Positions 1 through 64,000 of a stretch of 64,000 bases of DNA are shown here, piece by piece (positions within the stretch are counted from its first letter, which is position 1; each line of letters starts with the position of its first letter). Made by a program: the position numbers and the translations under genes. The notes under the pieces are model-generated. The model saw nothing but the letters and a program-made list of their open reading frames with translations. It did not search any database and was not told the origin of the DNA. Origin of the DNA: Pseudomonas laurentiana (lineage in GTDB: Bacteria; Pseudomonadota; Gammaproteobacteria; Pseudomonadales; Pseudomonadaceae); the NCBI RefSeq assembly GCF_014648275.1, contig NZ_BMQU01000016.1:62001-126000 (forward strand). Reading direction: 5' to 3'.

Positions 1-334
1 GCCGCGAGCGGGGGCCTACGGTGCCTCCAAAGCCGGCCTGCGCTACCTGATCGACTCACTGCGGATCGACCTGGATCGCCAAGGCATCGCCGTCACGCTG
101 GTCAGCCCAGGCTTTGTCGACACCCCCCTGACACAGCGCAATGACTTTCCCATGCCCCTGCGCTGGTCAGCGGAAAAAGCCGCCCGTCACATCGCCCAAA
201 AACTGGAGCGCCGCCCCTATGAGGTTGCCTTCCCTGCACTGTTTATCGCCTGCCTGAAGCTGCTCGGTCACCTGCCAAAACACTGGCAGTTGGCAGTGGG
301 CAAGCGACTTGCACGCCCCGGCCAGGAGTCCTGA
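1..334 (+). CDS. Short-chain dehydrogenase/reductase, 3' part only
   Basis: The reading frame is open from base 2 and ends with TGA at 332-334, so only about 110 C-terminal residues are visible. They include the SDR active-site motif YGASK (Tyr at visible residue 6, Lys at 10), followed by the typical SPGFVDTPL segment that closes the nucleotide-binding fold. It should be a classical NAD(P)-dependent oxidoreductase; the substrate cannot be read from the sequence. The next gene starts 5 bases after the stop, so it is the upstream member of the 339-4132 operon. SDR genes also accompany the homologous flavoprotein/DUF1365 genes in light-stress clusters of other proteobacteria. The internal ATG at 152 is not the start. 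Confidence 0.85.
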   Translation, partial: PRAGAYGASKAGLRYLIDSLRIDLDRQGIAVTLVSPGFVDTPLTQRNDFPMPLRWSAEKAARHIAQKLERRPYEVAFPALFIACLKLLGHLPKHWQLAVGKRLARPGQES

Positions 335-338
335 CCCC

Positions 339-1586
339 ATGCGTATTGCAATCGTCGGCAGCGGCATTGCCGGCCTCACGGCGGCCTACCTGCTGCAGCG
401 CAACCACCACATCACGGTCTTCGAGGCCGCTGACTGGATCGGTGGCCACACCCACACTGTGAATGTTCAATTGAATGAACGCAGTTATGCGGTCGACACC
501 GGTTTCATCGTGTTCAATGACTGGACCTACCCGAATTTCATTGCCCTGATGGAGCATCTGGGCGTGACCTCATGCCCTACCGAGATGAGTTTTTCGGTGC
601 ATGAGCCCAAGACGGGCCTGGAGTACAACGGCAACACCCTCAATAGCCTTTTCGCCCAACGCAGCAACCTGATATCGCCGGCGTTCTGGGGAATGCTACG
701 GGACATTCTGCGCTTCAACCGCGAAGCACCACTGGACCTAGACCGAGCACACATCGACGCCAGCACGACACTCGGCAGCTATCTGCAACAGCGTGGCTAT
801 GGCAATCGCTTCATCGAGCACTACATCGTGCCGATGGGTGCCGCGATCTGGTCAATGTCGCTGGCCGACATGCTCGGGTTTCCCTTGGCATTCTTCGTAC
901 GTTTTTTTCGCAACCACGGCCTGCTTTCGGTCACCAACCGCCCCCAATGGCGGGTGATCAAGGGCGGCTCCAGCGCCTACATCAAGCCGCTGACGGCCAG
1001 CTTCGCCAAGCACATCCGCCTGAACTGCCCGGTGCAACGCGTATGCCGTGACACGGAGGGTGTCAGCATCACAAGCACTGCCGGGATCGAGCGCTTCGAT
1101 AAAGTGGTATTTGCCTGTCACAGCGACCAGGCCTTGGCGTTACTGGAAACGCCTACCGAGCAAGAGCAGCAGATACTCGGGGCCATCGGTTATGCGCAAA
1201 ACGACGTTGTGCTGCACACCGACACCCGTCTGCTGCCCGACCGACGCCTGGCCTGGGCGAGCTGGAACTATCGCCTGGGTGGTCCTGAGCACGCGCCTGC
1301 GGCGGTGACCTACAACATGAACATCCTGCAAGGCCTGGACGCACCACGCACCCTCTGCGTAAGCCTCAACCAAAGCGAGGCCATCGACCCGACACAGGTG
1401 CTCGGCCGCTTCCGCTATGCACACCCGCAGTACAGCCTCGGGGCCCTTGCCGCGCAGGCACGCCACGCTGAACTGCTCGGCCCGCAGCACAGCTACTACT
1501 GCGGCGCCTACTGGGCCAACGGCTTTCACGAGGATGGTATGGTCAGTGCGCTGAAAGTGGCTCAGCAGTTCGGGGAGCGATTATGA
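339..1586 (+). CDS. FAD-dependent amine-oxidase-like protein (COG2907; UfaD-like)
   Basis: A 415-residue flavoprotein. The N-terminus has the Rossmann dinucleotide motif GSGIAG at residues 7-12, followed by the acidic end of the second strand (TVFEAADWIGGHTHT). This is the COG2907/NAD(P)-binding amine oxidase-like family, which sits beside CFA-synthase-like genes. The Rhodobacter relative RSP_1091, as I recall it, is the UfaD desaturase of furan fatty acid synthesis. The start at 339 was chosen over an ATG at 309 because it follows an AGGAG and leaves no long overlap with the SDR. The stop overlaps the DUF1365 start (ATGA). It probably works on a fatty-acyl chain together with the methyltransferase downstream; that role is inferred from context. 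Confidence 0.85.
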   Translation: MRIAIVGSGIAGLTAAYLLQRNHHITVFEAADWIGGHTHTVNVQLNERSYAVDTGFIVFNDWTYPNFIALMEHLGVTSCPTEMSFSVHEPKTGLEYNGNTLNSLFAQRSNLISPAFWGMLRDILRFNREAPLDLDRAHIDASTTLGSYLQQRGYGNRFIEHYIVPMGAAIWSMSLADMLGFPLAFFVRFFRNHGLLSVTNRPQWRVIKGGSSAYIKPLTASFAKHIRLNCPVQRVCRDTEGVSITSTAGIERFDKVVFACHSDQALALLETPTEQEQQILGAIGYAQNDVVLHTDTRLLPDRRLAWASWNYRLGGPEHAPAAVTYNMNILQGLDAPRTLCVSLNQSEAIDPTQVLGRFRYAHPQYSLGALAAQARHAELLGPQHSYYCGAYWANGFHEDGMVSALKVAQQFGERL

Positions 1587-2383
1587 ACAGCGCCTTGTAC
1601 CACGGCTGGGTAAGCCACCGACGCTTAGCCCCACGCGCGCATGCCTTTCGCTACCGCATGAGCATGTTGTACCTGGACCTGGCTGAACAGGATGCGTTGT
1701 TTGCACTCAGCCCACTGGCCGGGCGCGAGCGATTTTCAGCGTTCAGCTTCCGCGAACAGGACTACCTGCCGCGCTATACACACAGCGGCGTAGCGCTGGC
1801 CGATGCCGTCAATCTGCTGCTCGTGGAGGCCCTGGGCTACGCCCCAGGTGGCGCCATACGCCTCTTGACCCAAGCGCGGAACTGGGGATTGGCCTTCAAC
1901 CCGGTGAGCTTTTTCTTTTGCTTCGACAAACACGACGCCCTCGCAGCCATTTTGTGCGAAGTCACCAACACACCCTGGCGCGAGCGCTTTCACTATGTAT
2001 TGCCGTGTCATGAGAGCGGTGTACAGCAGTTCAGCGTCGCCAAAGCCTTTCATGTCTCGCCCTTCTTGCCCCCGGACCTGGAATACCGCATGCGCTTCAC
2101 GGCGCCAGGGCAACACCTGAATATTTCCATGCAGGACTGGCAAGGGCCAGAAAAGCTGTTTGAAGCCGGTCTGAGCCTGACCCGCATGCCCCTGAACCGC
2201 AGCAACCTGCACCGCCAGTTGATCGCCTTCCCCTGGATGTCAGTCAAAACCGTGACCGCCATCTACTGGCAGGCCCTGCGCCTGCTCCTCAAACGCACGC
2301 CAGTCTTTTCCCATTACGACACCCCGCGACATCTGCGTGTCGCCCGTAACCGCAGCGAGGACGTTGACCATGAAGAGCCCTAA
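1583..2383 (+). CDS. DUF1365 family protein
   Basis: A 266-residue protein of the DUF1365 (COG3496) family. The family pattern is visible: SALYHGWVSHRR at the N-terminus, RYRMSMLYLDL, then NPVSFFFCFD near the middle and EVTNTPWRERFHYVLP after it. It is mostly soluble with no signal peptide. The biochemical role is unknown. It is almost always encoded between the COG2907 flavoprotein and a CFA-synthase-like methyltransferase, as here, so a part in unusual fatty acid synthesis or lipid handling is likely. It starts by a 4-base overlap with the upstream gene and ends 14 bases inside the next, which indicates translational coupling. Confidence 0.88.
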   Translation: MNSALYHGWVSHRRLAPRAHAFRYRMSMLYLDLAEQDALFALSPLAGRERFSAFSFREQDYLPRYTHSGVALADAVNLLLVEALGYAPGGAIRLLTQARNWGLAFNPVSFFFCFDKHDALAAILCEVTNTPWRERFHYVLPCHESGVQQFSVAKAFHVSPFLPPDLEYRMRFTAPGQHLNISMQDWQGPEKLFEAGLSLTRMPLNRSNLHRQLIAFPWMSVKTVTAIYWQALRLLLKRTPVFSHYDTPRHLRVARNRSEDVDHEEP

Positions 2384-3638
2384 CCTGACCGTCGCCAAAA
2401 GCGGAGCCTTCGCCGCTGGCAGCACGGGCTTGCTCAAGCGCCTGGTGCTGCGCCAGTTGGCACGGCTGCGCAAAGGCCAACTGACCGTACTGGTTGACGG
2501 TCAGCGCCTGTCGTTCGGCGAAGCCCGCTCCAGCCTGGTGGCCGAACTTCAGGTGCTGGATGATGCGCTGTGGGGGCTTATCGCTACCAACGGCTCGATC
2601 GGCGCCGGTGAAGCGTACGTACACGGTCACTGGACCAGCCCGGACCTGACTGCCGTGATTCGCCTGTTCGTCGCCAACCTCGACATACTCGACGCGATGG
2701 AGGGCGGCCTGGCACGCCTTGGGCGGCCCTTGGTGCAAGGCCTGCACTGGCTTAACCGCAATACTCGCAAGGGCTCGAAACGCAACATTGCAGCGCACTA
2801 TGACTTGGGCAACGCGCTGTTCGAGCAGCTGCTCGACCCTACCATGATGTACTCGGCCGCCATGTTCCGCAGCACAGAAGACAGCCTGGAACAGGCACAG
2901 CTGAACAAACTGGAACGTATCTGCCGCAAACTGGACCTGCGCGCCAGCGATCATCTGCTGGAGATCGGCACGGGCTGGGGCAGCATGGCACTCTACGCCG
3001 CAACCCATTACGGCTGCCGTGTAACGACCACGACACTGTCCGAAGAACAGTACGCCTACACCTGCCAACGTGTCGCCGAGCAAGGCTTGCAAGGGCGCAT
3101 CACGGTATTGCGCAAGGACTACCGTGACCTTGAAGGGCGCTATGACAAACTGGTCTCGATCGAAATGATCGAGGCGGTTGGCCACCGTTTCCTGCCCAAC
3201 TATTTCCAGCAATGCGCACGCCTGCTGAAGGACGACGGCCTGATGCTGCTGCAAGCCATTACCATCCGTGACCAACGCTATGAACAAGCTCGACGCTCGG
3301 TGGACTTCATTCAGCGCTACATCTTTCCCGGTGGCGCCCTGCCCTCGCTGACCCGCATGCTGGAAATCGCCAGCCGAGACACGGACCTGAACGTCCACCA
3401 CCTGGAAGATTTCGGCCTGCATTACGCCCGCACCCTGCGCCTCTGGCACGAAAACCTGTGCCGAGCCCGCCACGCCTTGCAGCTGTTGGGTTACGACGAA
3501 ACGTTCCAACGCATGTGGGAGTTCTATTTCTGCTACTGCGAAGGAGGCTTCCTGGAGCGCGGCATCGGCGTGGCTCAATTGCTCCTGGCCAAACCTGACG
3601 CCCGTCCTGCACCCCTGCTAGAGGCACTGGAAGCCTGA
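2370..3638 (+). CDS. CFA-synthase-family SAM methyltransferase (UfaM-like, probably not a cyclopropane synthase)
   Basis: A 422-residue class I SAM-dependent methyltransferase of the cyclopropane-fatty-acid synthase family. The SAM-binding loop LLEIGTGWGS is at about residues 196-205. Compared with E. coli Cfa from memory, Glu239, Tyr317 and Cys354 have equivalents (Glu268, Tyr317, Cys390). Cys139 (YSCAYW) is Ala163 (YSAAMF) and the bicarbonate-ligand His266 (LLHTIG) is Gln295 (LLQAIT). Loss of these residues argues against cyclopropanation and for plain chain methylation, as proposed for UfaM or BfaB-type enzymes. The start at 2370 has a GAGG 8 bases upstream; an ATG at 2337 in the same frame lies inside DUF1365. 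The related P. putida gene ufaM is reported as light-inducible. Confidence 0.85.
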   Translation: MKSPNLTVAKSGAFAAGSTGLLKRLVLRQLARLRKGQLTVLVDGQRLSFGEARSSLVAELQVLDDALWGLIATNGSIGAGEAYVHGHWTSPDLTAVIRLFVANLDILDAMEGGLARLGRPLVQGLHWLNRNTRKGSKRNIAAHYDLGNALFEQLLDPTMMYSAAMFRSTEDSLEQAQLNKLERICRKLDLRASDHLLEIGTGWGSMALYAATHYGCRVTTTTLSEEQYAYTCQRVAEQGLQGRITVLRKDYRDLEGRYDKLVSIEMIEAVGHRFLPNYFQQCARLLKDDGLMLLQAITIRDQRYEQARRSVDFIQRYIFPGGALPSLTRMLEIASRDTDLNVHHLEDFGLHYARTLRLWHENLCRARHALQLLGYDETFQRMWEFYFCYCEGGFLERGIGVAQLLLAKPDARPAPLLEALEA

Positions 3639-3640
3639 GC

Positions 3641-4132
3641 ATGAACCGACGCCTGATCGGCAATGCCGTGCTGTTCCAAGTCGGTTGGACGGCCTGTCTT
3701 TTCGGTGCACGGCACCCCATCTGGTTACTGCTGGCGCTGGGGTGTCTGGCCTTGCAGGTGGCCTGGGCTCCGGCACCTGCACGCGAATGCCGCCTGCTGT
3801 TGAAAATCGCCGCCTGTGGCTGGGTGCTAGACAGCCTGTTGCTGAACCTGGGCGTGTTCGATTTCGGTGACAACCGCTGGATCCTACCCAATTGGCTGGC
3901 GATACTCTGGCTGCTGTTTGCCAGCACCTTGCGTCTTAGCCTGGCCTGGACCGCATCGCCCTTATGGCTGGCGGCACTGTTCGGAGGCCTGGGTGGCCCC
4001 ATGTCGTACTATGCCGGAGCACACCTGGCAGGCGTCGGCTTCCCCTACGGGCTTTGGCCATCGCTAACCCTGCTCGCACTCCTCTGGGCGCTACTACTGC
4101 CAGCCTTGCACCGCTTGGCCCGCCACCCGTGA
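3641..4132 (+). CDS. DUF2878 family inner-membrane protein
   Basis: A 163-residue very hydrophobic protein with about five membrane-spanning segments, for example around residues 7-22, 26-40, 48-65, 85-105 and 135-155. It matches the DUF2878 pattern (GNAVLFQVGWTACLF at the N-terminus; PNWLAILWLLFASTL in the middle; GPMSYYAGA after it). The function is unknown. It begins 2 bases after the methyltransferase stop and is the last gene of the rightward operon, facing the leftward operon that ends at 4182. Its position with lipid-modifying enzymes suggests a membrane partner of that pathway; this is inference only. Confidence 0.82.
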   Translation: MNRRLIGNAVLFQVGWTACLFGARHPIWLLLALGCLALQVAWAPAPARECRLLLKIAACGWVLDSLLLNLGVFDFGDNRWILPNWLAILWLLFASTLRLSLAWTASPLWLAALFGGLGGPMSYYAGAHLAGVGFPYGLWPSLTLLALLWALLLPALHRLARHP

Positions 4133-4181
4133 CAAGCGTTGCCAAGGGCAACGCTTCGGGCAACGCGTCATCGCCTTGCGA

Positions 4182-4487
4182 CTACCAGGTAGACCGTATG
4201 GAAAACGGCAGTTTCAGCGGCGCATCAGCACTGTTACCCAAGCCGCACATTTCGTCATGCACGACCTTCTGCACCAGCAGACACGGGATTTCGGGTAGAT
4301 GCTGCAACACCTCTCGGGCGTGAGTCGTCGAGCGCAAGCAGAGGTTGTGCCCCTGCTCGTCGAGCAACGGGTGCAGCTTGCCCTCCATCAGTGCCTGCAA
4401 GACGTAAATCCCGCCCTCAAGCGAGACCAGATTGAGCTCGTCAACGCGCCCTGCATCGGCGAAGCCTGACAGTTGCTGAAGGTTCAT
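4182..4487 (-). CDS. DUF6482 family small protein
   Basis: A 101-residue protein beginning MNLQQLSGFADAGRVDEL and containing LVSLEGGIYVLQALMEGK, which resembles the Pseudomonas DUF6482 family. The frame stays open further upstream (to 4643), but that extension overlaps the real SDR gene on the same strand and has low-quality sequence, so the internal ATG at 4487 is chosen. There is no signal peptide or membrane segment. It lies 49 bases downstream of the SDR gene on the same strand and may be the last member of the 6340-4182 operon. Function unknown. Confidence 0.7.
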   Translation of the reverse strand: MNLQQLSGFADAGRVDELNLVSLEGGIYVLQALMEGKLHPLLDEQGHNLCLRSTTHAREVLQHLPEIPCLLVQKVVHDEMCGLGNSADAPLKLPFSIRSTW

Positions 4488-4536
4488 ATTTGACGCTCCC
4501 AGGGGCATAGCCCCGTCTTGAGGTGCCACAGTGGAA

Positions 4537-5223
4537 CTACCAGGGCAAGCGTTCGCCCTGATAGCTGAAAAAGGCGCCGCTGTCGGCGGCGGTGACGCCG
4601 TCAAGCACGGCCAGCATATCCGCCACGGCTTCGCGTGGAGCACGCGCGGCAGGACGAAACGGTCGGGACAGGGCTGACGCGACAGTGCCAGGATGCAGCG
4701 CGACCAGGCGCTTACCGGGCCAGCGCCGTGCCGCTTCTATCGCCGCCGTTTTGAGGAGCATGTTCAGTGCCGCCTTCGAGGCCCGGTAGCTGTACCAGCC
4801 CCCCAGGCGATTGTCGGCGATGCTACCGACCTTGGCCGACAATACCGCCAGCAGACCGTTGCTCCCGAGCAATGGCACAAAGTCCCGCAACACCAGTGCA
4901 GGGCCAATGGCATTGATCTGAAACGTTGCCAACAGTTGCTCCTGATTCAGTGACTCCAGCGCCTTCTCCGGCATGAAACCGTCACCGTACAGAACACCAG
5001 CAGCCAACACGATCAGATCAAACGGCGGCTGGCCTTCATAAGACTGGGCAGCCATGGAAATGCTCTGGGGGTCGGTCAAATCAAGAGAGGGGCGTGTACT
5101 GCGCCCCAGGCAGTGCACCTCGGCACACCGCGGATCCTCACGGAGCACATCGACGAAAGCACCACCAATGGCACCACTGGCACCGATCACCAATGCCCGA
5201 TACCCCTCCGGCAGACTGTTCAT
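4537..5223 (-). CDS. SDR family oxidoreductase (CsgA-like)
   Basis: A 228-residue classical short-chain dehydrogenase. The nucleotide-binding GASGAIGG starts at residue 14. Catalytic residues are visible as Ser129 (LSAKVGS), Tyr146 and Lys150 (YRASK), followed by LVALHPGTVASALSRPF. The substrate is not known. The start codon overlaps the stop of the DUF3833 lipoprotein gene by 4 bases (ATGA), so it is in the same operon. Homologues sit in light- and singlet-oxygen-inducible clusters, often next to photolyase genes; no photolyase is present in this window. Confidence 0.88.
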   Translation of the reverse strand: MNSLPEGYRALVIGASGAIGGAFVDVLREDPRCAEVHCLGRSTRPSLDLTDPQSISMAAQSYEGQPPFDLIVLAAGVLYGDGFMPEKALESLNQEQLLATFQINAIGPALVLRDFVPLLGSNGLLAVLSAKVGSIADNRLGGWYSYRASKAALNMLLKTAAIEAARRWPGKRLVALHPGTVASALSRPFRPAARAPREAVADMLAVLDGVTAADSGAFFSYQGERLPW

Positions 5224-5759
5224 GAGTTACCCCCGCCGCGCCTGAAGAACAGCGTCACCTGCCCCAGCTCCAGACCAAACTTGGACATGAATGAGCGGTT
5301 GATCAGCGTGTCGTCATCCATCAGGTACATCCAGTCATCGAACTGCACCGGATAAAACGCGCCGTCCACCTCCAGGTTGAGGGTGTAGCGCCAACGCAAC
5401 GCATTACCGGCCACCTGACCCTCGGCCTCACCGATCACGTCGCCCGCCGTACCGCGCCAGCGCCCAGGGCCACTCGGTGTCAGGCGCCAAACCCGTTGCT
5501 GACGGGTGCCATCGCTATACACAAAACGCTCATCGAGGATCAGCGCTTGCCCCTCCATCCGCCCCTCGATGGTCACATGGAAACGCTTGACCACCTCGCC
5601 CGAACGCTTCTGGAACATGCCCCAGGCTTGCACGGGCACCGAGAAGAACCGCGGCAAGTCCAATGCTGGCGTCTCGTTGCGGTAATGATCGACGTCAACG
5701 TTGCCGCAACTACTCAACAGCAGGCTGCATGCCAGCAGGCAGGACTTCCACATCATGCT
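5220..5759 (-). CDS. DUF3833 family lipoprotein
   Basis: A 179-residue lipoprotein. The N-terminus MMWKSCLLACSLLLSSCGN is a short signal peptide with an LSSC lipobox (Cys17). The mature part has the DUF3833 pattern (FFSVPVQAWGMFQKRSG) and a mostly beta, lipocalin-like look that ends in MYLMDDDTLINRSFMSKFG. I prefer the start at 5759 because GAGGG lies 5-6 bases upstream and the signal peptide is then of normal length; an ATG at 5774 that overlaps the upstream stop (ATGA) is the alternative. It is probably anchored in the outer membrane and may bind or carry a modified lipid; that is inference. Confidence 0.83.
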   Translation of the reverse strand, partial: SMMWKSCLLACSLLLSSCGNVDVDHYRNETPALDLPRFFSVPVQAWGMFQKRSGEVVKRFHVTIEGRMEGQALILDERFVYSDGTRQQRVWRLTPSGPGRWRGTAGDVIGEAEGQVAGNALRWRYTLNLEVDGAFYPVQFDDWMYLMDDDTLINRSFMSKFGLELGQVTLFFRRGGGNS

Positions 5760-5770
5760 TACCCTCATCG

Positions 5771-6340
5771 TCATTTCCCGCCCAGCAAGTGCTGGCGCAA
5801 CTCAGGGTTACGCGTACGCGGGTCAAACCAGATATCGAAAAACGCACGCGAGAACGCAGGATCAACAACCTCGTAATGCAAACGGTCATCCACGTAGAAC
5901 CGCGCCCCGGCACCCGGTAAAAACACACCGATGATCCGCTGCCCTGGCTCAACATCGACAAAGGCCCGTGCCATCTGCGCCTGCCACACCTTGAGTTGCG
6001 CATCATCGACCGCCCTGCCTCGTAAGCGACGTATCTCGTCAACGCTGGCGTCCACCAGTTGCGCGCGGCTGATTGATCGGTGATAGGTCAGCTCAAGCGC
6101 GAAGGGTTGCTGATAATCCAACTGGGCTGAAGCACCCCACAGGTTCGCGCTGTACACCCGAAAACCATAGAGCCGAAACTCGGCACTGCCGATCAGGTGG
6201 CCACCGGGCAGCAGCGCCTGCCAACTGGCGAAAGCACCTGGACTGCACAGCAACAGGGCGCTGAACAACACGCCCAACGTCCTGCGTTCGACCAGACGTG
6301 TCAGGCTATGACGCAGCAAGGGCAATGACGGTCTGTCCAT
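5771..6340 (-). CDS. Chalcone isomerase-like periplasmic protein
   Basis: A 189-residue protein with an N-terminal signal sequence (hydrophobic stretch around residues 23-37, likely cleavage near AFASWQ). The body matches the bacterial chalcone_isomerase-like family (GSAEFRLYGFRVYSANLW; FALELTYHRSISRAQLVDAS; PGQRIIGVFLPGAGARFY). Bacterial members are thought to bind fatty acids or lipids rather than flavonoids; no activity can be claimed here. It is the first gene of the leftward operon, and the three TGTACA boxes lie 89-144 bases upstream of its ATG. Its stop is next to or overlaps the following lipoprotein start. Confidence 0.82.
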   Translation of the reverse strand: MDRPSLPLLRHSLTRLVERRTLGVLFSALLLCSPGAFASWQALLPGGHLIGSAEFRLYGFRVYSANLWGASAQLDYQQPFALELTYHRSISRAQLVDASVDEIRRLRGRAVDDAQLKVWQAQMARAFVDVEPGQRIIGVFLPGAGARFYVDDRLHYEVVDPAFSRAFFDIWFDPRTRNPELRQHLLGGK

Positions 6341-6649
6341 GGCATGGGACTACCTTTTCTAAACAAGGCCGAAATGTAGTTTTCTCTGGCACTCGGGACT
6401 GCATGCACGACTGCACCTCAAAATAGTTGTACAGAAATTGGTATTTGTACAGCTTAATGCGGCGATTTATTGTTTTTTGTACAACTTACCGTCAAAAGGT
6501 CGTACCGAATCAAACCCGGAGCAGGCTCAGCAGCAAGAAACTCCGAGCAGCAGGTGATTGCCTTGCCGTTCTAGGAACTAGACTGATGCGCGCGTCTATT
6601 TCCAAACACAGGGTTTGGCGCTTGCCGAACTGTCGATAGGGAACACCTC
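6341..6649. other. Divergent intergenic region between light-type operon and arsA
   Basis: These 309 bases lie between the divergent chalcone-isomerase-like gene and arsA. The part at 6425-6490 is AT-rich and holds three TGTACA boxes (annotated separately). The part nearer arsA (6490-6640) has no gene I can recognise. An open frame at 6427-6639 has no ribosome-binding site or family resemblance. AGGGAA at about 6638-6643 is a plausible Shine-Dalgarno for arsA. Confidence 0.6.
6429..6484. promoter_or_regulatory. Probable LitR/PplR (MerR-family) light-response operator
   Basis: TGTACA occurs at 6429-6434 and again at 6447-6452 with exactly 12 bases between, and a third time at 6479-6484. The reported P. 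putida PplR1 binding direct repeat is T(G/A)TACA-N12-TGTA(C/T)A, so the first two boxes are a perfect match. PplR proteins are LitR/CarH relatives that repress in the dark; blue light relieves repression through LOV partners. The operator most likely controls the leftward 6340-4182 operon. Because TGTACA is palindromic and arsA diverges from the same region, an effect on arsA cannot be excluded. Confidence 0.8.
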
Positions 6650-8416
6650 ATGCAGTTTCTAGAAAGCCCCCCGCGATTTCTGTTTTTTACCGGCAAAGGC
6701 GGTGTGGGAAAAACCTCGATTGCCTGCGCTACGGCACTGCAGCTCACGGCACAAGGTCGGCGCGTACTGCTGGTGAGTACCGACCCGGCATCCAACGTTG
6801 GACAGGTCTTTGGCATCAGCATTGGTAACCACATCACCCCGGTACCCACTGTTGCCAACCTGTCGGCGCTGGAAATTGACCCTCAGGCTGCGGCGCAGGC
6901 CTATCGCGACCGGATTGTCGGCCCTGCCCGAGGCGTGCTTGAGGCCAGCGTCGTCAAGAGCATGGAGGAGCAATTGTCGGGTGCCTGTACCACAGAAATT
7001 GCTGCCTTCGACGAGTTCACTGCACTACTGGTCGGCTCCAGTCAAACCGACCGCTACGAACACATCATTTTTGACACTGCGCCCACCGGGCACACCATTC
7101 GCCTGCTGCAACTCCCGGGCGCGTGGAGCGGCTTTCTGGATGCCGGCAAGGGCGATGCCTCTTGCCTAGGACCGCTGGCGGGTCTCGATAAACAGCATGA
7201 CCAGTACCGCAAGGCAGTTGAAGCGCTCTGCGATCCAGTACGCACGCGGCTGGTCCTGGTCGCTCGGGCGCAAAATGCCGCGCTACGCGAAGCCGCCCAC
7301 ACCCATGAAGAACTCGCCACCCTTGGCCTTCGCGAGCAGTACCTGGTGGTCAACGGTGTGCTACCCGGCACCGAGGCCGAAAAAGACCCACTGGCTGCAG
7401 CCGTGTATACGCGGGAGCAGTTGGCGCTTGCCCAAATGCCTGAAGCACTCAAGCCACTGCCGCTGGATCAACTACCACTGAAGGCCTTCAACCTGGTGGG
7501 TATTGAAGCCCTGAAACAGTTGTTGCGTGATACATGTGACACTGAAGGCCTCCAGCCCACCGTCGTCCACATTGATGCGCCAAGCCTGAGCGACCTCGTC
7601 GATGACATCGCCCTGGATGGCCACGGGCTAGTGATGGTCATGGGCAAAGGTGGCGTAGGTAAAACCACCTTGGCAGCAGCGGTGGCCGTCGAACTGGCTC
7701 ATCGGGGCTTGCCGGTTCACCTCACCACCTCAGACCCGGCCGCGCATCTGGCCGAAACCTTGAGTGGATCAATGAGCAACCTCACCCTCAGCCGCATTGA
7801 CCCTCAGGTCGAAACCCAGCGGTATCGCGATCACGTGATGGCGACCAAAGGCGCGGCTCTGGATGAGCAAGGCAAAGCCCTTTTGGCCGAAGACCTGCGC
7901 TCGCCCTGCACAGAAGAAATCGCCGTCTTCCAGGCGTTTTCCAGAGTCATTCGGGAGGCCGGCAGGCGGTTTGTGGTCATGGATACAGCCCCCACCGGGC
8001 ATACCCTGTTGTTGCTCGATGCCACTGGCGCCTACCACCGCGATATCGCCCGACAAATGGAAGGCAGCAGCATGCACTTCAGTACCCCGATGATGCAGTT
8101 GCAGGACCCGAAAAAAACCAAGGTATTGCTGGTGACACTGGCCGAAACAACACCGGTACTTGAAGCGGCCAACCTGCAAGCCGACCTGCGGCGTGCTGGC
8201 ATTGAGCCTTGGGCCTGGGTGATCAACAACAGCATCGCGGCCACCACAACCCAGTCACCACTGCTCCGTAAACGGGCAGAGAATGAGCTTGAGGAAATCG
8301 AGCATGTGGCCAATGAGTACGCCAGACGCTATGCCGTAATCCCCTTGATGGCCGAGGAACCTATCGGTGTTGAACGCCTGCTCAAACTGAGCAAGAAACA
8401 ACCCCGGCACAGGTGA
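6650..8416 (+). CDS. arsA: Arsenical pump-driving ATPase, two-domain ArsA
   Basis: A 588-residue tandem ATPase of normal ArsA length. It has two P-loops of the deviant GKGGVGKT type (residues 15-22 and again about residue 330) and two DTAPTGHT signature motifs. The three arsenite-binding cysteines of the plasmid R773 protein have equivalents: Cys113 (GACTTEIA), Cys near 172 (GDASCLGP) and Cys in the second half (RSPCTEEIA). In known systems ArsA binds As(III) from ArsD and energises the ArsB permease. Neither arsB, arsD nor arsR is seen within about 6 kb upstream or anywhere downstream in the window, so this copy is an orphan. A Get3-like role is less likely because of the double domain and cysteines. 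Confidence 0.92.
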   Translation: MQFLESPPRFLFFTGKGGVGKTSIACATALQLTAQGRRVLLVSTDPASNVGQVFGISIGNHITPVPTVANLSALEIDPQAAAQAYRDRIVGPARGVLEASVVKSMEEQLSGACTTEIAAFDEFTALLVGSSQTDRYEHIIFDTAPTGHTIRLLQLPGAWSGFLDAGKGDASCLGPLAGLDKQHDQYRKAVEALCDPVRTRLVLVARAQNAALREAAHTHEELATLGLREQYLVVNGVLPGTEAEKDPLAAAVYTREQLALAQMPEALKPLPLDQLPLKAFNLVGIEALKQLLRDTCDTEGLQPTVVHIDAPSLSDLVDDIALDGHGLVMVMGKGGVGKTTLAAAVAVELAHRGLPVHLTTSDPAAHLAETLSGSMSNLTLSRIDPQVETQRYRDHVMATKGAALDEQGKALLAEDLRSPCTEEIAVFQAFSRVIREAGRRFVVMDTAPTGHTLLLLDATGAYHRDIARQMEGSSMHFSTPMMQLQDPKKTKVLLVTLAETTPVLEAANLQADLRRAGIEPWAWVINNSIAATTTQSPLLRKRAENELEEIEHVANEYARRYAVIPLMAEEPIGVERLLKLSKKQPRHR

Positions 8417-8644
8417 AGACAATGGGTACATGGCTGATGAAGCGGGACATGATCAGCGCGTCAGCACCACGACATTAGTCGAACACCGGGCGCGGATCAC
8501 CGAAACCGTGCAGCAAGAGGCACCTACGCACGTCCAATATGCACGTCTAGGCGTTTCCGATCTGCACGGGATGTATTATCGTGGCTGCCTGCGCAAGATG
8601 CGTCGCCTGACCAACCAGGCATTTGCCAACCGATCGAGGGTGCC

Positions 8645-9664
8645 ATGAGTAACGAAAGCATTAACTGGGACAAGCTGGGCTTCGACTACATCAAGACCGA
8701 CAAGCGCTACCTGTCGCACTGGCGCAATGGTGAGTGGGACAAGGGCACCCTGACCGAAGACAACGTCCTGCACATCAGCGAAGGTTCCACCGCGCTGCAC
8801 TACGGCCAGCAGTGTTTCGAAGGCCTGAAGGCCTACCGCTGCAAGGACGGCTCGATCAACCTGTTCCGCCCGGACCAGAACGCCCAGCGCATGCAGCGCA
8901 GTTGTGCACGCCTGCTGATGCCACAGGTACCGACCGAGGCCTTCATCGAAGCCTGCAAGCAAGTGGTCAAGGCGAACGAGCGTTTCATTCCGCCGCATGG
9001 CAAGGGTGCGCTGTACCTGCGTCCGTTCGTCATTGGCGTGGGCGACAACATCGGCGTGCGTACCGCACCGGAGTTCATCTTCTCGATCTTCGCCATCCCG
9101 GTCGGCTCGTACTTCAAGGGCGGTATGAAGCCGCACAATTTCCTCATCTCCAGCTATGACCGCGCCGCCCCGCAGGGTACCGGTGCCGCCAAGGTGGGTG
9201 GTAACTACGCAGCCAGCCTGATGCCAGGTGCCGAGGCCAAGAAAGCCCACTTCGCCGACTGCATCTACCTCGATCCGCTGACCCACAAGAAGATCGAGGA
9301 AGTCGGCTCGGCCAACTTCTTCGGTATCACCAAGAACAACGAGTTCGTCACGCCGAAGTCCGCGTCGGTACTGCCTGGCATCACCCGCCTGTCGCTGATC
9401 GAGCTGGCAAAGTCGCGCCTGGGCCTGAACGTGATCGAAGGCGACGTACTGATCGACGAGCTCGACCGTTTCACCGAAGCCGGGGCCTGCGGCACCGCTG
9501 CGGTAATCACCCCGATTGGTGGCATCGAATACAACGGCAAGCTGCATGTGTTCTACAGCGAGACCGATGTCGGCCCGGTAACCCAGAAGCTCTACAACGA
9601 GCTGACCGGCATCCAGAGTGGCGACGTCGAAGCGCCAGCAGGCTGGATCGTCAAGGTCGCCTGA
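8645..9664 (+). CDS. ilvE: Branched-chain amino acid aminotransferase
   Basis: A 339-residue fold-type IV PLP enzyme that transfers the amino group between glutamate and the keto acids of leucine, isoleucine and valine. The PLP lysine is probably Lys183 in AAKVGGNYAAS, the motif of the eukaryote-like (BCAT) subgroup. Other family motifs are LHYGQQCFEGLKAY near residue 51, YLRPFVIG near 124 and FTEAGACGTAA near 275. The ATG follows a GAGGG. An intrinsic terminator lies directly after the stop. The 228 bases between arsA and ilvE hold no credible gene; TATTAT at 8574-8579 could be a -10 element but no good -35 is seen. Confidence 0.95.
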   Translation: MSNESINWDKLGFDYIKTDKRYLSHWRNGEWDKGTLTEDNVLHISEGSTALHYGQQCFEGLKAYRCKDGSINLFRPDQNAQRMQRSCARLLMPQVPTEAFIEACKQVVKANERFIPPHGKGALYLRPFVIGVGDNIGVRTAPEFIFSIFAIPVGSYFKGGMKPHNFLISSYDRAAPQGTGAAKVGGNYAASLMPGAEAKKAHFADCIYLDPLTHKKIEEVGSANFFGITKNNEFVTPKSASVLPGITRLSLIELAKSRLGLNVIEGDVLIDELDRFTEAGACGTAAVITPIGGIEYNGKLHVFYSETDVGPVTQKLYNELTGIQSGDVEAPAGWIVKVA

Positions 9665-9670
9665 TCACGA

Positions 9671-9698
9671 ACCCCGCCTCCTGGCGGGGTTTCTTTTT
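9671..9698 (+). terminator. Rho-independent terminator of ilvE
   Basis: CCCCGCC and GGCGGGG form a short GC stem, followed by TTTCTTTTT. It lies 7 bases after the ilvE stop codon. Confidence 0.85.
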
Positions 9699-9812
9699 CT
9701 GGCGTGCAGCACTCGACCGTGCCCGTGAGCCCGCTAGATGAATTTTTCTTTAACCCGAGCACCGCCTATTCTTTGGCACAATCGAGCTTCCACTCGCCGC
9801 CCAGGTAAAAGC

Positions 9813-10493
9813 ATGCCTCGCGTACTGACTATCGAAGACGACGCTGTCACCGCCCAGGAGATCGTCGCCGAACTTTCCAGCCATGGCCTGGAGGTTGACT
9901 GGGCCAACAACGGCCGTGAAGGCCTGGCCAAGGCCATCGCCGGCAGCTATGACCTGATTACGCTGGACCGCATGCTGCCTGAGCTCGACGGCCTGACAAT
10001 CGTCACCACACTGCGCAGCCTGAAAATTGCCACACCGATCCTGATGATCAGCGCCCTCTCCGATGTCGATGAGCGGGTGCGCGGGCTGCGCGCCGGTGGC
10101 GACGACTACCTGACCAAGCCATTTGCTTCCGACGAGATGGCCGCCAGGGTCGAAGTACTGTTACGTCGAAACAACACCAGCACCCTGCAGACCCGCCTGC
10201 AGGTTGCCGACCTGGAACTGGACCTGATCAGTCACGAAGCACGACGCGGCGAACTGACGCTCAACCTGTTACCCACTGAGTACAAGCTGCTGGAATTTCT
10301 CATGCGCCATGCCGGCCAGGTCATCACCCGCATGATGATTTTCGAGGAAGTCTGGGGCTACCACTTTGATCCCGGCACCAACCTGATCGATGTACATATC
10401 GGTCGCCTGCGCAAGAAAATCGACGCTCCGGGCCAAGTGCCGCTGATTCGCACTGTGCGGGGCTCCGGCTATGCCATTGCCGAACCCGTCTAA
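9813..10493 (+). CDS. OmpR-family two-component response regulator
   Basis: A 226-residue response regulator. The receiver domain (residues 1-115) has the acidic pair Glu8-Asp9-Asp10, the phosphoacceptor Asp52 (LDRMLPELDG) and the conserved Lys in DDYLTKPF. A winged-helix DNA-binding domain follows (LPTEYKLLEFLM; IDVHIGRLRKKID; IRTVRGSGYAI). The frame opens earlier (9738), but the family start is the ATG at 9813, which gives MPRVLTIEDD. The cognate sensor kinase overlaps its 3' end by 23 bases. The signal and targets are unknown; no metal or antibiotic resistance genes are adjacent to suggest one. Confidence 0.92.
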   Translation: MPRVLTIEDDAVTAQEIVAELSSHGLEVDWANNGREGLAKAIAGSYDLITLDRMLPELDGLTIVTTLRSLKIATPILMISALSDVDERVRGLRAGGDDYLTKPFASDEMAARVEVLLRRNNTSTLQTRLQVADLELDLISHEARRGELTLNLLPTEYKLLEFLMRHAGQVITRMMIFEEVWGYHFDPGTNLIDVHIGRLRKKIDAPGQVPLIRTVRGSGYAIAEPV

Positions 10494-11847
10494 GGGTTGG
10501 AGTTCATCCACCAGTCGCCTGCTGGCACTGTACAGTTTCCTCTTCGTCGCCTGGAGCAGCATCCTCATGGGGGTGCTGTACTTTGAAGTATCCGACTACC
10601 TGAACAAGCTCACCCGGCACTCGCTGCAACAACGCCAGCACCTGTTCGCGCACATGAGCGGCAAACAGCTGGACGATGCACTGATTGCCAGCCAGGCTTT
10701 CGAGGAGCGCAGCTTCGATGCCTACGGCCTGTTCGATGCAGCACTCAACCCGCTCAGTGGCGAGATTCGCAAGATCCCACCGGAACTGGGCCTGGACGGC
10801 AGGGTCCACGAGCTGGGCCGCTGCCTGGACGCCGACGCGCCACACCTGCCCAAGGACAGCTGCGATGCAGTTGCCCTGAAGGTCCCTGACGGCCGCTGGC
10901 TGGTCCTGGTGCGTGACAATGGCTCACTGTTCGTGGTGACCCGGATCATCCTGCATGCCTTGCTCTGGGGGCTGTCACTGACAATCATCCCTGGCATCGC
11001 GGGCTGGTACCTGCTGCGCCGTCGGCCACTCAAACGCATTCGGGCGATCCAGGCCAGTGCCGAGCAAATCGTCTCTGGCGACTTGACCCACCGCCTGCCA
11101 CTGTCCCAGCGGCGTGACGAGCTGGACATGCTGGCGGCCATCGTCAACGCCATGCTCGACCGCATCGAACGGCTGATGCACGAGGTCAAGGGTGTATGCG
11201 ACAACATTGCCCACGACCTGCGCACCCCCCTCACCCGCCTGCGCGCCCAGTTGTACCGTATTCGCCAGCAAGCGGGAGACGATTCCGCGCAAACCCAGCA
11301 ACTGGACCACGCGATTGCTGAAACCGACACCCTGATGGCACGCTTTCGCGGCCTGCTGCGCATCAGCGAACTGGAAGACCGTCAACGCCGCGCCGGGTTC
11401 GTCGAGCTAGACCCGCACGCACTGCTGCTGGAACTCCATGACTTCTACCTTCCATTGGCTGAAGACGGTGAAATCGACCTGCGCCTGCAACTGCCGGCTC
11501 AACTCCCCAGCCTGCATGGCGACCGCGAGCTGCTGTTCGAGGCACTGGCCAACCTGCTGAGCAATGCGATCAAGTTCACCCCGGCCCACGGCCAGGTCGC
11601 GTTGAGCGCCCACAGCGATGCACAGGGCGTGCATATCGAAGTGCAGGACAGCGGCCCCGGCATTCCGGAAGACGAACGCCAGGCGGTATTGAAACGGTTT
11701 TATCGCAGCGAGGAAGGTCATCGGCACCCAGGGTTTGGCCTGGGCTTGTCGATCGTTGCAGCGATCGTCGACCTGCATGGGTTCGAGCTGGAAATCGGAG
11801 AAAGCGCGCTGGGTGGCGCCAAGCTGGTACTGCATTGTCGCCGGTAG
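10471..11847 (+). CDS. Two-component sensor histidine kinase
   Basis: A 458-residue inner-membrane kinase. TM1 is at about residues 17-38 and TM2 at about 158-182, leaving a periplasmic domain of about 120 residues containing Cys118 and Cys131. A HAMP domain follows (about 183-240). The phosphorylated His248 is in DNIAHDLRTPLTRLR. The ATPase domain has the N box NLLSNAIKF and the glycine boxes DSGPGIP and GFGLGLSIV. The start overlaps the response regulator by 23 bases, and no later in-frame start keeps TM1. The periplasmic sensor is not a family I can name; the cysteine pair could form a disulfide or respond to metal or redox. Confidence 0.9.
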   Translation: MPLPNPSKGWSSSTSRLLALYSFLFVAWSSILMGVLYFEVSDYLNKLTRHSLQQRQHLFAHMSGKQLDDALIASQAFEERSFDAYGLFDAALNPLSGEIRKIPPELGLDGRVHELGRCLDADAPHLPKDSCDAVALKVPDGRWLVLVRDNGSLFVVTRIILHALLWGLSLTIIPGIAGWYLLRRRPLKRIRAIQASAEQIVSGDLTHRLPLSQRRDELDMLAAIVNAMLDRIERLMHEVKGVCDNIAHDLRTPLTRLRAQLYRIRQQAGDDSAQTQQLDHAIAETDTLMARFRGLLRISELEDRQRRAGFVELDPHALLLELHDFYLPLAEDGEIDLRLQLPAQLPSLHGDRELLFEALANLLSNAIKFTPAHGQVALSAHSDAQGVHIEVQDSGPGIPEDERQAVLKRFYRSEEGHRHPGFGLGLSIVAAIVDLHGFELEIGESALGGAKLVLHCRR

Positions 11848-11896
11848 ACACTGCGATGGCCTCGGCGCAGGTACCCGTGAATGCGCGGTGCCTGCA

Positions 11897-11947
11897 TCGG
11901 TGGCAAGCCAACTCACACAATCGCTGTGGGAGTCCGCTTGCCACCGA
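11897..11947. repeat. Degenerate Pseudomonas REP-type palindrome
   Basis: TCGGTGGCAAGC (11897-11908) and GCTTGCCACCGA (11936-11947) are perfect 12-base inverted repeats. Inside is CACA...TGTG and the string TGTGGGAGTCCGCTTGCC, which resembles the pseudomonad REP consensus (TGTGGGAGCGGGCTTGCC). It sits between two convergent genes (kinase and cysS), the usual place for REP elements. Confidence 0.75.
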
Positions 11948-11963
11948 TTAAAGGCAACGCTGA

Positions 11964-13346
11964 TCAGTCAGCCAGGCGCCAGGTAGTACCGCCCTTGCTG
12001 TCTTCAAGTACCACGCCCATGGCCGTCAACTGATCACGGATGCGGTCAGATTCAGCCCAGTCCTTGTTGGCCCGCGCTTGCAGACGCGCCTGGATCAGTG
12101 CTTCAACCTCGGCAGCATCGACACGACCCTCGGCGCCCGCGCGCAGGAAGTCGTCGGCGTCCAGCTGCAACACACCCAGCAGCCCCGCCAGCTCGCGCAG
12201 GCGAGCGGCCAGGCCAGCAGCGGTCTGCGGCTCGGCTTCACGCACACGGTTGATCTCGCGCACCAGGTCGAACAGTACCGCACAGGCTTCAGGGGTGCCG
12301 AAGTCGTCGTTCATCGCGACCTTGAAGCGCTCGACATACTCTTCGCCGCCCTGCGCTGGAACCAGCGGCAGGCCACGCAGTGCATGATAGAAGCGCTCCA
12401 GTGCGCCCTTGGACTCACGCAGGCTGTCTTCGGAGTAGTTGATCGAACTACGGTAGTGGCTCGACACCAGCAGGTAGCGAACCACTTCCGGGTGATACTT
12501 CTCGAGCACATCACGAATGGTGAAGAAGTTGTTCAAGGACTTGGACATCTTCTCGCCATTGATGCGAATCATCCCGCAGTGCATCCAGGCCTTGGCGTAC
12601 GGCTTGCCGGTTGCGGCCTCGCTCTGGGCGATTTCGTTCTCGTGGTGCGGGAACTCCAGGTCGTTGCCGCCACCATGAATGTCGAAGCTCTCGCCCAGGC
12701 AGCAGGTGGACATCACCGAGCACTCGATGTGCCAGCCAGGGCGCCCGGGGCCCCATGGCGACGGCCAGCTCGGCTCACCCGGCTTGACGCCCTTCCAGAG
12801 GACGAAGTCCAGCGGGTCCTGCTTGGCTTCGTCAACTTCGATACGCGCGCCGATACGCAGGTCTTCGATCTTCTTGCGCGACAGCTTGCCGTAGCCGACA
12901 AACTTGCCGACCCGGTAGTACACGTCGCCATTACCCGGCGCGTAGGCGTAACCCTTGTCGATCAGGGTCTGGATCATCGCGTGCATGCCGGCGATATGAT
13001 CGGTAGCACGTGGCTCCTGGTCTGGAGGCAGGATGTTCAGTCGGCGCTCGTCTTCATGCATTGCGTCGATCATGCGTGCGGTCAAGGCGTCGAACGACTC
13101 GCCGTTCTCGTTGGCACGGTTGATGATCTTGTCGTCAATGTCAGTGATGTTGCGCACGTAGGTCAGGTCATAACCGCTATAACGCAGCCAGCGGGTAACC
13201 AGGTCGAACGCGACCATGCTGCGACCGTGGCCCAGGTGGCAGAAGTCGTACACGGTCATGCCGCAGACGTACATCCGCACCTTGTTGCCTTCCAGGGGGG
13301 TGAAGACTTCCTTGGTCTTGGTCAGGGTGTTGTAAATGGTAAGCAC
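11964..13346 (-). CDS. cysS: Cysteinyl-tRNA synthetase
   Basis: A 460-residue class I aminoacyl-tRNA synthetase that charges tRNA-Cys. The HIGH motif appears as HLGHGRS (about residue 37) and the KMSKS motif as EKMSKSL. Zn ligands include Cys28 in [10 protein letters not shown] and later Cys/His residues ([17 protein letters not shown]). The start codon is GTG at 13346 with AAGGA 6 bases upstream, giving the family N-terminus MLTIYNTL. It lies 9 bases after glnS and is surely cotranscribed with it. Near the C-terminus is the usual anticodon-binding segment. Confidence 0.97.
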
Positions 13347-13355
13347 GAGGATTCC

Positions 13356-15059
<1,704 letters not shown>

Positions 15060-15294
15060 AGGATCCTTGAATACGGGTACACGGCCAGGGTAGGCCGACT
15101 AAATCAAAGCGCTTATCATAGCCGAAGCAGTCAAGCTGCCGACAGGTCAGCACCGACAAACAGGCGCGAATATCGACCGTCGTTGCAAAAAAACAGCCGC
15201 GAACCGCGTATCGCCGCCTGTAGACTGAGCGTCAGGGTTATTACGCGATCCTGCGCAACCTATTTCAATTGCCTTGAAAAGAGCGAATTTCAGC

Positions 15295-15798
15295 ATGTCC
15301 AAAGTCAAACTGAGCACCAACCACGGCGACATCGTCCTGCAACTGAATGCCGAAAAGGCCCCGATCACCGTGGCCAACTTCATCGAGTACGTCAACGCTG
15401 GCCACTACTCGAACACCATTTTCCACCGTGTCATCGGTAACTTCATGATCCAGGGCGGCGGTTTCGAGCCTGGCATGAAAGAAAAGAAAGACAAGCGTCC
15501 AAGCATCCAGAACGAAGCGGACAACGGCCTGAGCAACGCCAAGTACACCATCGCCATGGCCCGCACCATGGAGCCGCATTCGGCATCGGCGCAGTTCTTC
15601 ATCAACGTTGCCAACAACGATTTCCTCAACCACAGCGGCAAGAACGTGCAAGGCTGGGGCTACGCCGTGTTCGGTGAAGTGATCGAAGGCCAGGACGTAG
15701 TCGACAAGATCAAGGCCGTTCCTACCGGCTCCAAGTCTGGCCACCAGGACGTACCGAAGGACGACGTGATCATCGAGAAAGCCGAGATCATTGAGTGA
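15295..15798 (+). CDS. ppiB: Peptidyl-prolyl cis-trans isomerase B (cyclophilin)
   Basis: A 167-residue cytoplasmic cyclophilin with no signal peptide. Conserved motifs are [14 protein letters not shown] (catalytic Arg), [24 protein letters not shown] and [12 protein letters not shown]. The start at 15295 gives the family N-terminus [13 protein letters not shown]; an in-frame ATG at 15274 is too early. Its TGA overlaps the GTG start of lpxH (GTGA), so the two are translationally coupled, as in many gamma-proteobacteria. Confidence 0.96.
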
Positions 15799-16517
15799 TA
15801 CTGCTGATCTCCGATCTGCACCTGCAAGAAGAACGCCCGGATATTACCCGGGCGTTTCTTGATCTGCTGGAGGGCCGCGCCCGACAGGCACAGGCGCTGT
15901 ACATCCTTGGCGACTTCTTCGAAGCCTGGATCGGCGACGACGCCATGACGCCTTACCAGGCATCAATCTGCCAGGCCCTGCGCGCCTTGAGCGACAGTGG
16001 CACACAGATCTTCCTGATGCATGGCAATCGCGACTTCCTGATCGGCCAGGCGTTCTGTGAGGCAGCGGGCTGCACCCTGCTGAGCGATCCCTGCGTGGTC
16101 GAAATGGGTGGCGAACCGGTGTTACTGATGCACGGCGACAGCCTGTGTACCCGTGACCTGGCCTACATGAAACTGCGCCGCTACCTGCGCAACCCCCTCA
16201 GCCTGTGGATCCTGCGGCATTTGCCGCTGAGTACGCGGCAGAAGCTGGCGCGCAAGCTACGCAGCGAAAGCCGTACACAAACCCGCATGAAGGCCAACGA
16301 CATTGTCGATGTGACGCCCGAGGAAGTGCCGCGGGTCATGCAGCAGCATGGTGTACGCACCCTGGTGCATGGGCACACCCATCGTCCGGCGATTCACAAA
16401 CTGGCGCTGAGCAATACGCCAGCACGGCGTATCGTACTGGGGGATTGGGACCGTCAGGGCTGGGCCTTGCAGGTGGATGAGCAAGGCTTCCAACTGGCAC
16501 CGTTCGATTTCCACTGA
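15795..16517 (+). CDS. lpxH: UDP-2,3-diacylglucosamine diphosphatase
   Basis: A 240-residue metallophosphoesterase that cleaves UDP-2,3-diacylglucosamine to lipid X in lipid A synthesis, at the inner membrane surface. Metal-binding motifs appear in order: [30 protein letters not shown] and HGHTHRP. The start is GTG at 15795, overlapping the ppiB stop by 4 bases. A strong hairpin with a T-rich tail lies within codons 13-22 (see separate entry), which could limit read-through from ppiB into the rest of lpxH. Confidence 0.96.
15832..15861 (+). terminator. Terminator-like hairpin inside the 5' end of lpxH
   Basis: AACGCCCGG (15832-15840) and CCGGGCGTT (15848-15856) form a perfect 9-bp GC-rich stem with a loop of 7 bases, followed by TCTT. 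It lies inside the lpxH reading frame, 34 bases after the ppiB stop. It could be the ppiB terminator or an attenuator; the T tract is weak. Confidence 0.5.
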
Positions 16518-16522
16518 ACACC

Positions 16523-16566
16523 TGTCACCGGCAGGCCCTTGCTCGGGCACAGGCATGCCGGTGACA
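16523..16566. terminator. Inverted repeat between lpxH and the efflux operon
   Basis: TGTCACCGGCA (16523-16533) and TGCCGGTGACA (16556-16566) are perfect 11-base inverted repeats, with an inner GCCC/GGGC pair. They lie between convergent stops. There is no clear T tract, so this is either a factor-assisted terminator or a small palindromic repeat. Confidence 0.5.
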
Positions 16567-16573
16567 CCCCTCG

Positions 16574-18103
16574 CTAATGCCCTGCCGCCGCCGGCCCTGC
16601 CTTGGCCGTAAAGGGCGGTTTGGCCAGCCACAGCAAGAACACCAAGCCGACGAACACCCAGCCCAAGAGGGTGAAGTAGTCCACCGTCGACATCATGTAG
16701 GCCTGGCTATTGAGTATCTGCTCCAGTTGCGCATACGACTGCCCATTGGCGCCCCCCAAATGATTCAACGCCTCGCGAGTCGCCGGCGCATAGGTACTGA
16801 TACTTTCGCTCAAGTAGGCATGGTGCTCGTCCGCCCGGCGTATCCACAACCAGGTCATCAACGAGGCGGCAAAGCTGCCACCCAAGGTTCGCAGGAACGT
16901 GGCCAGGCCTGACCCATCGGCAATCTGATGCGGCGGCAGGTCCGATAGCAGGATGCTCAGCGTCGGCATGAAGAACAGCGCCACACCAAAGCCCATGAAC
17001 AGTTGCACCAGCGCGATGTGCTGAAAGTCCACTTCATGGGTGAAGCTTGCACGCATGAAGCAACTGGCTCCGATGGCCAGAAACGCCAGGCCCGCCAACA
17101 GACGCAGATCGAATTTGTGTGCGTACTTGCCGACAAATGGCGACATCAACACCGGCAGCAAGCCAATCGGCGCCACAGCAAGACCCGCCCACGTGGCGGT
17201 GTATCCCATCTGGGTCTGCAACCATTGCGGCAGAATCAGGCTGATACCAAAGAACCCGGCATAGCCACCGACCAGCACCAGGGTGCCGACACGAAAGTTC
17301 CGGTGCACAAACAACCGCAAGTTGACCACCGGGTGCTTGTCGGTCAGTTCCCAGATCACAAAAACCGCCAGGAACACCACGGAAATCAGGCTACCCACGA
17401 TGATGAAGCCCGACTCGAACCAATCAAGGTCATTACCCTTGTCGAGCACAACCTGCAGCGCGCCGACACCGACGATCAGCGTCAGCAAGCCCACATAATC
17501 CATTGGTTGACGGCGGGTACTCACCGGCCGCGCACGCAGCTGTTGACGCACCACAAAGGCAGCGAACAAACCAATGGGGACGTTGATGAAGAAGATCCAG
17601 GGCCAGCTGTAACTGTCGGTGATCCAGCCACCCAGAATCGGCCCGGCAATCGGGGCCACTACCGTCACCATCGCCAACAAAGCCAGGGCCATACCCCTTT
17701 TGGCGGGCGGATAAACCGCGATCAGCAGGGTCTGGGTCATGGGGTATAGCGGTCCTGCGACGATCCCCTGCAGCACCCGGAAGCCCACCAGCTCCGGCAT
17801 CGACTGGGCAACACCACAGAGGAACGAGGCCAGCACGAACAACAAGGTCGCCCAGAGGAACAGCTTGACCTCACCAAAACGCCGACTGAGCCAACCGGTC
17901 AATGGCAAGGCAATCGCGTTACTGACTGCAAACGAGGTAATCACCCAGGTGCCCTGCTCCGAGCTAACCCCCAGGTTGCCGGAAATGGTCGGCAACGCCA
18001 CGTTGGCGATCGTGGTGTCGAGCACCTGCATGAACGTCGCCAGCGACAAGCCAATGGTGGCCATCAACAGGCTCGGCGGCGTGAACGAGGCCGAGTGGCT
18101 CAT
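16574..18103 (-). CDS. emrB: MFS multidrug efflux transporter, DHA2/EmrB family
   Basis: A 509-residue, 14-segment drug:proton antiporter. N-terminal motifs are LDTTIANVALPTISG (motif D1 of DHA2 transporters), GWLSRRFGEVKLF (motif A) and LVGFRVLQGIVAGPLYPMTQ (motif B/C region). It should export hydrophobic compounds through a tripartite complex. It overlaps the upstream membrane fusion gene by 4 bases. No outer-membrane channel gene is encoded here, so a channel from elsewhere (TolC/OprM-like) would be needed. The symbol denotes the family; the substrate is unknown. Confidence 0.92.
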   Translation of the reverse strand: MSHSASFTPPSLLMATIGLSLATFMQVLDTTIANVALPTISGNLGVSSEQGTWVITSFAVSNAIALPLTGWLSRRFGEVKLFLWATLLFVLASFLCGVAQSMPELVGFRVLQGIVAGPLYPMTQTLLIAVYPPAKRGMALALLAMVTVVAPIAGPILGGWITDSYSWPWIFFINVPIGLFAAFVVRQQLRARPVSTRRQPMDYVGLLTLIVGVGALQVVLDKGNDLDWFESGFIIVGSLISVVFLAVFVIWELTDKHPVVNLRLFVHRNFRVGTLVLVGGYAGFFGISLILPQWLQTQMGYTATWAGLAVAPIGLLPVLMSPFVGKYAHKFDLRLLAGLAFLAIGASCFMRASFTHEVDFQHIALVQLFMGFGVALFFMPTLSILLSDLPPHQIADGSGLATFLRTLGGSFAASLMTWLWIRRADEHHAYLSESISTYAPATREALNHLGGANGQSYAQLEQILNSQAYMMSTVDYFTLLGWVFVGLVFLLWLAKPPFTAKAGPAAAGH

Positions 18104-19323
18104 CGCAGCGCCGTCTTGCTGGCACCCGCGCTGTTCTCATGGATCAGCTGGGTGATCATGTCGTCAGCTTCGACCAGTTGGCGATCATAGATACGCGTTG
18201 AAAATGACGCTGTCTGCCGTGGTTGCTGAGCGAGCACCGGGCCACTCTGGTCGTGCAGGTCGACATCAACCTGGGTCGACAGGCCAATGCGCAGCGGGTG
18301 CCTGGCCAGTTGCTCGGGGTTGATATGAACCCGCACCGGCACCCGCTGAACGATCTTGATCCAGTTACCTGTAGCGTTCTGCGCGGGCAACAAGGCGAAC
18401 GCACTACCGGTGCCGGCCCCCAGGCTGTCGATGGTACCGTTGTACTTGACCTCACTGCCGTAGACATCGGCGACGATGTCGACCGGTTGGCCAATGCGCA
18501 TGTTGCGCAGTTGGGTTTCCTTGAAGTTGGCATCAATCCACAACTGATCCAGCGGAATGACCGCCATGGTTGCCGTGCCCGGCTGCAAGCGCTGACCGAG
18601 CTGCACCGAGCGCTTGGCAACGTAACCGGTCACCGGCGCCAGCAGCGTGGTACGGGCGTTGGCCAGGTAAGCCTGACGCAGTTCGGCAGCCGCCGCCTGG
18701 ACTTCGGGGTGCGAGGACACCACCGTGTCATCAACCAGTGCGGTACTGGTGTTGAGCTGTTGACGGGCAGAGTTCAGAGCGCTTTGCGCAGATGCCAGGT
18801 CATCACGGGCATGGGACAGTTCTTCCTGGGAGATCGCGCCACCGGCCGCGAGGGTCTGGCGTCGGGTGAAATTCTCCTGAGCTTTCTGCAGTTCGGCCTG
18901 GCGCGCAGCCACCTGAGCCTTCATGCCGTCGACATTACTGTACAGCCCGCGCACCTGGCGTACGGCACGCGCCAGCTTGGCCTTGGCAGCCTGCAGGCCG
19001 ACCTGGGCATCGGCAGGGTCGAACTCGAGCAGCACCTGCCCCTCGTGAACCAGATCACCGTCATCCGCACCGATGCTGACCACCGTACCTGTAACCAACG
19101 GGGTAATTTCCACGACGTTGCCATTGACGTAAGCGTCGTCAGTGCTTTCACGCCAGCGCCCGTATAGCGTGTGCCATGCCCAGACAGCCGCACCGAGCAG
19201 CACAACCAGAAGCAGCAAACCGAGCAGCACAACCAGAAGCAGCAAACCGAGCAGCCAGGTCTTACGTTTACGCTGATTGACGAGATCCTGCGCGCTGTCG
19301 GCGGTCTCGGAGACATTGGCCAT
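18100..19323 (-). CDS. emrA: HlyD-family membrane fusion protein, EmrA type
   Basis: A 407-residue periplasmic adaptor with one N-terminal membrane segment (about residues 22-52). The barrel-sandwich motif DDAYVNGNVVEITPLVTGTV is the EmrA hallmark. A long alpha-helical hairpin follows (about residues 105-205), then a beta domain (LLAPVTGYVAKRSVQLG; LWIDANFKETQLRNMR). The membrane segment is lengthened by a perfect 27-base tandem duplication that gives LLGLLLLVV twice. It lies 60 bases downstream of the MarR gene and overlaps emrB by 4 bases, so the three genes form one regulated unit. Confidence 0.93.
   Translation of the reverse strand: MANVSETADSAQDLVNQRKRKTWLLGLLLLVVLLGLLLLVVLLGAAVWAWHTLYGRWRESTDDAYVNGNVVEITPLVTGTVVSIGADDGDLVHEGQVLLEFDPADAQVGLQAAKAKLARAVRQVRGLYSNVDGMKAQVAARQAELQKAQENFTRRQTLAAGGAISQEELSHARDDLASAQSALNSARQQLNTSTALVDDTVVSSHPEVQAAAAELRQAYLANARTTLLAPVTGYVAKRSVQLGQRLQPGTATMAVIPLDQLWIDANFKETQLRNMRIGQPVDIVADVYGSEVKYNGTIDSLGAGTGSAFALLPAQNATGNWIKIVQRVPVRVHINPEQLARHPLRIGLSTQVDVDLHDQSGPVLAQQPRQTASFSTRIYDRQLVEADDMITQLIHENSAGASKTALR
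19195..19254. repeat. 27-bp tandem duplication inside emrA
   Basis: Two identical 27-base units (19195-19221 and 19222-19248) are followed by 6 more bases of the unit (19249-19254). They are in frame and add nine hydrophobic residues to the EmrA membrane anchor. Such a repeat can expand or contract by replication slippage without breaking the frame. Confidence 0.9.
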
Positions 19324-19383
19324 GACGAATTCCCGGGCTTATTGGAGAGGGGAGATCAAAGGGTGGATACTCTGGGCGCAGGC

Positions 19384-19857
19384 CTACTTGGCCCCTACCC
19401 GCAAAGCGATCAGGGTGTCTCCCGCCGCCAGCAGCACTTTGGTCAAGAGCGCTTCCAGCGTGGCCAGCTCCGCCGGCTCAAGCACCCCGACCAACTCGTT
19501 CATCGCTTTAGCGCCGATCTGTGGCAACTGATCAGCCAGCCTGCGCCCTTCATCACTCAGTTCGAGGCGAACCTGACGACGGTCGTCCGGGCAGCGCCTG
19601 CGGGCAATCAGGTCCTTCTGTTCCAGGCGGTCAAGCATGCGGGTCATCGAGCCGCTGTCCAGGCCAAGGTAACGGCACAGGTCCGCAGGCGTATCGACGC
19701 CATACTGCGCAACGATGATCAGCACCTTGAACTGCGCGGCCGTCACACCGAACGCCTGTAGATGGGTATCGAGAATACGGTCCTTGACCAACGCGGTACG
19801 TCCCAGAAGCATGCCAATGGTGCAGTTCTGGAAGTTGTCCGGGGTGTAATGTTCCAT
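19384..19857 (-). CDS. MarR-family transcriptional regulator
   Basis: A 157-residue winged-helix regulator. The MarR core is visible: AAQFKVLIIVAQYGVDTPADLCRYLGLDSGSMTRMLDRLEQKDLI (recognition helix), then RRRCPDDRRQVRLELSDEGR (wing with the DxR motif). It lies directly upstream of emrA on the same strand and is most likely its local repressor, released by a phenolic or drug-like ligand (as EmrR/MprA). A palindromic operator candidate sits 17-53 bases upstream of its start. The ligand is unknown. Confidence 0.92.
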   Translation of the reverse strand: MEHYTPDNFQNCTIGMLLGRTALVKDRILDTHLQAFGVTAAQFKVLIIVAQYGVDTPADLCRYLGLDSGSMTRMLDRLEQKDLIARRRCPDDRRQVRLELSDEGRRLADQLPQIGAKAMNELVGVLEPAELATLEALLTKVLLAAGDTLIALRVGAK

Positions 19858-19873
19858 TGAGAAAGAACCTGCT

Positions 19874-19910
19874 TAGGCAGTAAGTTTTGCCCATATTACT
19901 GCCTAGGCAG
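19874..19910. promoter_or_regulatory. Probable MarR operator upstream of the marR-emrAB operon
   Basis: TAGGCAGTAA (19874-19883) is inverted as TTACTGCCTA (19896-19905), 12 bases apart. The second half also lies in the perfect 12-base palindrome CTGCCTAGGCAG (19899-19910). The position 17-53 bases upstream of the MarR start codon fits autoregulation. Confidence 0.75.
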
Positions 19911-19947
19911 CTAGCGTCAAGACATTAATTAGCCTGCTTACTATATG

Positions 19948-19976
19948 GGCAAAAAAAACGGTGCCTGCAGGCACCG
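19948..19976 (-). terminator. Rho-independent terminator of miaE
   Basis: Read on the minus strand, the perfect palindromic stem GGTGCCTGCAGGCACC is followed by eight T. It lies downstream of the miaE stop. Confidence 0.85.
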
Positions 19977-20029
19977 CATGACCGCCATTCAGGAGGTCGA
20001 GCAAGCCATCGCGAATGGCTTGCAGGCCA

Positions 20030-20641
20030 TTACTGCCAGCTGGGAACACCGCTATGGAAACGGAATTCGGTGTCCGGTGCAGTGATCAGCTCGGCCTCGG
20101 CCGCCCTGACTTTCTCCACCGCCCGATCAACATCGGCTTCTTCACCGTACTGATAGGCCAGCTTCAGGTAGCCCTGAAAATGCCGAGCCTCGCTCTTCAG
20201 CAAACCGTGATAGAACTTGCCCAGTTCCTCATCCAGATGCGGCACTACCGCAGCGAAACGCTCGCAACTGCGCGCCTCGATAAAAGCACCGACCACCAGC
20301 GTATCGACCAGCTTTACCGGCTCGTGGTTGCGCACCACCGCCCGCAAGCTCGACGCATAACGCCCCGCCGAAACCGGGCGCAGGGCTATTTTGCGTCGCT
20401 TCATCAGGCGCAATACCTGCTCATGGTGGACCAACTCTTCACGGGCCAGGCGCGACATCATGTTGATCAGGTCAATATGCGTGTTGTACTTGGCCATCAG
20501 GCTCATGGCCGTGCTGGCGGCCTTGAACTCACAATTCTTGTGGTCGATCAGCATCGTCTCCTGATCGGCCAACGCAGCCTCCACCCAGGCATCAGGGGTA
20601 CGGCAGGCCAGGAACGCATCGATTTCGGGAATAAGGTGCAT
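20030..20641 (-). CDS. miaE: tRNA-(ms2io6A37) hydroxylase
   Basis: A 203-residue non-heme diiron monooxygenase that hydroxylates ms2i6A at tRNA position 37. The carboxylate/histidine ligands are visible in LIDHKNCEFKAASTAM, LAREELVHHEQVLR, GAFIEARSCERF and LLKSEARHFQGYL (E...ExxH pattern). The start at 20641 gives MHLIPEIDAF; the frame extends upstream, but that part has no ribosome-binding site. The gene stands alone between the efflux operon and the divergent universal stress gene, and ends at an intrinsic terminator. Confidence 0.93.
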   Translation of the reverse strand: MHLIPEIDAFLACRTPDAWVEAALADQETMLIDHKNCEFKAASTAMSLMAKYNTHIDLINMMSRLAREELVHHEQVLRLMKRRKIALRPVSAGRYASSLRAVVRNHEPVKLVDTLVVGAFIEARSCERFAAVVPHLDEELGKFYHGLLKSEARHFQGYLKLAYQYGEEADVDRAVEKVRAAEAELITAPDTEFRFHSGVPSWQ

Positions 20642-20794
20642 GGTGCTCACGGACAGGACGACGACAAAGCCGGCAATTATACGCACGCAGGCGGCGATCA
20701 CCACCGGCTATGCTTGATGTGTATCAACACCCGCTCCATCGGGCGCCGACTATAGTCAGTCATTGGTCGCTATTGAAGAAGGGAGTTCATGCTC

Positions 20795-21658
20795 ATGCAA
20801 GCCGTCCGCAGCATTCTGGTGGTACTTGACCCGACGCACGCCCACAGCCGGGCCCTGACCCGGGCAAAACTTATCGCTGGCGCCACGGGTGCCCGCTTGC
20901 ACCTGCTGATGTGTGACAAGAAGCAAGACCACACTGCCCTGCTCAGCCTGCTGAGCAGCCAGCTTCACGACGATGGCTACAACAGTGTCACCTATGAACA
21001 GACCTGGCACGACACCCTGCACGAGTCGATTATCGACGTGCAGCAGGCCGAAGGCTGCGAGCTGGTGATCAAGGAACATCGCCCGGATAACCCGCTGAAA
21101 AAAGCCCTGCTAACGCCCACGGACTGGAAACTGTTGCGCCTATGCCCCTGCGCCGTCCTGATGGTCAAGCACGAAAGACCCTGGACCAACGGCGTCATTC
21201 TGGCCGCCGTGGATGTTGGCAACCACGATGAGCACCATCGCCTGCTGCACAAGCGCATCGTCGACCACAGCTATGAGATCGCGACGCTGGCCAAAGGCCA
21301 ACTGCATGTCGTCAGTGCCCACCCCTCGCCCATGCTCTCGGCAGCCGACCCGATCTATCAGCTCAAGGAAACCATCGAGGCCCGCTACCGCGAAGAGTGC
21401 AAGGCGTTCCAGGCGGAGTTTGATGTCAGCGACGAACGCCTGCATGTCGCCGAAGGGCCGGCCGATGTGTTGATTCCTCACTACGCGAAAGAGCTCGATG
21501 CCGTGCTCACCGTAATTGGTACGGTGGCTCGCAAAGGTATCCCCGGCGCCCTGATCGGCAACACCGCCGAAGTGGTGCTCGATTCACTGGAAAGCGATGT
21601 CCTGGTGCTCAAGACCGAAGAAGCGGCCGATCACCTGGCTGAACTGGCCAAAGGCTAA
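20795..21658 (+). CDS. Tandem universal stress protein (UspE-like)
   Basis: A 287-residue protein with two Usp domains. The first (residues 1-130) starts MQAVRSILVVLDPTHAHSR. The second (about 133-287) starts GVILAAVDVGNHDEH and ends with GALIGNTAEVVLDSLESDVLVLK, close to the G-2x-G-9x-G(S/T) ATP-binding pattern. I prefer the ATG at 20795, 9 bases after GGGAG, over the ATG at 20789, 3 bases after it. UspE-like proteins help survival under stress and stationary phase; the exact role here is unknown. Transcribed alone and divergent from miaE. Confidence 0.9.
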   Translation: MQAVRSILVVLDPTHAHSRALTRAKLIAGATGARLHLLMCDKKQDHTALLSLLSSQLHDDGYNSVTYEQTWHDTLHESIIDVQQAEGCELVIKEHRPDNPLKKALLTPTDWKLLRLCPCAVLMVKHERPWTNGVILAAVDVGNHDEHHRLLHKRIVDHSYEIATLAKGQLHVVSAHPSPMLSAADPIYQLKETIEARYREECKAFQAEFDVSDERLHVAEGPADVLIPHYAKELDAVLTVIGTVARKGIPGALIGNTAEVVLDSLESDVLVLKTEEAADHLAELAKG

Positions 21659-21663
21659 CCGCC

Positions 21664-21690
21664 GTCGGAGCCGGCCTGGCCGGCTCCGAC
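21664..21690. terminator. Hairpin between convergent usp and DUF1289 genes
   Basis: GTCGGAGCCGG and CCGGCTCCGAC form a perfect 11-bp stem with a 5-base loop, 5 bases after the usp stop. There is no T tract, so termination strength is uncertain; it also resembles REP-like GC palindromes. Confidence 0.55.
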
Positions 21691-21698
21691 AGGCTGGA

Positions 21699-22166
21699 TC
21701 AACCCAGTGCGTCTTTCAAAAAGCCCGGTGCGATGTAGCGCTGATAGTGGGCCTCGGACAGCAGAAAGAATTCGCGGTCAATTGCATCGCGCAGCTGCGG
21801 CAGCTCCCAACCGCGAAACTCCGGCAACAGAACCATGCCGTAAGCCTCCACATCGCGGATGACCCGCGCGCCCCTCGCGATCAACTGATACGCCCAGCAA
21901 TACTCGGACTGCTGAGGCACAAAGCGAATCTGCCGCTGCTCCAGTTGCTGGCGCAAGCGCATGGCATCGAAGACTTCCAGCTTGGCCGTCATCACTTGCA
22001 CCAACAACTGCTCCAGACGCATCCAGACTGCGCGTTTTTCATCCTCGCCATAGCCGTTCCACTGAATCACTTCATGGTGAAAACGCTTGCAGCCACGACA
22101 CACCAGGTCACCGTAGACAGTGGAGCAAAGGCCGACGCAGGGCGTCTTGATGGAATGGTTGGGCAT
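21699..22166 (-). CDS. DUF1289 domain-containing protein
   Basis: A 155-residue protein with an N-terminal DUF1289 domain. Four cysteines, PCVGLC (two), VCRGC (two), form a small zinc-ribbon-like knuckle, followed by RFHHEVIQWNGYGEDEKRAVWMRLEQL. The C-terminal 90 residues, including LRQQLEQRQIRFVPQQSEY, are particular to Pseudomonas homologues and have no known fold. Function unknown. No neighbour suggests one; the gene is divergent from acnB. Confidence 0.85.
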   Translation of the reverse strand: MPNHSIKTPCVGLCSTVYGDLVCRGCKRFHHEVIQWNGYGEDEKRAVWMRLEQLLVQVMTAKLEVFDAMRLRQQLEQRQIRFVPQQSEYCWAYQLIARGARVIRDVEAYGMVLLPEFRGWELPQLRDAIDREFFLLSEAHYQRYIAPGFLKDALG

Positions 22167-22253
22167 GGGGAGTCAACAGCAAAGAGACAGAACAGAGCGC
22201 CATGTTAGCCCTTTGTCTAACGGTGGTCACCCCGCAAAGTCATCGTACTCGCC

Positions 22254-22282
22254 TTACCTTTGTCGACTTTTTACCGTAGAAT
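22254..22282 (+). promoter_or_regulatory. Possible sigma-70 promoter of acnB
   Basis: TTACCT (22254-22259) and TAGAAT (22277-22282) are separated by 17 bases. The -10 matches five of six consensus bases; the -35 is weak. If used, it gives an acnB leader of about 280 bases containing the palindrome at 22315-22451. Confidence 0.35.
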
Positions 22283-22314
22283 CATCCGGCCTTTTAAAGG
22301 CGCCAATGTCCGTT

Positions 22315-22451
22315 AGAAGCTGTTTTCAAAGCGTCACGAGCACAGTTCATCCGGTAGAACGGCGTTGGCGCGGGAGATTCGACCATCGAATGCCCGCGTC
22401 AGCCCTCATCAGCCTCCGTTCTACAGGCGTAAAACTTTGAAAGCAGCTTCT
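22315..22451. repeat. 137-nt nested palindrome upstream of acnB
   Basis: Four pairs of inverted repeats share one centre near 22384. AGAAGCTGTTTTCAAAG (22315-22331) pairs with CTTTGAAAGCAGCTTCT (22435-22451) with one mismatch. GTAGAACGG (22354-22362) pairs with CCGTTCTAC (22416-22424). CGCGGG (22369-22374) pairs with CCCGCG (22393-22398). ATTCGA (22377-22382) pairs with TCGAAT (22386-22391). It could be a long RNA stem in the acnB leader or a small palindromic mobile element. No target-site duplication was identified. Confidence 0.75.
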
Positions 22452-22570
22452 GTAAGGATTTCCTGTAACCCTGGCTACGCGGCCCAAAAAGCCGTATTGC
22501 GCATGGGTACTGGAATTTCTGGATGAGCGTCCCGGACACCCATTTGGGACCACTGATGAGGGTAATAACT

Positions 22571-25171
22571 GTGCTTGAAGCCTACCGCAAACACATCGAA
22601 GAGCGTGCCGCCCAGGGTATCGTGCCCCAGCCGCTTAACGCCGAACAAACCGCAGGCCTGGTCGAGCTGCTGAAGAATCCCCCTGCTGGCGAAGAAGCCG
22701 TCCTCGTCGACCTGATCACCAACCGCGTTCCACCAGGAGTGGACGAAGCCGCCTACGTCAAGGCCGGCTTCCTGTCTGCCATCGCCAAGGGCGAAGCCAA
22801 ATCCCCACTGATCGACAAGAAACGCGCCGTCGAACTGCTGGGCACCATGCAAGGCGGTTACAACATCGCCACCCTGGTTGAACTGCTGGACAACGCCGAA
22901 CTGGCTGCTGTCGCTGCCGAACAACTCAAGCACACCCTGCTGATGTTCGATGCCTTCCACGATGTGGCTGAAAAAGCCAAGGCCGGCAATGTTCACGCCA
23001 AGGCCGTCCTGGAATCCTGGGCCGCCGGTGAGTGGTTCACCAGCAAGCCAGCCATTGCCGAGAAGTACAGCCTGACTGTCTTCAAGGTGCCAGGCGAAAC
23101 CAACACCGACGACCTGTCCCCTGCCCCGGACGCCTGGTCGCGCCCTGATATCCCGCTGCACGCCCTGGCCATGCTGAAAATGGCCCGTGACGGCATCGTG
23201 CCTGAGCAACAAGGCGCAATCGGCCCGCTCAAGCAGATCGAAGCAGTCAAAGCCAAGGGCTTCCCGGTTGCCTACGTCGGCGACGTGGTTGGCACCGGCT
23301 CGTCCCGTAAGTCCGCTACCAACTCGGTACTGTGGTTCTTCGGCGACGACATTCCGTACGTTCCGAACAAGCGCGCTGGCGGCTTCTGCTTCGGCTCGAA
23401 AATCGCTCCAATCTTCTACAACACCATGGAAGATGCTGGCGCACTGCCAATCGAGTTCGACGTATCGAACCTGAACATGGGCGACGTGATCGACGTGTAC
23501 CCACACGCCGGTAAAGTCTGCAAGCACGGCACCGAAGAAGTCATCACCACCTTCGAACTGAAGACCCCGGTGCTGCTCGACGAAGTCCGCGCTGGCGGCC
23601 GTATCCCACTGATCGTTGGCCGTGGCCTGACTGACAAGGCTCGCACCGAGCTGGGCCTGCCGGTTTCCGACCTGTTCCAGAAACCAGAGCAGCCTGCCGA
23701 CACTGGCAAAGGCTACACCCTGGCACAGAAAATGGTCGGCAAGGCCTGCGGCGTGACTGGCGTTCGTCCAGGCACCTACTGCGAGCCGAAGATGACCACC
23801 GTGGGTTCCCAGGACACCACTGGCCCAATGACCCGTGACGAGCTGAAAGACCTGGCATGCCTGGGCTTCTCCGCTGACCTGGTCATGCAGTCGTTCTGCC
23901 ACACCGCTGCCTATCCGAAGCCAATCGACGTCACCACCCACCACACCCTGCCGGATTTCATCCGCACCCGTGGCGGCGTGTCCCTGCGTCCAGGCGATGG
24001 CATCATCCACAGCTGGCTGAACCGCATGCTGCTGCCTGACACCGTCGGCACCGGTGGCGACTCGCACACCCGCTTCCCAATCGGCATTTCCTTCCCTGCC
24101 GGTTCCGGCCTGGTCGCCTTCGCTGCAGCCACTGGCGTCATGCCGCTGGACATGCCAGAGTCGATCCTGGTCCGCTTCAAGGGCAAGCTGCAACCTGGCA
24201 TCACCCTGCGTGACCTGGTTCATGCCATCCCTTACTACGGCATCAAGAATGGCCTGCTGACTGTCGAGAAGAAAGGCAAGATCAACGCCTTCTCCGGCCG
24301 CATCCTGGAAATCGAAGGCCTGGACGAACTGACTGTCGAGCAAGCGTTCGAACTGTCTGACGCCTCGGCTGAGCGTTCCGCTGCAGGTTGCACCATCAAG
24401 CTGCCAGAAAAAGCCATTGCCGAGTACCTGAAGTCGAACATCACCCTGCTGCGCTGGATGATCAGCGAAGGCTACGGCGATGCACGTACCATGGAACGTC
24501 GCGCCCAAGCGATGGAAGCCTGGCTGGCCAATCCGGTTCTGCTGGAAGCCGACAAGGACGCCGAATACGCCGAGATCATCGAAATCGATCTGGCCGACGT
24601 CAAAGAGCCTGTGCTCTGCGCCCCGAACGACCCGGACGACGCCCGTCTGCTCTCGACCGTACAGGGCGAGAAAATCGACGAAGTGTTCATCGGTTCGTGC
24701 ATGACCAACATCGGTCACTTCCGCGCTGCCGGCAAGCTGCTGGAGAAGGTCAAAGGCTCGATCCCAACTCGCCTGTGGCTGTCGCCGCCAACCAAGATGG
24801 ACGCTCACCAGCTGACCGAAGAAGGCTACTACGGCATCTACGGCAAGGCTGGCGCGCGCATGGAAATGCCGGGCTGCTCGCTGTGCATGGGTAACCAGGC
24901 TCGCGTTGCTGCGAACTCGACCGTTGTGTCGACTTCGACCCGTAACTTCCCGAACCGTCTGGGTGATGGTGCCAACGTGTACCTGGCCTCCGCTGAACTG
25001 GCTGCAGTCGCGTCCATCCTGGGCAAACTGCCGACCGTCGAGGAGTACATGGAATACGCGAAGAACATCGACAGCATGGCTGCCGACGTTTACCGCTACC
25101 TGAGCTTCGACCAGATCGCTGAGTTCCGTGAAGCCGCTGCGAACGCCAACATCCCGGTCGTTCAAGCCTAA
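22571..25171 (+). CDS. acnB: Bifunctional aconitate hydratase 2 / 2-methylisocitrate dehydratase
   Basis: An 866-residue [4Fe-4S] enzyme of the TCA cycle that interconverts citrate and isocitrate and can also act on 2-methyl-cis-aconitate. The N-terminal HEAT-like domain (residues 1-160, [15 protein letters not shown]) is specific to AcnB. The cluster cysteines are in [10 protein letters not shown] and in GCSLCMGNQ. The start is GTG at 22571 after GAGGG, which gives the family N-terminus (V/M)[13 protein letters not shown]; ATGs at 22523 and 22556 are in frame but unlike the family. Transcribed alone with its own terminator. AcnB in other bacteria also binds RNA when its cluster is lost. Confidence 0.97.
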
Positions 25172-25225
25172 GCTGACTTAGCCATTGCAGGCTGCGTGAA
25201 AACGCAGCTTGCCGCAGCTAAAAAC

Positions 25226-25258
25226 AAATGCCCCGACTCGTCGGGGCATTTGCTTTTC
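25226..25258 (+). terminator. Rho-independent terminator of acnB
   Basis: AAATGCCCCGA and TCGGGGCATTT form an 11-bp stem around a short CTCG-type loop, followed by GCTTTT, about 55 bases after the stop. Confidence 0.85.
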
Positions 25259-25285
25259 TGAGCCAAAGACAGCAGGAAGCCATCG

Positions 25286-25305
25286 CAGGCAAGCCTGCAC
25301 CCCAC
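25286..25305. repeat. REP-like half element (copy 1)
   Basis: CAGGCAAGCCTGCACCCCAC recurs as its exact reverse complement at 51697-51716. The sequence (GCAGGCAAGCCTGC) is typical of degenerate pseudomonad REP units. Confidence 0.65.
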
Positions 25306-25433
25306 CGGAAACGCGCCAGGCAGCAGCGTTTGAGCTTGGGGCATGTTTCCGACTTAATGCAGCCCCTCCGCTGGCCTATGTTGGCGTCGCGTCAATGACG
25401 CGCTTATCTCACGACCAGCACAGGAAGCCTGAC

Positions 25434-25943
25434 ATGGCCGACATCAGCGGAAGATCATTTATTGCCACACTGTTGAGCACAACAGGAAAGAACCTGCACC
25501 CGATCGGGTACCTGAAAGACGGCTCTGTTGCCGGGGATGGCTGGCTCATACAGAGCAAGAGTTCACAACCCAACGTAGCGTTTCGCTTCGACTTTATCGA
25601 ACACATCGAAGACCGCATCCATTACACCATCAGCGCAGCGCCCGACGGCCCCTACGGTGGCGCGAAGGTCGGCGTGAGTCGAAATGGGTACTTGGGTTTC
25701 TATGACGTGGCCAAGGTTTACGACTTCTGGAAAGTTGAGCTGGAGGGCGACAACGATAACCCCGCCTGTTTCGACTTTGTACTACGCGATCACCGCGGTC
25801 ATCGCGTGTCCGCGGTGAGCGAGCCAAGAGGCGGTTTCTGGACCTCGTTTACCCCTGCAACGCCATCCGAGCGACTGCTCTTCCTGAATACAGAGGAAGG
25901 GGACATTGTTCATTTTCGAGGGCACATTCTTAAATACGTGTAA
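25434..25943 (+). CDS. Hypothetical protein, no recognised family
   Basis: A 169-residue protein I cannot assign. It has no signal peptide or membrane segment. The composition is rich in aromatic residues and glycine with alternating polar and hydrophobic positions (GWLIQSKSSQPNVAFRF; NGYLGFYDVAKVYDFWKVEL), which suggests a compact beta-barrel or beta-trefoil fold. The start at 25434 has a good CAGGAAG 7 bases upstream; the frame opens further upstream but without a ribosome-binding site and through the acnB terminator. It stands alone, and both intergenic flanks are over 140 bases. Codon use looks slightly less GC-rich than acnB. Confidence 0.75.
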   Translation: MADISGRSFIATLLSTTGKNLHPIGYLKDGSVAGDGWLIQSKSSQPNVAFRFDFIEHIEDRIHYTISAAPDGPYGGAKVGVSRNGYLGFYDVAKVYDFWKVELEGDNDNPACFDFVLRDHRGHRVSAVSEPRGGFWTSFTPATPSERLLFLNTEEGDIVHFRGHILKYV

Positions 25944-26092
25944 CCCCTCCCGCTGCAGCTTCTGCCGGTAGAAACCGATCAGGCACAGAAGCTTCGGCAA
26001 TGACGCGAACACTGAAAACAGCATCGCCGACAAGCCTTGCTCCTCTTGGGGAGCACGGCTTGTCGGCGACAGGGAAACCACACCAAGCGTGT

Positions 26093-27283
26093 TTAGAAGG
26101 CGTCACCAGGCACACGCACCCAACCTTCCATCAGCACGCGAGCGCTACGGCTCATGATGGCCTTGGTCACGGTCCACTCACCGTTTTTCTCAACCGCTTC
26201 AGCCCCCACGCGCAAAGTGCCTGAAGGGTGACCGAAACGCACAGCACTACGTGCGCCCCCGCCAGCCGCCAGGTTTACCAGGGTGCCTGGAATGGCAGCC
26301 GCGGTACCGATGGCGACCGCCGCCGTGCCCATCATGGCATGGTGCAGCTTACCCATGGACAGCGCGCGCACCAGCAGGTCGACGTCTTTCGCCGCAACCG
26401 GCTTGCCGCTGGACGCAACGTAGTCGACCGGCGCCGCGACAAACGCAACCTTCGGCGTATGTTGACGCGTGGCCGCTTCGTCCAAGTGCTTGATCAGCCC
26501 CATACGCAACGCGCCATAAGCACGAATGGTCTCGAACCTGGCCAATGCCTCAGGGTCGCCGTTGATGGCGTCCTGCAGCTCAGTACCGGTGCAGCCAACT
26601 GCTTCGGCCTGAACGAAAATAGTCGGGATACCGGCATTGATCAGGGTTGCCTTGAGCACGCCAACGCCCGGCACCTCAAGGTCGTCCACCAGATTGCCGG
26701 TTGGAAACATCGAACCACCGGCGCCCTCTTCTTCGGCGGCCGGGTCGAGGAACTCAAGCTGTACTTCGGCGGCCGGGAAGGTCACGCCATCAAGTTCAAA
26801 GTCACCGGTTTCCTGCACTTCACCCTGGGTGATCGGTACATGAGCGATGATGGTCTTGCCGATATTGACCTGCCAGATGCGCACGGTCGCGATGCCGTTC
26901 TGCGGCACGCGGCTGGCGTCAACCAGCCCGCTGCTGATAGCAAACGAACCGACAGCAGCAGACAGGTTGCCGCAGTTGCCACTCCAGTCGACAAATGGCT
27001 TGTCGATGGAAACCTGGCCGAACAGGTAATCGACATCGTGGTCCGGCTTGATGCTGCGCGAGAGGATGACGGTCTTGCTGGTGCTGGAGGTCGCCCCACC
27101 CATGCCATCGATCTGCTTGCCATACGGGTCCGGGCTACCAATCACCCGCAGCAACAGCGCATCACGCTCTGCACCGGGGATCTGGGCGCTCTCGGGTAAA
27201 TCCTGAAGGCGGAAGAACACGCCTTTGCTGGTGCCGCCACGGATATAGGTGGCGGGAATCTTGATCTGCGGTACGTGAGCCAT
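26093..27283 (-). CDS. prpF: 2-methylaconitate cis-trans isomerase
   Basis: A 396-residue PrpF-family isomerase that, with AcnD, replaces PrpD in the methylcitrate cycle. Motifs include YIRGGTSKGVFF near residue 13, GGATSSTSKTVI near 63, DWSGNCGNLSAA near 100 (catalytic region with Cys) and GHPSGTLRVGAE near 365. The ATG at 27283 was chosen; the frame extends to 27349 without family similarity. It is the last gene of the leftward prp operon, 117 bases after acnD, with a hairpin in between. Confidence 0.95.
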   Translation of the reverse strand: MAHVPQIKIPATYIRGGTSKGVFFRLQDLPESAQIPGAERDALLLRVIGSPDPYGKQIDGMGGATSSTSKTVILSRSIKPDHDVDYLFGQVSIDKPFVDWSGNCGNLSAAVGSFAISSGLVDASRVPQNGIATVRIWQVNIGKTIIAHVPITQGEVQETGDFELDGVTFPAAEVQLEFLDPAAEEEGAGGSMFPTGNLVDDLEVPGVGVLKATLINAGIPTIFVQAEAVGCTGTELQDAINGDPEALARFETIRAYGALRMGLIKHLDEAATRQHTPKVAFVAAPVDYVASSGKPVAAKDVDLLVRALSMGKLHHAMMGTAAVAIGTAAAIPGTLVNLAAGGGARSAVRFGHPSGTLRVGAEAVEKNGEWTVTKAIMSRSARVLMEGWVRVPGDAF

Positions 27284-27360
27284 GGGAATCTTGTCCTGTT
27301 GGATACTGCTCGCCCGTCGCGGGGAACGGCATCTGCGCCCCTCACACAATCAGCGGTGTA

Positions 27361-27392
27361 CCTGCAGGGGCAAAGCCTGTTGCCCCTGCAGG
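27361..27392. repeat. Hairpin between acnD and prpF
   Basis: CCTGCAGGGGCAA (27361-27373) and TTGCCCCTGCAGG (27380-27392) are a perfect 13-bp inverted repeat with a 6-base loop. No T tract follows. It may stabilise the upstream message or end part of the transcripts before prpF. Confidence 0.7.
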
Positions 27393-27400
27393 CGCCTACA

Positions 27401-29992
27401 TCAATTGGCGCCAGTCGACTCGAGGAAGTCCTGTGCAAAGCGCTGCAATACACCGCCCGCTTCGTAGATCGACACTTCTTCGCCCGTATCGAGACGGCAA
27501 GTGACCGGTACTTCGACCCGCTCGCCGTTCTTGCGGTTGATTACCAGCGTCAACGTGGCACGTGGCGTGCGTGAACCCACCACATCGAACGTCTCGGTAC
27601 CGTCGATGCCCAGGGTCTTGCGGTTGACACCCGGCTTGAACTCCAGCGGCAAGACACCCATGCCCACCAGGTTGGTACGGTGGATGCGCTCGAAGCCCTC
27701 GGCAACAATCGCTTCGACACCCGCCAGACGCACGCCCTTGGCCGCCCAGTCGCGGGACGAACCCTGACCATAGTCAGCACCCGCAACAATGATCAGCGGC
27801 TGCTTGCGCTCCATGTAGGTCTCGATGGCTTCCCACATGCGAGTGACCTTGCCTTCCGGCTCGATCCGCGCCAGCGAACCCTGTTTGACCTTACCGTTCT
27901 CCTGAACCATTTCGTTAAACAGTTTAGGGTTGGCGAAGGTCGCACGCTGGGCAGTCAGGTGGTCACCGCGGTGGGTTGCGTAAGAGTTGAAGTCCTCTTC
28001 AGGCAAGCCCATCTTGGCCAGGTATTCACCGGCAGCACTGTCCAGCATGATGGCGTTGGACGGCGACAGGTGGTCGGTGGTGATGTTGTCCGGCAACACT
28101 GCCAACGGACGCATGCCCTTGAGGGTACGCTCGCCCGCCAAGGCACCTTCCCAGTAGGGAGGACGACGGATATAGGTACTCATTGGACGCCAGTCATACA
28201 GCGGGTCGACTTTCGGACCGGTGTCTTCGTGGATGGCGAACATCGGAATGTAGACCTTGCGGAACTGCTCTGGCTTCACCGACGCCTTGACCACGGCATC
28301 GATCTCTTCGTCAGTCGGCCAGAGGTCCTTCAGGCGGATTTCCTTGCCATCGACCACGCCCAGCACATCCTTCTCGATATCGAAACGGATGGTACCGGCA
28401 ATGGCGTAAGCAACCACCAGCGGTGGCGATGCCAGGAAAGCCTGCTTGGCATACGGGTGAATACGGCCATCGAAGTTACGGTTACCCGACAGCACTGCCG
28501 TGGCGTACAGGTCGCGATCGATGATTTCCTGCTGAATTTTCGGGTCCAGCGCACCGGACATGCCGTTACAGGTGGTGCAGGCGAACGCCACGATACCAAA
28601 GCCCATCTGCTCCAGCTCGGACGTCAGGCCGGCTTCATCCAGGTACAGGGCTACCGCTTTGGAGCCTGGCGCCAGCGAGGACTTCACCCATGGCTTACGG
28701 GTCAGGCCCAGCTTGTTCGCATTACGTGCCAGCAGGCCGGCAGCAATGACGTTGCGCGGGTTGCTGGTGTTGGTGCAACTGGTGATGGCGGCAATAATTA
28801 CAGCGCCATCGGGCATCTGACCAGGGACTTCTTCCCACTGACCAGCAATGCCTTTGGCAGCCAGATCACTGGTTGCCACGCGAGCATGCGGGTTGGAGGG
28901 GCCGGCCATGTTGCGCACGACGCTCGACAGGTCAAAACGCAGCACACGCTCGTACTCGGCCTGCGCCAGGCTGTCGGACCACAGGCCCGCGACCTTCGCA
29001 TAGGTTTCGACCAGCTTCACTTGCTCGTCTTCACGACCCGTGAGCTTCAGGTAGTCGATGGTTTGCTGGTCAATGGAGAACATCGCCGCCGTGGCGCCGT
29101 ATTCCGGAGCCATGTTGGAGATCGTTGCGCGGTCACCCAGGGTCAGTGCACGTGCGCCCTCGCCATAGAACTCAAGGTAGGCACCCACGACCTTTTCCTT
29201 ACGCAGGAATTCGGTCAGCGCCAGCACCACGTCGGTGGCAGTAATGCCCGGCTGTGGCTTGCCCGACAACTCGACACCAATGATATCCGGCAGGCGCATC
29301 CAGGATGCGCGACCCAACATCACGTTCTCGGCTTCCAGGCCACCAACGCCAATGGCGATCACGCCCAGGGCGTCGACATGCGGCGTGTGGCTGTCAGTAC
29401 CAACCAGCGTATCCGGGAAGGCCACACCGTCTGTACCGTGAATCACCGGCGACATCCGCTCCAGGTTGATCTGGTGCATGATGCCATTGCCTGGCGGAAT
29501 CACATCGACGTTCTTGAACGCCTGCTTGGTCCAGTTGATGAAGTGGAAACGGTCTTCGTTGCGACGGTCCTCGATGGCGCGGTTCTTGGCGAAGGCGTCC
29601 GGATCGAAGCCACCACACTCTACGGCCAACGAGTGGTCGACGATCAGTTGTACCGGTACTACCGGGTTGACCTTGGCCGGGTCACCGCCCATGTCGGCGA
29701 TGGCGTCGCGCAGACCCGCCAGGTCGACCAGTGCGGTCTGGCCGAGAATGTCATGGCACACCACCCGCGCAGGGAACCAGGGGAAGTCGAGGTCGCGCTT
29801 GCGCTCGATCAACTGGCTCAGTGAAGCGTTCAGGGTGGCCGGGTCGCAACGGCGAACCAGGTTTTCTGCCAATACGCGGGAGGTGTAGGGCAGTTTGTCG
29901 TAGGCGCCGGGCTGAATCGCATCGACAGCCGCACGGGCGTCAAAGTAATCCAGGCGGGTGCCGGGCAGGTTCTTGCGAAATGCTGTGTTCAT
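27401..29992 (-). CDS. acnD: Fe/S-dependent 2-methylisocitrate dehydratase
   Basis: An 863-residue aconitase-family protein (AcnA-like layout) that dehydrates 2-methylcitrate to 2-methylaconitate for PrpF. The cluster cysteines are in ITSCTNTSNP and in CTTCNGMSG. Swivel-domain motifs are GADYGQGSSRDWAAKG and RIHRTNLVGMGVLPLEF. The start at 29992 gives MNTAFRKNLPGTRLDYFDAR; the open frame to 30199 overlaps the intergenic hairpin and prpC, and is not used. Position between prpC and prpF, and its length, distinguish it from general aconitase A. Confidence 0.95.
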   Translation of the reverse strand: MNTAFRKNLPGTRLDYFDARAAVDAIQPGAYDKLPYTSRVLAENLVRRCDPATLNASLSQLIERKRDLDFPWFPARVVCHDILGQTALVDLAGLRDAIADMGGDPAKVNPVVPVQLIVDHSLAVECGGFDPDAFAKNRAIEDRRNEDRFHFINWTKQAFKNVDVIPPGNGIMHQINLERMSPVIHGTDGVAFPDTLVGTDSHTPHVDALGVIAIGVGGLEAENVMLGRASWMRLPDIIGVELSGKPQPGITATDVVLALTEFLRKEKVVGAYLEFYGEGARALTLGDRATISNMAPEYGATAAMFSIDQQTIDYLKLTGREDEQVKLVETYAKVAGLWSDSLAQAEYERVLRFDLSSVVRNMAGPSNPHARVATSDLAAKGIAGQWEEVPGQMPDGAVIIAAITSCTNTSNPRNVIAAGLLARNANKLGLTRKPWVKSSLAPGSKAVALYLDEAGLTSELEQMGFGIVAFACTTCNGMSGALDPKIQQEIIDRDLYATAVLSGNRNFDGRIHPYAKQAFLASPPLVVAYAIAGTIRFDIEKDVLGVVDGKEIRLKDLWPTDEEIDAVVKASVKPEQFRKVYIPMFAIHEDTGPKVDPLYDWRPMSTYIRRPPYWEGALAGERTLKGMRPLAVLPDNITTDHLSPSNAIMLDSAAGEYLAKMGLPEEDFNSYATHRGDHLTAQRATFANPKLFNEMVQENGKVKQGSLARIEPEGKVTRMWEAIETYMERKQPLIIVAGADYGQGSSRDWAAKGVRLAGVEAIVAEGFERIHRTNLVGMGVLPLEFKPGVNRKTLGIDGTETFDVVGSRTPRATLTLVINRKNGERVEVPVTCRLDTGEEVSIYEAGGVLQRFAQDFLESTGAN

Positions 29993-30032
29993 GGCGCGGG
30001 ACTCAATCACGGAAAGGTCAGCGGTAGGTAAC

Positions 30033-30091
30033 GCTGAACAGCGCCTGCAGGAGCCGGCCTCGCCGGGCCCTGCAGGCACATCCTGTTCAGC
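30033..30091. repeat. Two-tier palindrome between prpC and acnD
   Basis: GCTGAACAG (30033-30041) pairs with CTGTTCAGC (30083-30091), and inside it GCCTGCAGG (30043-30051) pairs with CCTGCAGGC (30069-30077). It shares the CCTGCAGG core with the hairpin at 27361-27392. Probably an RNA stem that affects the balance between prpC and acnD. Confidence 0.65.
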
Positions 30092-30101
30092 TTCACCCTT
30101 C

Positions 30102-31229
30102 TCAGCGTTGCTCGATTGGCACGAACTTACGCTGTTCAACGCCGGTGTACTCGGCGCTTGGACGAATGATGCGGTTGTTGCCACGCTGCTCGAAGACATG
30201 AGCAGCCCAGCCGGTCAGGCGCGAGCACACGAAGATCGGCGTGAACAGCTTGGTCGGAATACCCATGAAGTGGTAAGCCGAGGCATGGTAGAAGTCAGCG
30301 TTCGGGAACAGACGCTTCTGCTCCCACATGGTCTTGTCGATGGCTTCGGATACCGGATACAGCACGGTGTCGCCCATTTCATCGGCCAGTTGCTTGGCCC
30401 AACCCTTGATCACTTCGTTGCGCGGGTCAGACTCTTTGTAGATCGCATGGCCGAAGCCCATGATCTTGTCTTTGCGCTCCAGCATGGCCAAGGTGCCGCT
30501 GATGGCATCCTCAGGCGTGGAGAAACGCTCGATCATTTCCATGGCTGCCTCGTTGGCGCCGCCATGCAGCGGGCCACGCAGCGAACCAATGGCTGCGGTG
30601 ATGCAGGAATACAGGTCCGAGAGCGTCGAGGCACAGACACGCGCAGTGAACGTCGAGGCGTTGAACTCGTGCTCTGCATAAAGAATCAGCGAAACGTTCA
30701 TCACCTTGACGTGCAGCTCGCTCGGCTTCTTGTCATGCAGCAGGTGCAGGAAGTGACCACCCAGGGTCTCTTCATCACTGACACAATTGATGCGTACGCC
30801 ATCGTGGGTGAAGCGGTACCAGTAGCACATGATGGCCGGGAAAACCGCCAGCAGACGATCGGTCTTTTCACGTTGCTGCTCGAACGTCAGCTCAGGCTCC
30901 AGGGTGCCCAGTACCGAACAGCCGGTACGCATGACATCCATCGGATGGGCCGCTGCAGGAATACGCTCCAGCACTTCCTTCAACGCCTGCGGCAGGTCGC
31001 GCAGGGTCTTCAGCTTGCTCTGATAGGCAGCCAGCTGCGCCTTGGTCGGCAGCTCTCCGTAGAGCAGCAGGTAGGCAACTTCTTCGAACAAAGCGTGCTC
31101 GGCAAGCTCGCGCACATCATAGCCGCGGTAGGTCAGGCCGGCACCGGCCTGGCCTACGGTAGACAGTGCGGTTTGCCCGGCGACTTGACCGCGCAGGCCG
31201 GCACCGCTGAGTACTTTTGCTTCGGCCAT
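30102..31229 (-). CDS. prpC: 2-methylcitrate synthase
   Basis: A 375-residue citrate-synthase-family enzyme that condenses propionyl-CoA with oxaloacetate. Catalytic motifs are LHGGANEAAMEMIE (His), GFGHAIYKESDPRNEVIK (His) and PTKLFTPIFVCSRLTGWAAHVFEQ (Asp replaced region with the Arg). The short length and the GLRGQVAGQTALSTV / GLTYRGYDVRELAEHA start are typical of PrpC rather than GltA. Located 64 bases after prpB in the operon. Confidence 0.95.
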   Translation of the reverse strand: MAEAKVLSGAGLRGQVAGQTALSTVGQAGAGLTYRGYDVRELAEHALFEEVAYLLLYGELPTKAQLAAYQSKLKTLRDLPQALKEVLERIPAAAHPMDVMRTGCSVLGTLEPELTFEQQREKTDRLLAVFPAIMCYWYRFTHDGVRINCVSDEETLGGHFLHLLHDKKPSELHVKVMNVSLILYAEHEFNASTFTARVCASTLSDLYSCITAAIGSLRGPLHGGANEAAMEMIERFSTPEDAISGTLAMLERKDKIMGFGHAIYKESDPRNEVIKGWAKQLADEMGDTVLYPVSEAIDKTMWEQKRLFPNADFYHASAYHFMGIPTKLFTPIFVCSRLTGWAAHVFEQRGNNRIIRPSAEYTGVEQRKFVPIEQR

Positions 31230-31293
31230 TGCTTTTCTCCAATCTTGAATTTGTTATGGGAAACGGACGCTAATTACGGGTTCAAGCCTTCAC

Positions 31294-32184
31294 TCAGCTC
31301 TTTTTCTGAGCGAACAGGGCATCAAGCTTCTGCTCGAACACGTGGTAATCAATGGCGTCGTACAGCTCCATGCGGGTTTGCATGGTGTCGACAACATTCT
31401 TCTGGGTACCGTCGCGACGCAGTGCGTTGTAGACGTTTTCAGCGGCCTTGTTCATGGCACGGAACGCCGACAGCGGGTACAGCGCCAGCGAAACATCGGC
31501 CGACGCCAGCTCTTCAGTGGTGTACAGCGGCGTCGCGCCGAACTCGGTGATGTTGGCCAGAATCGGCGCTTTCACCCGGGCAGCGAAGGTCCGGTACATC
31601 TCCAGCTCAGTGATCGCCTCTGGGAAGATCATGTCCGCACCCGCCTCGATGCAGGCCGCCGCGCGGTCCAGGGCAGATTCCAGGCCTTCTACGGCCAGCG
31701 CGTCAGTACGCGCCATGATCACGAAGCTGTCGTCGGTACGGGCATCAACTGCTGCCTTGATGCGGTCAACCATCTCCTGCTGCGAGACGATTTCTTTGTT
31801 CGGGCGGTGACCGCAGCGCTTGGCACCCACCTGGTCCTCGATGTGAATCGCGGCAGCACCGAACTTGATCATCGACTTGACGGTACGCGCCACGTTGAAT
31901 GCCGAGGAGCCAAAGCCGGTGTCGACATCCACCAGCAGCGGCAGGTCGCACACATCGGTAATACGGCGCACGTCGGTCAGCACGTCATCCAGACCGGTAA
32001 TGCCCAGGTCAGGCAAACCGAGAGAGCCGGCCGCAACACCGCCACCGGACAGGTAGATCGCCTTGAAACCGGCACGCTTGGCCAAGAGGGCATGGTTGGC
32101 GTTGATCGCCCCTACCACTTGCAGAGGGTGCTCGGTAGCGACCGCGTCGCGAAAGCGCTGGCCGGGACTGCTTTTCTGACTCAT
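31294..32184 (-). CDS. prpB: 2-methylisocitrate lyase
   Basis: A 296-residue isocitrate-lyase superfamily enzyme that splits 2-methylisocitrate into pyruvate and succinate. The active-site loop is [11 protein letters not shown] with the catalytic Cys; the substrate-binding segments [26 protein letters not shown] and [13 protein letters not shown] are present. The start overlaps the stop of the GntR regulator by 4 bases (ATGA), so regulator and operon are translated together. Confidence 0.96.
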
Positions 32185-32891
32185 GACTCACCTCGTGGGC
32201 TGTTAGCGTCCAGGTAATGACGCTCGATATTGCGTTTGGAGGCGCCGATATGACGGCGCATCAGGAGCTCGGCCAATTCACCGTCACGGTCGGCGATGGC
32301 ATCGAGAATGCGGTGGTGCTCGGCAAACGCCTGGCGTGGCCGATTGGGCGTTGCGGAAAACTGGATGCGGTACATGCGCACCAACTGATACAGCTCGCCG
32401 CAGAGCATCTGCACCAAGGTGCGGTTGCCACTGCCTTGAATGATTCGGTAATGGAAGTCGAAATCGCCCTCTTGCTGGTAGTAACCCAGCCCGGCCTGGA
32501 AGGTGGCGTCGCGCTCATGGGTATCAAGCACCCGGCGCAGCTCGTCGATCTCGGCTACGCTCATGCGTTCGGCGGCCAGGCGACAGGCCATGCCTTCGAG
32601 GGATTCGCGGATTTCGTACAACTCGATCAACTCGGCATGGCTGAGGGAAACCACCCGTGCGCCGACATGAGGAACCCGCACCAGCAGGCGCTGGCCCTCC
32701 AGGCGGTGAATCGCCTCACGCAAAGGCCCACGGCTAATACCGTAGGTACGCGCCAGCTCCGGCTCGGAAATCTTGCTGCCCGGCGCGATTTCGCCCTTGA
32801 CGATGGCAGCCTGAATACGCCTGAAAACGTTCTCGGAAAGGGTTTCCGAATCATCCTGCGTAACGCCGGGTGCTTGGGTTGCGTCCAGCAT
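32181..32891 (-). CDS. GntR-family (FadR subfamily) regulator of the prp operon
   Basis: A 236-residue regulator. The N-terminal winged helix spans about residues 18-85 ([31 protein letters not shown]...; [19 protein letters not shown]). A C-terminal FCD ligand-binding domain follows ([43 protein letters not shown]), whose His/Asp residues usually bind metal and a carboxylate. The start at 32891 follows AAGGTG; the frame continues far upstream without support. As first gene of the prp operon it is probably a repressor that responds to a methylcitrate-cycle intermediate such as 2-methylcitrate. Confidence 0.92.
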
Positions 32892-32964
32892 ATTGTTGAC
32901 ACCTTCAAAATCGATGGAGCCAAAACTAGCCAAATAAGCAGCAACAGTCAAAGACAAAATAAAT

Positions 32965-32976
32965 ATTGTCGACAAT
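32965..32976. promoter_or_regulatory. Probable GntR/FadR-type operator of the prp operon
   Basis: ATTGTCGACAAT is a perfect 12-base palindrome and fits the FadR-subfamily pattern TNGTNNNACNA. It lies 74-85 bases upstream of the regulator's ATG, in an AT-rich stretch. On the minus strand it falls between a possible -35 (TTAGAC) and -10 (TATTTT), so binding would block the promoter. Confidence 0.75.
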
Positions 32977-33177
32977 CGTCTAATAACGAACGCAAAGGCC
33001 ATCCCCATGGTCTGATGCCAGCCGCTGGCACATGCACACCAGCGTGATAGAATGCCGCCGCTCCTTTGGGGCATGGATAGTGTGTCTGTCATCTTTTTAT
33101 GGCAGATGAACGAGGAAGGTTGCGCAGTACTGCCAGTCGCCTTGACCCGAACATCGCACAGCACCGCGCCAGGATTT

Positions 33178-33714
33178 ATGAGACTCACGCCCCTTCTACT
33201 GTTGCTCAGCCTTTGTTTTCTGCCGGCCCTGAGCCAAGCCAATGACAAGACCGTCTACGGCCTTAATGAATATGCCCGCCTTGCCGATATCGACCTTGAA
33301 GTTGCCGCCAAGCTCGACACTGGCGCCAAGACGGCCTCGCTCAGCGCCCGAGACATCAAGCGCTTCAAGCGCAATGGCGAATCCTGGGTGCGCTTCTACC
33401 TGGCCATCGATGCGGCTCATTCGCACCCGATAGAACGCCCACTGGCCCGCGTCAGCAAAATCAAGCGACGGGCTGGCGACTACAACGCGGATGAAGGCAA
33501 GGCATACACCGCCCGCCCCGTCATCGCCCTGAACATCTGCATGGGGAACACCTTGCGCAGCATCGAAGTGAACCTCACCGACCGTAGCGCGTTCCAATAC
33601 CCGCTGCTGATCGGTTCCGAAGCGCTCAAACACTTCGACGCCCTGGTTGACCCAAGCCTTAAATACGCTGCCGGCAAACCCGCCTGCGCCACCGCCGCTC
33701 ATACCGCAGAGTAA
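33178..33714 (+). CDS. RimK-associated retropepsin-like (ATP-dependent zinc protease family) protein
   Basis: A 178-residue exported protein with a signal peptide (residues 1-21, cleavage near SQANDK). The mature part has the LDTGAKTASLSA motif (Asp47-Thr-Gly-Ala), typical of retropepsin-like aspartyl peptidases; the family (PF05618, COG4067) is called putative ATP-dependent zinc protease. The RPVIALNICMG and YPLLIGSEAL (a second beta-hairpin) segments fit. The start at 33178 was chosen over 33052 because only it gives a normal signal peptide. It is the first of three genes (33178-36229) with a 7TM transglutaminase-like and an ATP-grasp ligase; they very likely act together. Confidence 0.87.
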   Translation: MRLTPLLLLLSLCFLPALSQANDKTVYGLNEYARLADIDLEVAAKLDTGAKTASLSARDIKRFKRNGESWVRFYLAIDAAHSHPIERPLARVSKIKRRAGDYNADEGKAYTARPVIALNICMGNTLRSIEVNLTDRSAFQYPLLIGSEALKHFDALVDPSLKYAAGKPACATAAHTAE

Positions 33715-33719
33715 AACCG

Positions 33720-35249
33720 ATGCGCTCTCTTACCCTTCACCTCAAAGTCCTGATCACCGTTCTGGTGTTGCTGGGCGTATTGGTTACGGCCTACCAGATA
33801 TTCTTCCTCGGCATTCCCGTGACCGAAGACGAGACGGACGACCTGTGGAACATCGACGCCAAGGTCGAGTTCGTCGCCAGCGCGAAAGACCCGGTCAAGG
33901 TCCAGATGTTCGTGCCACCGCTGAGCAGTGACTATGTCAGCCTCAACGAGAGCTTCATCTCCAACAACTATGGTGTCAGCGTCAACCGTGTCGACGGCAA
34001 CCGCAAGGTGACCTGGTCGGCCCGTCGCGCCAGCGGCAACCAGACCCTCTACTACCGCCTGGTCCTGACCAAGCGCTACAGCGCCGAGAAACCCAAGGCC
34101 AAAGGCCCCACGTTCCGTGACAGCCTGCCGGTCGAAGGCCCGGAAAAAATCGCTGCCGAAGCGTTGATGGCCCCAATTCGCCAGCATTCGGCAGATGTCG
34201 AGACGTTTGTCAGCGAAACCATCAAGCGCGTCAACAACGTCAACGACGACAACGTCAAACTGCTGCTGGCCGGTGATACCTCAAGCCTGCGCAAGGCCAA
34301 GATCATCGACCTGCTGCTGTCGATTGCGCACGTGCCGATCGAGAAGGTCCATACCATCCGCCTGCTGGCCGACCAGCCACAAACCCCTGAACTGTGGCTG
34401 CGCAGCTTCAACGGTACCGAATGGCTGTACTTCAACCCGGACACCGGCGAACAAGGCCTGCCGAGCGATCGCCTGCTGTGGTGGACCGGCGATGACAACC
34501 TGATCACCGTCGATGGCGGCAAGAAAGCCAACGTCAGCTTCAGCCTGAACAACAGCGAGATGAACGCCATCCGCCTGGCCAAGCTGACCGACGAGAACAC
34601 CGACGCCGACTTCCTTGAGTACTCGCTCTACGGCCTGCCGCTGCAGACCCAGCAGACGTTCATGATCATGGTCATGATTCCGATCGGCGTCCTGGTGATC
34701 CTGATCCTGCGCAACCTGATCGGCCTGCAGACCCTCGGCACCTTTACCCCGGTACTGATCGCCCTGGCCTTCCGCGAAACCCAGCTGGGCTTCGGCATTA
34801 TCCTGTTCACCATCATTACCGCACTGGGCCTGTCACTGCGCTCGTACCTTGAGCACCTGAAGCTGCAGATGTTGCCGCGCCTGTCGGTGGTGTTGACCTT
34901 CGTCGTGGTATTGATTGCCGCCATCAGCCTGTTCAGCCACAAGCTCGGCCTGGAGCGCGGCCTGTCGGTCGCACTCTTCCCGATGGTGATCCTGACCATG
35001 ACCATCGAGCGCCTGTCGATTACCTGGGAAGAGCGTGGCGGCGGCCATGCGATGAAAGTAGCCGTCGGCACCCTGTTCGCTGCCTCGGTCGCGCACCTGC
35101 TGATGAGCGTGCCGGAGCTGGTGTACTTCGTCTTCACCTTCCCGGCGGTACTGCTGATTCTGGTGGGCTTCATGCTGGCAATGGGCCGTTATCGCGGCTA
35201 CCGCCTGACGGAGCTGGTCCGCTTCAAAGCCTTTGTGAAGGACGCCTGA
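33720..35249 (+). CDS. Inactive transglutaminase fused to 7 transmembrane helices
   Basis: A 509-residue membrane protein. One N-terminal helix (about residues 8-28) leads to a soluble, probably periplasmic, domain (about 30-305) that resembles transglutaminases. The region that should carry the catalytic triad has no Cys, hence inactive. Seven hydrophobic helices follow (about 315-500, starting QQTFMIMVMIPIGVLVILILR). It matches the PF14400/PF14402 pair. Between the peptidase gene (5 bases upstream) and the ATP-grasp gene (1-base overlap downstream). Comparative studies of amidoligases predicted that this trio makes or handles a peptide-like compound; no product is established. Confidence 0.88.
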   Translation: MRSLTLHLKVLITVLVLLGVLVTAYQIFFLGIPVTEDETDDLWNIDAKVEFVASAKDPVKVQMFVPPLSSDYVSLNESFISNNYGVSVNRVDGNRKVTWSARRASGNQTLYYRLVLTKRYSAEKPKAKGPTFRDSLPVEGPEKIAAEALMAPIRQHSADVETFVSETIKRVNNVNDDNVKLLLAGDTSSLRKAKIIDLLLSIAHVPIEKVHTIRLLADQPQTPELWLRSFNGTEWLYFNPDTGEQGLPSDRLLWWTGDDNLITVDGGKKANVSFSLNNSEMNAIRLAKLTDENTDADFLEYSLYGLPLQTQQTFMIMVMIPIGVLVILILRNLIGLQTLGTFTPVLIALAFRETQLGFGIILFTIITALGLSLRSYLEHLKLQMLPRLSVVLTFVVVLIAAISLFSHKLGLERGLSVALFPMVILTMTIERLSITWEERGGGHAMKVAVGTLFAASVAHLLMSVPELVYFVFTFPAVLLILVGFMLAMGRYRGYRLTELVRFKAFVKDA

Positions 35250-36229
35250 TGTTCGGTCTCTGGAAAACCTGGAAAGCCCTAGAGGCCCGGGGCATCATGG
35301 GTATCAACCGGCGCAATGCGGACTACGTCCTCAAATACAACAAGCGCCACCTGTACCCGATCGTCGACGACAAGATCATCACCAAGGAGCGTGCGATCAA
35401 GGCCGGCATCCATGTGCCGGAAATGTACGGGATCATCTCCACCGAGAAAGAGATCGAAAAACTCGACGAGATCATCGGCGGGCGCAGCGATTTCGTCATC
35501 AAGCCAGCCCAAGGGGCTGGCGGTGATGGCATTCTGGTGATCGCCGACCGCTTCGAGAACCGCTACCGGACCGTCTCGGGCAAGATCATCAGCCACGAGG
35601 AGATCGAGCACCAGATCTCCAGCATTCTGACCGGCCTGTATTCCCTCGGCGGGCACCGCGACCGGGCACTGATCGAGTACCGGGTCACCCCCGACCAGAT
35701 CTTCAAGAGCATCAGCTACGAAGGTGTGCCGGACATCCGCATCATCGTCCTGATGGGCTACCCGGTCATGGCCATGCTGCGCCTGCCGACGCGCCAGTCC
35801 GGCGGCAAGGCCAACCTGCACCAAGGGGCCATCGGGGTCGGGGTCGACCTCGCCACCGGGCTCACCCTGCGCGGCACATGGCTGAACAACATCATCAGCA
35901 AGCACCCGGACACCACCAACGCGGTGGACGGCGTGCAACTGCCCAACTGGGACGGTTTCATGAAACTGGCAGCCGGTTGCTATGAACTGTGCGGCCTGGG
36001 CTACATCGGTGTCGACATGGTGCTGGACCAGGACAAGGGCCCACTGATCCTCGAGCTCAACGCCCGCCCCGGCCTGAACATTCAGATCGCCAACGATTGC
36101 GGCCTGACCCAGCGCACCCACGCCATCGAGGCACACCTGGAAGCACTGGCGAAAAACGGCGTGAAAGAAACCGTGGAGGAGCGGGTTCGCTTCGCCCAGG
36201 AGCTGTTCGGTCACGTGCCGAACGCCTGA
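35249..36229 (+). CDS. Alpha-L-glutamate ligase-like ATP-grasp protein (RimK-related)
   Basis: A 326-residue ATP-grasp ligase of the RimK-related group that accompanies 7TM transglutaminases (TIGR02291 type). ATP-grasp features: the FVIKPAQGAGGDGILVI loop (about residues 92-108), GVDMVLDQDKGPLILELNARPGLN with the Mg-binding Glu and Asn (about 253-276). It should form an amide bond between a carboxylate and an amino acid, perhaps glutamate; the substrates are unknown. Its ATG overlaps the upstream stop by one base. It lacks the RimK N-terminal domain. Confidence 0.88.
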   Translation: MFGLWKTWKALEARGIMGINRRNADYVLKYNKRHLYPIVDDKIITKERAIKAGIHVPEMYGIISTEKEIEKLDEIIGGRSDFVIKPAQGAGGDGILVIADRFENRYRTVSGKIISHEEIEHQISSILTGLYSLGGHRDRALIEYRVTPDQIFKSISYEGVPDIRIIVLMGYPVMAMLRLPTRQSGGKANLHQGAIGVGVDLATGLTLRGTWLNNIISKHPDTTNAVDGVQLPNWDGFMKLAAGCYELCGLGYIGVDMVLDQDKGPLILELNARPGLNIQIANDCGLTQRTHAIEAHLEALAKNGVKETVEERVRFAQELFGHVPNA

Positions 36230-36234
36230 TGCAC

Positions 36235-36268
36235 CGCCCTGAGGGCACACAAACGTACCCTCAGGGCG
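36235..36268 (+). terminator. Hairpin after the ATP-grasp gene
   Basis: CGCCCTGAGGG (36235-36245) and CCCTCAGGGCG (36258-36268) are a perfect 11-bp inverted repeat, 5 bases after the stop. No T tract follows, so termination may need Rho. Confidence 0.55.
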
Positions 36269-36353
36269 ACACCTGGCACCTCAATCACGCACCCACCTCT
36301 AGGAGCAACGCCTGCAGAGGACTACAATTCGCTCCCCGTCCTGACAGCTCTTG

Positions 36354-37703
36354 ATGCGAATGCCCACCTGCACCGTTCATCCCCTGCCTTACCAGGCCGA
36401 CCCTGCCGATTACTTTGCCCGTGTCCGCAAGGCACCCGGCGCCATTCTGCTCGACAGCGCCCGCCCGAACGCCAGCCGTGGGCGCTATGACCTGCTGAGC
36501 GCCTGGCCAGTAGCGCAGCTGTCGCCCCTTGATGGCGAAACGGGCATTGCCTATCTCCAGCGCCTGCGCGACAGCCTGAAGCAACTCGGTACCGCGAGCC
36601 TGCCCGAAGACCTGCAACTACCCTTCGCAGGCGGCCTCATGGGTTACCTCAGCTATGACTTCGGGCGGCGCCTTGAAACGCTGCCAACACTGGCAGTCGA
36701 TGACTTGGGCCTACCGGATGCCGGCCTGGGCCTGTATGCCTGGGCACTGATCAGCGACCATCAGCGCGGCACCAGTCAGCTGGTGTTCCACCCAAGCCTG
36801 GCGCCTGCCGAAGCACAACGCCTGCTGCACCTGTTTCACGCACCAACCGCTGACGACGAGGCCTGCTTCACGCTCAAGGCACCGATGCGCGGCGACCTTG
36901 CCCCAGAGCAGTACCATCAGGCTTTCGAGCGCGTGCAGCACTACATCCATGCCGGCGACTGCTACCAGATCAATCTCACCCAGCGTTTTCGAGCGCCATG
37001 CCAAGGCGACCCCTGGCATGCCTATCGCGCCCTGCGCCGCGCCTGCCCTACGCCGTTCTCCGGGTTCCAGGCGCTGGCAGACGGCAGCGCGTTGCTGAGC
37101 TTTTCCCCCGAGCGCTTCATTCAGGTACACGCCGGCCAGGTGGAAACCCGCCCAATCAAGGGTACCCGCCCGCGCAGCCAGGACGCCGTGGAGGACGCCG
37201 CAAATGCCGCCCAATTGCTGGCCAGCAGCAAAGACCGCTCAGAAAACCTGATGATCGTCGACCTGCTGCGCAATGACCTGGGCCGCAGCTGTGAGATCGG
37301 TACGGTTAAAGTGCCGGAATTGTTCAGCCTGGAAAGCTACCCCAACGTTCACCACATGGTCAGTGTCGTCACGGGGCAACTCGCAGCCGATAAGGACGCG
37401 CTGGACCTGATCGCCGGCAGCTTCCCCGGCGGCTCGATCACCGGCGCCCCGAAAATCCGCGCCATGCAGATCATCGATGAGCTGGAGCCCAGCCGACGGG
37501 CACTGTACTGCGGCTCATTGATTTACATCGATGTGCGCGGCGAGATGGACAGCTCCATTGCAATTCGCAGCCTGCTGATCAAGGACGGCCAAGCCTGCTG
37601 CTGGGGTGGTGGCGCCGTGGTTGCCGATTCGGATTGGCAAGCCGAGTATCAAGAGTCGATTACCAAGGTAAAGGTCCTGCTGGATACCTTGGGACAACTC
37701 TGA
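36354..37703 (+). CDS. pabB: Aminodeoxychorismate synthase component I
   Basis: A 449-residue chorismate-binding enzyme that makes 4-amino-4-deoxychorismate for folate. Motifs: GGLMGYLSYDFGRRLE near residue 86, DCYQINLTQRF near 200, SPERFIQV near 245, ETRPIKGTRPR (catalytic Lys) and LRNDLGRSCEIGTVKVPELFSLESYPNVHHMVS. The end GSFPGGSITGAPKIRAMQIIDELEP is the family signature. The start at ATG 36354 directly follows a TTG; both are possible. The gene is alone, without pabA or pabC beside it. Confidence 0.93.
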   Translation: MRMPTCTVHPLPYQADPADYFARVRKAPGAILLDSARPNASRGRYDLLSAWPVAQLSPLDGETGIAYLQRLRDSLKQLGTASLPEDLQLPFAGGLMGYLSYDFGRRLETLPTLAVDDLGLPDAGLGLYAWALISDHQRGTSQLVFHPSLAPAEAQRLLHLFHAPTADDEACFTLKAPMRGDLAPEQYHQAFERVQHYIHAGDCYQINLTQRFRAPCQGDPWHAYRALRRACPTPFSGFQALADGSALLSFSPERFIQVHAGQVETRPIKGTRPRSQDAVEDAANAAQLLASSKDRSENLMIVDLLRNDLGRSCEIGTVKVPELFSLESYPNVHHMVSVVTGQLAADKDALDLIAGSFPGGSITGAPKIRAMQIIDELEPSRRALYCGSLIYIDVRGEMDSSIAIRSLLIKDGQACCWGGGAVVADSDWQAEYQESITKVKVLLDTLGQL

Positions 37704-37903
37704 CACGCCCCCCTCCTCCCAACGACGCCCCTGCCAGCACCCCGATCGCTGGCGGGGCTGGCCAGCGCCTTGAACAGCAGCGGGACAGGAGCGCGGCGCA
37801 CCCGCCATACCGGCCATTCAATGCGAACCGTCTAGCCCGACATTTTTTGTTAAGATCAGCCTAAACGAGCGCCCAGCGCCATTCACAGACCGGAAGCCGC
37901 CTG

Positions 37904-38638
37904 ATGAGCCAACCCTTCGACGTCGCCGCCCTGGCCGCGACCTACGCCAGCAAGTCCCCGCAAGACATCCTCAAACTTGCCTTTGAACACTTCGGTGACG
38001 ACCTGTGGATCTCCTTCAGCGGCGCCGAGGATGTGGTGCTGGTGGACATGGCCTGGAAGCTGAACAAACAGGTCAAGGTGTTCAGCCTCGACACCGGCCG
38101 CCTGCACCCTGAGACCTACCGTTTCATTGATCAGGTCCGCGAGCACTACTCGCTGCCCATCGAGATCCTCTCGCCCGACCACAGCAAGCTCGAACCCTTC
38201 GTCAAGGAAAAGGGCCTGTTCAGTTTCTACAAGGACGGCCACGGCGAATGCTGCGGCATCCGCAAAATCGAGCCACTGCGCCGCAAATTGGCCACGGTAA
38301 GCGCTTGGGCCACCGGCCAGCGCCGGGATCAAAGCCCAGGAACCCGCAGCCAGGTAGCCGCCCTGGAAGTTGACGGTGCTTTTTCCACGGCAGAACACAC
38401 CCTGTACAAGTTCAACCCGTTGGCACAGATGACCAGCGAGGAAGTCTGGGGTTACATCCGCATGCTGGAGCTGCCCTACAACAGTCTGCATGAGCGCGGC
38501 TTTATCAGCATCGGCTGCGAGCCCTGCACCCGTCCGGTACTGCCGAACCAGCATGAACGTGAAGGCCGCTGGTGGTGGGAGGAATCAACCCAGAAAGAAT
38601 GCGGCCTGCATGCAGGCAACCTGATCAGCAAAGGCTGA
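37904..38638 (+). CDS. cysH: Assimilatory adenylylsulfate (APS/PAPS) reductase
   Basis: A 244-residue reductase that turns activated sulfate into sulfite. It has the [4Fe-4S] cysteine pairs Cys116-Cys117 (GECCGIRK) and Cys205/Cys208 (GCEPCTRP), so it is the APS-type enzyme common in Pseudomonas rather than the cluster-free E. coli type. The catalytic Cys233 is in KECGLH. The P-loop-like [10 protein letters not shown] is at 37-46. It faces cysB, the regulator of this pathway, across a shared bidirectional terminator. Possible -10 element TAAGAT lies about 50 bases upstream of the ATG. Confidence 0.95.
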
Positions 38639-38644
38639 TCAACA

Positions 38645-38684
38645 GGCATGAAAAAAACCGGCGCAAGCCGGTTTTTTTCATGCC
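38645..38684. terminator. Perfect bidirectional terminator between cysH and cysB
   Basis: An 18-base perfect inverted repeat (38645-38662 and 38667-38684) closes on a GCAA tetraloop. The GC stem CCGGC/GCCGG is flanked by A7 on one side and T7 on the other, so it serves both convergent genes. Confidence 0.92.
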
Positions 38685-38695
38685 GCTGAACGCGA

Positions 38696-39679
<984 letters not shown>

Positions 39680-39794
39680 TCAAATCAGCTGGGCGTCACC
39701 AGCAACAGCGACGGTTTATAACTATATTAGTGGTTTGAAGAATAAATCTAGAACTATTTCACCAGTTTTCCTACCACACCGCACCCGCCCCACT

Positions 39795-40292
39795 TCAACC
39801 CTTGCGGCGCCCCAGATGCTGGGCCAATGGCACCATGTACACCGGCACTGGCGAAAGCTGCAGCACACGCGCCGCAGTCCGCCCCAGCGGTGTCGCCACA
39901 CCGGCTCCGCAAGAGTGGCTTCCGACAACCAGCAAATCGACACTCAGCCGCTGAACCTGCTCCAGGATGACCTCCGCAGGATCGCCCTGACGCACCCGCA
40001 CGGCACGGATCAGGGCCAGGTCCTCGTGCCCGCCCAACTCATCACGAAACGTTTCAAGCACGCGCTGTTCGATATTGGCCATGACCGTATTGACCCCCTG
40101 ACTGTGCAGTTCATCCAGGGTTTGTTCGTCAAGGTAGCTCTGCAGCAGTGATTCGGCGAACTGCCCCATCGGCTCAACCGCGTGAATCACGTACAACTCA
40201 GCGTTGAACGTTCGCGCCAACGCCAGCGCATGTTGCAAGACATAAGGCGCGTACACACCGAGGTCTGTGGCATACAGCATCGAATGAATCAT
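39795..40292 (-). CDS. Universal stress protein, single domain
   Basis: A 165-residue UspA-family protein. It starts MIHSMLYATDLGVYAPYVLQHALALARTFNAEL and ends with the ATP-binding pattern VVGSHSCGAGVATPLGRTAARVLQLSPVPVYMVP (G-2x-G-9x-type loop slightly changed). GGAGGG precedes the start at 40292. Transcribed alone, just upstream of nothing related. Expected role: stress survival; target unknown. Confidence 0.9.
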   Translation of the reverse strand: MIHSMLYATDLGVYAPYVLQHALALARTFNAELYVIHAVEPMGQFAESLLQSYLDEQTLDELHSQGVNTVMANIEQRVLETFRDELGGHEDLALIRAVRVRQGDPAEVILEQVQRLSVDLLVVGSHSCGAGVATPLGRTAARVLQLSPVPVYMVPLAQHLGRRKG

Positions 40293-40384
40293 TTGCCCTC
40301 CTCGACTGCCGAAACGGCAGCGCACGCTTCAGCTTAGCAGCGCCAAAATGATGCGCAGCCCCCGTCCGCCAAGCGCTGCCGGGC

Positions 40385-41293
40385 TCAACCGGGCGTAGGC
40401 TCGTTGCTGACGCCATGAGGCACATGACCTGTAGCGACCACGCCTCGGGCTCGCTCGCAATGCCCGGCCTGATCGTCGAAAAACACGTCAGCGGCGAATG
40501 CTTCAAGGAACGCCGACTTGTCCAGACCACCAAGAAACAACGACTCATCCAGGCGAATGTCCCAGTCACGCAGGGTTCGGATCACCCGTTCATGAGCCGG
40601 CGCAGAACGTGCGGTGACCAAGGCTGTGCGAATCGGGCAGGCACCTTGCGGAAACTCTTTCTGCAACACGTGCAGCGCTGCCAGAAACGGCTTGAACGGG
40701 CCACCGCCCAATGGCTGGCGAGCAGCCTGACGTTCGTTGGCCTGAAAGGCCTCAAGCCCTCCTTGCTGATAGACACGCTCGGACTCATCGGAAAACAGCA
40801 CCGCATCGCCATCAAATGCAATGCGCAGCTCATCGCTGGCCGCTCGCCGTGCGCCACCAGACAGGATCGTCGCCGCGGCAAACCCGGCTTCCAGCGCCCG
40901 ACGCACGTCCTCGGCATCAGTGGACAGGAACAGATGGCACCCAAATGCCGACAGATACGGATAGGGGCTGCGCCCTCCGACAAAGGCAGCGCGCGAAATC
41001 CCCAGACCATGATGCTCAATGGCACTGAATACGCGTAGACCGGTATCGGCACTGTTGCGCGACACCAGCACCACCTCCACCCGCTGCTGACCGAGGCTTT
41101 CATTTAAGCCTAGCAGTTTCTGCACCAGCAGAAACGCATCGCCGGGTTCCAACAGCTCGTCCTCGTGATCGATCTGGTACTGCCGGTAGGCTTCCACACC
41201 TTGCGCCAGAAACACCTGATGACTCTCGCTCAAGTCAAACAACGCCCGCGAGGAAATCGCCACCACCAGCTTATCGACCAACCCCTTGCTCAT
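40385..41293 (-). CDS. Cytosolic 5'-nucleotidase family protein
   Basis: A 302-residue protein of the PF06189 5'-nucleotidase family, related to eukaryotic cN-I. Motifs: VVAISSRALFDLSESHQVF (the place of the HAD nucleophile DxD is altered), EVVLVSRNSADTGLRVFSAI, FVGGRSPYPYLSAFGCHLFLSTD, AIAFDGDAVLFSDESE with acidic residues (the likely HAD Asp pair), and FLGGLDKSAFLEAFAADVFFDDQ with the last metal-binding Asp pair. It should remove the phosphate from nucleoside monophosphates. It lies 18 bases upstream of nothing on its 5' side and follows the ketopantoate-reductase-like gene by 18 bases, perhaps as an operon. Confidence 0.85.
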   Translation of the reverse strand: MSKGLVDKLVVAISSRALFDLSESHQVFLAQGVEAYRQYQIDHEDELLEPGDAFLLVQKLLGLNESLGQQRVEVVLVSRNSADTGLRVFSAIEHHGLGISRAAFVGGRSPYPYLSAFGCHLFLSTDAEDVRRALEAGFAAATILSGGARRAASDELRIAFDGDAVLFSDESERVYQQGGLEAFQANERQAARQPLGGGPFKPFLAALHVLQKEFPQGACPIRTALVTARSAPAHERVIRTLRDWDIRLDESLFLGGLDKSAFLEAFAADVFFDDQAGHCERARGVVATGHVPHGVSNEPTPG

Positions 41294-41311
41294 ACTGCAC
41301 CCCTGTGGCTA

Positions 41312-42262
41312 TCAACGGTTATGCCGATCAATGAAGGCCAGCGACTGATACAGCGCTTCGATTCGCGGCAACCGGCAATCAGCCTGACGCGCCTGAGCCA
41401 AGGGCTCCTCATAAATGGCAGCCAATTCCAACGGCCGCCCCTGAGCATAGTCGTGGTACATGCTCGGCCAGTAATCCGGCATTTTTTCAGTGATGGCGAA
41501 CAGATCCTCAGCGTACCCCACCGGCAGGACATGACCACAGGCCCGTGCACCCTCCACCACTTCACACATCAGCGCCTGAATCAGCGCCCGACTGGACGCA
41601 TCAGCCATCAATGGCGTGGTGCTGGCCTTGAGTAGCACCGAAAGACCATTGTAAGGCACATTCCAGACCAGCTTCTGCCAGCGAGCCTGAGCCAGGTTGA
41701 GCATCGCTTGGGACTCGATACCCGCGGCACGAAACAACGCCACCGCAGACTCCACTATCGCCTGACGCGCCAATGCGTCCTGCGCCGGACCACTGTGATA
41801 GCCCAGATTTACCGCACCCAGCGCCTGATGCCGGACCACGCCTGGAGCCGTGCGATTGACGCAGACAAAACACAGGCCACCGAGCAGGTGCAGGTTACCG
41901 GGCAAGCGTGGTCGCAATGCCTCTTCGACACCCAACCCGTTCTGCAGCAGCACGACCTTGCCACCCGCTGCACACGTCCGGCTGATCAGGGGTGCCAAGG
42001 CTGGGTTACTGGTGGTTTTGGCGCCGACCAACAGCCAGTCGCAGGGCGGCATTTGAGCCGCATCGGTATACGCCTGCACCGGCTGCAGATGCAGTGCTCC
42101 ATGCACATCGCTGTCGATATGCAGCCCCTGCTCACTGACCGCCGCGAATTCACTGCGCAACAGGAAGTGCACATCGAATCCGGCGCGCGCCAGCATCACA
42201 CCATAGAAACCACCAATGGCGCCGGTCCCGATAATACCGATGCGTTGTTGCGCCCGCTCCAT
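41312..42262 (-). CDS. 2-dehydropantoate 2-reductase family protein (ApbA/PanE-like)
   Basis: A 316-residue NADP-dependent dehydrogenase. The N-terminal GIIGTGAIGGFYG is the nucleotide-binding loop; the catalytic Lys and Glu are expected in WQKLVWNVPYNGLSVLL and ELAAIYEEPL. I chose the start at 42262 (MERAQQRIG) because of the GAGGGG directly upstream; ATGs at 42301 and 42307 would add about 15 poorly conserved residues. Pseudomonads carry several PanE paralogues; I cannot tell whether this one makes pantoate or acts on another 2-keto acid. Confidence 0.85.
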   Translation of the reverse strand: MERAQQRIGIIGTGAIGGFYGVMLARAGFDVHFLLRSEFAAVSEQGLHIDSDVHGALHLQPVQAYTDAAQMPPCDWLLVGAKTTSNPALAPLISRTCAAGGKVVLLQNGLGVEEALRPRLPGNLHLLGGLCFVCVNRTAPGVVRHQALGAVNLGYHSGPAQDALARQAIVESAVALFRAAGIESQAMLNLAQARWQKLVWNVPYNGLSVLLKASTTPLMADASSRALIQALMCEVVEGARACGHVLPVGYAEDLFAITEKMPDYWPSMYHDYAQGRPLELAAIYEEPLAQARQADCRLPRIEALYQSLAFIDRHNR

Positions 42263-42374
42263 CCCCGCCCCTCGACTGGTTACTTTTTGATCAGTTTTCA
42301 TACGCAAATCAACCGCTTCACTTTCCTTAACTATACTCAGCCGAACAAGGTCAAATAATCGACACGGAGTCGAT

Positions 42375-42830
42375 ATGCGTGGATTCTTGCCTCACCCCGA
42401 TGACGTCCCGGTCGAGTTGACCTTGCGCTCGTCACCCAGCCTGTTCCGCCAGCGACTGCACACTATCAGCCTGGGCGGCATAGCCTGCAACCACCCACGG
42501 GCCTACCGTCGCGGCATGGCCGTAGAAATGATCATCCCCTCCCTCGGCGAAAATGCCCGCTACCCCGGTTACGTCGCCTGGTGCCAAAAGCAGGCACAGG
42601 GTTACCGGGTTGGCATTGCCTTCGTTGACGAGCAAGCACTGTTCGGCGCACGAATGAGTGAGCAGGTCTGCCAGATCCAGCATTACTGCCAACAACATGC
42701 CGGTGATGAAGCCCAGGATATCGACCTGCAAGCACTGGCTCAGGAATGGATCGCCCAGCATGCCAACGAGTTTTCAGAAGCCAGCCTGGAGGCAAATCGG
42801 GTACTGCAACCGCACCTGCTGCCACTTTAG
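42375..42830 (+). CDS. PilZ domain-containing protein
   Basis: A 151-residue protein with an N-terminal PilZ-like beta-barrel: RQRLHTISLGGIACNHPR corresponds to the RxxxR ... (D/N)xSxxG region and GYVAWCQKQAQGYRVGIAFVD to the later strands. The second c-di-GMP motif is imperfect (TISLGG, no Asp), so ligand binding is uncertain. The C-terminal third is helical (QHYCQQHAGDEAQDIDLQALAQEWI). The start has GGAG 9 bases upstream. Monocistronic; divergent from the PanE-like gene. Confidence 0.8.
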   Translation: MRGFLPHPDDVPVELTLRSSPSLFRQRLHTISLGGIACNHPRAYRRGMAVEMIIPSLGENARYPGYVAWCQKQAQGYRVGIAFVDEQALFGARMSEQVCQIQHYCQQHAGDEAQDIDLQALAQEWIAQHANEFSEASLEANRVLQPHLLPL

Positions 42831-43000
42831 TCGCGTTCGACTGACCTTTATGCGGTTTCCCACACAGGAAAGCGGGCCTTGCCCATTGTCGAGCTACGGT
42901 GTAACGCGCTAAGGTTCGGCTCCCCCGCTGCGTTAAATCATGCTGCTCCGCCGCACGGGGATCGCTGGCGGCCGGCATCCGTGACCTGACGAGTAACACG

Positions 43001-44077
43001 ATGGCTGATTTACCGATCGATGACCTTAACGTTGCCTCCAACGAGACCTTGATCACCCCCGATCAGCTCAAGAAGGAAATACCTCTCAGTGCCACCGCGC
43101 TGAAAACCGTGACTGCGGGCCGCGAAGTGGTGCGCAATATCCTCGACGGCAAGGACCACCGCCTGTTCGTGGTCGTCGGCCCTTGCTCGATTCACGACAT
43201 CAAGGCCGCCCACGAATACGCCGAACGCCTGAAAGTGCTGGCCGCAGAGGTGTCCGACACCCTGTACCTGGTCATGCGCGTGTATTTTGAAAAGCCGCGC
43301 ACCACCGTAGGCTGGAAGGGCCTGATCAACGACCCTTACCTGGATGACTCGTTCAAAATCCAGGACGGCCTGCACATCGGTCGCCAACTGCTGCTGGACC
43401 TGGCGGAAATGGGCCTGCCGACCGCGACCGAAGCGCTCGACCCGATTTCCCCGCAATACCTGCAGGACCTGATCAGTTGGTCGGCCATTGGCGCACGCAC
43501 CACTGAATCGCAAACCCACCGTGAAATGGCCTCTGGCCTGTCCTCGGCCGTTGGCTTCAAGAACGGTACCGACGGTGGCCTGACTGTAGCGATCAACGCA
43601 TTGCAATCGGTCTCCAGCCCGCACCGCTTCCTGGGTATCAACCAGGAAGGTGGCGTCTCCATCGTCACCACCAAAGGCAATGCCTACGGTCACGTGGTGC
43701 TGCGCGGCGGTAATGGCAAGCCGAACTACGACTCGGTCAGCGTGGCGCTCTGCGAACAGGCCCTGAACAAGGCCAAGATCAAGCCGAACATCATGGTCGA
43801 CTGCAGCCACGCCAACTCCAACAAGGACCCGGCCCTGCAACCACTGGTCATGGAGAACGTGGCCAACCAGATCCTCGAGGGCAATCAGTCGATCATTGGC
43901 CTGATGGTCGAAAGCCACCTGAACTGGGGCTGCCAGGCGATTCCGAAAGACCTTTCCGAGTTGCAGTACGGCGTCTCGATCACCGATGCCTGCATCGACT
44001 GGGACACCACAGCGAGCACGTTGCGCAGCATGCACGCCAAACTCAAGGATGTCCTGCCCAAGCGTCAACGGGGCTGA
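43001..44077 (+). CDS. 3-deoxy-7-phosphoheptulonate synthase, class I
   Basis: A 358-residue DAHP synthase that joins phosphoenolpyruvate and erythrose 4-phosphate at the entry of the shikimate pathway. Motifs: VGPCSIHDIKAAHEYAERL near residue 65, YFEKPRTTVGWKGLINDPYLD near 93, IGARTTESQTHREMASGLSSAVGFKNGTDG near 165 and MVDCSHANSNKD near 265. It is one of the E. coli AroF/G/H type; which amino acid inhibits it cannot be read here. The 170 bases upstream hold no gene. A strong terminator follows. Confidence 0.95.
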   Translation: MADLPIDDLNVASNETLITPDQLKKEIPLSATALKTVTAGREVVRNILDGKDHRLFVVVGPCSIHDIKAAHEYAERLKVLAAEVSDTLYLVMRVYFEKPRTTVGWKGLINDPYLDDSFKIQDGLHIGRQLLLDLAEMGLPTATEALDPISPQYLQDLISWSAIGARTTESQTHREMASGLSSAVGFKNGTDGGLTVAINALQSVSSPHRFLGINQEGGVSIVTTKGNAYGHVVLRGGNGKPNYDSVSVALCEQALNKAKIKPNIMVDCSHANSNKDPALQPLVMENVANQILEGNQSIIGLMVESHLNWGCQAIPKDLSELQYGVSITDACIDWDTTASTLRSMHAKLKDVLPKRQRG

Positions 44078-44086
44078 CAGCACACA

Positions 44087-44119
44087 CAAAAACGCCGGGC
44101 AGATGCCCGGCGTTTTTGT
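44087..44119. terminator. Bidirectional terminator after the DAHP synthase gene
   Basis: AACGCCGGGC and GCCCGGCGTT form a 10-bp stem around AGAT, flanked by an A run and by TTTTTGTTT. It can serve both the DAHP synthase gene and the convergent acetyltransferase gene. Confidence 0.9.
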
Positions 44120-44162
44120 TTACAGCGGTCGTCGGCAGTGACGACGCACTGCCGACAGGTAT

Positions 44163-44444
44163 TCAGGCTTTCGACGACTGCCGTTGATGCCGCTCCATAT
44201 AGCGCTCTACATAGGAGCAGGACGGAATCACCGTGTAGCCCATGGTATCGGCGTACTCAAGCGCCTTCTCGGTAAGAGCCGCTGCAATACCTCGGCCACG
44301 CAATGCGTTGGGCACGAATGTACGGTAGATATCCAGGGTCTGCTTCCCCAGATCCATGTAGGTCAAGTACGCACGATGACCGTCCACATTGGTCTCGAAT
44401 TGATGACCAGCCTGGTCATGGTGGATGGACAACGCCTCGCTCAT
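44163..44444 (-). CDS. Small GNAT-like N-acetyltransferase (COG2388)
   Basis: A 93-residue protein of the short YjdJ/GCN5-like family. The acetyl-CoA loop is NALRGRGIAAALTEKALEYADTMGYTVIPSCSYVERYMERH, with the catalytic-type Cys and Tyr near the end. The start at ATG 44444 is preceded by GAGGAG; a GTG at 44447 is less likely. Targets are unknown. Located between the DAHP synthase terminator and the long oprI upstream region. Confidence 0.85.
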   Translation of the reverse strand: MSEALSIHHDQAGHQFETNVDGHRAYLTYMDLGKQTLDIYRTFVPNALRGRGIAAALTEKALEYADTMGYTVIPSCSYVERYMERHQRQSSKA

Positions 44445-44954
44445 CACTACTCCTCGCGGGTCTTGTATTTGACCCCTACCTTACCGATGTTTGTCCGGCG
44501 AAGGAACCTCTACGCCACCCCGTGCCCCAGTTGGACAAGGAGAAGAGCCTGGTCGTTCTCTGGCAGCTGAGCACGTCACAAATAGTAGGCGCCCTGGGTG
44601 CAGATGCTCAAGGCGCTTGATCGTAAAAATCGCACACTAGCAGCAAGCCAGCCTCGTACACGTCAATGGCACTGACAGTTACCGGATGTTCTAGTGCTGT
44701 GACGAAGGATGACCGTTAAAGTCACCTTTAGTTCAACAAAAAACAACACCTTAAGTAGAGACGGCAACCCGAAGAGCCTGCCGCTGAATGCTTTTCATAC
44801 AGCGACTGTGTCGGTTTCGACAGAACCGTAATTTTTTTCCAGTTCTTGCGCTGTGTCAGTTTACTTACTACAAGTAATGGGTAGTATGTACGCCGGCCAG
44901 TTTCTCTTTGTTGAGAGATGGCTCTTTAATAGAAAGTCCTTGAAGGGGAACACG
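44445..44954. other. Long non-coding region upstream of oprI
   Basis: About 510 bases without a credible gene. The right end should hold the oprI promoter and a leader. TTGCGC (44846-44851), 17 bases, TACAAG (44869-44874) is a possible sigma-70 promoter, about 80 bases before the ATG. The middle (44620-44830) is AT-richer than the surroundings and could hold upstream regulatory DNA or a small RNA, but I see no terminator to define one. Confidence 0.5.
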
Positions 44955-45206
44955 ATGAACAACGTTCTGAAATTCTCTGCTCTGGCTCTGGCCGCAGTTC
45001 TGGCTACCGGTTGCAGCAGCGTATCCAAAGAAACCGAAGCTCGTCTGACTGCTACCGAAGACGCAGCAGCTCGTGCACAAGCTCGTGCTGATGAAGCCTA
45101 TCGTAAAGCTGACGACGCTCTGGCTGCAGCTCAAAAAGCTCAACAGACTGCTGATGAAGCTAACGAGCGCGCTCTGCGCATGCTGGAAAAAGCCAGCCGC
45201 AAATAA
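44955..45206 (+). CDS. oprI: Major outer-membrane lipoprotein OprI
   Basis: An 83-residue Braun-type lipoprotein. The signal peptide is [20 protein letters not shown] with the lipobox ATGC at residues 17-20. The mature part is an alanine-rich coiled coil in heptads ([24 protein letters not shown]) and ends in the RMLEKASRK tail, whose final Lys can be joined to peptidoglycan. Upstream GAAGGGGAA is a strong ribosome-binding site. Codon use is strongly biased (GCT, GAC, CGT), as expected of the most abundant protein of the cell. Single-gene unit with its own terminator. Confidence 0.98.
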
Positions 45207-45227
45207 TAATCTTTCGGGATTGTTATG

Positions 45228-45260
45228 AAGCCGACCCACGTGTGGGTCGGCTTTTTTATT
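45228..45260 (+). terminator. Rho-independent terminator of oprI
   Basis: AAGCCGACCCAC and GTGGGTCGGCTT form a long stem (the outermost 10 bp are realistic), followed by TTTTATT, about 22 bases after the stop. Confidence 0.92.
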
Positions 45261-45283
45261 GCCTGGACTAAAGTTGAACCGCA

Positions 45284-45312
45284 ATAAAAAAGGCCTGCAC
45301 AATGGCAGGCCT
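45284..45312 (-). terminator. Rho-independent terminator of the L,D-transpeptidase gene
   Basis: On the minus strand AGGCCTGC and GCAGGCCT form an 8-bp stem around a 6-base loop, followed by TTTTTATT. Confidence 0.85.
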
Positions 45313-45329
45313 CGCAGCACCTTGGCGTA

Positions 45330-46301
45330 TTACTGGATCTCGAGCGGCACGCTGGAGACCATCGGTGCGGACGCTGCGCCAGGCACAGCGATCTCCACTG
45401 GCATGCCGTCTTCGGCAGCGACAACATCACGCACCATATCCCAGTTCATACGCAGGTTGTTGGCCAGATCCTGACGCTTGAGCAAGGCATTGATAACCGC
45501 CGTGTGCTTGTCGACCACCGATGGATTGCCCTTGTCGTCCAGTGGCGTGTGAGCCTCAAGATAAACCTTGCCGGCACTCATGCCGAACTTGTACGGCTCA
45601 TTGATGATCCGTACCGGGGTACCAACCGGCACCATCTTCGACAGGGCCATCACGTTGTTGTTGAGCATGCGGAAACAACCGTGACTGGTGCGCATGCCAA
45701 TCCCGAACTTCTTGTTGGAACCATGAATCAGATAACCCGGAACACCCAGGGTGAACTTGAACGGCCCCAGCGGGTTGTCCGGACCGGCCGGGACAACACT
45801 TGGCAATGGATCACCGTCGGCCGCGTGCTCGGCACGAATCGAAGCCGGTGGCGTCCAGGTCGGGTTTGGCGTCTTGGCGGTGATCTTGGTCTGGGCAACA
45901 GGTGAGCCCCAACCTTCACGACCAATCCCCAGCGGGAAGGTATGCACCACGTTCTGCCCTTTCGGGTAGTAGTACATGCGGTATTCCGCCAGGTTGATCA
46001 CGATACCCTCACGTGGGCCTGGCGGCAGAACGTAGCGGGTCGGCAACACGATCTCGGTGCCCACGCCCGGCAACCAGGGGTCGACACCCGGGTTGGCGGC
46101 GACCATTTCCAGGTAACCCAGGTCGTTGGCCGTGCCGATGTCGGCGAAGGTGTCTTCGTACTTGGCCTTGATAACCTGAACCTGGCCAACGACGTCTTCC
46201 CCGGGCGGCGGCAGAGGCAGCTCCAGGGCAGTGGCGGAACCTGTCGCCAACACGGCGGCAATGGACAGGCAACGGGTGACGGCGGGAAAGCGCGACAACA
46301 T
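45330..46301 (-). CDS. L,D-transpeptidase (ErfK/YbiS/YcfS/YnhG family)
   Basis: A 323-residue periplasmic enzyme. A signal peptide (residues 1-26) is followed by a LysM-like segment (about 42-93; YEDTFADIGTANDLG...PGTEIVLP). The YkuD catalytic domain has IHGSNKKFGIGMRTSHGCFRML with the catalytic Cys209. In enterobacteria such enzymes attach Braun lipoprotein to peptidoglycan. It is encoded tail-to-tail with oprI, so joining OprI to the wall is an attractive role, but forming 3-3 cross-links is equally possible. Confidence 0.93.
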   Translation of the reverse strand: MLSRFPAVTRCLSIAAVLATGSATALELPLPPPGEDVVGQVQVIKAKYEDTFADIGTANDLGYLEMVAANPGVDPWLPGVGTEIVLPTRYVLPPGPREGIVINLAEYRMYYYPKGQNVVHTFPLGIGREGWGSPVAQTKITAKTPNPTWTPPASIRAEHAADGDPLPSVVPAGPDNPLGPFKFTLGVPGYLIHGSNKKFGIGMRTSHGCFRMLNNNVMALSKMVPVGTPVRIINEPYKFGMSAGKVYLEAHTPLDDKGNPSVVDKHTAVINALLKRQDLANNLRMNWDMVRDVVAAEDGMPVEIAVPGAASAPMVSSVPLEIQ

Positions 46302-46416
46302 CCGGAAAATCCTTCGCTAATTCAATAGAGTCAAGGGAGCAATTGTACACCCGCCCCCGCCTGACCGGGAGACATCGGGGTGAACGGTTATGTCGGCATC
46401 TGACAGGCAAACGCCG

Positions 46417-46698
46417 TCAGAGTTGCGGCCAAACCGGTCGCGTTCCACGCCGCTGGGCATCGAGAATCGCCCGACACAGCGAGCACAGGCGACGATCACG
46501 GTAGATCGAGCGCTCTACCCCGGACCATCGCGGCTGAGCGGGCAGCAACGTACCGCACAAGGTACGGTCGGCCGAACACCCCAATTCAAGTTGGCGAGCC
46601 ACCAGATGAACGCGGATCTCCTGGCAGGCGAACAGATCGAGCTGTTCGTCAGGCTCGATCAATTGATAGGCATACAGGGACCAGGCAGGACGCGGCAT
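46417..46698 (-). CDS. Small cysteine-containing hypothetical protein
   Basis: A 93-residue protein, MPRPAWSLYAYQLIEPDEQL at the start. It has six cysteines, including RRLCSLCRAILD near the C-terminus, which could bind zinc or a cluster together with the earlier ones. A GGAG lies 8 bases upstream of the start at 46698. I recognise no family; similar small proteins occur next to tesA in pseudomonads. No signal peptide. It follows its own weak intergenic region before tesA, on the same strand. Confidence 0.6.
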   Translation of the reverse strand: MPRPAWSLYAYQLIEPDEQLDLFACQEIRVHLVARQLELGCSADRTLCGTLLPAQPRWSGVERSIYRDRRLCSLCRAILDAQRRGTRPVWPQL

Positions 46699-46754
46699 TG
46701 AGGGCTCCAAATCGGGGGCGCAACATTAGCCGAAAGCCGGTCACTAGAAAAGCG

Positions 46755-47360
46755 TCATAACAGCGGTTTTATCACCGGCCAGGCATTATCCAGCAGCCGC
46801 TGCTGCGCGCCCTGCGCCGGATGCAGCCCATCGGCCTGCATCAACTCGGGCACGCCACCCACGCCCTCCAGGAAAAACGGTACCAAGGGCACCTGTTTGT
46901 CCTTGGCCAGGTTGTCATACACCTTGGCAAACGCTTCGGTATAACGCACCCCGTAGTTGGGCGGCAGACGCATGCCCAGCAACACCACCTTGGCACCCGC
47001 AGCACGGGAACGGTCGATCATCGAAGCAAGATTTTGTTGCAATTGCGCGGGCAACTGCCCACGCAGGCCATCGTTGCCACCCAACTCCAGCACCACCAGC
47101 TCGGGCTTGTGCTCTGCAAGCAGCGCAGGCAGGCGCGCCTGGCCTCCTGCACTGGTATCGCCACTGATTGACGCGTTGACCACCTGGCTGTCGAATCCCT
47201 CGGTTTTCAGACGTGCCTGCAACAACGACACCCACCCCTGACGGGTATCCAGGCCGAAACCCGCGCTGATACTATCCCCGACGATCAACACGGTACCCGC
47301 CGTGGCAAGCTGCGCCATGCACAGCAAGGCCAGACCGGCACTCAATAACCACACTCGCAT
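46755..47360 (-). CDS. tesA: Arylesterase / lysophospholipase L1-like (TesA)
   Basis: A 201-residue SGNH hydrolase with a signal peptide (residues 1-21). The GDSL motif is VGDSISAGFGL with Ser30; the block III GGNDGLRG and the catalytic DGLHP (Asp and His) follow. It acts in the periplasm on thioesters, aryl esters or lysophospholipids. The start at 47360 follows GGAG; the frame continues to 48062 antisense to the ABC gene, but that part is not used. Its start is only 10 bases from that of the divergent ABC transporter gene, the usual tesA/ybbA arrangement. Confidence 0.94.
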   Translation of the reverse strand: MRVWLLSAGLALLCMAQLATAGTVLIVGDSISAGFGLDTRQGWVSLLQARLKTEGFDSQVVNASISGDTSAGGQARLPALLAEHKPELVVLELGGNDGLRGQLPAQLQQNLASMIDRSRAAGAKVVLLGMRLPPNYGVRYTEAFAKVYDNLAKDKQVPLVPFFLEGVGGVPELMQADGLHPAQGAQQRLLDNAWPVIKPLL

Positions 47361-47370
47361 CGGATTCTCC

Positions 47371-48054
47371 ATGGGCCCCAGCATTCTCATTGCGCAGAAC
47401 CTTAGCAAAGTGGTTCCCAGCGCGGAAGGCGATCTGACTATCCTGCATGAACTGTCGCTGGACCTGAAACAGGGCGACAGCCTGGCCATCGTGGGTGCCT
47501 CGGGCTCCGGCAAGTCGACACTGCTCGGCCTGCTCGCCGGCCTGGACCTGCCCAGCGCCGGCACCGTCACCCTGGCCGGGAACGATCTTGGCTCCCTGGA
47601 CGAAGACCGTCGTGCCCAGGTACGCGCCGAACATGTCGGCTTCGTTTTCCAGTCGTTCCAATTGCTGGACAGCCTGAGTGCGCTGGAGAACGTCATGCTA
47701 CCGCTGGAACTCGACGACCGCCCCGACGCCCGCGAGCACGCTCGCAGCCTGCTGGAGCGGGTCGGCCTGGGCCAACGCCTGAGCCATTTGCCACGCCAGC
47801 TTTCCGGTGGCGAACAGCAGCGAGTGGCCATCGCCCGCGCCTTTGCCGCAGACCCTGCCGTGCTGTTTGCCGATGAACCGACCGGCAACCTCGACAGCCA
47901 CACAGGCGAGCGTATTAGCGACCTGTTGTTTGAGCTGAACCAGGAACGTGGCACGACGTTGGTACTGGTCACCCACGATGAACGCCTGGCCAAGCGCTGC
48001 CGTCGCCTGATCCACCTGGAAGCGGGTCGCCTGGTCACCCCCCTGGAGCCCTGA
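47371..48054 (+). CDS. ABC transporter ATP-binding protein (YbbA-like)
   Basis: A 227-residue ABC ATPase of the LolD/YbbA group. Walker A is GASGSGKST (residues 42-50), the signature LSGGEQQRVAIARA follows, Walker B is VLFADEPTGNLDS and the switch His is in LVTHDERLAKRC. The start at 47371 gives MGPSILIAQNLSK; an in-frame ATG at 47302 lies inside tesA. The permease starts one base inside its stop codon. The pair probably moves lipids or other hydrophobic compounds, but E. coli YbbAP has no firm substrate. Confidence 0.93.
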   Translation: MGPSILIAQNLSKVVPSAEGDLTILHELSLDLKQGDSLAIVGASGSGKSTLLGLLAGLDLPSAGTVTLAGNDLGSLDEDRRAQVRAEHVGFVFQSFQLLDSLSALENVMLPLELDDRPDAREHARSLLERVGLGQRLSHLPRQLSGGEQQRVAIARAFAADPAVLFADEPTGNLDSHTGERISDLLFELNQERGTTLVLVTHDERLAKRCRRLIHLEAGRLVTPLEP

Positions 48055-50561
48055 TGGCACACCTGTCGTTTTTCCGTCTGCTGAGCCTGGCATTACGTCA
48101 GTTGCTGCGCGATGCACGTGCGGGCGAGTTGCGCGTGCTGTTCTTTGCCTTGGTCATCGCGGTGACCGCCAGCACCGCCATCGGCTACTTCGGCGCACGC
48201 CTGAATGGCGCCATGCTGCTGCGCGCCACCGAATTTCTTGGAGCCGACCTGGTACTGCAAGGCAGTTCACCGGCGAACACCGCGCAAATCAACACCGGGA
48301 TCGATCAGGGGCTCGAACATGCGCGTGTCGTAGAGTTTTCCAGTGTCATCGCCACCGACAGCGGCATCCAGCTCTCCAGTATCAAGGCGACAGACAACAA
48401 CTACCCACTGCGCGGTGAATTGCGCAGCGCGGCAGAGCCCTATGGCACGGAGACCCCCGGCAAAGGCCCGGCGCCGGGCGAAGCCTGGGTCGAGTCGCGC
48501 CTGCTGGCAGCACTGAATCTTAAAGTCGGTGACAGCATCGACGTCGGCATGAAGACCCTGCGCATGAGCCGGGTGCTGACCTATGAGCCGGACCGCGCCG
48601 GCAACTTCTACAGCCTGACGCCCAGGGTACTGATCAACCTGGCCGACCTTGACGCTACGGGCGTGGTTCAACCCGGCAGTCGGGTCACCTACCGCGACCT
48701 GTGGCGTGGCGCACCTGCGGCGCTGGTCGCCTATCAGGAGGCGATCAAACCGACGCTCGCGGCCCACCAGCAACTGCTGAATTCACGTGACGGCAACCGC
48801 CAGATCGGCGGCGCCCTGGGCAAGGCCGAACGTTACCTGAACATGGCCAGCCTGGTGGCCGTACTGCTGGCAGGCGTGGCGGTGGCCCTGTCGGCCAGCC
48901 GTTTCGCCAGCCGGCGTTTCGATGCCAGCGCCCTGCTGCGTTGCCTGGGCCTTTCGCGGCGCCAGGCACTCCTGCTGTTTAGCCTGCAACTGGCAATACT
49001 TGGCGGCATAGCAGCCTTCAGTGGCGCATTGCTGGGCTGGCTGGCCCAGTTTGGCCTGTTCCAACTGCTCAAAGGCTTGTTGCCCGACGAGATTCCGCCA
49101 GGCGGTATTGCCCCGGCACTGGCCGGCATAGCGACCGGCCTGGTGGCATTGGCGGGCTTCGCATTGCCTCCCTTGGCTGCATTGGGCCGGGTTCCCCCTT
49201 TGCGCGTGCTACGCCGCGACCTGCTGCCCGTGCCGCCAAGCAGTTGGTTGGTCTATGGCGCGGCACTGTTCGCCCTCGGCCTGATCATGTGGCGGTTAAG
49301 CCTGGACCTGCTACTGACGTTTGCACTGCTAGGGGGCGGCCTGATCGCGGCCCTGCTGCTCGGCGGTTTGTTGCTGCTTGGCTTGCGCAGCCTGCGCCGC
49401 CTGCTGGCCAACGCACCCCTGGCGTGGCGCCTGGGCCTCGGTCAATTACTGCGCCATCCGCTGGGCGCTGCGGGTCAGTCACTGGCCTTTGGCCTGATCC
49501 TTCTGGCCATGGCACTGATCGCCCTGCTACGCGGCGAACTGCTCGACACCTGGCAGAACCAACTGCCCAAGGATGCGCCCAACTATTTTGCCTTGAACAT
49601 CCTGCCGGATGACAAGGGCGACTTTGCCCACCGTCTGAGCGAGTTCTCCGCCCAGGCCGCCCCCCTGTTCCCGGTAATCCCCGGTCGCCTTACGCACATC
49701 AACGGCGAAGCAGTACAGCAAATCGTCAGCAAGGACTCTACCGGCGACCGCGCCATTCAGCGTGACCTGAGCCTGACCTGGGCAGCCGATCTGCCTCAGG
49801 GCAACACCCTCAGTGCCGGTCAGTGGTGGCAGGCCAATCCCCCGGCAGACGCGCTTCCCGGCGTATCGGTCGAAGCCGACCTGGCCGCAAGCCTGAAGCT
49901 CAAACTCGGTGACCACTTGACGTTCAGCATTGGTGGCATGGAGCGCGAGGCTCAGGTCAGCAGCCTGCGCACCGTCAACTGGGACAGTTTCCAACCCAAC
50001 TTCTACATGATCTTCCAGCCCGGTACCCTACAGGACCTGCCAACCACCTACCTGACCAGCTTCTACCTGGCACCTGGTCACGACCAACAACTGGTGGCCC
50101 TGTCCCGCGCCTTCCCGGCGGTGACGATCCTCCAGGTCGACGCCTTGCTCAATCAACTGCGCAGTATCCTCGGGCAAGTGACACTGGCGGTGGAGTATGT
50201 CCTGCTGTTTGTCTTGGCTGCCGGCTTGACCGTGCTGTTCGCCGGCCTGCAGGCAACGCTCGACGAACGCATTCACCAAGGTGCGCTACTGCGAGCATTG
50301 GGGGCCGGTCGCAGCGTATTGATCAAGACCCGGCGTATCGAGTTTGGCTTGCTGGGTGCGGCCAGTGGCTTGCTCGCTGCGCTGGGCACCGAACTGATCA
50401 GCCTGCTGCTGTATCACTATGCCTTTGACCTGAAATGGAGCCCGCACCCCTGGCTGCTGGTATTACCGCTACTGGGCGCGTTGCTGATTGGTGGCGCCGG
50501 GGTATTCGGCACGCGCCGTGCGCTCAATGCCAGCCCACTGACCGTGCTGCGCGAGGGCTGA
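48054..50561 (+). CDS. FtsX-like ABC transporter permease (YbbP-like)
   Basis: An 835-residue permease with about ten membrane segments. The first is at residues 24-43, a MacB-PCD-like periplasmic domain follows (about 45-260), then three helices with the FtsX domain (AVALSASRFASRRFDASALLRCLGLSRRQALLLF). A middle group of helices, a second periplasmic domain (about 500-690) and a C-terminal FtsX domain (AAGLTVLFAGLQATLDERIHQGALLRALGAGR) complete it. The one-base overlap with the ATPase gene couples their translation. The neighbourhood tesA-ybbA-ybbP is conserved. Confidence 0.92.
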   Translation: MAHLSFFRLLSLALRQLLRDARAGELRVLFFALVIAVTASTAIGYFGARLNGAMLLRATEFLGADLVLQGSSPANTAQINTGIDQGLEHARVVEFSSVIATDSGIQLSSIKATDNNYPLRGELRSAAEPYGTETPGKGPAPGEAWVESRLLAALNLKVGDSIDVGMKTLRMSRVLTYEPDRAGNFYSLTPRVLINLADLDATGVVQPGSRVTYRDLWRGAPAALVAYQEAIKPTLAAHQQLLNSRDGNRQIGGALGKAERYLNMASLVAVLLAGVAVALSASRFASRRFDASALLRCLGLSRRQALLLFSLQLAILGGIAAFSGALLGWLAQFGLFQLLKGLLPDEIPPGGIAPALAGIATGLVALAGFALPPLAALGRVPPLRVLRRDLLPVPPSSWLVYGAALFALGLIMWRLSLDLLLTFALLGGGLIAALLLGGLLLLGLRSLRRLLANAPLAWRLGLGQLLRHPLGAAGQSLAFGLILLAMALIALLRGELLDTWQNQLPKDAPNYFALNILPDDKGDFAHRLSEFSAQAAPLFPVIPGRLTHINGEAVQQIVSKDSTGDRAIQRDLSLTWAADLPQGNTLSAGQWWQANPPADALPGVSVEADLAASLKLKLGDHLTFSIGGMEREAQVSSLRTVNWDSFQPNFYMIFQPGTLQDLPTTYLTSFYLAPGHDQQLVALSRAFPAVTILQVDALLNQLRSILGQVTLAVEYVLLFVLAAGLTVLFAGLQATLDERIHQGALLRALGAGRSVLIKTRRIEFGLLGAASGLLAALGTELISLLLYHYAFDLKWSPHPWLLVLPLLGALLIGGAGVFGTRRALNASPLTVLREG

Positions 50562-50630
50562 TAGACTCGCGATGCTCACTGAAACAGACCACTACGAACA
50601 TCAGGCAATCACTAAGAGACACCCTGCCCC

Positions 50631-51128
50631 ATGAGCCGTTATCGCCCGCCGCGCAGTGCCGGCACCGCTTTGATCACACCGGAAGGCGAAGCGCGCATGC
50701 GTGCTGAGCTACACGAACTCTGGCATGTGCGCCGCCCCCAAGTCACCCAGGCCGTCAGCGAAGCGGCGGCTCAAGGCGACCGTTCGGAAAACGCGGAATA
50801 CACCTACGGCAAGAAGATGCTGCGTGAAATCGACAGCCGTGTACGCTTCCTGACCAAACGACTGGAAAGCCTCAAGGTTGTCGACGAGCGACCCAGCGAC
50901 CCGAACAAGGTTTATTTCGGTGCCTGGGTCACCATCGAGAACGAGGACGGCGAGCAGTCGCGCTACCGCATCGTCGGCCCGGATGAACTGGACCTCAAAC
51001 TGGGCCTGATCAGCATCGACTCACCGCTGGCCCGCGCCCTGATCGGCAAGGCCCTGGACGCCGAAGTGCGGGTGCAGGCACCCACCGGCGAGCAACTCAT
51101 CTACATCGTCGAAATCGACTACCCGTGA
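50631..51128 (+). CDS. greB: Transcription elongation factor GreB
   Basis: A 165-residue Gre factor. The N-terminal coiled coil (about residues 14-78) ends with the acidic tip [13 protein letters not shown], whose Asp and Glu enter the RNA polymerase secondary channel to stimulate cleavage of backtracked RNA. The C-terminal FKBP-like domain ([28 protein letters not shown]...) follows. The [16 protein letters not shown] segment is the GreB type. Located 70 bases after the permease gene. Confidence 0.95.
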
Positions 51129-51172
51129 ATGCCTGCGCCGCCCCTTGAGGTCACGGCGCACAACGAGGCGGG

Positions 51173-51481
51173 TCACGCGCGGGTGATCAGCCCTTGGCTA
51201 GCGATACGGGTCAGATGGCCAATGACCTCTGCGGCCTCTTCTGCCGAGGGCGACTGCACCACAGCCAAATCGAAACGGTCATTGCCGAAGCCACCCAGTG
51301 CAACGTTGTTGTCGGCAAACTGGATCAGGAAGGCCGTGGCACGGCCTTTACGGCGAGGCCAACCATCGAGGTAACGCAGGAGTGTCGGTTGATGCTGGCC
51401 GCCCAGCAGAATACGTGGCGTACGCGCCGCTTGGCTGGCAGGAAGGGGGCTTAGGCAAACACTGGTACGTGGGCAACTCAT
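51173..51481 (-). CDS. Hypothetical protein
   Basis: A 102-residue frame with a coding-like end (ATAFLIQFADNNVALGGFGNDRFDLAVVQSPSAEEAAEVIGHLTRIASQGL), which looks like a small alpha/beta domain. The N-terminal part (MSCPRTSVCLSPLPASQAARTPRILLGGQHQPTLLRYLDGW) is less ordered. A GGAG lies 9 bases upstream of the start. I do not recognise a family, though similar short proteins next to greB occur in pseudomonads. It is convergent with greB. Only the sequence quality and ribosome site support it. Confidence 0.55.
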   Translation of the reverse strand: MSCPRTSVCLSPLPASQAARTPRILLGGQHQPTLLRYLDGWPRRKGRATAFLIQFADNNVALGGFGNDRFDLAVVQSPSAEEAAEVIGHLTRIASQGLITRA

Positions 51482-51654
51482 GGAGTGATTCTCCGCCTCG
51501 CAGATCCCGCTGGGCTGCGGTGGGAGGCGTCACCGAACCAGCGTTTTAGCGGTATTCGGTCACTCGTTTCGGAGTGCCCTGCGCCCCGCAAGTAGCTGTT
51601 TAAATCGGCGCAAGTCAGCATCCTAGAGAAGCGGCGGGCGGGCTGTCAACACAC

Positions 51655-51690
51655 TCAGAAACAAAAGGCCTGCGATGCAGGCCTTATGCG
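51655..51690 (-). terminator. Rho-independent terminator of the DoxX gene
   Basis: On the minus strand AAGGCCTGC and GCAGGCCTT form a 9-bp stem around a 3-base loop, followed by TTGTTTC. Confidence 0.85.
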
Positions 51691-51696
51691 TTTTCT

Positions 51697-51716
51697 GTGG
51701 GGTGCAGGCTTGCCTG
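51697..51716. repeat. REP-like half element (copy 2)
   Basis: GTGGGGTGCAGGCTTGCCTG is the exact reverse complement of 25286-25305. It lies just after the DoxX stop. Confidence 0.65.
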
Positions 51717-51722
51717 AAAGGG

Positions 51723-52154
51723 CTACTTGGCGATCAGACCGTCCACCGATGCCTTGCCCGCGCCCTCGAACAGGACTGCCAGCGAACCACCCAGCAAGGC
51801 CAAGGCGAACTCGTAGCCATTGTTGGCCATGAACAATCCGTTGTGGATATGGGCCGAGAAGATGGCAACGATCAGGGTCACCACCAGCGCCAGCGCTGCG
51901 GGACGGGCCAGCAAGCCAAGCACCAGCGCCAGCCCACCGAAGAACTCGGCACCACCGGACATCAGCGCCATCAACAACCCAGGCGCAAGGCCCAGGCTTT
52001 CCATGAACTGGGCTGTACCAGCCAGACCACCACCGCCAAACAGACCAAAGAGCTTCTGCGCCCCATGGGCCATGAAGATGATCCCGACCATCACACGTAC
52101 CAGTGTAAGGCCCCAGCCAGCGCGGCTGATCAGTACGGAGTTGAGCGCTTTCAT
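51723..52154 (-). CDS. DoxX family membrane protein
   Basis: A 143-residue protein with four membrane helices (about residues 13-30, 48-70, 75-98, 105-125). The family start is WGLTLVRVMVGIIFMAHGAQKLFGLFGGGGLAGTAQFMESLGLAPG. DoxX proteins are linked to redox homeostasis and quinone metabolism; the role here is unknown. The start at 52154 has AAAGGA 7 bases upstream; the frame continues 6 codons further. Expressed alone, divergent from tatD, with its own terminator. Confidence 0.9.
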   Translation of the reverse strand: MKALNSVLISRAGWGLTLVRVMVGIIFMAHGAQKLFGLFGGGGLAGTAQFMESLGLAPGLLMALMSGGAEFFGGLALVLGLLARPAALALVVTLIVAIFSAHIHNGLFMANNGYEFALALLGGSLAVLFEGAGKASVDGLIAK

Positions 52155-52462
52155 TAGGTATTCCTTTAGCAAGTGAGGAGAAGTTGGTCGCCATATTAAT
52201 CAAATCCATAAATGCTAAAAGCGCAAAAATCCTACAATAACAATCGATTTTATTGATAAATAGACCGAACCGTCCCTAGGCTTCTATCGGTACTTCAGGC
52301 GCTCACCTTCAATCGATCGCCAGAACGTATCTGTTCGCACCTTCACGTACGGTGCCTGCGGGACTTGAGCGGAAAGCACCGTTAAACAGGTTGAAAAACT
52401 TGCATTTATTGTTATTTTCCAAGGATTTTCAGGCATAAAAGCCACTCTTTCGAGGTAGGACC
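52155..52462. other. Divergent promoter region doxX/tatD
   Basis: These 308 bases contain no gene. The part at 52190-52265 is very AT-rich (AATCGATTTTATTGATAAATA) and includes ATCAATAAAATCGAT, a T-N11-A-like imperfect palindrome of the kind bound by LysR regulators. The doxX promoter should be here; the tatD promoter is probably near 52380-52430. Confidence 0.4.
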
Positions 52463-53269
52463 ATGGAACTCATCGACATCGGCGTTAACCTGACCAACCC
52501 GAGCTTTGCTGGCCAACAGGCCGCTTTGCTTGAGCGTGCCGAGGCCGCCGGTGTAAGCCAGATGCTGGTTACGGGTACCAGCCTGGCAGGCAGCGAGCAG
52601 GCACTGGAACTGTGCCTGCAACTTGATGAACCGGGCCTGCGCTTGTTCAGTACTGCGGGCATCCACCCCCACGATGCCAGCAGTTGGACAACGGACAGTG
52701 CTCGCCAACTGCGAACACTCCTGGAGCAGCCACGTGTGCGCGCGGTGGGTGAATGCGGACTGGACTTCAATCGCGACTTTTCCCCTCGCCCTAAGCAGGA
52801 AAAAGTCCTGGAGGAGCACCTGAGCCTGGCGGCTGAACTGCAGATGCCGGTATTCCTCCATGAACGCGATGCCAGCGAACGTCTGCTGCAGATCCTCAAG
52901 GGCTTTCGTGATCGCCTACCTGCCGCCGTGGTGCATTGCTTCACAGGCGAACGCACCGCGCTGTTCGGTTACCTCGATCTGGACCTGCATATCGGGATCA
53001 CAGGCTGGATCTGCGACGAGCGCCGCGGCACACACCTTCACCCACTGGTCAGCAGCATTCCTCGGGGCCGACTGATGCTTGAAAGCGATGCCCCCTACCT
53101 GCTACCGCGCAGCCTGCGACCCAAACCTAAAAGTGGCCGCAACGAGCCGGCCTTTCTGCCTGAAGTGCTCAATGAAGTGGCGCGTCATCGCGGCGAAACC
53201 CCAGAACAGGTAGCAGGCCATACCACCGCCTGCGCCCGGGCCTTCTTCAGCCTGCCGGAGATTGCTTGA
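52463..53269 (+). CDS. tatD: TatD-family deoxyribonuclease
   Basis: A 268-residue metal-dependent nuclease. The N-terminus [15 protein letters not shown] is specific to TatD (not YcfH/YjjV, which have HxH). Metal ligands appear in [24 protein letters not shown] and [12 protein letters not shown]. It degrades DNA 3' to 5' and takes part in DNA repair of H2O2 damage in E. coli. The start follows CGAGGTAGG. No tatABC is adjacent. Confidence 0.94.
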
Positions 53270-53355
53270 CGCATATCAAGACTTACCCGTAAAAGCGAAG
53301 GCAAAATGATGGCACCTTGCCAAAAATAACTCCGCTCAATCAGAGAAGACCTACC

Positions 53356-54834
53356 ATGGGTGCCTGGCTTAGCAATATCTCCCTGAAATACAAATTCTGG
53401 GCCGTCAACGCTGTCGCCTTCGTCACAACGTTGTTCCTGGTGCTGTATGCCGTGCACCTGGAGCAGCAAGCCCGGGCCGAAGAAGCCCAGAACAAGGCGC
53501 AGACGGAAGCACGTCTGCTGGCGGCCTGGCCTGCGGGCCAACCGCTGCCTCAGGATCATCGATACCTGAACATCAGTGCCGGGCAAACCCCAAGCTTCAA
53601 TGGCGAAGCCCTGCCCGCCTTGAGCACGGCACAAGGCTGGGTCTCGTTGAGCCGCTTTCCGGTGCTGGGCGACGACCCGCTGGTTGGCGCCCAGGTCATC
53701 AGCCGCGACGGTCAGCAGATCGCAGTGATGGCCCAGGCCCCGAGCCTGTTTCAAGTGTTCAGCGACCGATTCGTCAACTATGCCGTGTGCGTACTGATCC
53801 TGATGCTGGCCATGCTCTGCGCCTCGCAACTGCTGATCCGGTTCCTGCTCAGCCAGCTCAACACGCTCAAGGACGTGATGCTCCATGTGGAGAAGACCGG
53901 TGACCTGTCGGCCCGGGTACCACTGGCCTGCGGCGATGAAGTCGGGCAGATGGCCTCGGCATTCAATGCCATGCAGACCACCTATCACCGCGTCGTCAAC
54001 ACCGTCGCTCGCACGGCAGCGCAACTTGACTCCGGCGCGGCACGCCTGGCCGCAAGCATGAGCGAGGTACGCCACGGCATGCTTGGCCAACAAAGTGAAA
54101 CCGACCAGGCCGCGACGGCGATCAACGAAATGTCCGCCACCGTGTACCACATTGCTCAGCATGCCGGCGCTACCCGCGACCTGTCGCAGACTGCTGACGC
54201 CCTGGCCGGCAGCGGCCAGGAAGTGGTCAGCCGGGTACAGACCTCGATTGCCGGATTGTCCAGCGGTGTGCAGCAAACCGCTGAAATGATCCACCAGCTC
54301 GCCGAAGACAGCCAGAAGATCAATGGTGTGGTGAACGTGATCCACAGCATCGCCGAGCAAACCAACCTGCTCGCCCTCAACGCCGCCATCGAGGCCGCAC
54401 GTGCGGGTGACCTGGGCCGTGGTTTCGCGGTCGTCGCCGACGAGGTGCGCAATCTGGCCAAACGCGTGCAGACATCCACCGACGAGATCACCACCATGGT
54501 CGCTGCCTTGCAAGCGGGTACCCGTGATGCCGTGGACTTCATGCAGGAAAGCTCGTACAAGGCCGACGATTGCGTCAAGCAGGCGCAGGAAGCTGGCGAA
54601 GCCTTGGCCGAGATCACCGGCGCCGTGGCGCAGATGCGTGAAAGCAATACCCAGATCGCTGTCGCAGCGGAACAACAAAGCCAGGTGGCCGAAGAAATGA
54701 ACCGCGCCGTGGTGAGTATCCGCGACGTCACCGAGGAAACCGTACAGCAGACCGTCGATTCGGCCACCACCAGCAGCGAACTGGCAACCCTGGCCGGCGA
54801 ATTGAGCAAAGCCATCGGCCAGCTCAAGTTGTAA
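53356..54834 (+). CDS. Methyl-accepting chemotaxis protein
   Basis: A 492-residue chemoreceptor. TM1 is at about residues 13-33 and TM2 at about 141-163, leaving a periplasmic domain of only about 105 residues, too short for the common four-helix-bundle or double Cache sensors. A HAMP domain follows (about 165-215). The signalling domain carries the invariant hairpin [37 protein letters not shown]. It has no obvious CheR-binding C-terminal pentapeptide. The start at 53356 was chosen over 53317. The ligand is unknown; no che genes are nearby. Confidence 0.93.
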
Positions 54835-54920
54835 CCCCGATAGACAGGCCCCATTGGCCCTCATTCGAGGGCCAAACTATTCTTCAGGTATGAGTCGATA
54901 ACTGCCTGAGGAGCCTTGCG

Positions 54921-55283
54921 ATGAGCAAACGCCTGCCCAACCTGCCCGCCTGGCAATGGCGAAATTACCATCATCACCACCGTCACCCGACCAACCTGGC
55001 GCTGCACTTGATTGCCGTACCGTTGTTCGTCCTTGGCACGTTACTGGTGCTGACTGGCCTGTTCAATCTGGATCTGGGCGTCATGGCCGTGGGGGTGTTA
55101 GCCCTGTTCGCCGCGCTCACACTGCAGCGTCAGGGGCATCGTCTGGAAGCACAACAACCTGAACCCTTCAGTAATCGCAAGGACGCTGTGCATAGGGTAC
55201 TGGTGGAGCAATTCATTACCTTCCCGCGCTTTGTCCTCAGCGGTGCCTGGTGGCGCGCATGGCGCGAACGGCACCGTCACTGA
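54921..55283 (+). CDS. Mpo1-like (DUF962) membrane protein
   Basis: A 120-residue protein with two or three membrane segments (about residues 25-45, 48-65, 95-110). The N-terminal NYHHHHRHPTNLALHLIAVPLFVLG has the HxxxxH-HxxxHxxxxP-type pattern of the Mpo1-like family; the yeast enzyme is a dioxygenase that shortens 2-hydroxy fatty acids. The His residues that bind Fe(II) are present near the start. The bacterial substrate is unknown. Located 87 bases after the chemoreceptor. Confidence 0.85.
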   Translation: MSKRLPNLPAWQWRNYHHHHRHPTNLALHLIAVPLFVLGTLLVLTGLFNLDLGVMAVGVLALFAALTLQRQGHRLEAQQPEPFSNRKDAVHRVLVEQFITFPRFVLSGAWWRAWRERHRH

Positions 55284-55321
55284 CCTTGGGGGAAAAACTC
55301 AGGCCATGCCAATTGACCGGT

Positions 55322-56089
55322 TTATCGACGCTCAATGTCTGCCTGCAATTGCGCCAGGCTCCGGTCGGCGCGAGCCTCAGCCTCGCGCAACTGGCTTTGC
55401 CAGTGCCCGACACAGGGCATCAGGTCGCGTTGCTGCTCAGCCTGCAACAACCACTGCACCAGGTCGTGCCAGTCGCCCAGATCGCCCTGTACGCACTTGA
55501 GCTGCTGCTGTAGCCGATCAGTCAGACGCTCCAGTTGCGGATAGGCCTCGGCACCATAGCGGACCCGCTTGACCAACAAGCGCAGGCGATGGCGATCATG
55601 GGCAGGATCCTTGAGTGCCTTGTGCAACCCCTTCCACTGCGTACCCAGACGCTTGTCGATGCGCTGGCTCAGGCGGCGAGTCAGTTTCTGGCGCTGCGCC
55701 GCACGCAGAAACACGGGAAAAGCATCAATGATCGCCTGCAGCCGTTGCAGCTCCGCGCTAACGGCTACCTGCGCGAATGCCTCGCCCTCCTTGTCCAGCC
55801 GTCGCTGGGCAGCCGCATGCTGGCCACGCTCCAACAGTTGGGCGGCCAGTACCTCGCGGTCACGCAACGGGGTTGTCAGCTCACCCAGCCTGCCTGCGGC
55901 ATGTTCCAGGTGGTCAACCCCAGGCAAACCACGCAGGGGCCTCAGCAGGCTGCGTAAACGCCTCACACCGATGCGCAGGTCATGCAACGCCTCGCTGTCC
56001 GTATTGGCCTCAAGACGCGCCTGACACGCCATCAAGCGAACCTGCAGGCTCAGCATCTGGGCAATTACATGATCGAGCATTGCCGCCAT
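55322..56089 (-). CDS. CHAD domain-containing protein
   Basis: A 255-residue all-helical CHAD protein. The pattern of conserved His and basic residues includes VHDLRIGVRRLRSLLRPLRG (residues about 37-56) and DRHRLRLLVKRVRYGAEAY (about 165-185). CHAD domains bind inorganic polyphosphate and are often found near polyphosphate granules; that is the likely role. The start at ATG 56089 has AGGAG upstream; the frame starts earlier with TTG. It lies 11 bases downstream of a small lipoprotein gene and may be cotranscribed. Confidence 0.88.
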   Translation of the reverse strand: MAAMLDHVIAQMLSLQVRLMACQARLEANTDSEALHDLRIGVRRLRSLLRPLRGLPGVDHLEHAAGRLGELTTPLRDREVLAAQLLERGQHAAAQRRLDKEGEAFAQVAVSAELQRLQAIIDAFPVFLRAAQRQKLTRRLSQRIDKRLGTQWKGLHKALKDPAHDRHRLRLLVKRVRYGAEAYPQLERLTDRLQQQLKCVQGDLGDWHDLVQWLLQAEQQRDLMPCVGHWQSQLREAEARADRSLAQLQADIERR

Positions 56090-56106
56090 GTCCAACTCCT
56101 GAGAGG

Positions 56107-56385
56107 TTAACGTCCAGCGCGGGATTCACGGATGTAGAAACGGGCTCTCTCGGCTTTGCTGGTGCAGCCATCGAACGCCTCGAACTGCTGTTGGGTCTTG
56201 GCGCCGGTCAACAGTGACAATGCCTTAGAGTAGCTCACGGTACCCGCGAAGCCTTCGGCCTTGGCCAGGTCGAGCTCTTTCCAGGCCGCGTCGAGCTGCG
56301 TGGCGCAACTGTCGCGATAGGCCGTCTTACCGGCACAACCGCTCAGGGCCAAGGCAATCAGCGCCAGGGAAATCCATGCTTTCAT
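56107..56385 (-). CDS. Small lipoprotein, function unknown
   Basis: A 92-residue protein. MKAWISLALIALALSGC is a lipoprotein signal peptide with the lipobox LSGC (Cys17). The mature part is helical with two cysteines (YRDSCATQLDAAWKELDLAKAEG; FDGCTSKAERARFYI). GAGGTG precedes the start at 56385. It may be anchored in the outer membrane (no Asp at position +2). I do not recognise a named family. The CHAD gene follows after 17 bases on the same strand. Confidence 0.8.
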   Translation of the reverse strand: MKAWISLALIALALSGCAGKTAYRDSCATQLDAAWKELDLAKAEGFAGTVSYSKALSLLTGAKTQQQFEAFDGCTSKAERARFYIRESRAGR

Positions 56386-56547
56386 CAGCAACACCTCAAA
56401 GAAAAAAACCAAGTGGGAAACTTCGACGGCAGGGTTGAACAAAAGTGCCCCGCTCAGCCTAACGCAGCGTGTCTATCGATTGAAGCACAGCTACGATTAG
56501 GTGCATTGTTAGACCATTGACGGACGAATACCGCCCCAGGAGCAATC

Positions 56548-57585
56548 ATGAGCAAACGTGTGGCACTGGTGTTGGGGTCGGGTGGTGCTCGAGGCTATGC
56601 GCATATTGGCGTGATCGAGGAAATCGAACGTCGAGGTTACGATATCGCCTGTATTGCTGGCTGCTCCATGGGCGCGGTGGTTGGCGGGATTTACGCAGCG
56701 GGCAAACTTGATCAGTACCGCAACTGGATTGAAAGCCTGGACTACCTGGATGTACTGCGCCTGGTGGACGTGAGCTTCCGTCTCGGGGCGATTCGCGGCG
56801 AAAAGATCTTCGGTCAAATCCGCAAGATCGTCGGCGAGATCAACATCGAAGAACTGCGGATTCCCTACACCGCCGTCGCCGCCGACCTGACCAACCAACA
56901 GGAAATCTGGTTTCAGGAAGGCTGCCTGCATCAGGCGATGCGTGCCTCCGCAGCAATTCCGAGCCTGTTCACGCCCGTGGTGCAAGGCAACCGCATGCTG
57001 GTCGACGGCGGCATCCTCAATCCGTTGCCGATCATCCCGGTAGTGTCGAGCCATTGCGACCTGATCATTGCGGTCAACCTTAACGCAACCAACCAGAAAC
57101 ACTACCAGTTACCGGTCATCGAACGCCCCCCAGCCTTCAGAATGCGCTTTGACAGCCTGATCAGCTCGCTCGGTTCGCACCTTCCATTTCGGCGCAAACA
57201 GGCCGAGCACCTGATACAACTGGACCAGGAAATCAGCCCGGTCACACCGGCCCCTAACCCCTGGCTCAGCGAAGCCGCCGACCCCGAAGCCCAGCAGCCG
57301 GCAGCGGCACCGGAAATCGACGGAGCGCCAAAATCGGCCAGCGGCTCATTCATCATCGACAACGTTGGCCCAGCGTCGCTGCTGGACCTGATCAACCAGA
57401 GTTTCGAGGTGATGCAGACGTCGCTGGCACAATACAAAATCGCCGGCTACCCGCCGGATGTACTGATCAACGTGCCGAAACGGGTGTGTCGCTTCTTTGA
57501 GTTCTACAAGGCACCTGAGCTGATTGCGCTGGGACGGCAGATAGCCAGCGATACCCTGGACAACTATGAAGGAGAGCGGCGCTAA
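56548..57585 (+). CDS. Patatin-like phospholipase (RssA-like)
   Basis: A 345-residue protein with the patatin catalytic dyad: oxyanion loop GSGGARGYAHIG (residues 10-21), nucleophile Ser40 in GCSMG and Asp153 in DGGILNPLP. The second half (about 200-345) contains a Pro/Ala-rich linker (APNPWLSEAADPEAQQPAAAPE) and a helical domain of unknown role. RssA-type proteins are intracellular phospholipases or esterases whose substrates are little known. Single gene; convergent with kdpE. Confidence 0.92.
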   Translation: MSKRVALVLGSGGARGYAHIGVIEEIERRGYDIACIAGCSMGAVVGGIYAAGKLDQYRNWIESLDYLDVLRLVDVSFRLGAIRGEKIFGQIRKIVGEINIEELRIPYTAVAADLTNQQEIWFQEGCLHQAMRASAAIPSLFTPVVQGNRMLVDGGILNPLPIIPVVSSHCDLIIAVNLNATNQKHYQLPVIERPPAFRMRFDSLISSLGSHLPFRRKQAEHLIQLDQEISPVTPAPNPWLSEAADPEAQQPAAAPEIDGAPKSASGSFIIDNVGPASLLDLINQSFEVMQTSLAQYKIAGYPPDVLINVPKRVCRFFEFYKAPELIALGRQIASDTLDNYEGERR

Positions 57586-57615
57586 GCGAGGCTGGCGGCT
57601 ACAAAACCCTGGCGT

Positions 57616-58314
57616 TCAAATCGCGTCGGGACCGATCAATCGATACCCCACGCCGGGTTCTGTGACGATAAACCGCGGCGAGGTGGGATCATCACCCAGC
57701 TTCTGCCGTACGTGGGCAACAACGATCCGCAAGTAGTGACTGTCATCGACATGGGTCGGCCCCCAGATGTCCTTGAGCAGTTGCTGCTGGGTAATCACCC
57801 GCCCCGGATGGCTGGCCAACTGCGCCAACAAGGCGTACTCCTTACGCGTCAACGCCACTTCAACACCGTCGAGGGTTACCCGGCGAAACGCAAGATCAAC
57901 GGTCAGCGGCCCGAAGCAGGGTGCAGATTCCTGCGCGACCGCCTGTGGCGCCTGACGCAACAGCGCCCGAACCCGCGCCAGGAACTCCTGGATACCAAAG
58001 GGTTTGGTGACATAGTCATTGGCACCACCATCCAGCGCCTCGACCTTCTGCACTTCACTGGCCCGCACTGACAAGACCAGCACCGGCACCTGGCTCCATT
58101 CGCGTAACTCGCGCAGCACGTGTTGCCCGTCCATGTCCGGCAAGCCGAGGTCAAGTACCACCAGGTCCGGGCGGGCCAACGCCGCCTGGCTCAGCCCTTC
58201 GCTGCCCGTCGCAGCCTCCAGTACCTTGTAGCCTTGGGAGCTGAGGCTGATGCGCAGAAATTTACGAATCTGTGGTTCGTCGTCAATGACCAGCAAGGTC
58301 GCGGTCTGGCTCAT
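57616..58314 (-). CDS. kdpE: KDP operon response regulator KdpE
   Basis: A 232-residue OmpR-type regulator. The acidic pocket has Asp11-Asp12, the phosphoacceptor is Asp55 (LDLGLPDMDG), and the conserved Lys is in DYVTKPF. The winged helix follows (LTRKEYALLAQLASHPGRVIT; IVVAHVRQKLGDD; EPGVGYRLIG). It overlaps kdpD by 4 bases (ATGA) and closes the kdpABCDE unit. It should activate kdp transcription under potassium limitation. Confidence 0.95.
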   Translation of the reverse strand: MSQTATLLVIDDEPQIRKFLRISLSSQGYKVLEAATGSEGLSQAALARPDLVVLDLGLPDMDGQHVLRELREWSQVPVLVLSVRASEVQKVEALDGGANDYVTKPFGIQEFLARVRALLRQAPQAVAQESAPCFGPLTVDLAFRRVTLDGVEVALTRKEYALLAQLASHPGRVITQQQLLKDIWGPTHVDDSHYLRIVVAHVRQKLGDDPTSPRFIVTEPGVGYRLIGPDAI

Positions 58315-60965
58315 GGCGTGTCGCTGTCCAGTTCAGGTTGGGCCGGGAGCGGCAAGCATAGTGTGATACAGGTGCCCTGGCCATCAATGCCCTCGGCAAC
58401 CCGTATATGTCCGCCATGGGCGCCGATCATGCCCTGGCAAATCGCCAGGCCAAGACCTGTACCCTGCCCGCCTCGGTCTCCTCGGGCAGCGGTGTAGAAC
58501 ATGTCGAAGATCCGTTCACGCTCGTTCGGTGGAATGCCCGGGCCTTGGTCGCTGACCGCGAAACACAGCATCTTTTCTTCGATGGTGACACACAGGTCGA
58601 GTCGCCCTTGAGGCGGCGAAAAGCGTGCAGCGTTTTCCAGTACGTTGATCAGGGCCTGTTCAATCAGCGCCGCATGAACGTACAGCAAGGGCAGGTCTGC
58701 CGGAACGTCAGCGTGCAGTTGAAACGGCGCCAGTACCACTCGCAGGCGGTTCAACGCGCTGCCGACGATATCTGCCGGTGCCACCCAGTCGCGGGCCAGC
58801 GTCAGCCCTCCGTGGCCGAGCCGGGTCATGTCCAGCAGGTTCTGGATATAGCGGTCAAGGCGCTCGGCCTCGTCCCGAGTACCTTCAAGCAACTCACGAC
58901 GGTCCTCAAGAGGAATGGCCTCGCCCAGTGCCAGCAGGCTGTCGATGCTGCCCCGCATGGCGGTGAGCGGAGTACGCAAATCATGGGAGACCGAGGCCAG
59001 CAAGGCACTGCGCAATTGCTCGGTCTCACCATGCAACCGCGCAGCCTCCAATTCATCGGCCAGCCGGGCGCGCGCCAGGGCCTGAGCCAGTGGCTGACTC
59101 AAGGCCTTGAGCATGCGCTGGCGCTGCGGCGTCAGCACATGCCCTTCACGGGGACGAACACCGAGCAAGGCCAGAGGTCCCTCCTCGGCAGACAATGGCC
59201 ACCACCACCATCGCCCATTGGGCAGGGTGTCGCTGCCAAGCCCCGCAGCCTGGTCGTGCTGCCAAGCCCAATCGGCGGCGGCACGCTCATTGTCGCTGAA
59301 CTGCAATGCCCCACCACTGGCCACCCGCAGTGCACCTTCGGCATCGCGTTCGAGCAGGCACACCTGCAAATCATGCGGGCTGTCCAGGTACTGGCCGGCG
59401 GCAGTGAACACCGCCTGACGGTCCGTCGCCGCCGTCAGCTTGCGCGACAGGTCGAGCAACTGATTGGTCTGCTCCTGGGTTTCACGCAGTGCTTGTAGCT
59501 GCCGACGCTGGCGGGCAGCCAGGTTACCGGTCAAGGCCGCCATCAACAGGAAGAACAATGAAGTCAGGACATCTTCTTCACGCTGGATGCTCAAGGAAAA
59601 CGTTGGAGGAATGAACAAGAAGTCATAGCTAAGAAACGACAGCACGGCGCAGGCCAGCGCTGGCCCCAGGCTACTGCGTACCGCAACCAGCAGCACAGCG
59701 GCAAGAAACACCAGCGAGATGTTCGGCAACGCCAATACACTGGCAACCGCCCAGGCCAGGCCGCTCGCCAACACCGTGGCTAGCAGCGCCAGCACGTAAT
59801 GGCGCCAGACCCACTCCCCTTCCAGAGGCACGCGCACAGGTTCAGGCTGGGCATCCCGGTTGAGCACGTTGATTTCCAGGCCATGCGCTTCGCGTAACAG
59901 CCGAGCGGCGACCCCAGCACCAAACAGACGACGGCGCAGCCGATCCCGCGACTGCCCGACCAGCACCAGGTTGGCACGGCGCTCGGCCGCATGCTGGATC
60001 AGGGTTTTCGCCACTTCACCAGCACGCAACACCACCACCTCACCGCCCAAGCGCTCAGCCAACTGCTGGGCAGCCTGCAGGCGTTGACGGGCTGTTTCAT
60101 CACGCAACCGACCGTTATCGACATGCACCAGGCTCCAGGGCAAGTGACGACGCTGTGCTACACGACTGGCATGGCGCACCAGCCGTTCGGCCTGCGCATC
60201 ACCATCGACGCCAACCAACAACCGTCCGCGCAACGTCGGCGCGTCTCGCCCCAATTTGCGGTAACCGTGCGCCAGATCGGCATCGACCTGGGCGGCGGCT
60301 GTCTGCATGGCCAACTCGCGCAACGCGGTGAGGTTGGTTTGAGTAAAGAAGGCATCAATCGCAGCGCGGGCCTGCTCGGGCACGTACACCTTGCCATCGC
60401 GCAGCCGCTCCAGCAGCTCACGGGGCGGCAGGTCGATCAGCACCAGTTCAAAGGCCTCCTGCAGCACCCAGTCCGGCAGCGTCTCGCGCACCTGAACACC
60501 TGTGATGCCGCGAATGTGATCATTCAAGCTTTCCAGATGCTGGACGTTGACCGTGGTGTAGACGTCGATGCCCGCCGCCAGCAATTCCTGCACGTCCTGC
60601 CAGCGCTTGGTATGACGACTGCCCGGTGCATTACTGTGGGCCAGCTCATCCACCAGCACCAGTTGGGGAGCGGCCTTGAGCAGACCGTCCAGGTCCATTT
60701 CCTCGAGCATCACACCACGGTATTCCGAACGCACCCGCGGCTGCTGTGGCAAACCGCCGAGCAACGCTTCGGTCTCGGCTCGACCATGGGTTTCGACCAC
60801 CGCCGCCAGCACCTTGACCCCATGCCGCAACTGGGCGTGAGCGGCTTGCAACATCGCATAGGTCTTGCCCACGCCAGGTGCCGCCCCCAGGAACACCTTC
60901 AGTCGGCCGCGGCCCTCGCGCGGCAGCTCGGCCAACAACGCATCGGCGCGTTCGGAATGATTCAT
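58311..60965 (-). CDS. kdpD: Potassium sensor histidine kinase KdpD
   Basis: An 884-residue sensor. The N-terminal KdpD domain (about residues 20-230) has the Walker A GAAPGVGKTYAML and LVDELAHSNAPGSRHTKRWQDV. A Usp-like domain follows (about 245-370), then four membrane helices (about 400-500), a GAF-like region and the kinase domain with SVSHDLRTPLTAMRGS (His) and the ATPase boxes ENAARFSP, DQGPGIP and GTGLGLAI. The order matches E. coli KdpD. It starts 15 bases after kdpC. Confidence 0.96.
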   Translation of the reverse strand: MNHSERADALLAELPREGRGRLKVFLGAAPGVGKTYAMLQAAHAQLRHGVKVLAAVVETHGRAETEALLGGLPQQPRVRSEYRGVMLEEMDLDGLLKAAPQLVLVDELAHSNAPGSRHTKRWQDVQELLAAGIDVYTTVNVQHLESLNDHIRGITGVQVRETLPDWVLQEAFELVLIDLPPRELLERLRDGKVYVPEQARAAIDAFFTQTNLTALRELAMQTAAAQVDADLAHGYRKLGRDAPTLRGRLLVGVDGDAQAERLVRHASRVAQRRHLPWSLVHVDNGRLRDETARQRLQAAQQLAERLGGEVVVLRAGEVAKTLIQHAAERRANLVLVGQSRDRLRRRLFGAGVAARLLREAHGLEINVLNRDAQPEPVRVPLEGEWVWRHYVLALLATVLASGLAWAVASVLALPNISLVFLAAVLLVAVRSSLGPALACAVLSFLSYDFLFIPPTFSLSIQREEDVLTSLFFLLMAALTGNLAARQRRQLQALRETQEQTNQLLDLSRKLTAATDRQAVFTAAGQYLDSPHDLQVCLLERDAEGALRVASGGALQFSDNERAAADWAWQHDQAAGLGSDTLPNGRWWWWPLSAEEGPLALLGVRPREGHVLTPQRQRMLKALSQPLAQALARARLADELEAARLHGETEQLRSALLASVSHDLRTPLTAMRGSIDSLLALGEAIPLEDRRELLEGTRDEAERLDRYIQNLLDMTRLGHGGLTLARDWVAPADIVGSALNRLRVVLAPFQLHADVPADLPLLYVHAALIEQALINVLENAARFSPPQGRLDLCVTIEEKMLCFAVSDQGPGIPPNERERIFDMFYTAARGDRGGQGTGLGLAICQGMIGAHGGHIRVAEGIDGQGTCITLCLPLPAQPELDSDTP

Positions 60966-60980
60966 GGTCTCGGCTTTTCC

Positions 60981-61541
60981 TTATTTCAGCACAGGTGCCA
61001 TTTGATCCAGTGCCCGATTGAGGGCCAGGATATTGACCACCGGCGGGCCAACCAGCGGCTGCAGGGTGAACTGCTCGACCAGACCTTGCAAGGCCTGCAC
61101 CGGAACCTGCCGCGCCGCCGCCACCTTAGGCACCTGATAAGCCACTGCCGCAGGTGGCAGGTGCGGGTCCAGGCCGCTGCCGGAGGTGGTCAACAATGCC
61201 AGGGGAACCGGCCCCTGCTCGGCGGTGAACAAAATTGCCGCCGACGCATCTACGCGACTGGCCAGCGCCGGGTTGCTCGGGGCCAGGTTGCTCGCACCGC
61301 TGGCCACCGTGGCGTAGTCAGCCGCCGAAGGTCGCGACTGGAACCAGGCATCACCTTGGAATGCCTGGGCAATTTGCAGCGAGCCGCGCACCTGCCCCTG
61401 GTCGTCGCGCAGCAAGCTGCCATTGGCCTGTTCGGGAAAAACCACCTGCGCAACGCCGGTAACCACCAATGGGTACACCGCACCGGTGATCAGGGTCATC
61501 AACAGCATCAGGCTCAAGGCCGGACGTACTAGCGTAGTCAT
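60981..61541 (-). CDS. kdpC: Potassium-transporting ATPase subunit C
   Basis: A 186-residue protein with one N-terminal membrane helix (about 7-30) and a periplasmic domain. Motifs: [24 protein letters not shown] and [28 protein letters not shown] are the KdpC family blocks. It stabilises the KdpAB complex. I chose ATG 61541 with GAGGAG 6 bases upstream; the frame starts earlier with TTG at 61547. It follows kdpB by about 15 bases. Confidence 0.96.
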
Positions 61542-61556
61542 CTTCAACTCCTCGGT

Positions 61557-63611
61557 TCAGACCAGGTGCAGCGCATTGAGCAGCAGATCGATCAACTTGA
61601 TCCCGGCAAACGGTACGACCAACCCACCCACCCCATAGATCAGTAGATTGCGACGCAGCAAGTGGGCGGCACTGGCCGCTTTTACCCGCACCCCTCGCAG
61701 AGCCAGCGGAATCAGCACGACAATGATCAAGGCGTTAAACACAATCGCCGACAGGATCGCACTCTGCGGACTGGCCAGTTGCATGAGGTTCAGTACCCCC
61801 AGTTGCGGGTAGATGACAGCAAACAGGGCCGGAAGAATGGCAAAGTACTTGGCCACATCGTTGGCGATGGAGAAGGTTGTCAGGGCCCCACGGGTGACCA
61901 ACAGCTCCTTGCCCACCTGCACCACATCCAGCAGCTTGGTCGGGTCACTGTCCAGGTCGACCATGTTGGCGGCTTCGCGTGCGGCCTGGGTACCGTCATT
62001 CATGGCCATGCCGACATCCGCCTGGGCCAGTGCCGGGGCGTCGTTGGCACCATCACCACACATCGCGACCAAGCGCCCGTCGTTCTGCTCCTGGCGAATG
62101 CGCGCCAGCTTCTTCTCTGGGGTGGCCTCAGCCAACACATCATCCACCCCAGCTTCAGCAGCGATGGCAGCGGCGGTCAGAGGGTTGTCGCCCGTCACCA
62201 TCACCGTGCGGATACCCAACTGACGCAACTCGGCGAAACGTTCCCGAATACCCGGCTTTACCACGTCCTTGAGGTGAATGACGCCAAGCAAGCGCTTGTC
62301 CATGCAAACCAACAGCGGCGTACCGCCACTCTGGGCAATCCTGTCGACTTCCTTGGTCAAGGCGGTCGGCATGTCCAGGCGCTGCATACCGACGAAAGCC
62401 AGCACCGAGTCCACAGCCCCCTTGCGGTAGCGGCGTTGCTGGTAATCAATGCCCGACAGACGTGTCTCGGCGGTGAATGGCACGACCGTCAACGCACTGG
62501 CCTGCGGTTCGCTGAAGTCGTGCAACTGACGCAAGTACTCGACAATCGACTTGCCTTCCGCCGTGTCATCGGCCAGCGAAGCGAACAAGGCACCCTCACC
62601 CAGTTCGCGGGCACTAACCCCAGGCGCGGCATGCAAAGCACTGCAACGACGGTTGCCAAAGGTGATAGTGCCGGTCTTGTCGAGCATCAATACATGCACA
62701 TCACCGGCAGCCTCGACTGCGCGCCCCGACCGGGCAATGACGTTCAACCGCACCAGGCGATCCATGCCGGCGATACCAATGGCCGAAAGCAAACCGCCAA
62801 TGGTGGTCGGAATCAGGGTCACCAACAGTGCCACCAGGAACACCAGCGGAATCGCACCGCCGGCAAAATAGGCGAACGGCTGCAAGGTAACCACGACCAC
62901 CAGGAAGATCAGGGTCAAGCCGATCAACAGGATGTCCAGGGCGATCTCGTTGGGTGTTTTCTGCCGTTTGGCACCTTCGACCAGGGCAATCATCCGGTCC
63001 AGGGTCGACTCACCAGGGTTGCTGGTGATCTTGATCAACAGCCAGTCAGAGACCAGCCGGGTGTTGCCGGTGACCGCCGAGCGATCACCGCCCGACTCAC
63101 GAATCACCGGTGCAGACTCACCGGTAATAGCCGCTTCGTTGACCGCTGCGATGCCTTCAAGCACCTCGCCGTCACCGGGGATCATCTCACCGGCCAGCAC
63201 CTTGACCACATCACCTTTGCGCAGCGCCGTGGCCGGCACCACGTCATAGTTGCCGGTGGCGTTACGACGACGGCAACTGAGGCCCTGGCTACCTGCCTTG
63301 AGGCTGTCGGCGCGGGCTTTGCCCCGGCCTTCAGCCAATGCTTCGGCAAAGTTGGCGAAAAGCACGGTAAACCAGAGCCACAGGGCGATTTGCAGCGCCA
63401 CACTTGTGGGCACGGCGCTGTCAGGCAACAGGCAGAGTACGGTGGTAAAAACAGCCGTCAACTCGACCACCAGCATCACCGGCGCACGTTTCAACTGGCG
63501 CGGATCAAGTTTGACGAACGCTTGCACCAAGGCTGGCCGCCACAGCGCAGCGAAAGTCGTCCGGGCCTGTTCGGCCGGCACCGCATTCACATCAGGAATC
63601 GGCATGTTCAT
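61557..63611 (-). CDS. kdpB: Potassium-transporting ATPase subunit B
   Basis: A 684-residue P-type ATPase that powers K+ uptake through KdpA. The phosphorylated Asp311 is in DKTGTITFG, the actuator motif TGES is at 163-166 and the hinge is in [18 protein letters not shown]. Seven membrane segments are in the usual positions (for example about 43-62, 70-90, 225-245, 252-275). Length matches the family. The ATG at 63611 lies 10 bases after the kdpA stop. Confidence 0.97.
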
Positions 63612-63621
63612 GATTCTCTCC

Positions 63622-64000
63622 TTAGAAGCCCAGGCTCAGGTGTTCAGCGACCGGGCCCAAGGCCAGGGCCGGCAGGAAGGTCAGGCCACCGATCAACAGG
63701 ATGGTGACCAGCAGCAAGGTGACAAACAGCGGACCATGGGTCGGAAAGCTGTTCTGCCCTACCGGCGCGGTTTTCTTCAGCGCCAGGCTGCCGGCCAGGG
63801 CCAGTACCGGGAGAATGTAACCAAAGCGGCCAATGAGCATGCCCAGGCCAAGCATCACGTTGTGGAACGTGGTGTTCGCACCCAACCCGGCGAAGGCTGA
63901 ACCGTTGTTGGCACTGGCCGAGGTGTAGGCATACAGCAATTGGCTGAAACCGTGGGCACCCGGGTTGCTCACAGCGCCAGCAGGGCCAGGCAAGCTGGTC
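63622..64000 (-). CDS. kdpA: Potassium-transporting ATPase subunit A, C-terminal part
   Basis: Cut by the window end; about 125 C-terminal residues are visible in a frame open to base 64000. They contain the last selectivity-filter region ([16 protein letters not shown], the fourth pore loop of the K+-channel-like fold) and two further membrane helices ([49 protein letters not shown]). The protein is the pore subunit of the high-affinity K+ pump. Its start, kdpF and the promoter are outside the window. Confidence 0.95.

Follow-up and report, generated by a model that had tools for sequence, protein, structure and literature searches.

A 64,000-nucleotide stretch of the Pseudomonas laurentiana genome (hereafter the window; G000:C16:62001-126000, genome 5.21 Mb) carries three TGTACA boxes in front of an operon that opens with a chalcone-isomerase-like (CHI) gene. 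The question raised by this locus is whether the operon belongs to the blue-light regulon of Pseudomonas and, if so, what purpose the third box might serve. We consider it likely that the boxes at 6428-6451 are the class II LitR operator of the CHI operon and that the third box corresponds to the inner half-site of a second operator. On sequence grounds the operator at the CHI site is genuine and conserved, the class II LitR/short-LOV system itself being already known.

The boxes and their gene context

Identical TGTACA boxes occupy positions 6428-6433, 6446-6451 and 6478-6483 of the window, with 12 bases (N12) between the first two and 26 (N26) between the second and third. These are the spacings originally predicted; the interval given for them, 6429..6484, was one base too high. 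The first two boxes match exactly, as had been claimed, the operator consensus of P. putida PplR1, T(G/A)TACA-N12-TGTA(C/T)A (as cited in the available part of PMC9758184), and the gene context had also been described correctly: CHI-like, DUF3833 and short-chain dehydrogenase (SDR) genes on the minus strand, with arsA divergent (Table 1). The operator sits in the promoter region, with 88 bp between it and the start codon of CHI. Within 6341-6649, TGTACA is found at up to one mismatch at 6428, 6446 and 6478 only; a double operator of the P6650 type, with two full N12 operators, was rejected since only these three boxes are present.

Table 1. Features of the CHI locus and N12 sites; unprefixed positions refer to the window
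Feature	Position	Strand	Basis or remark
DUF2878, ufaM-like, ufaO-like (DUF1365) and ufaD-like genes	339..4132	+	convergent; named by domain and order
DUF6482 protein, probable last operon gene	4182..4487	-	Pfam DUF6482
Short-chain dehydrogenase	4537..5223	-	Pfam adh_short; 4-base overlap with DUF3833
DUF3833 protein	5220..5774	-	Pfam DUF3833, 231.5 bits; 4-base overlap with CHI
CHI-like protein with N-terminal hydrophobic helix, first gene	5771..6340	-	Pfam Chalcone_3 PF16036, 39 bits, cut-off 27
AT-rich block after operator, ACTATTTT in operon orientation	6420..6427	-	possible -10 or operator flank
Putative class II LitR (PplR/PmlR)-type operator, TGTACA-N12-TGTACA	6428..6451	-	exact consensus match
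Third TGTACA box, putative half-site at second-operator position	6478..6483	-	begins 32 bp from the start of the 6446 box
Divergent gene for an arsA-type ATPase	6650..8416	+	Pfam ArsA_ATPase
N12 operator, site under study	C16:68428		before CHI
N12 operators	C8:108166 + C8:108215		upstream of rudS(DUF1722)-litR-phrB
N12 operator	C8:109289		upstream of FAD oxidoreductase
N12 operator	C16:60744		before Trp-rich protein gene
N12 operators	C16:61075 + C16:61120		before SnoaL-SDR-ufaD-ufaO-ufaM cluster
N12 operator	C21:23782		between tandem-PAS receptor and cryB
N12 operator	C3:356396		before another tandem-PAS receptor
N12 operator	C21:2638		without clear target
N12 loci without queried light genes	L108, L111, L114, L118, L121, L124, L133		

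The order of the operon through DUF6482 is the same in P. defluvii, and DUF3833 follows CHI in 6 of 10, 15 of 30 and 31 of 42 loci in three locus sets. An AlphaFold model of the CHI-like protein (mean pLDDT 85, 11 sequences) was matched by Foldseek to the folds of chalcone isomerase, CHI-like proteins and the Arabidopsis fatty-acid-binding FAP (AtFAP), with a best E of 2.1e-07 and query TM values of 0.53-0.63 among the 50 matches listed. We infer that the protein is lipid-binding, its gene lying beside those for furan fatty acids. The ufa cluster begins upstream of the window, behind operators of its own (C16:61075 and 61120); the functions of ufaM, ufaD and ufaO are known from R. sphaeroides (available part of PMC7380195).

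A candidate light regulon and its regulators

A genome scan for the same repeat, proposed as a check on the original prediction, returned ten TRTACA-N12-TGTAYA sites against none for the reversed-pattern control, and six of the nine sites other than that at CHI stand at light-gene promoters: rudS-litR-phrB, ufaM and cryB. When TGTACA pairs at any spacing from N0 to N30 were counted, ten were found (reversed pattern, one), of which six are N12; the N25, N21 and N26 pairs connect adjacent boxes within the C8, ufaM and CHI promoters, respectively, and the remaining one is an N3 pair at C1:415018. The promoter of rudS-litR-phrB (C8:108166-108238) has boxes 18, 31 and 18 bp apart, and the two ufaM operators of the genome lie 27 bp apart. 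Beyond cryB at C21:23782 lies folE; a joint light unit of the two genes was ruled out, as they are convergent and the operator is on the cryB side only. The DUF1722-fused proteins we take, by their domain, to be RudS. This assignment is backed by the available part of PMC11417400.

The absence of a LitR-type regulator from the genome had been named as an argument against the prediction; two class II LitR genes of the MerR family are encoded, LitR1 (C8) and LitR2 (C14), and the search proposed for litR, LOV and phrB also brought up a short LOV protein and the rudS-litR-phrB genes. The best solved-structure matches of both LitRs are CarH/LitR of Thermus (PDB 5c8d, 3whp), which like them consists of a MerR DNA-binding and a helical domain, and LitR1 gives a B12-binding_2 match of 26.7-27.5 bits. 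In the Thermus CarH protein the GERHEIG motif contains a histidine that is the cobalamin ligand; in alignments of both LitRs this residue is replaced, as expected for class II LitR. In the available parts of the two papers, class II LitR is called B12-dependent by PMC11417400, contradicting PMC9758184.

The short LOV protein (152 aa, L103:3036-3491) is encoded near LitR2, conserves the reactive cysteine in DCRFLQ and has 7r5n as its best solved match (E 5.5e-68). Near LitR2 there are, besides the short LOV, a FolM-like SDR and a gene in between, the same gene set as described for pmlR2 in P. mendocina (PMC9758184). A near-consensus operator at this locus was considered and rejected: the single match in 8 kb of L103 has three mismatches and lies inside the FolM-like gene.

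The work of Sumi in 2020 is said to have counted 19 light-inducible genes in P. putida. According to the available part of PMC9758184, PmlR2 of P. mendocina binds TGTACA-N12-TGTACA in footprints, represses in run-off transcription and is taken off DNA by illuminated LOV in SPR, whereas in gel shifts a LOV-LitR-DNA complex persists in the light, against the SPR release; protection at P6650 runs from about -45/-54 to +32/+37 and spans two operators. Our locus shares with the P6650 system, as far as that text describes it, the TGTACA-N12-TGTACA operator, a class II LitR with a short LOV, and ufa targets. P6650, however, has two full operators and TTGACT-N16-TATGAT, whereas the CHI site has one full operator and one half-site, has no recognisable sigma70 hexamers and precedes CHI-DUF3833-SDR. 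Compared with the 18-31-18 arrangement of the genome's own rudS-litR-phrB promoter, the CHI site corresponds to the 32-18 part; it is without the fourth box of that promoter and without the TTGACT-N16-TATGAT found there from matched sequences. Elsewhere, again as given in the available parts of the papers, PP_0738-PP_0742, including PhrB and PplR1, form a light-linked cluster (PMC11014904), rudS, phrB and litR are one LitR-controlled operon (PMC11417400), and folE2, ufaM and phrB are PplR-controlled (PMC8508746). Among the open-licence literature matches listed, none joins chalcone isomerase or DUF3833 to PplR/LitR light control.

In the mechanism we propose, a LitR dimer would sit on the two N12-spaced boxes in the dark and block the promoter of CHI-DUF3833-SDR-DUF6482; in blue light the short LOV would bind LitR, LitR would be released, and the operon would then be transcribed at the same time as the cryB unit and the ufa and rudS-litR-phrB units. 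A second operator, placed three helical turns from the first, would have the 6478 box as its inner half-site, the outer half being missing or decayed, and a second LitR dimer would be held there through contact with the first. Binding by LitR, repression in the dark and induction by light are presumed by analogy with P. mendocina and P. putida. Judged from the exact consensus, the LitR and LOV genes, the six light-gene promoters and the 16 of 76 CHI promoters described below, the reading of the site as a light operator has good inferential support; its extension to arsA is unsupported. The widespread but unexplained CHI-like and DUF3833 proteins would hereby be tied to the Pseudomonas blue-light regulon, beside the furan-fatty-acid genes, and their involvement in light or membrane protection would become open to test.

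CHI promoters of relatives and the third box

CHI was searched for in 149 genomes of the genus, 104 of which gave a match at E <= 0.001; we took the 67 loci at E <= 2.1e-44 (30 + 37), leaving out weaker matches, and with ten named loci and three re-fetches these amount to 80, or 76 distinct CHI loci after subtraction of four duplicates. An exact N12 operator is found within 250 bp upstream of CHI at 16 of the 76 (own included; reversed pattern 0 of 76), counts which are not independent because the 16 promoters are related. At the other 60, many of them stand-alone or behind folE, it is absent over that distance. Any single box upstream of CHI was seen at 60 of 76 loci versus 13 of 76 for the reversed pattern. 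Within a cluster-context set of 43 loci (one of them, L203, without CHI), the operator is present at CHI in 15 of 23 loci with ufaM, DUF2878 or cryB nearby versus 1 of 19 others, and in L185, L186 and L198 a LitR gene is also inside the CHI cluster. The nearest named relative seen is P. defluvii, with a CHI 88% identical; its promoter differs from that of the window by 19 substitutions in 119 bp, none of them in the 18 box bases. Comparison of these promoters indicates that the operator at 6428..6451 most likely belongs to the CHI gene.

Other arrangements are seen further afield. In P. protegens-type genomes (L036, L037, L039, L041, L045, L055) CHI-DUF3833 comes after folE, and the TGTACA boxes upstream of folE are spaced 39-45 bp, not 18. 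In the CHI promoters of L048, L050, L054, L062 and L068 the centres of TGTATACA and of the TGTACA after it are about 26-27 bp apart, and a CGTATA(A/G)G-like element comes next; the box spacing differs from N12.

Eleven of the 16 N12-bearing CHI promoters also contain a third box, which in every case lies on the far side of the pair from CHI; none of the 16 has one downstream, and shuffles gave 0.52 on average and 3 at most. Its start-to-start spacings are 20, 21, 22, 22, 22, 24, 31, 32, 32, 32 and 32, ten of the 11 boxes thus lying within about a base of two or three helical turns; the N26 + N12 layout is shared by L073 and P. defluvii (L034). Not every box pair keeps to strict two- or three-turn phasing, as the 24 bp of L057 and the 27 bp at ufaM show. 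Pairs of operators 49-51 bp apart, with an inner spacing of 31-33, were found in at least 12 genomes plus the C8 promoter here, and stand before rudS-litR in all seven loci taken. Since the 32-bp spacing is common to such paired rudS-litR operators, the third box is best read, from its position and conservation, as half of a second operator. It is possible, though not likely, that the N12 pair instead works alone as the operator, the third box being an accidental or decaying copy of no effect: five of the 16 N12-bearing CHI promoters do have no exact third box, and the scan of 6341-6649 finds no N12 partner for the 6478 box within one mismatch, but a chance copy would hardly recur so far above the shuffled promoters and always on the same side, nor stay unchanged in P. 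defluvii while the flanks diverge, and the 32-bp spacing shared with the paired operators likewise argues for function. Of the two roles first suggested for the box, that of a further binding position within this promoter fits (11 of 16; 32-bp spacing) and control of the divergent gene does not; cooperative LitR binding at the box is something we infer only.

The promoter itself is less easily recognised. No consensus sigma70 promoter was found in a consensus scan of 6300-6700, and no counterpart of the P. mendocina P6650 -35/-10 can be made out at the CHI operator. In 11 of the 16 CHI promoters TATT stands at +1/+2 past the downstream box, where shuffles average 0.4 and reach at most 3; it may be a -10 element or an operator flank. 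Taken as a -10, it would have the upstream box some 20 bp ahead of it, an arrangement known from MerR-activated promoters, whose -35/-10 spacer is overlong. A further reading, which we hold to be doubtful, is that the three-half-site LitR operator constitutes a distinct conserved class with graded repression and possibly a MerR-like distortion of the promoter. A LitR tetramer on one face of the DNA, contacting the full operator and the phased half-site, would then give partial repression in the dark; the N12 pair would be flanked by a -35-like box and a TATTT -10 with an overlong spacer of about 20 bp, and distortion of the promoter by class II LitR might add to its blocking. With the conserved third box, nature supplies a series of one, one and a half and two operators in which the grading of short-LOV/LitR repression could be tested.

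That the third box regulates arsA through a shared bidirectional light promoter, as had also been suggested, appears quite improbable. From the end of the box to the start codon of arsA there are 167 bp, a shorter distance than for the other two boxes; however, none of the 11 arsA loci that lie apart from CHI has TGTACA, TATACA or TGTATA within 480 bp upstream, and for nine of the 11 third boxes no arsA was found nearby. Given these box-free arsA loci, control of arsA is unsupported, and the gene is probably outside the regulon. Among the loci seen, CHI and arsA are adjacent here and in P. defluvii (L034) only; a DNA search with the CHI-arsA junction matched 28 of 399 genus genomes (own included), the non-own matches covering the query partly.

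The N12 repeat across Pseudomonas

Across 119 Pseudomonas genomes, TGTACA-N12-TGTACA has 261 matches versus 7 for the reversed pattern, and the strict site is present in 111 genomes and absent from eight. In 99 of these genomes N12 alone gives 223 matches; the 22 spacings N13-N34 together give 411 versus 129 reversed, or about 19 per spacing. Genes for rudS, litR, the FAD oxidoreductase or the ufa cluster are found at 23 of 30 genus N12 loci taken, and at the other seven none of the queried light genes lies within 1.5 kb (Table 1); these seven sites, together with the eight genomes lacking a strict site, mean that the N12 pattern alone is no proof. Several of the seven loci carry one sequence, TGTACAGGAACAGGCCGCTGTACA or its reverse complement, and sites of this type are perhaps coding DNA.

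It is accordingly conceivable, if very improbable, that a regulator unrelated to LitR reads the site at 6428-6451: TGTACA is a short palindrome, and the seven loci without a recognised light gene leave room for such a protein, but the spacing and sequence equal those of the footprinted PmlR2 sites, and the other N12 sites of the genome include the promoters of litR itself, ufaM and cryB. That the N12 pair is a functionless product of chance is scarcely credible: single TGTACA boxes are common in the window, yet their 15 occurrences against a shuffle mean of 6.57 (15 reached in one of 100 shuffles) are a mild enrichment only, so that the signal is carried by the N12 spacing, and the pair, present once in the window, appeared in none of 100 dinucleotide shuffles, its reversed controls stood at zero in the genome and at the CHI loci, and it is conserved in diverged relatives.

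Some N12 sites of the genome have less familiar neighbours. The operator at L014:2638-2661 (G000:C21:2638) lies about 600 bp after one gene and about 750 bp before another, which we take, by eye, to be CheV-like and of LysR type, respectively. A TATACA-N12-TGTATA at L011:7744-7767 is about 70 bp upstream of the DUF2389 Trp-rich gene (L011:7835-8050); in several relatives the Trp-rich gene adjoins FAD-oxidoreductase/rudS operators instead. The operator G000:C3:356396 (L012:6396-6419) stands 16-39 bp upstream of a gene for a soluble tandem-PAS/MCP-signal protein (L012:4962-6380, minus strand), presumably of BdlA-like layout, and light control of this dispersal- or taxis-type receptor is possible. 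Among the 30 best relatives of that gene, own included, the 350 bp upstream hold an N12 operator in four, the two closest among them, and a genus-wide trait was therefore rejected; a match in G076 likewise has the operator. A second tandem-PAS/MCP gene (L015:5399-6724, minus strand) diverges from cryB (L015:6961-8499, plus strand) over the operator at L015:6782-6805, and an EAL-domain gene lies downstream of this receptor.
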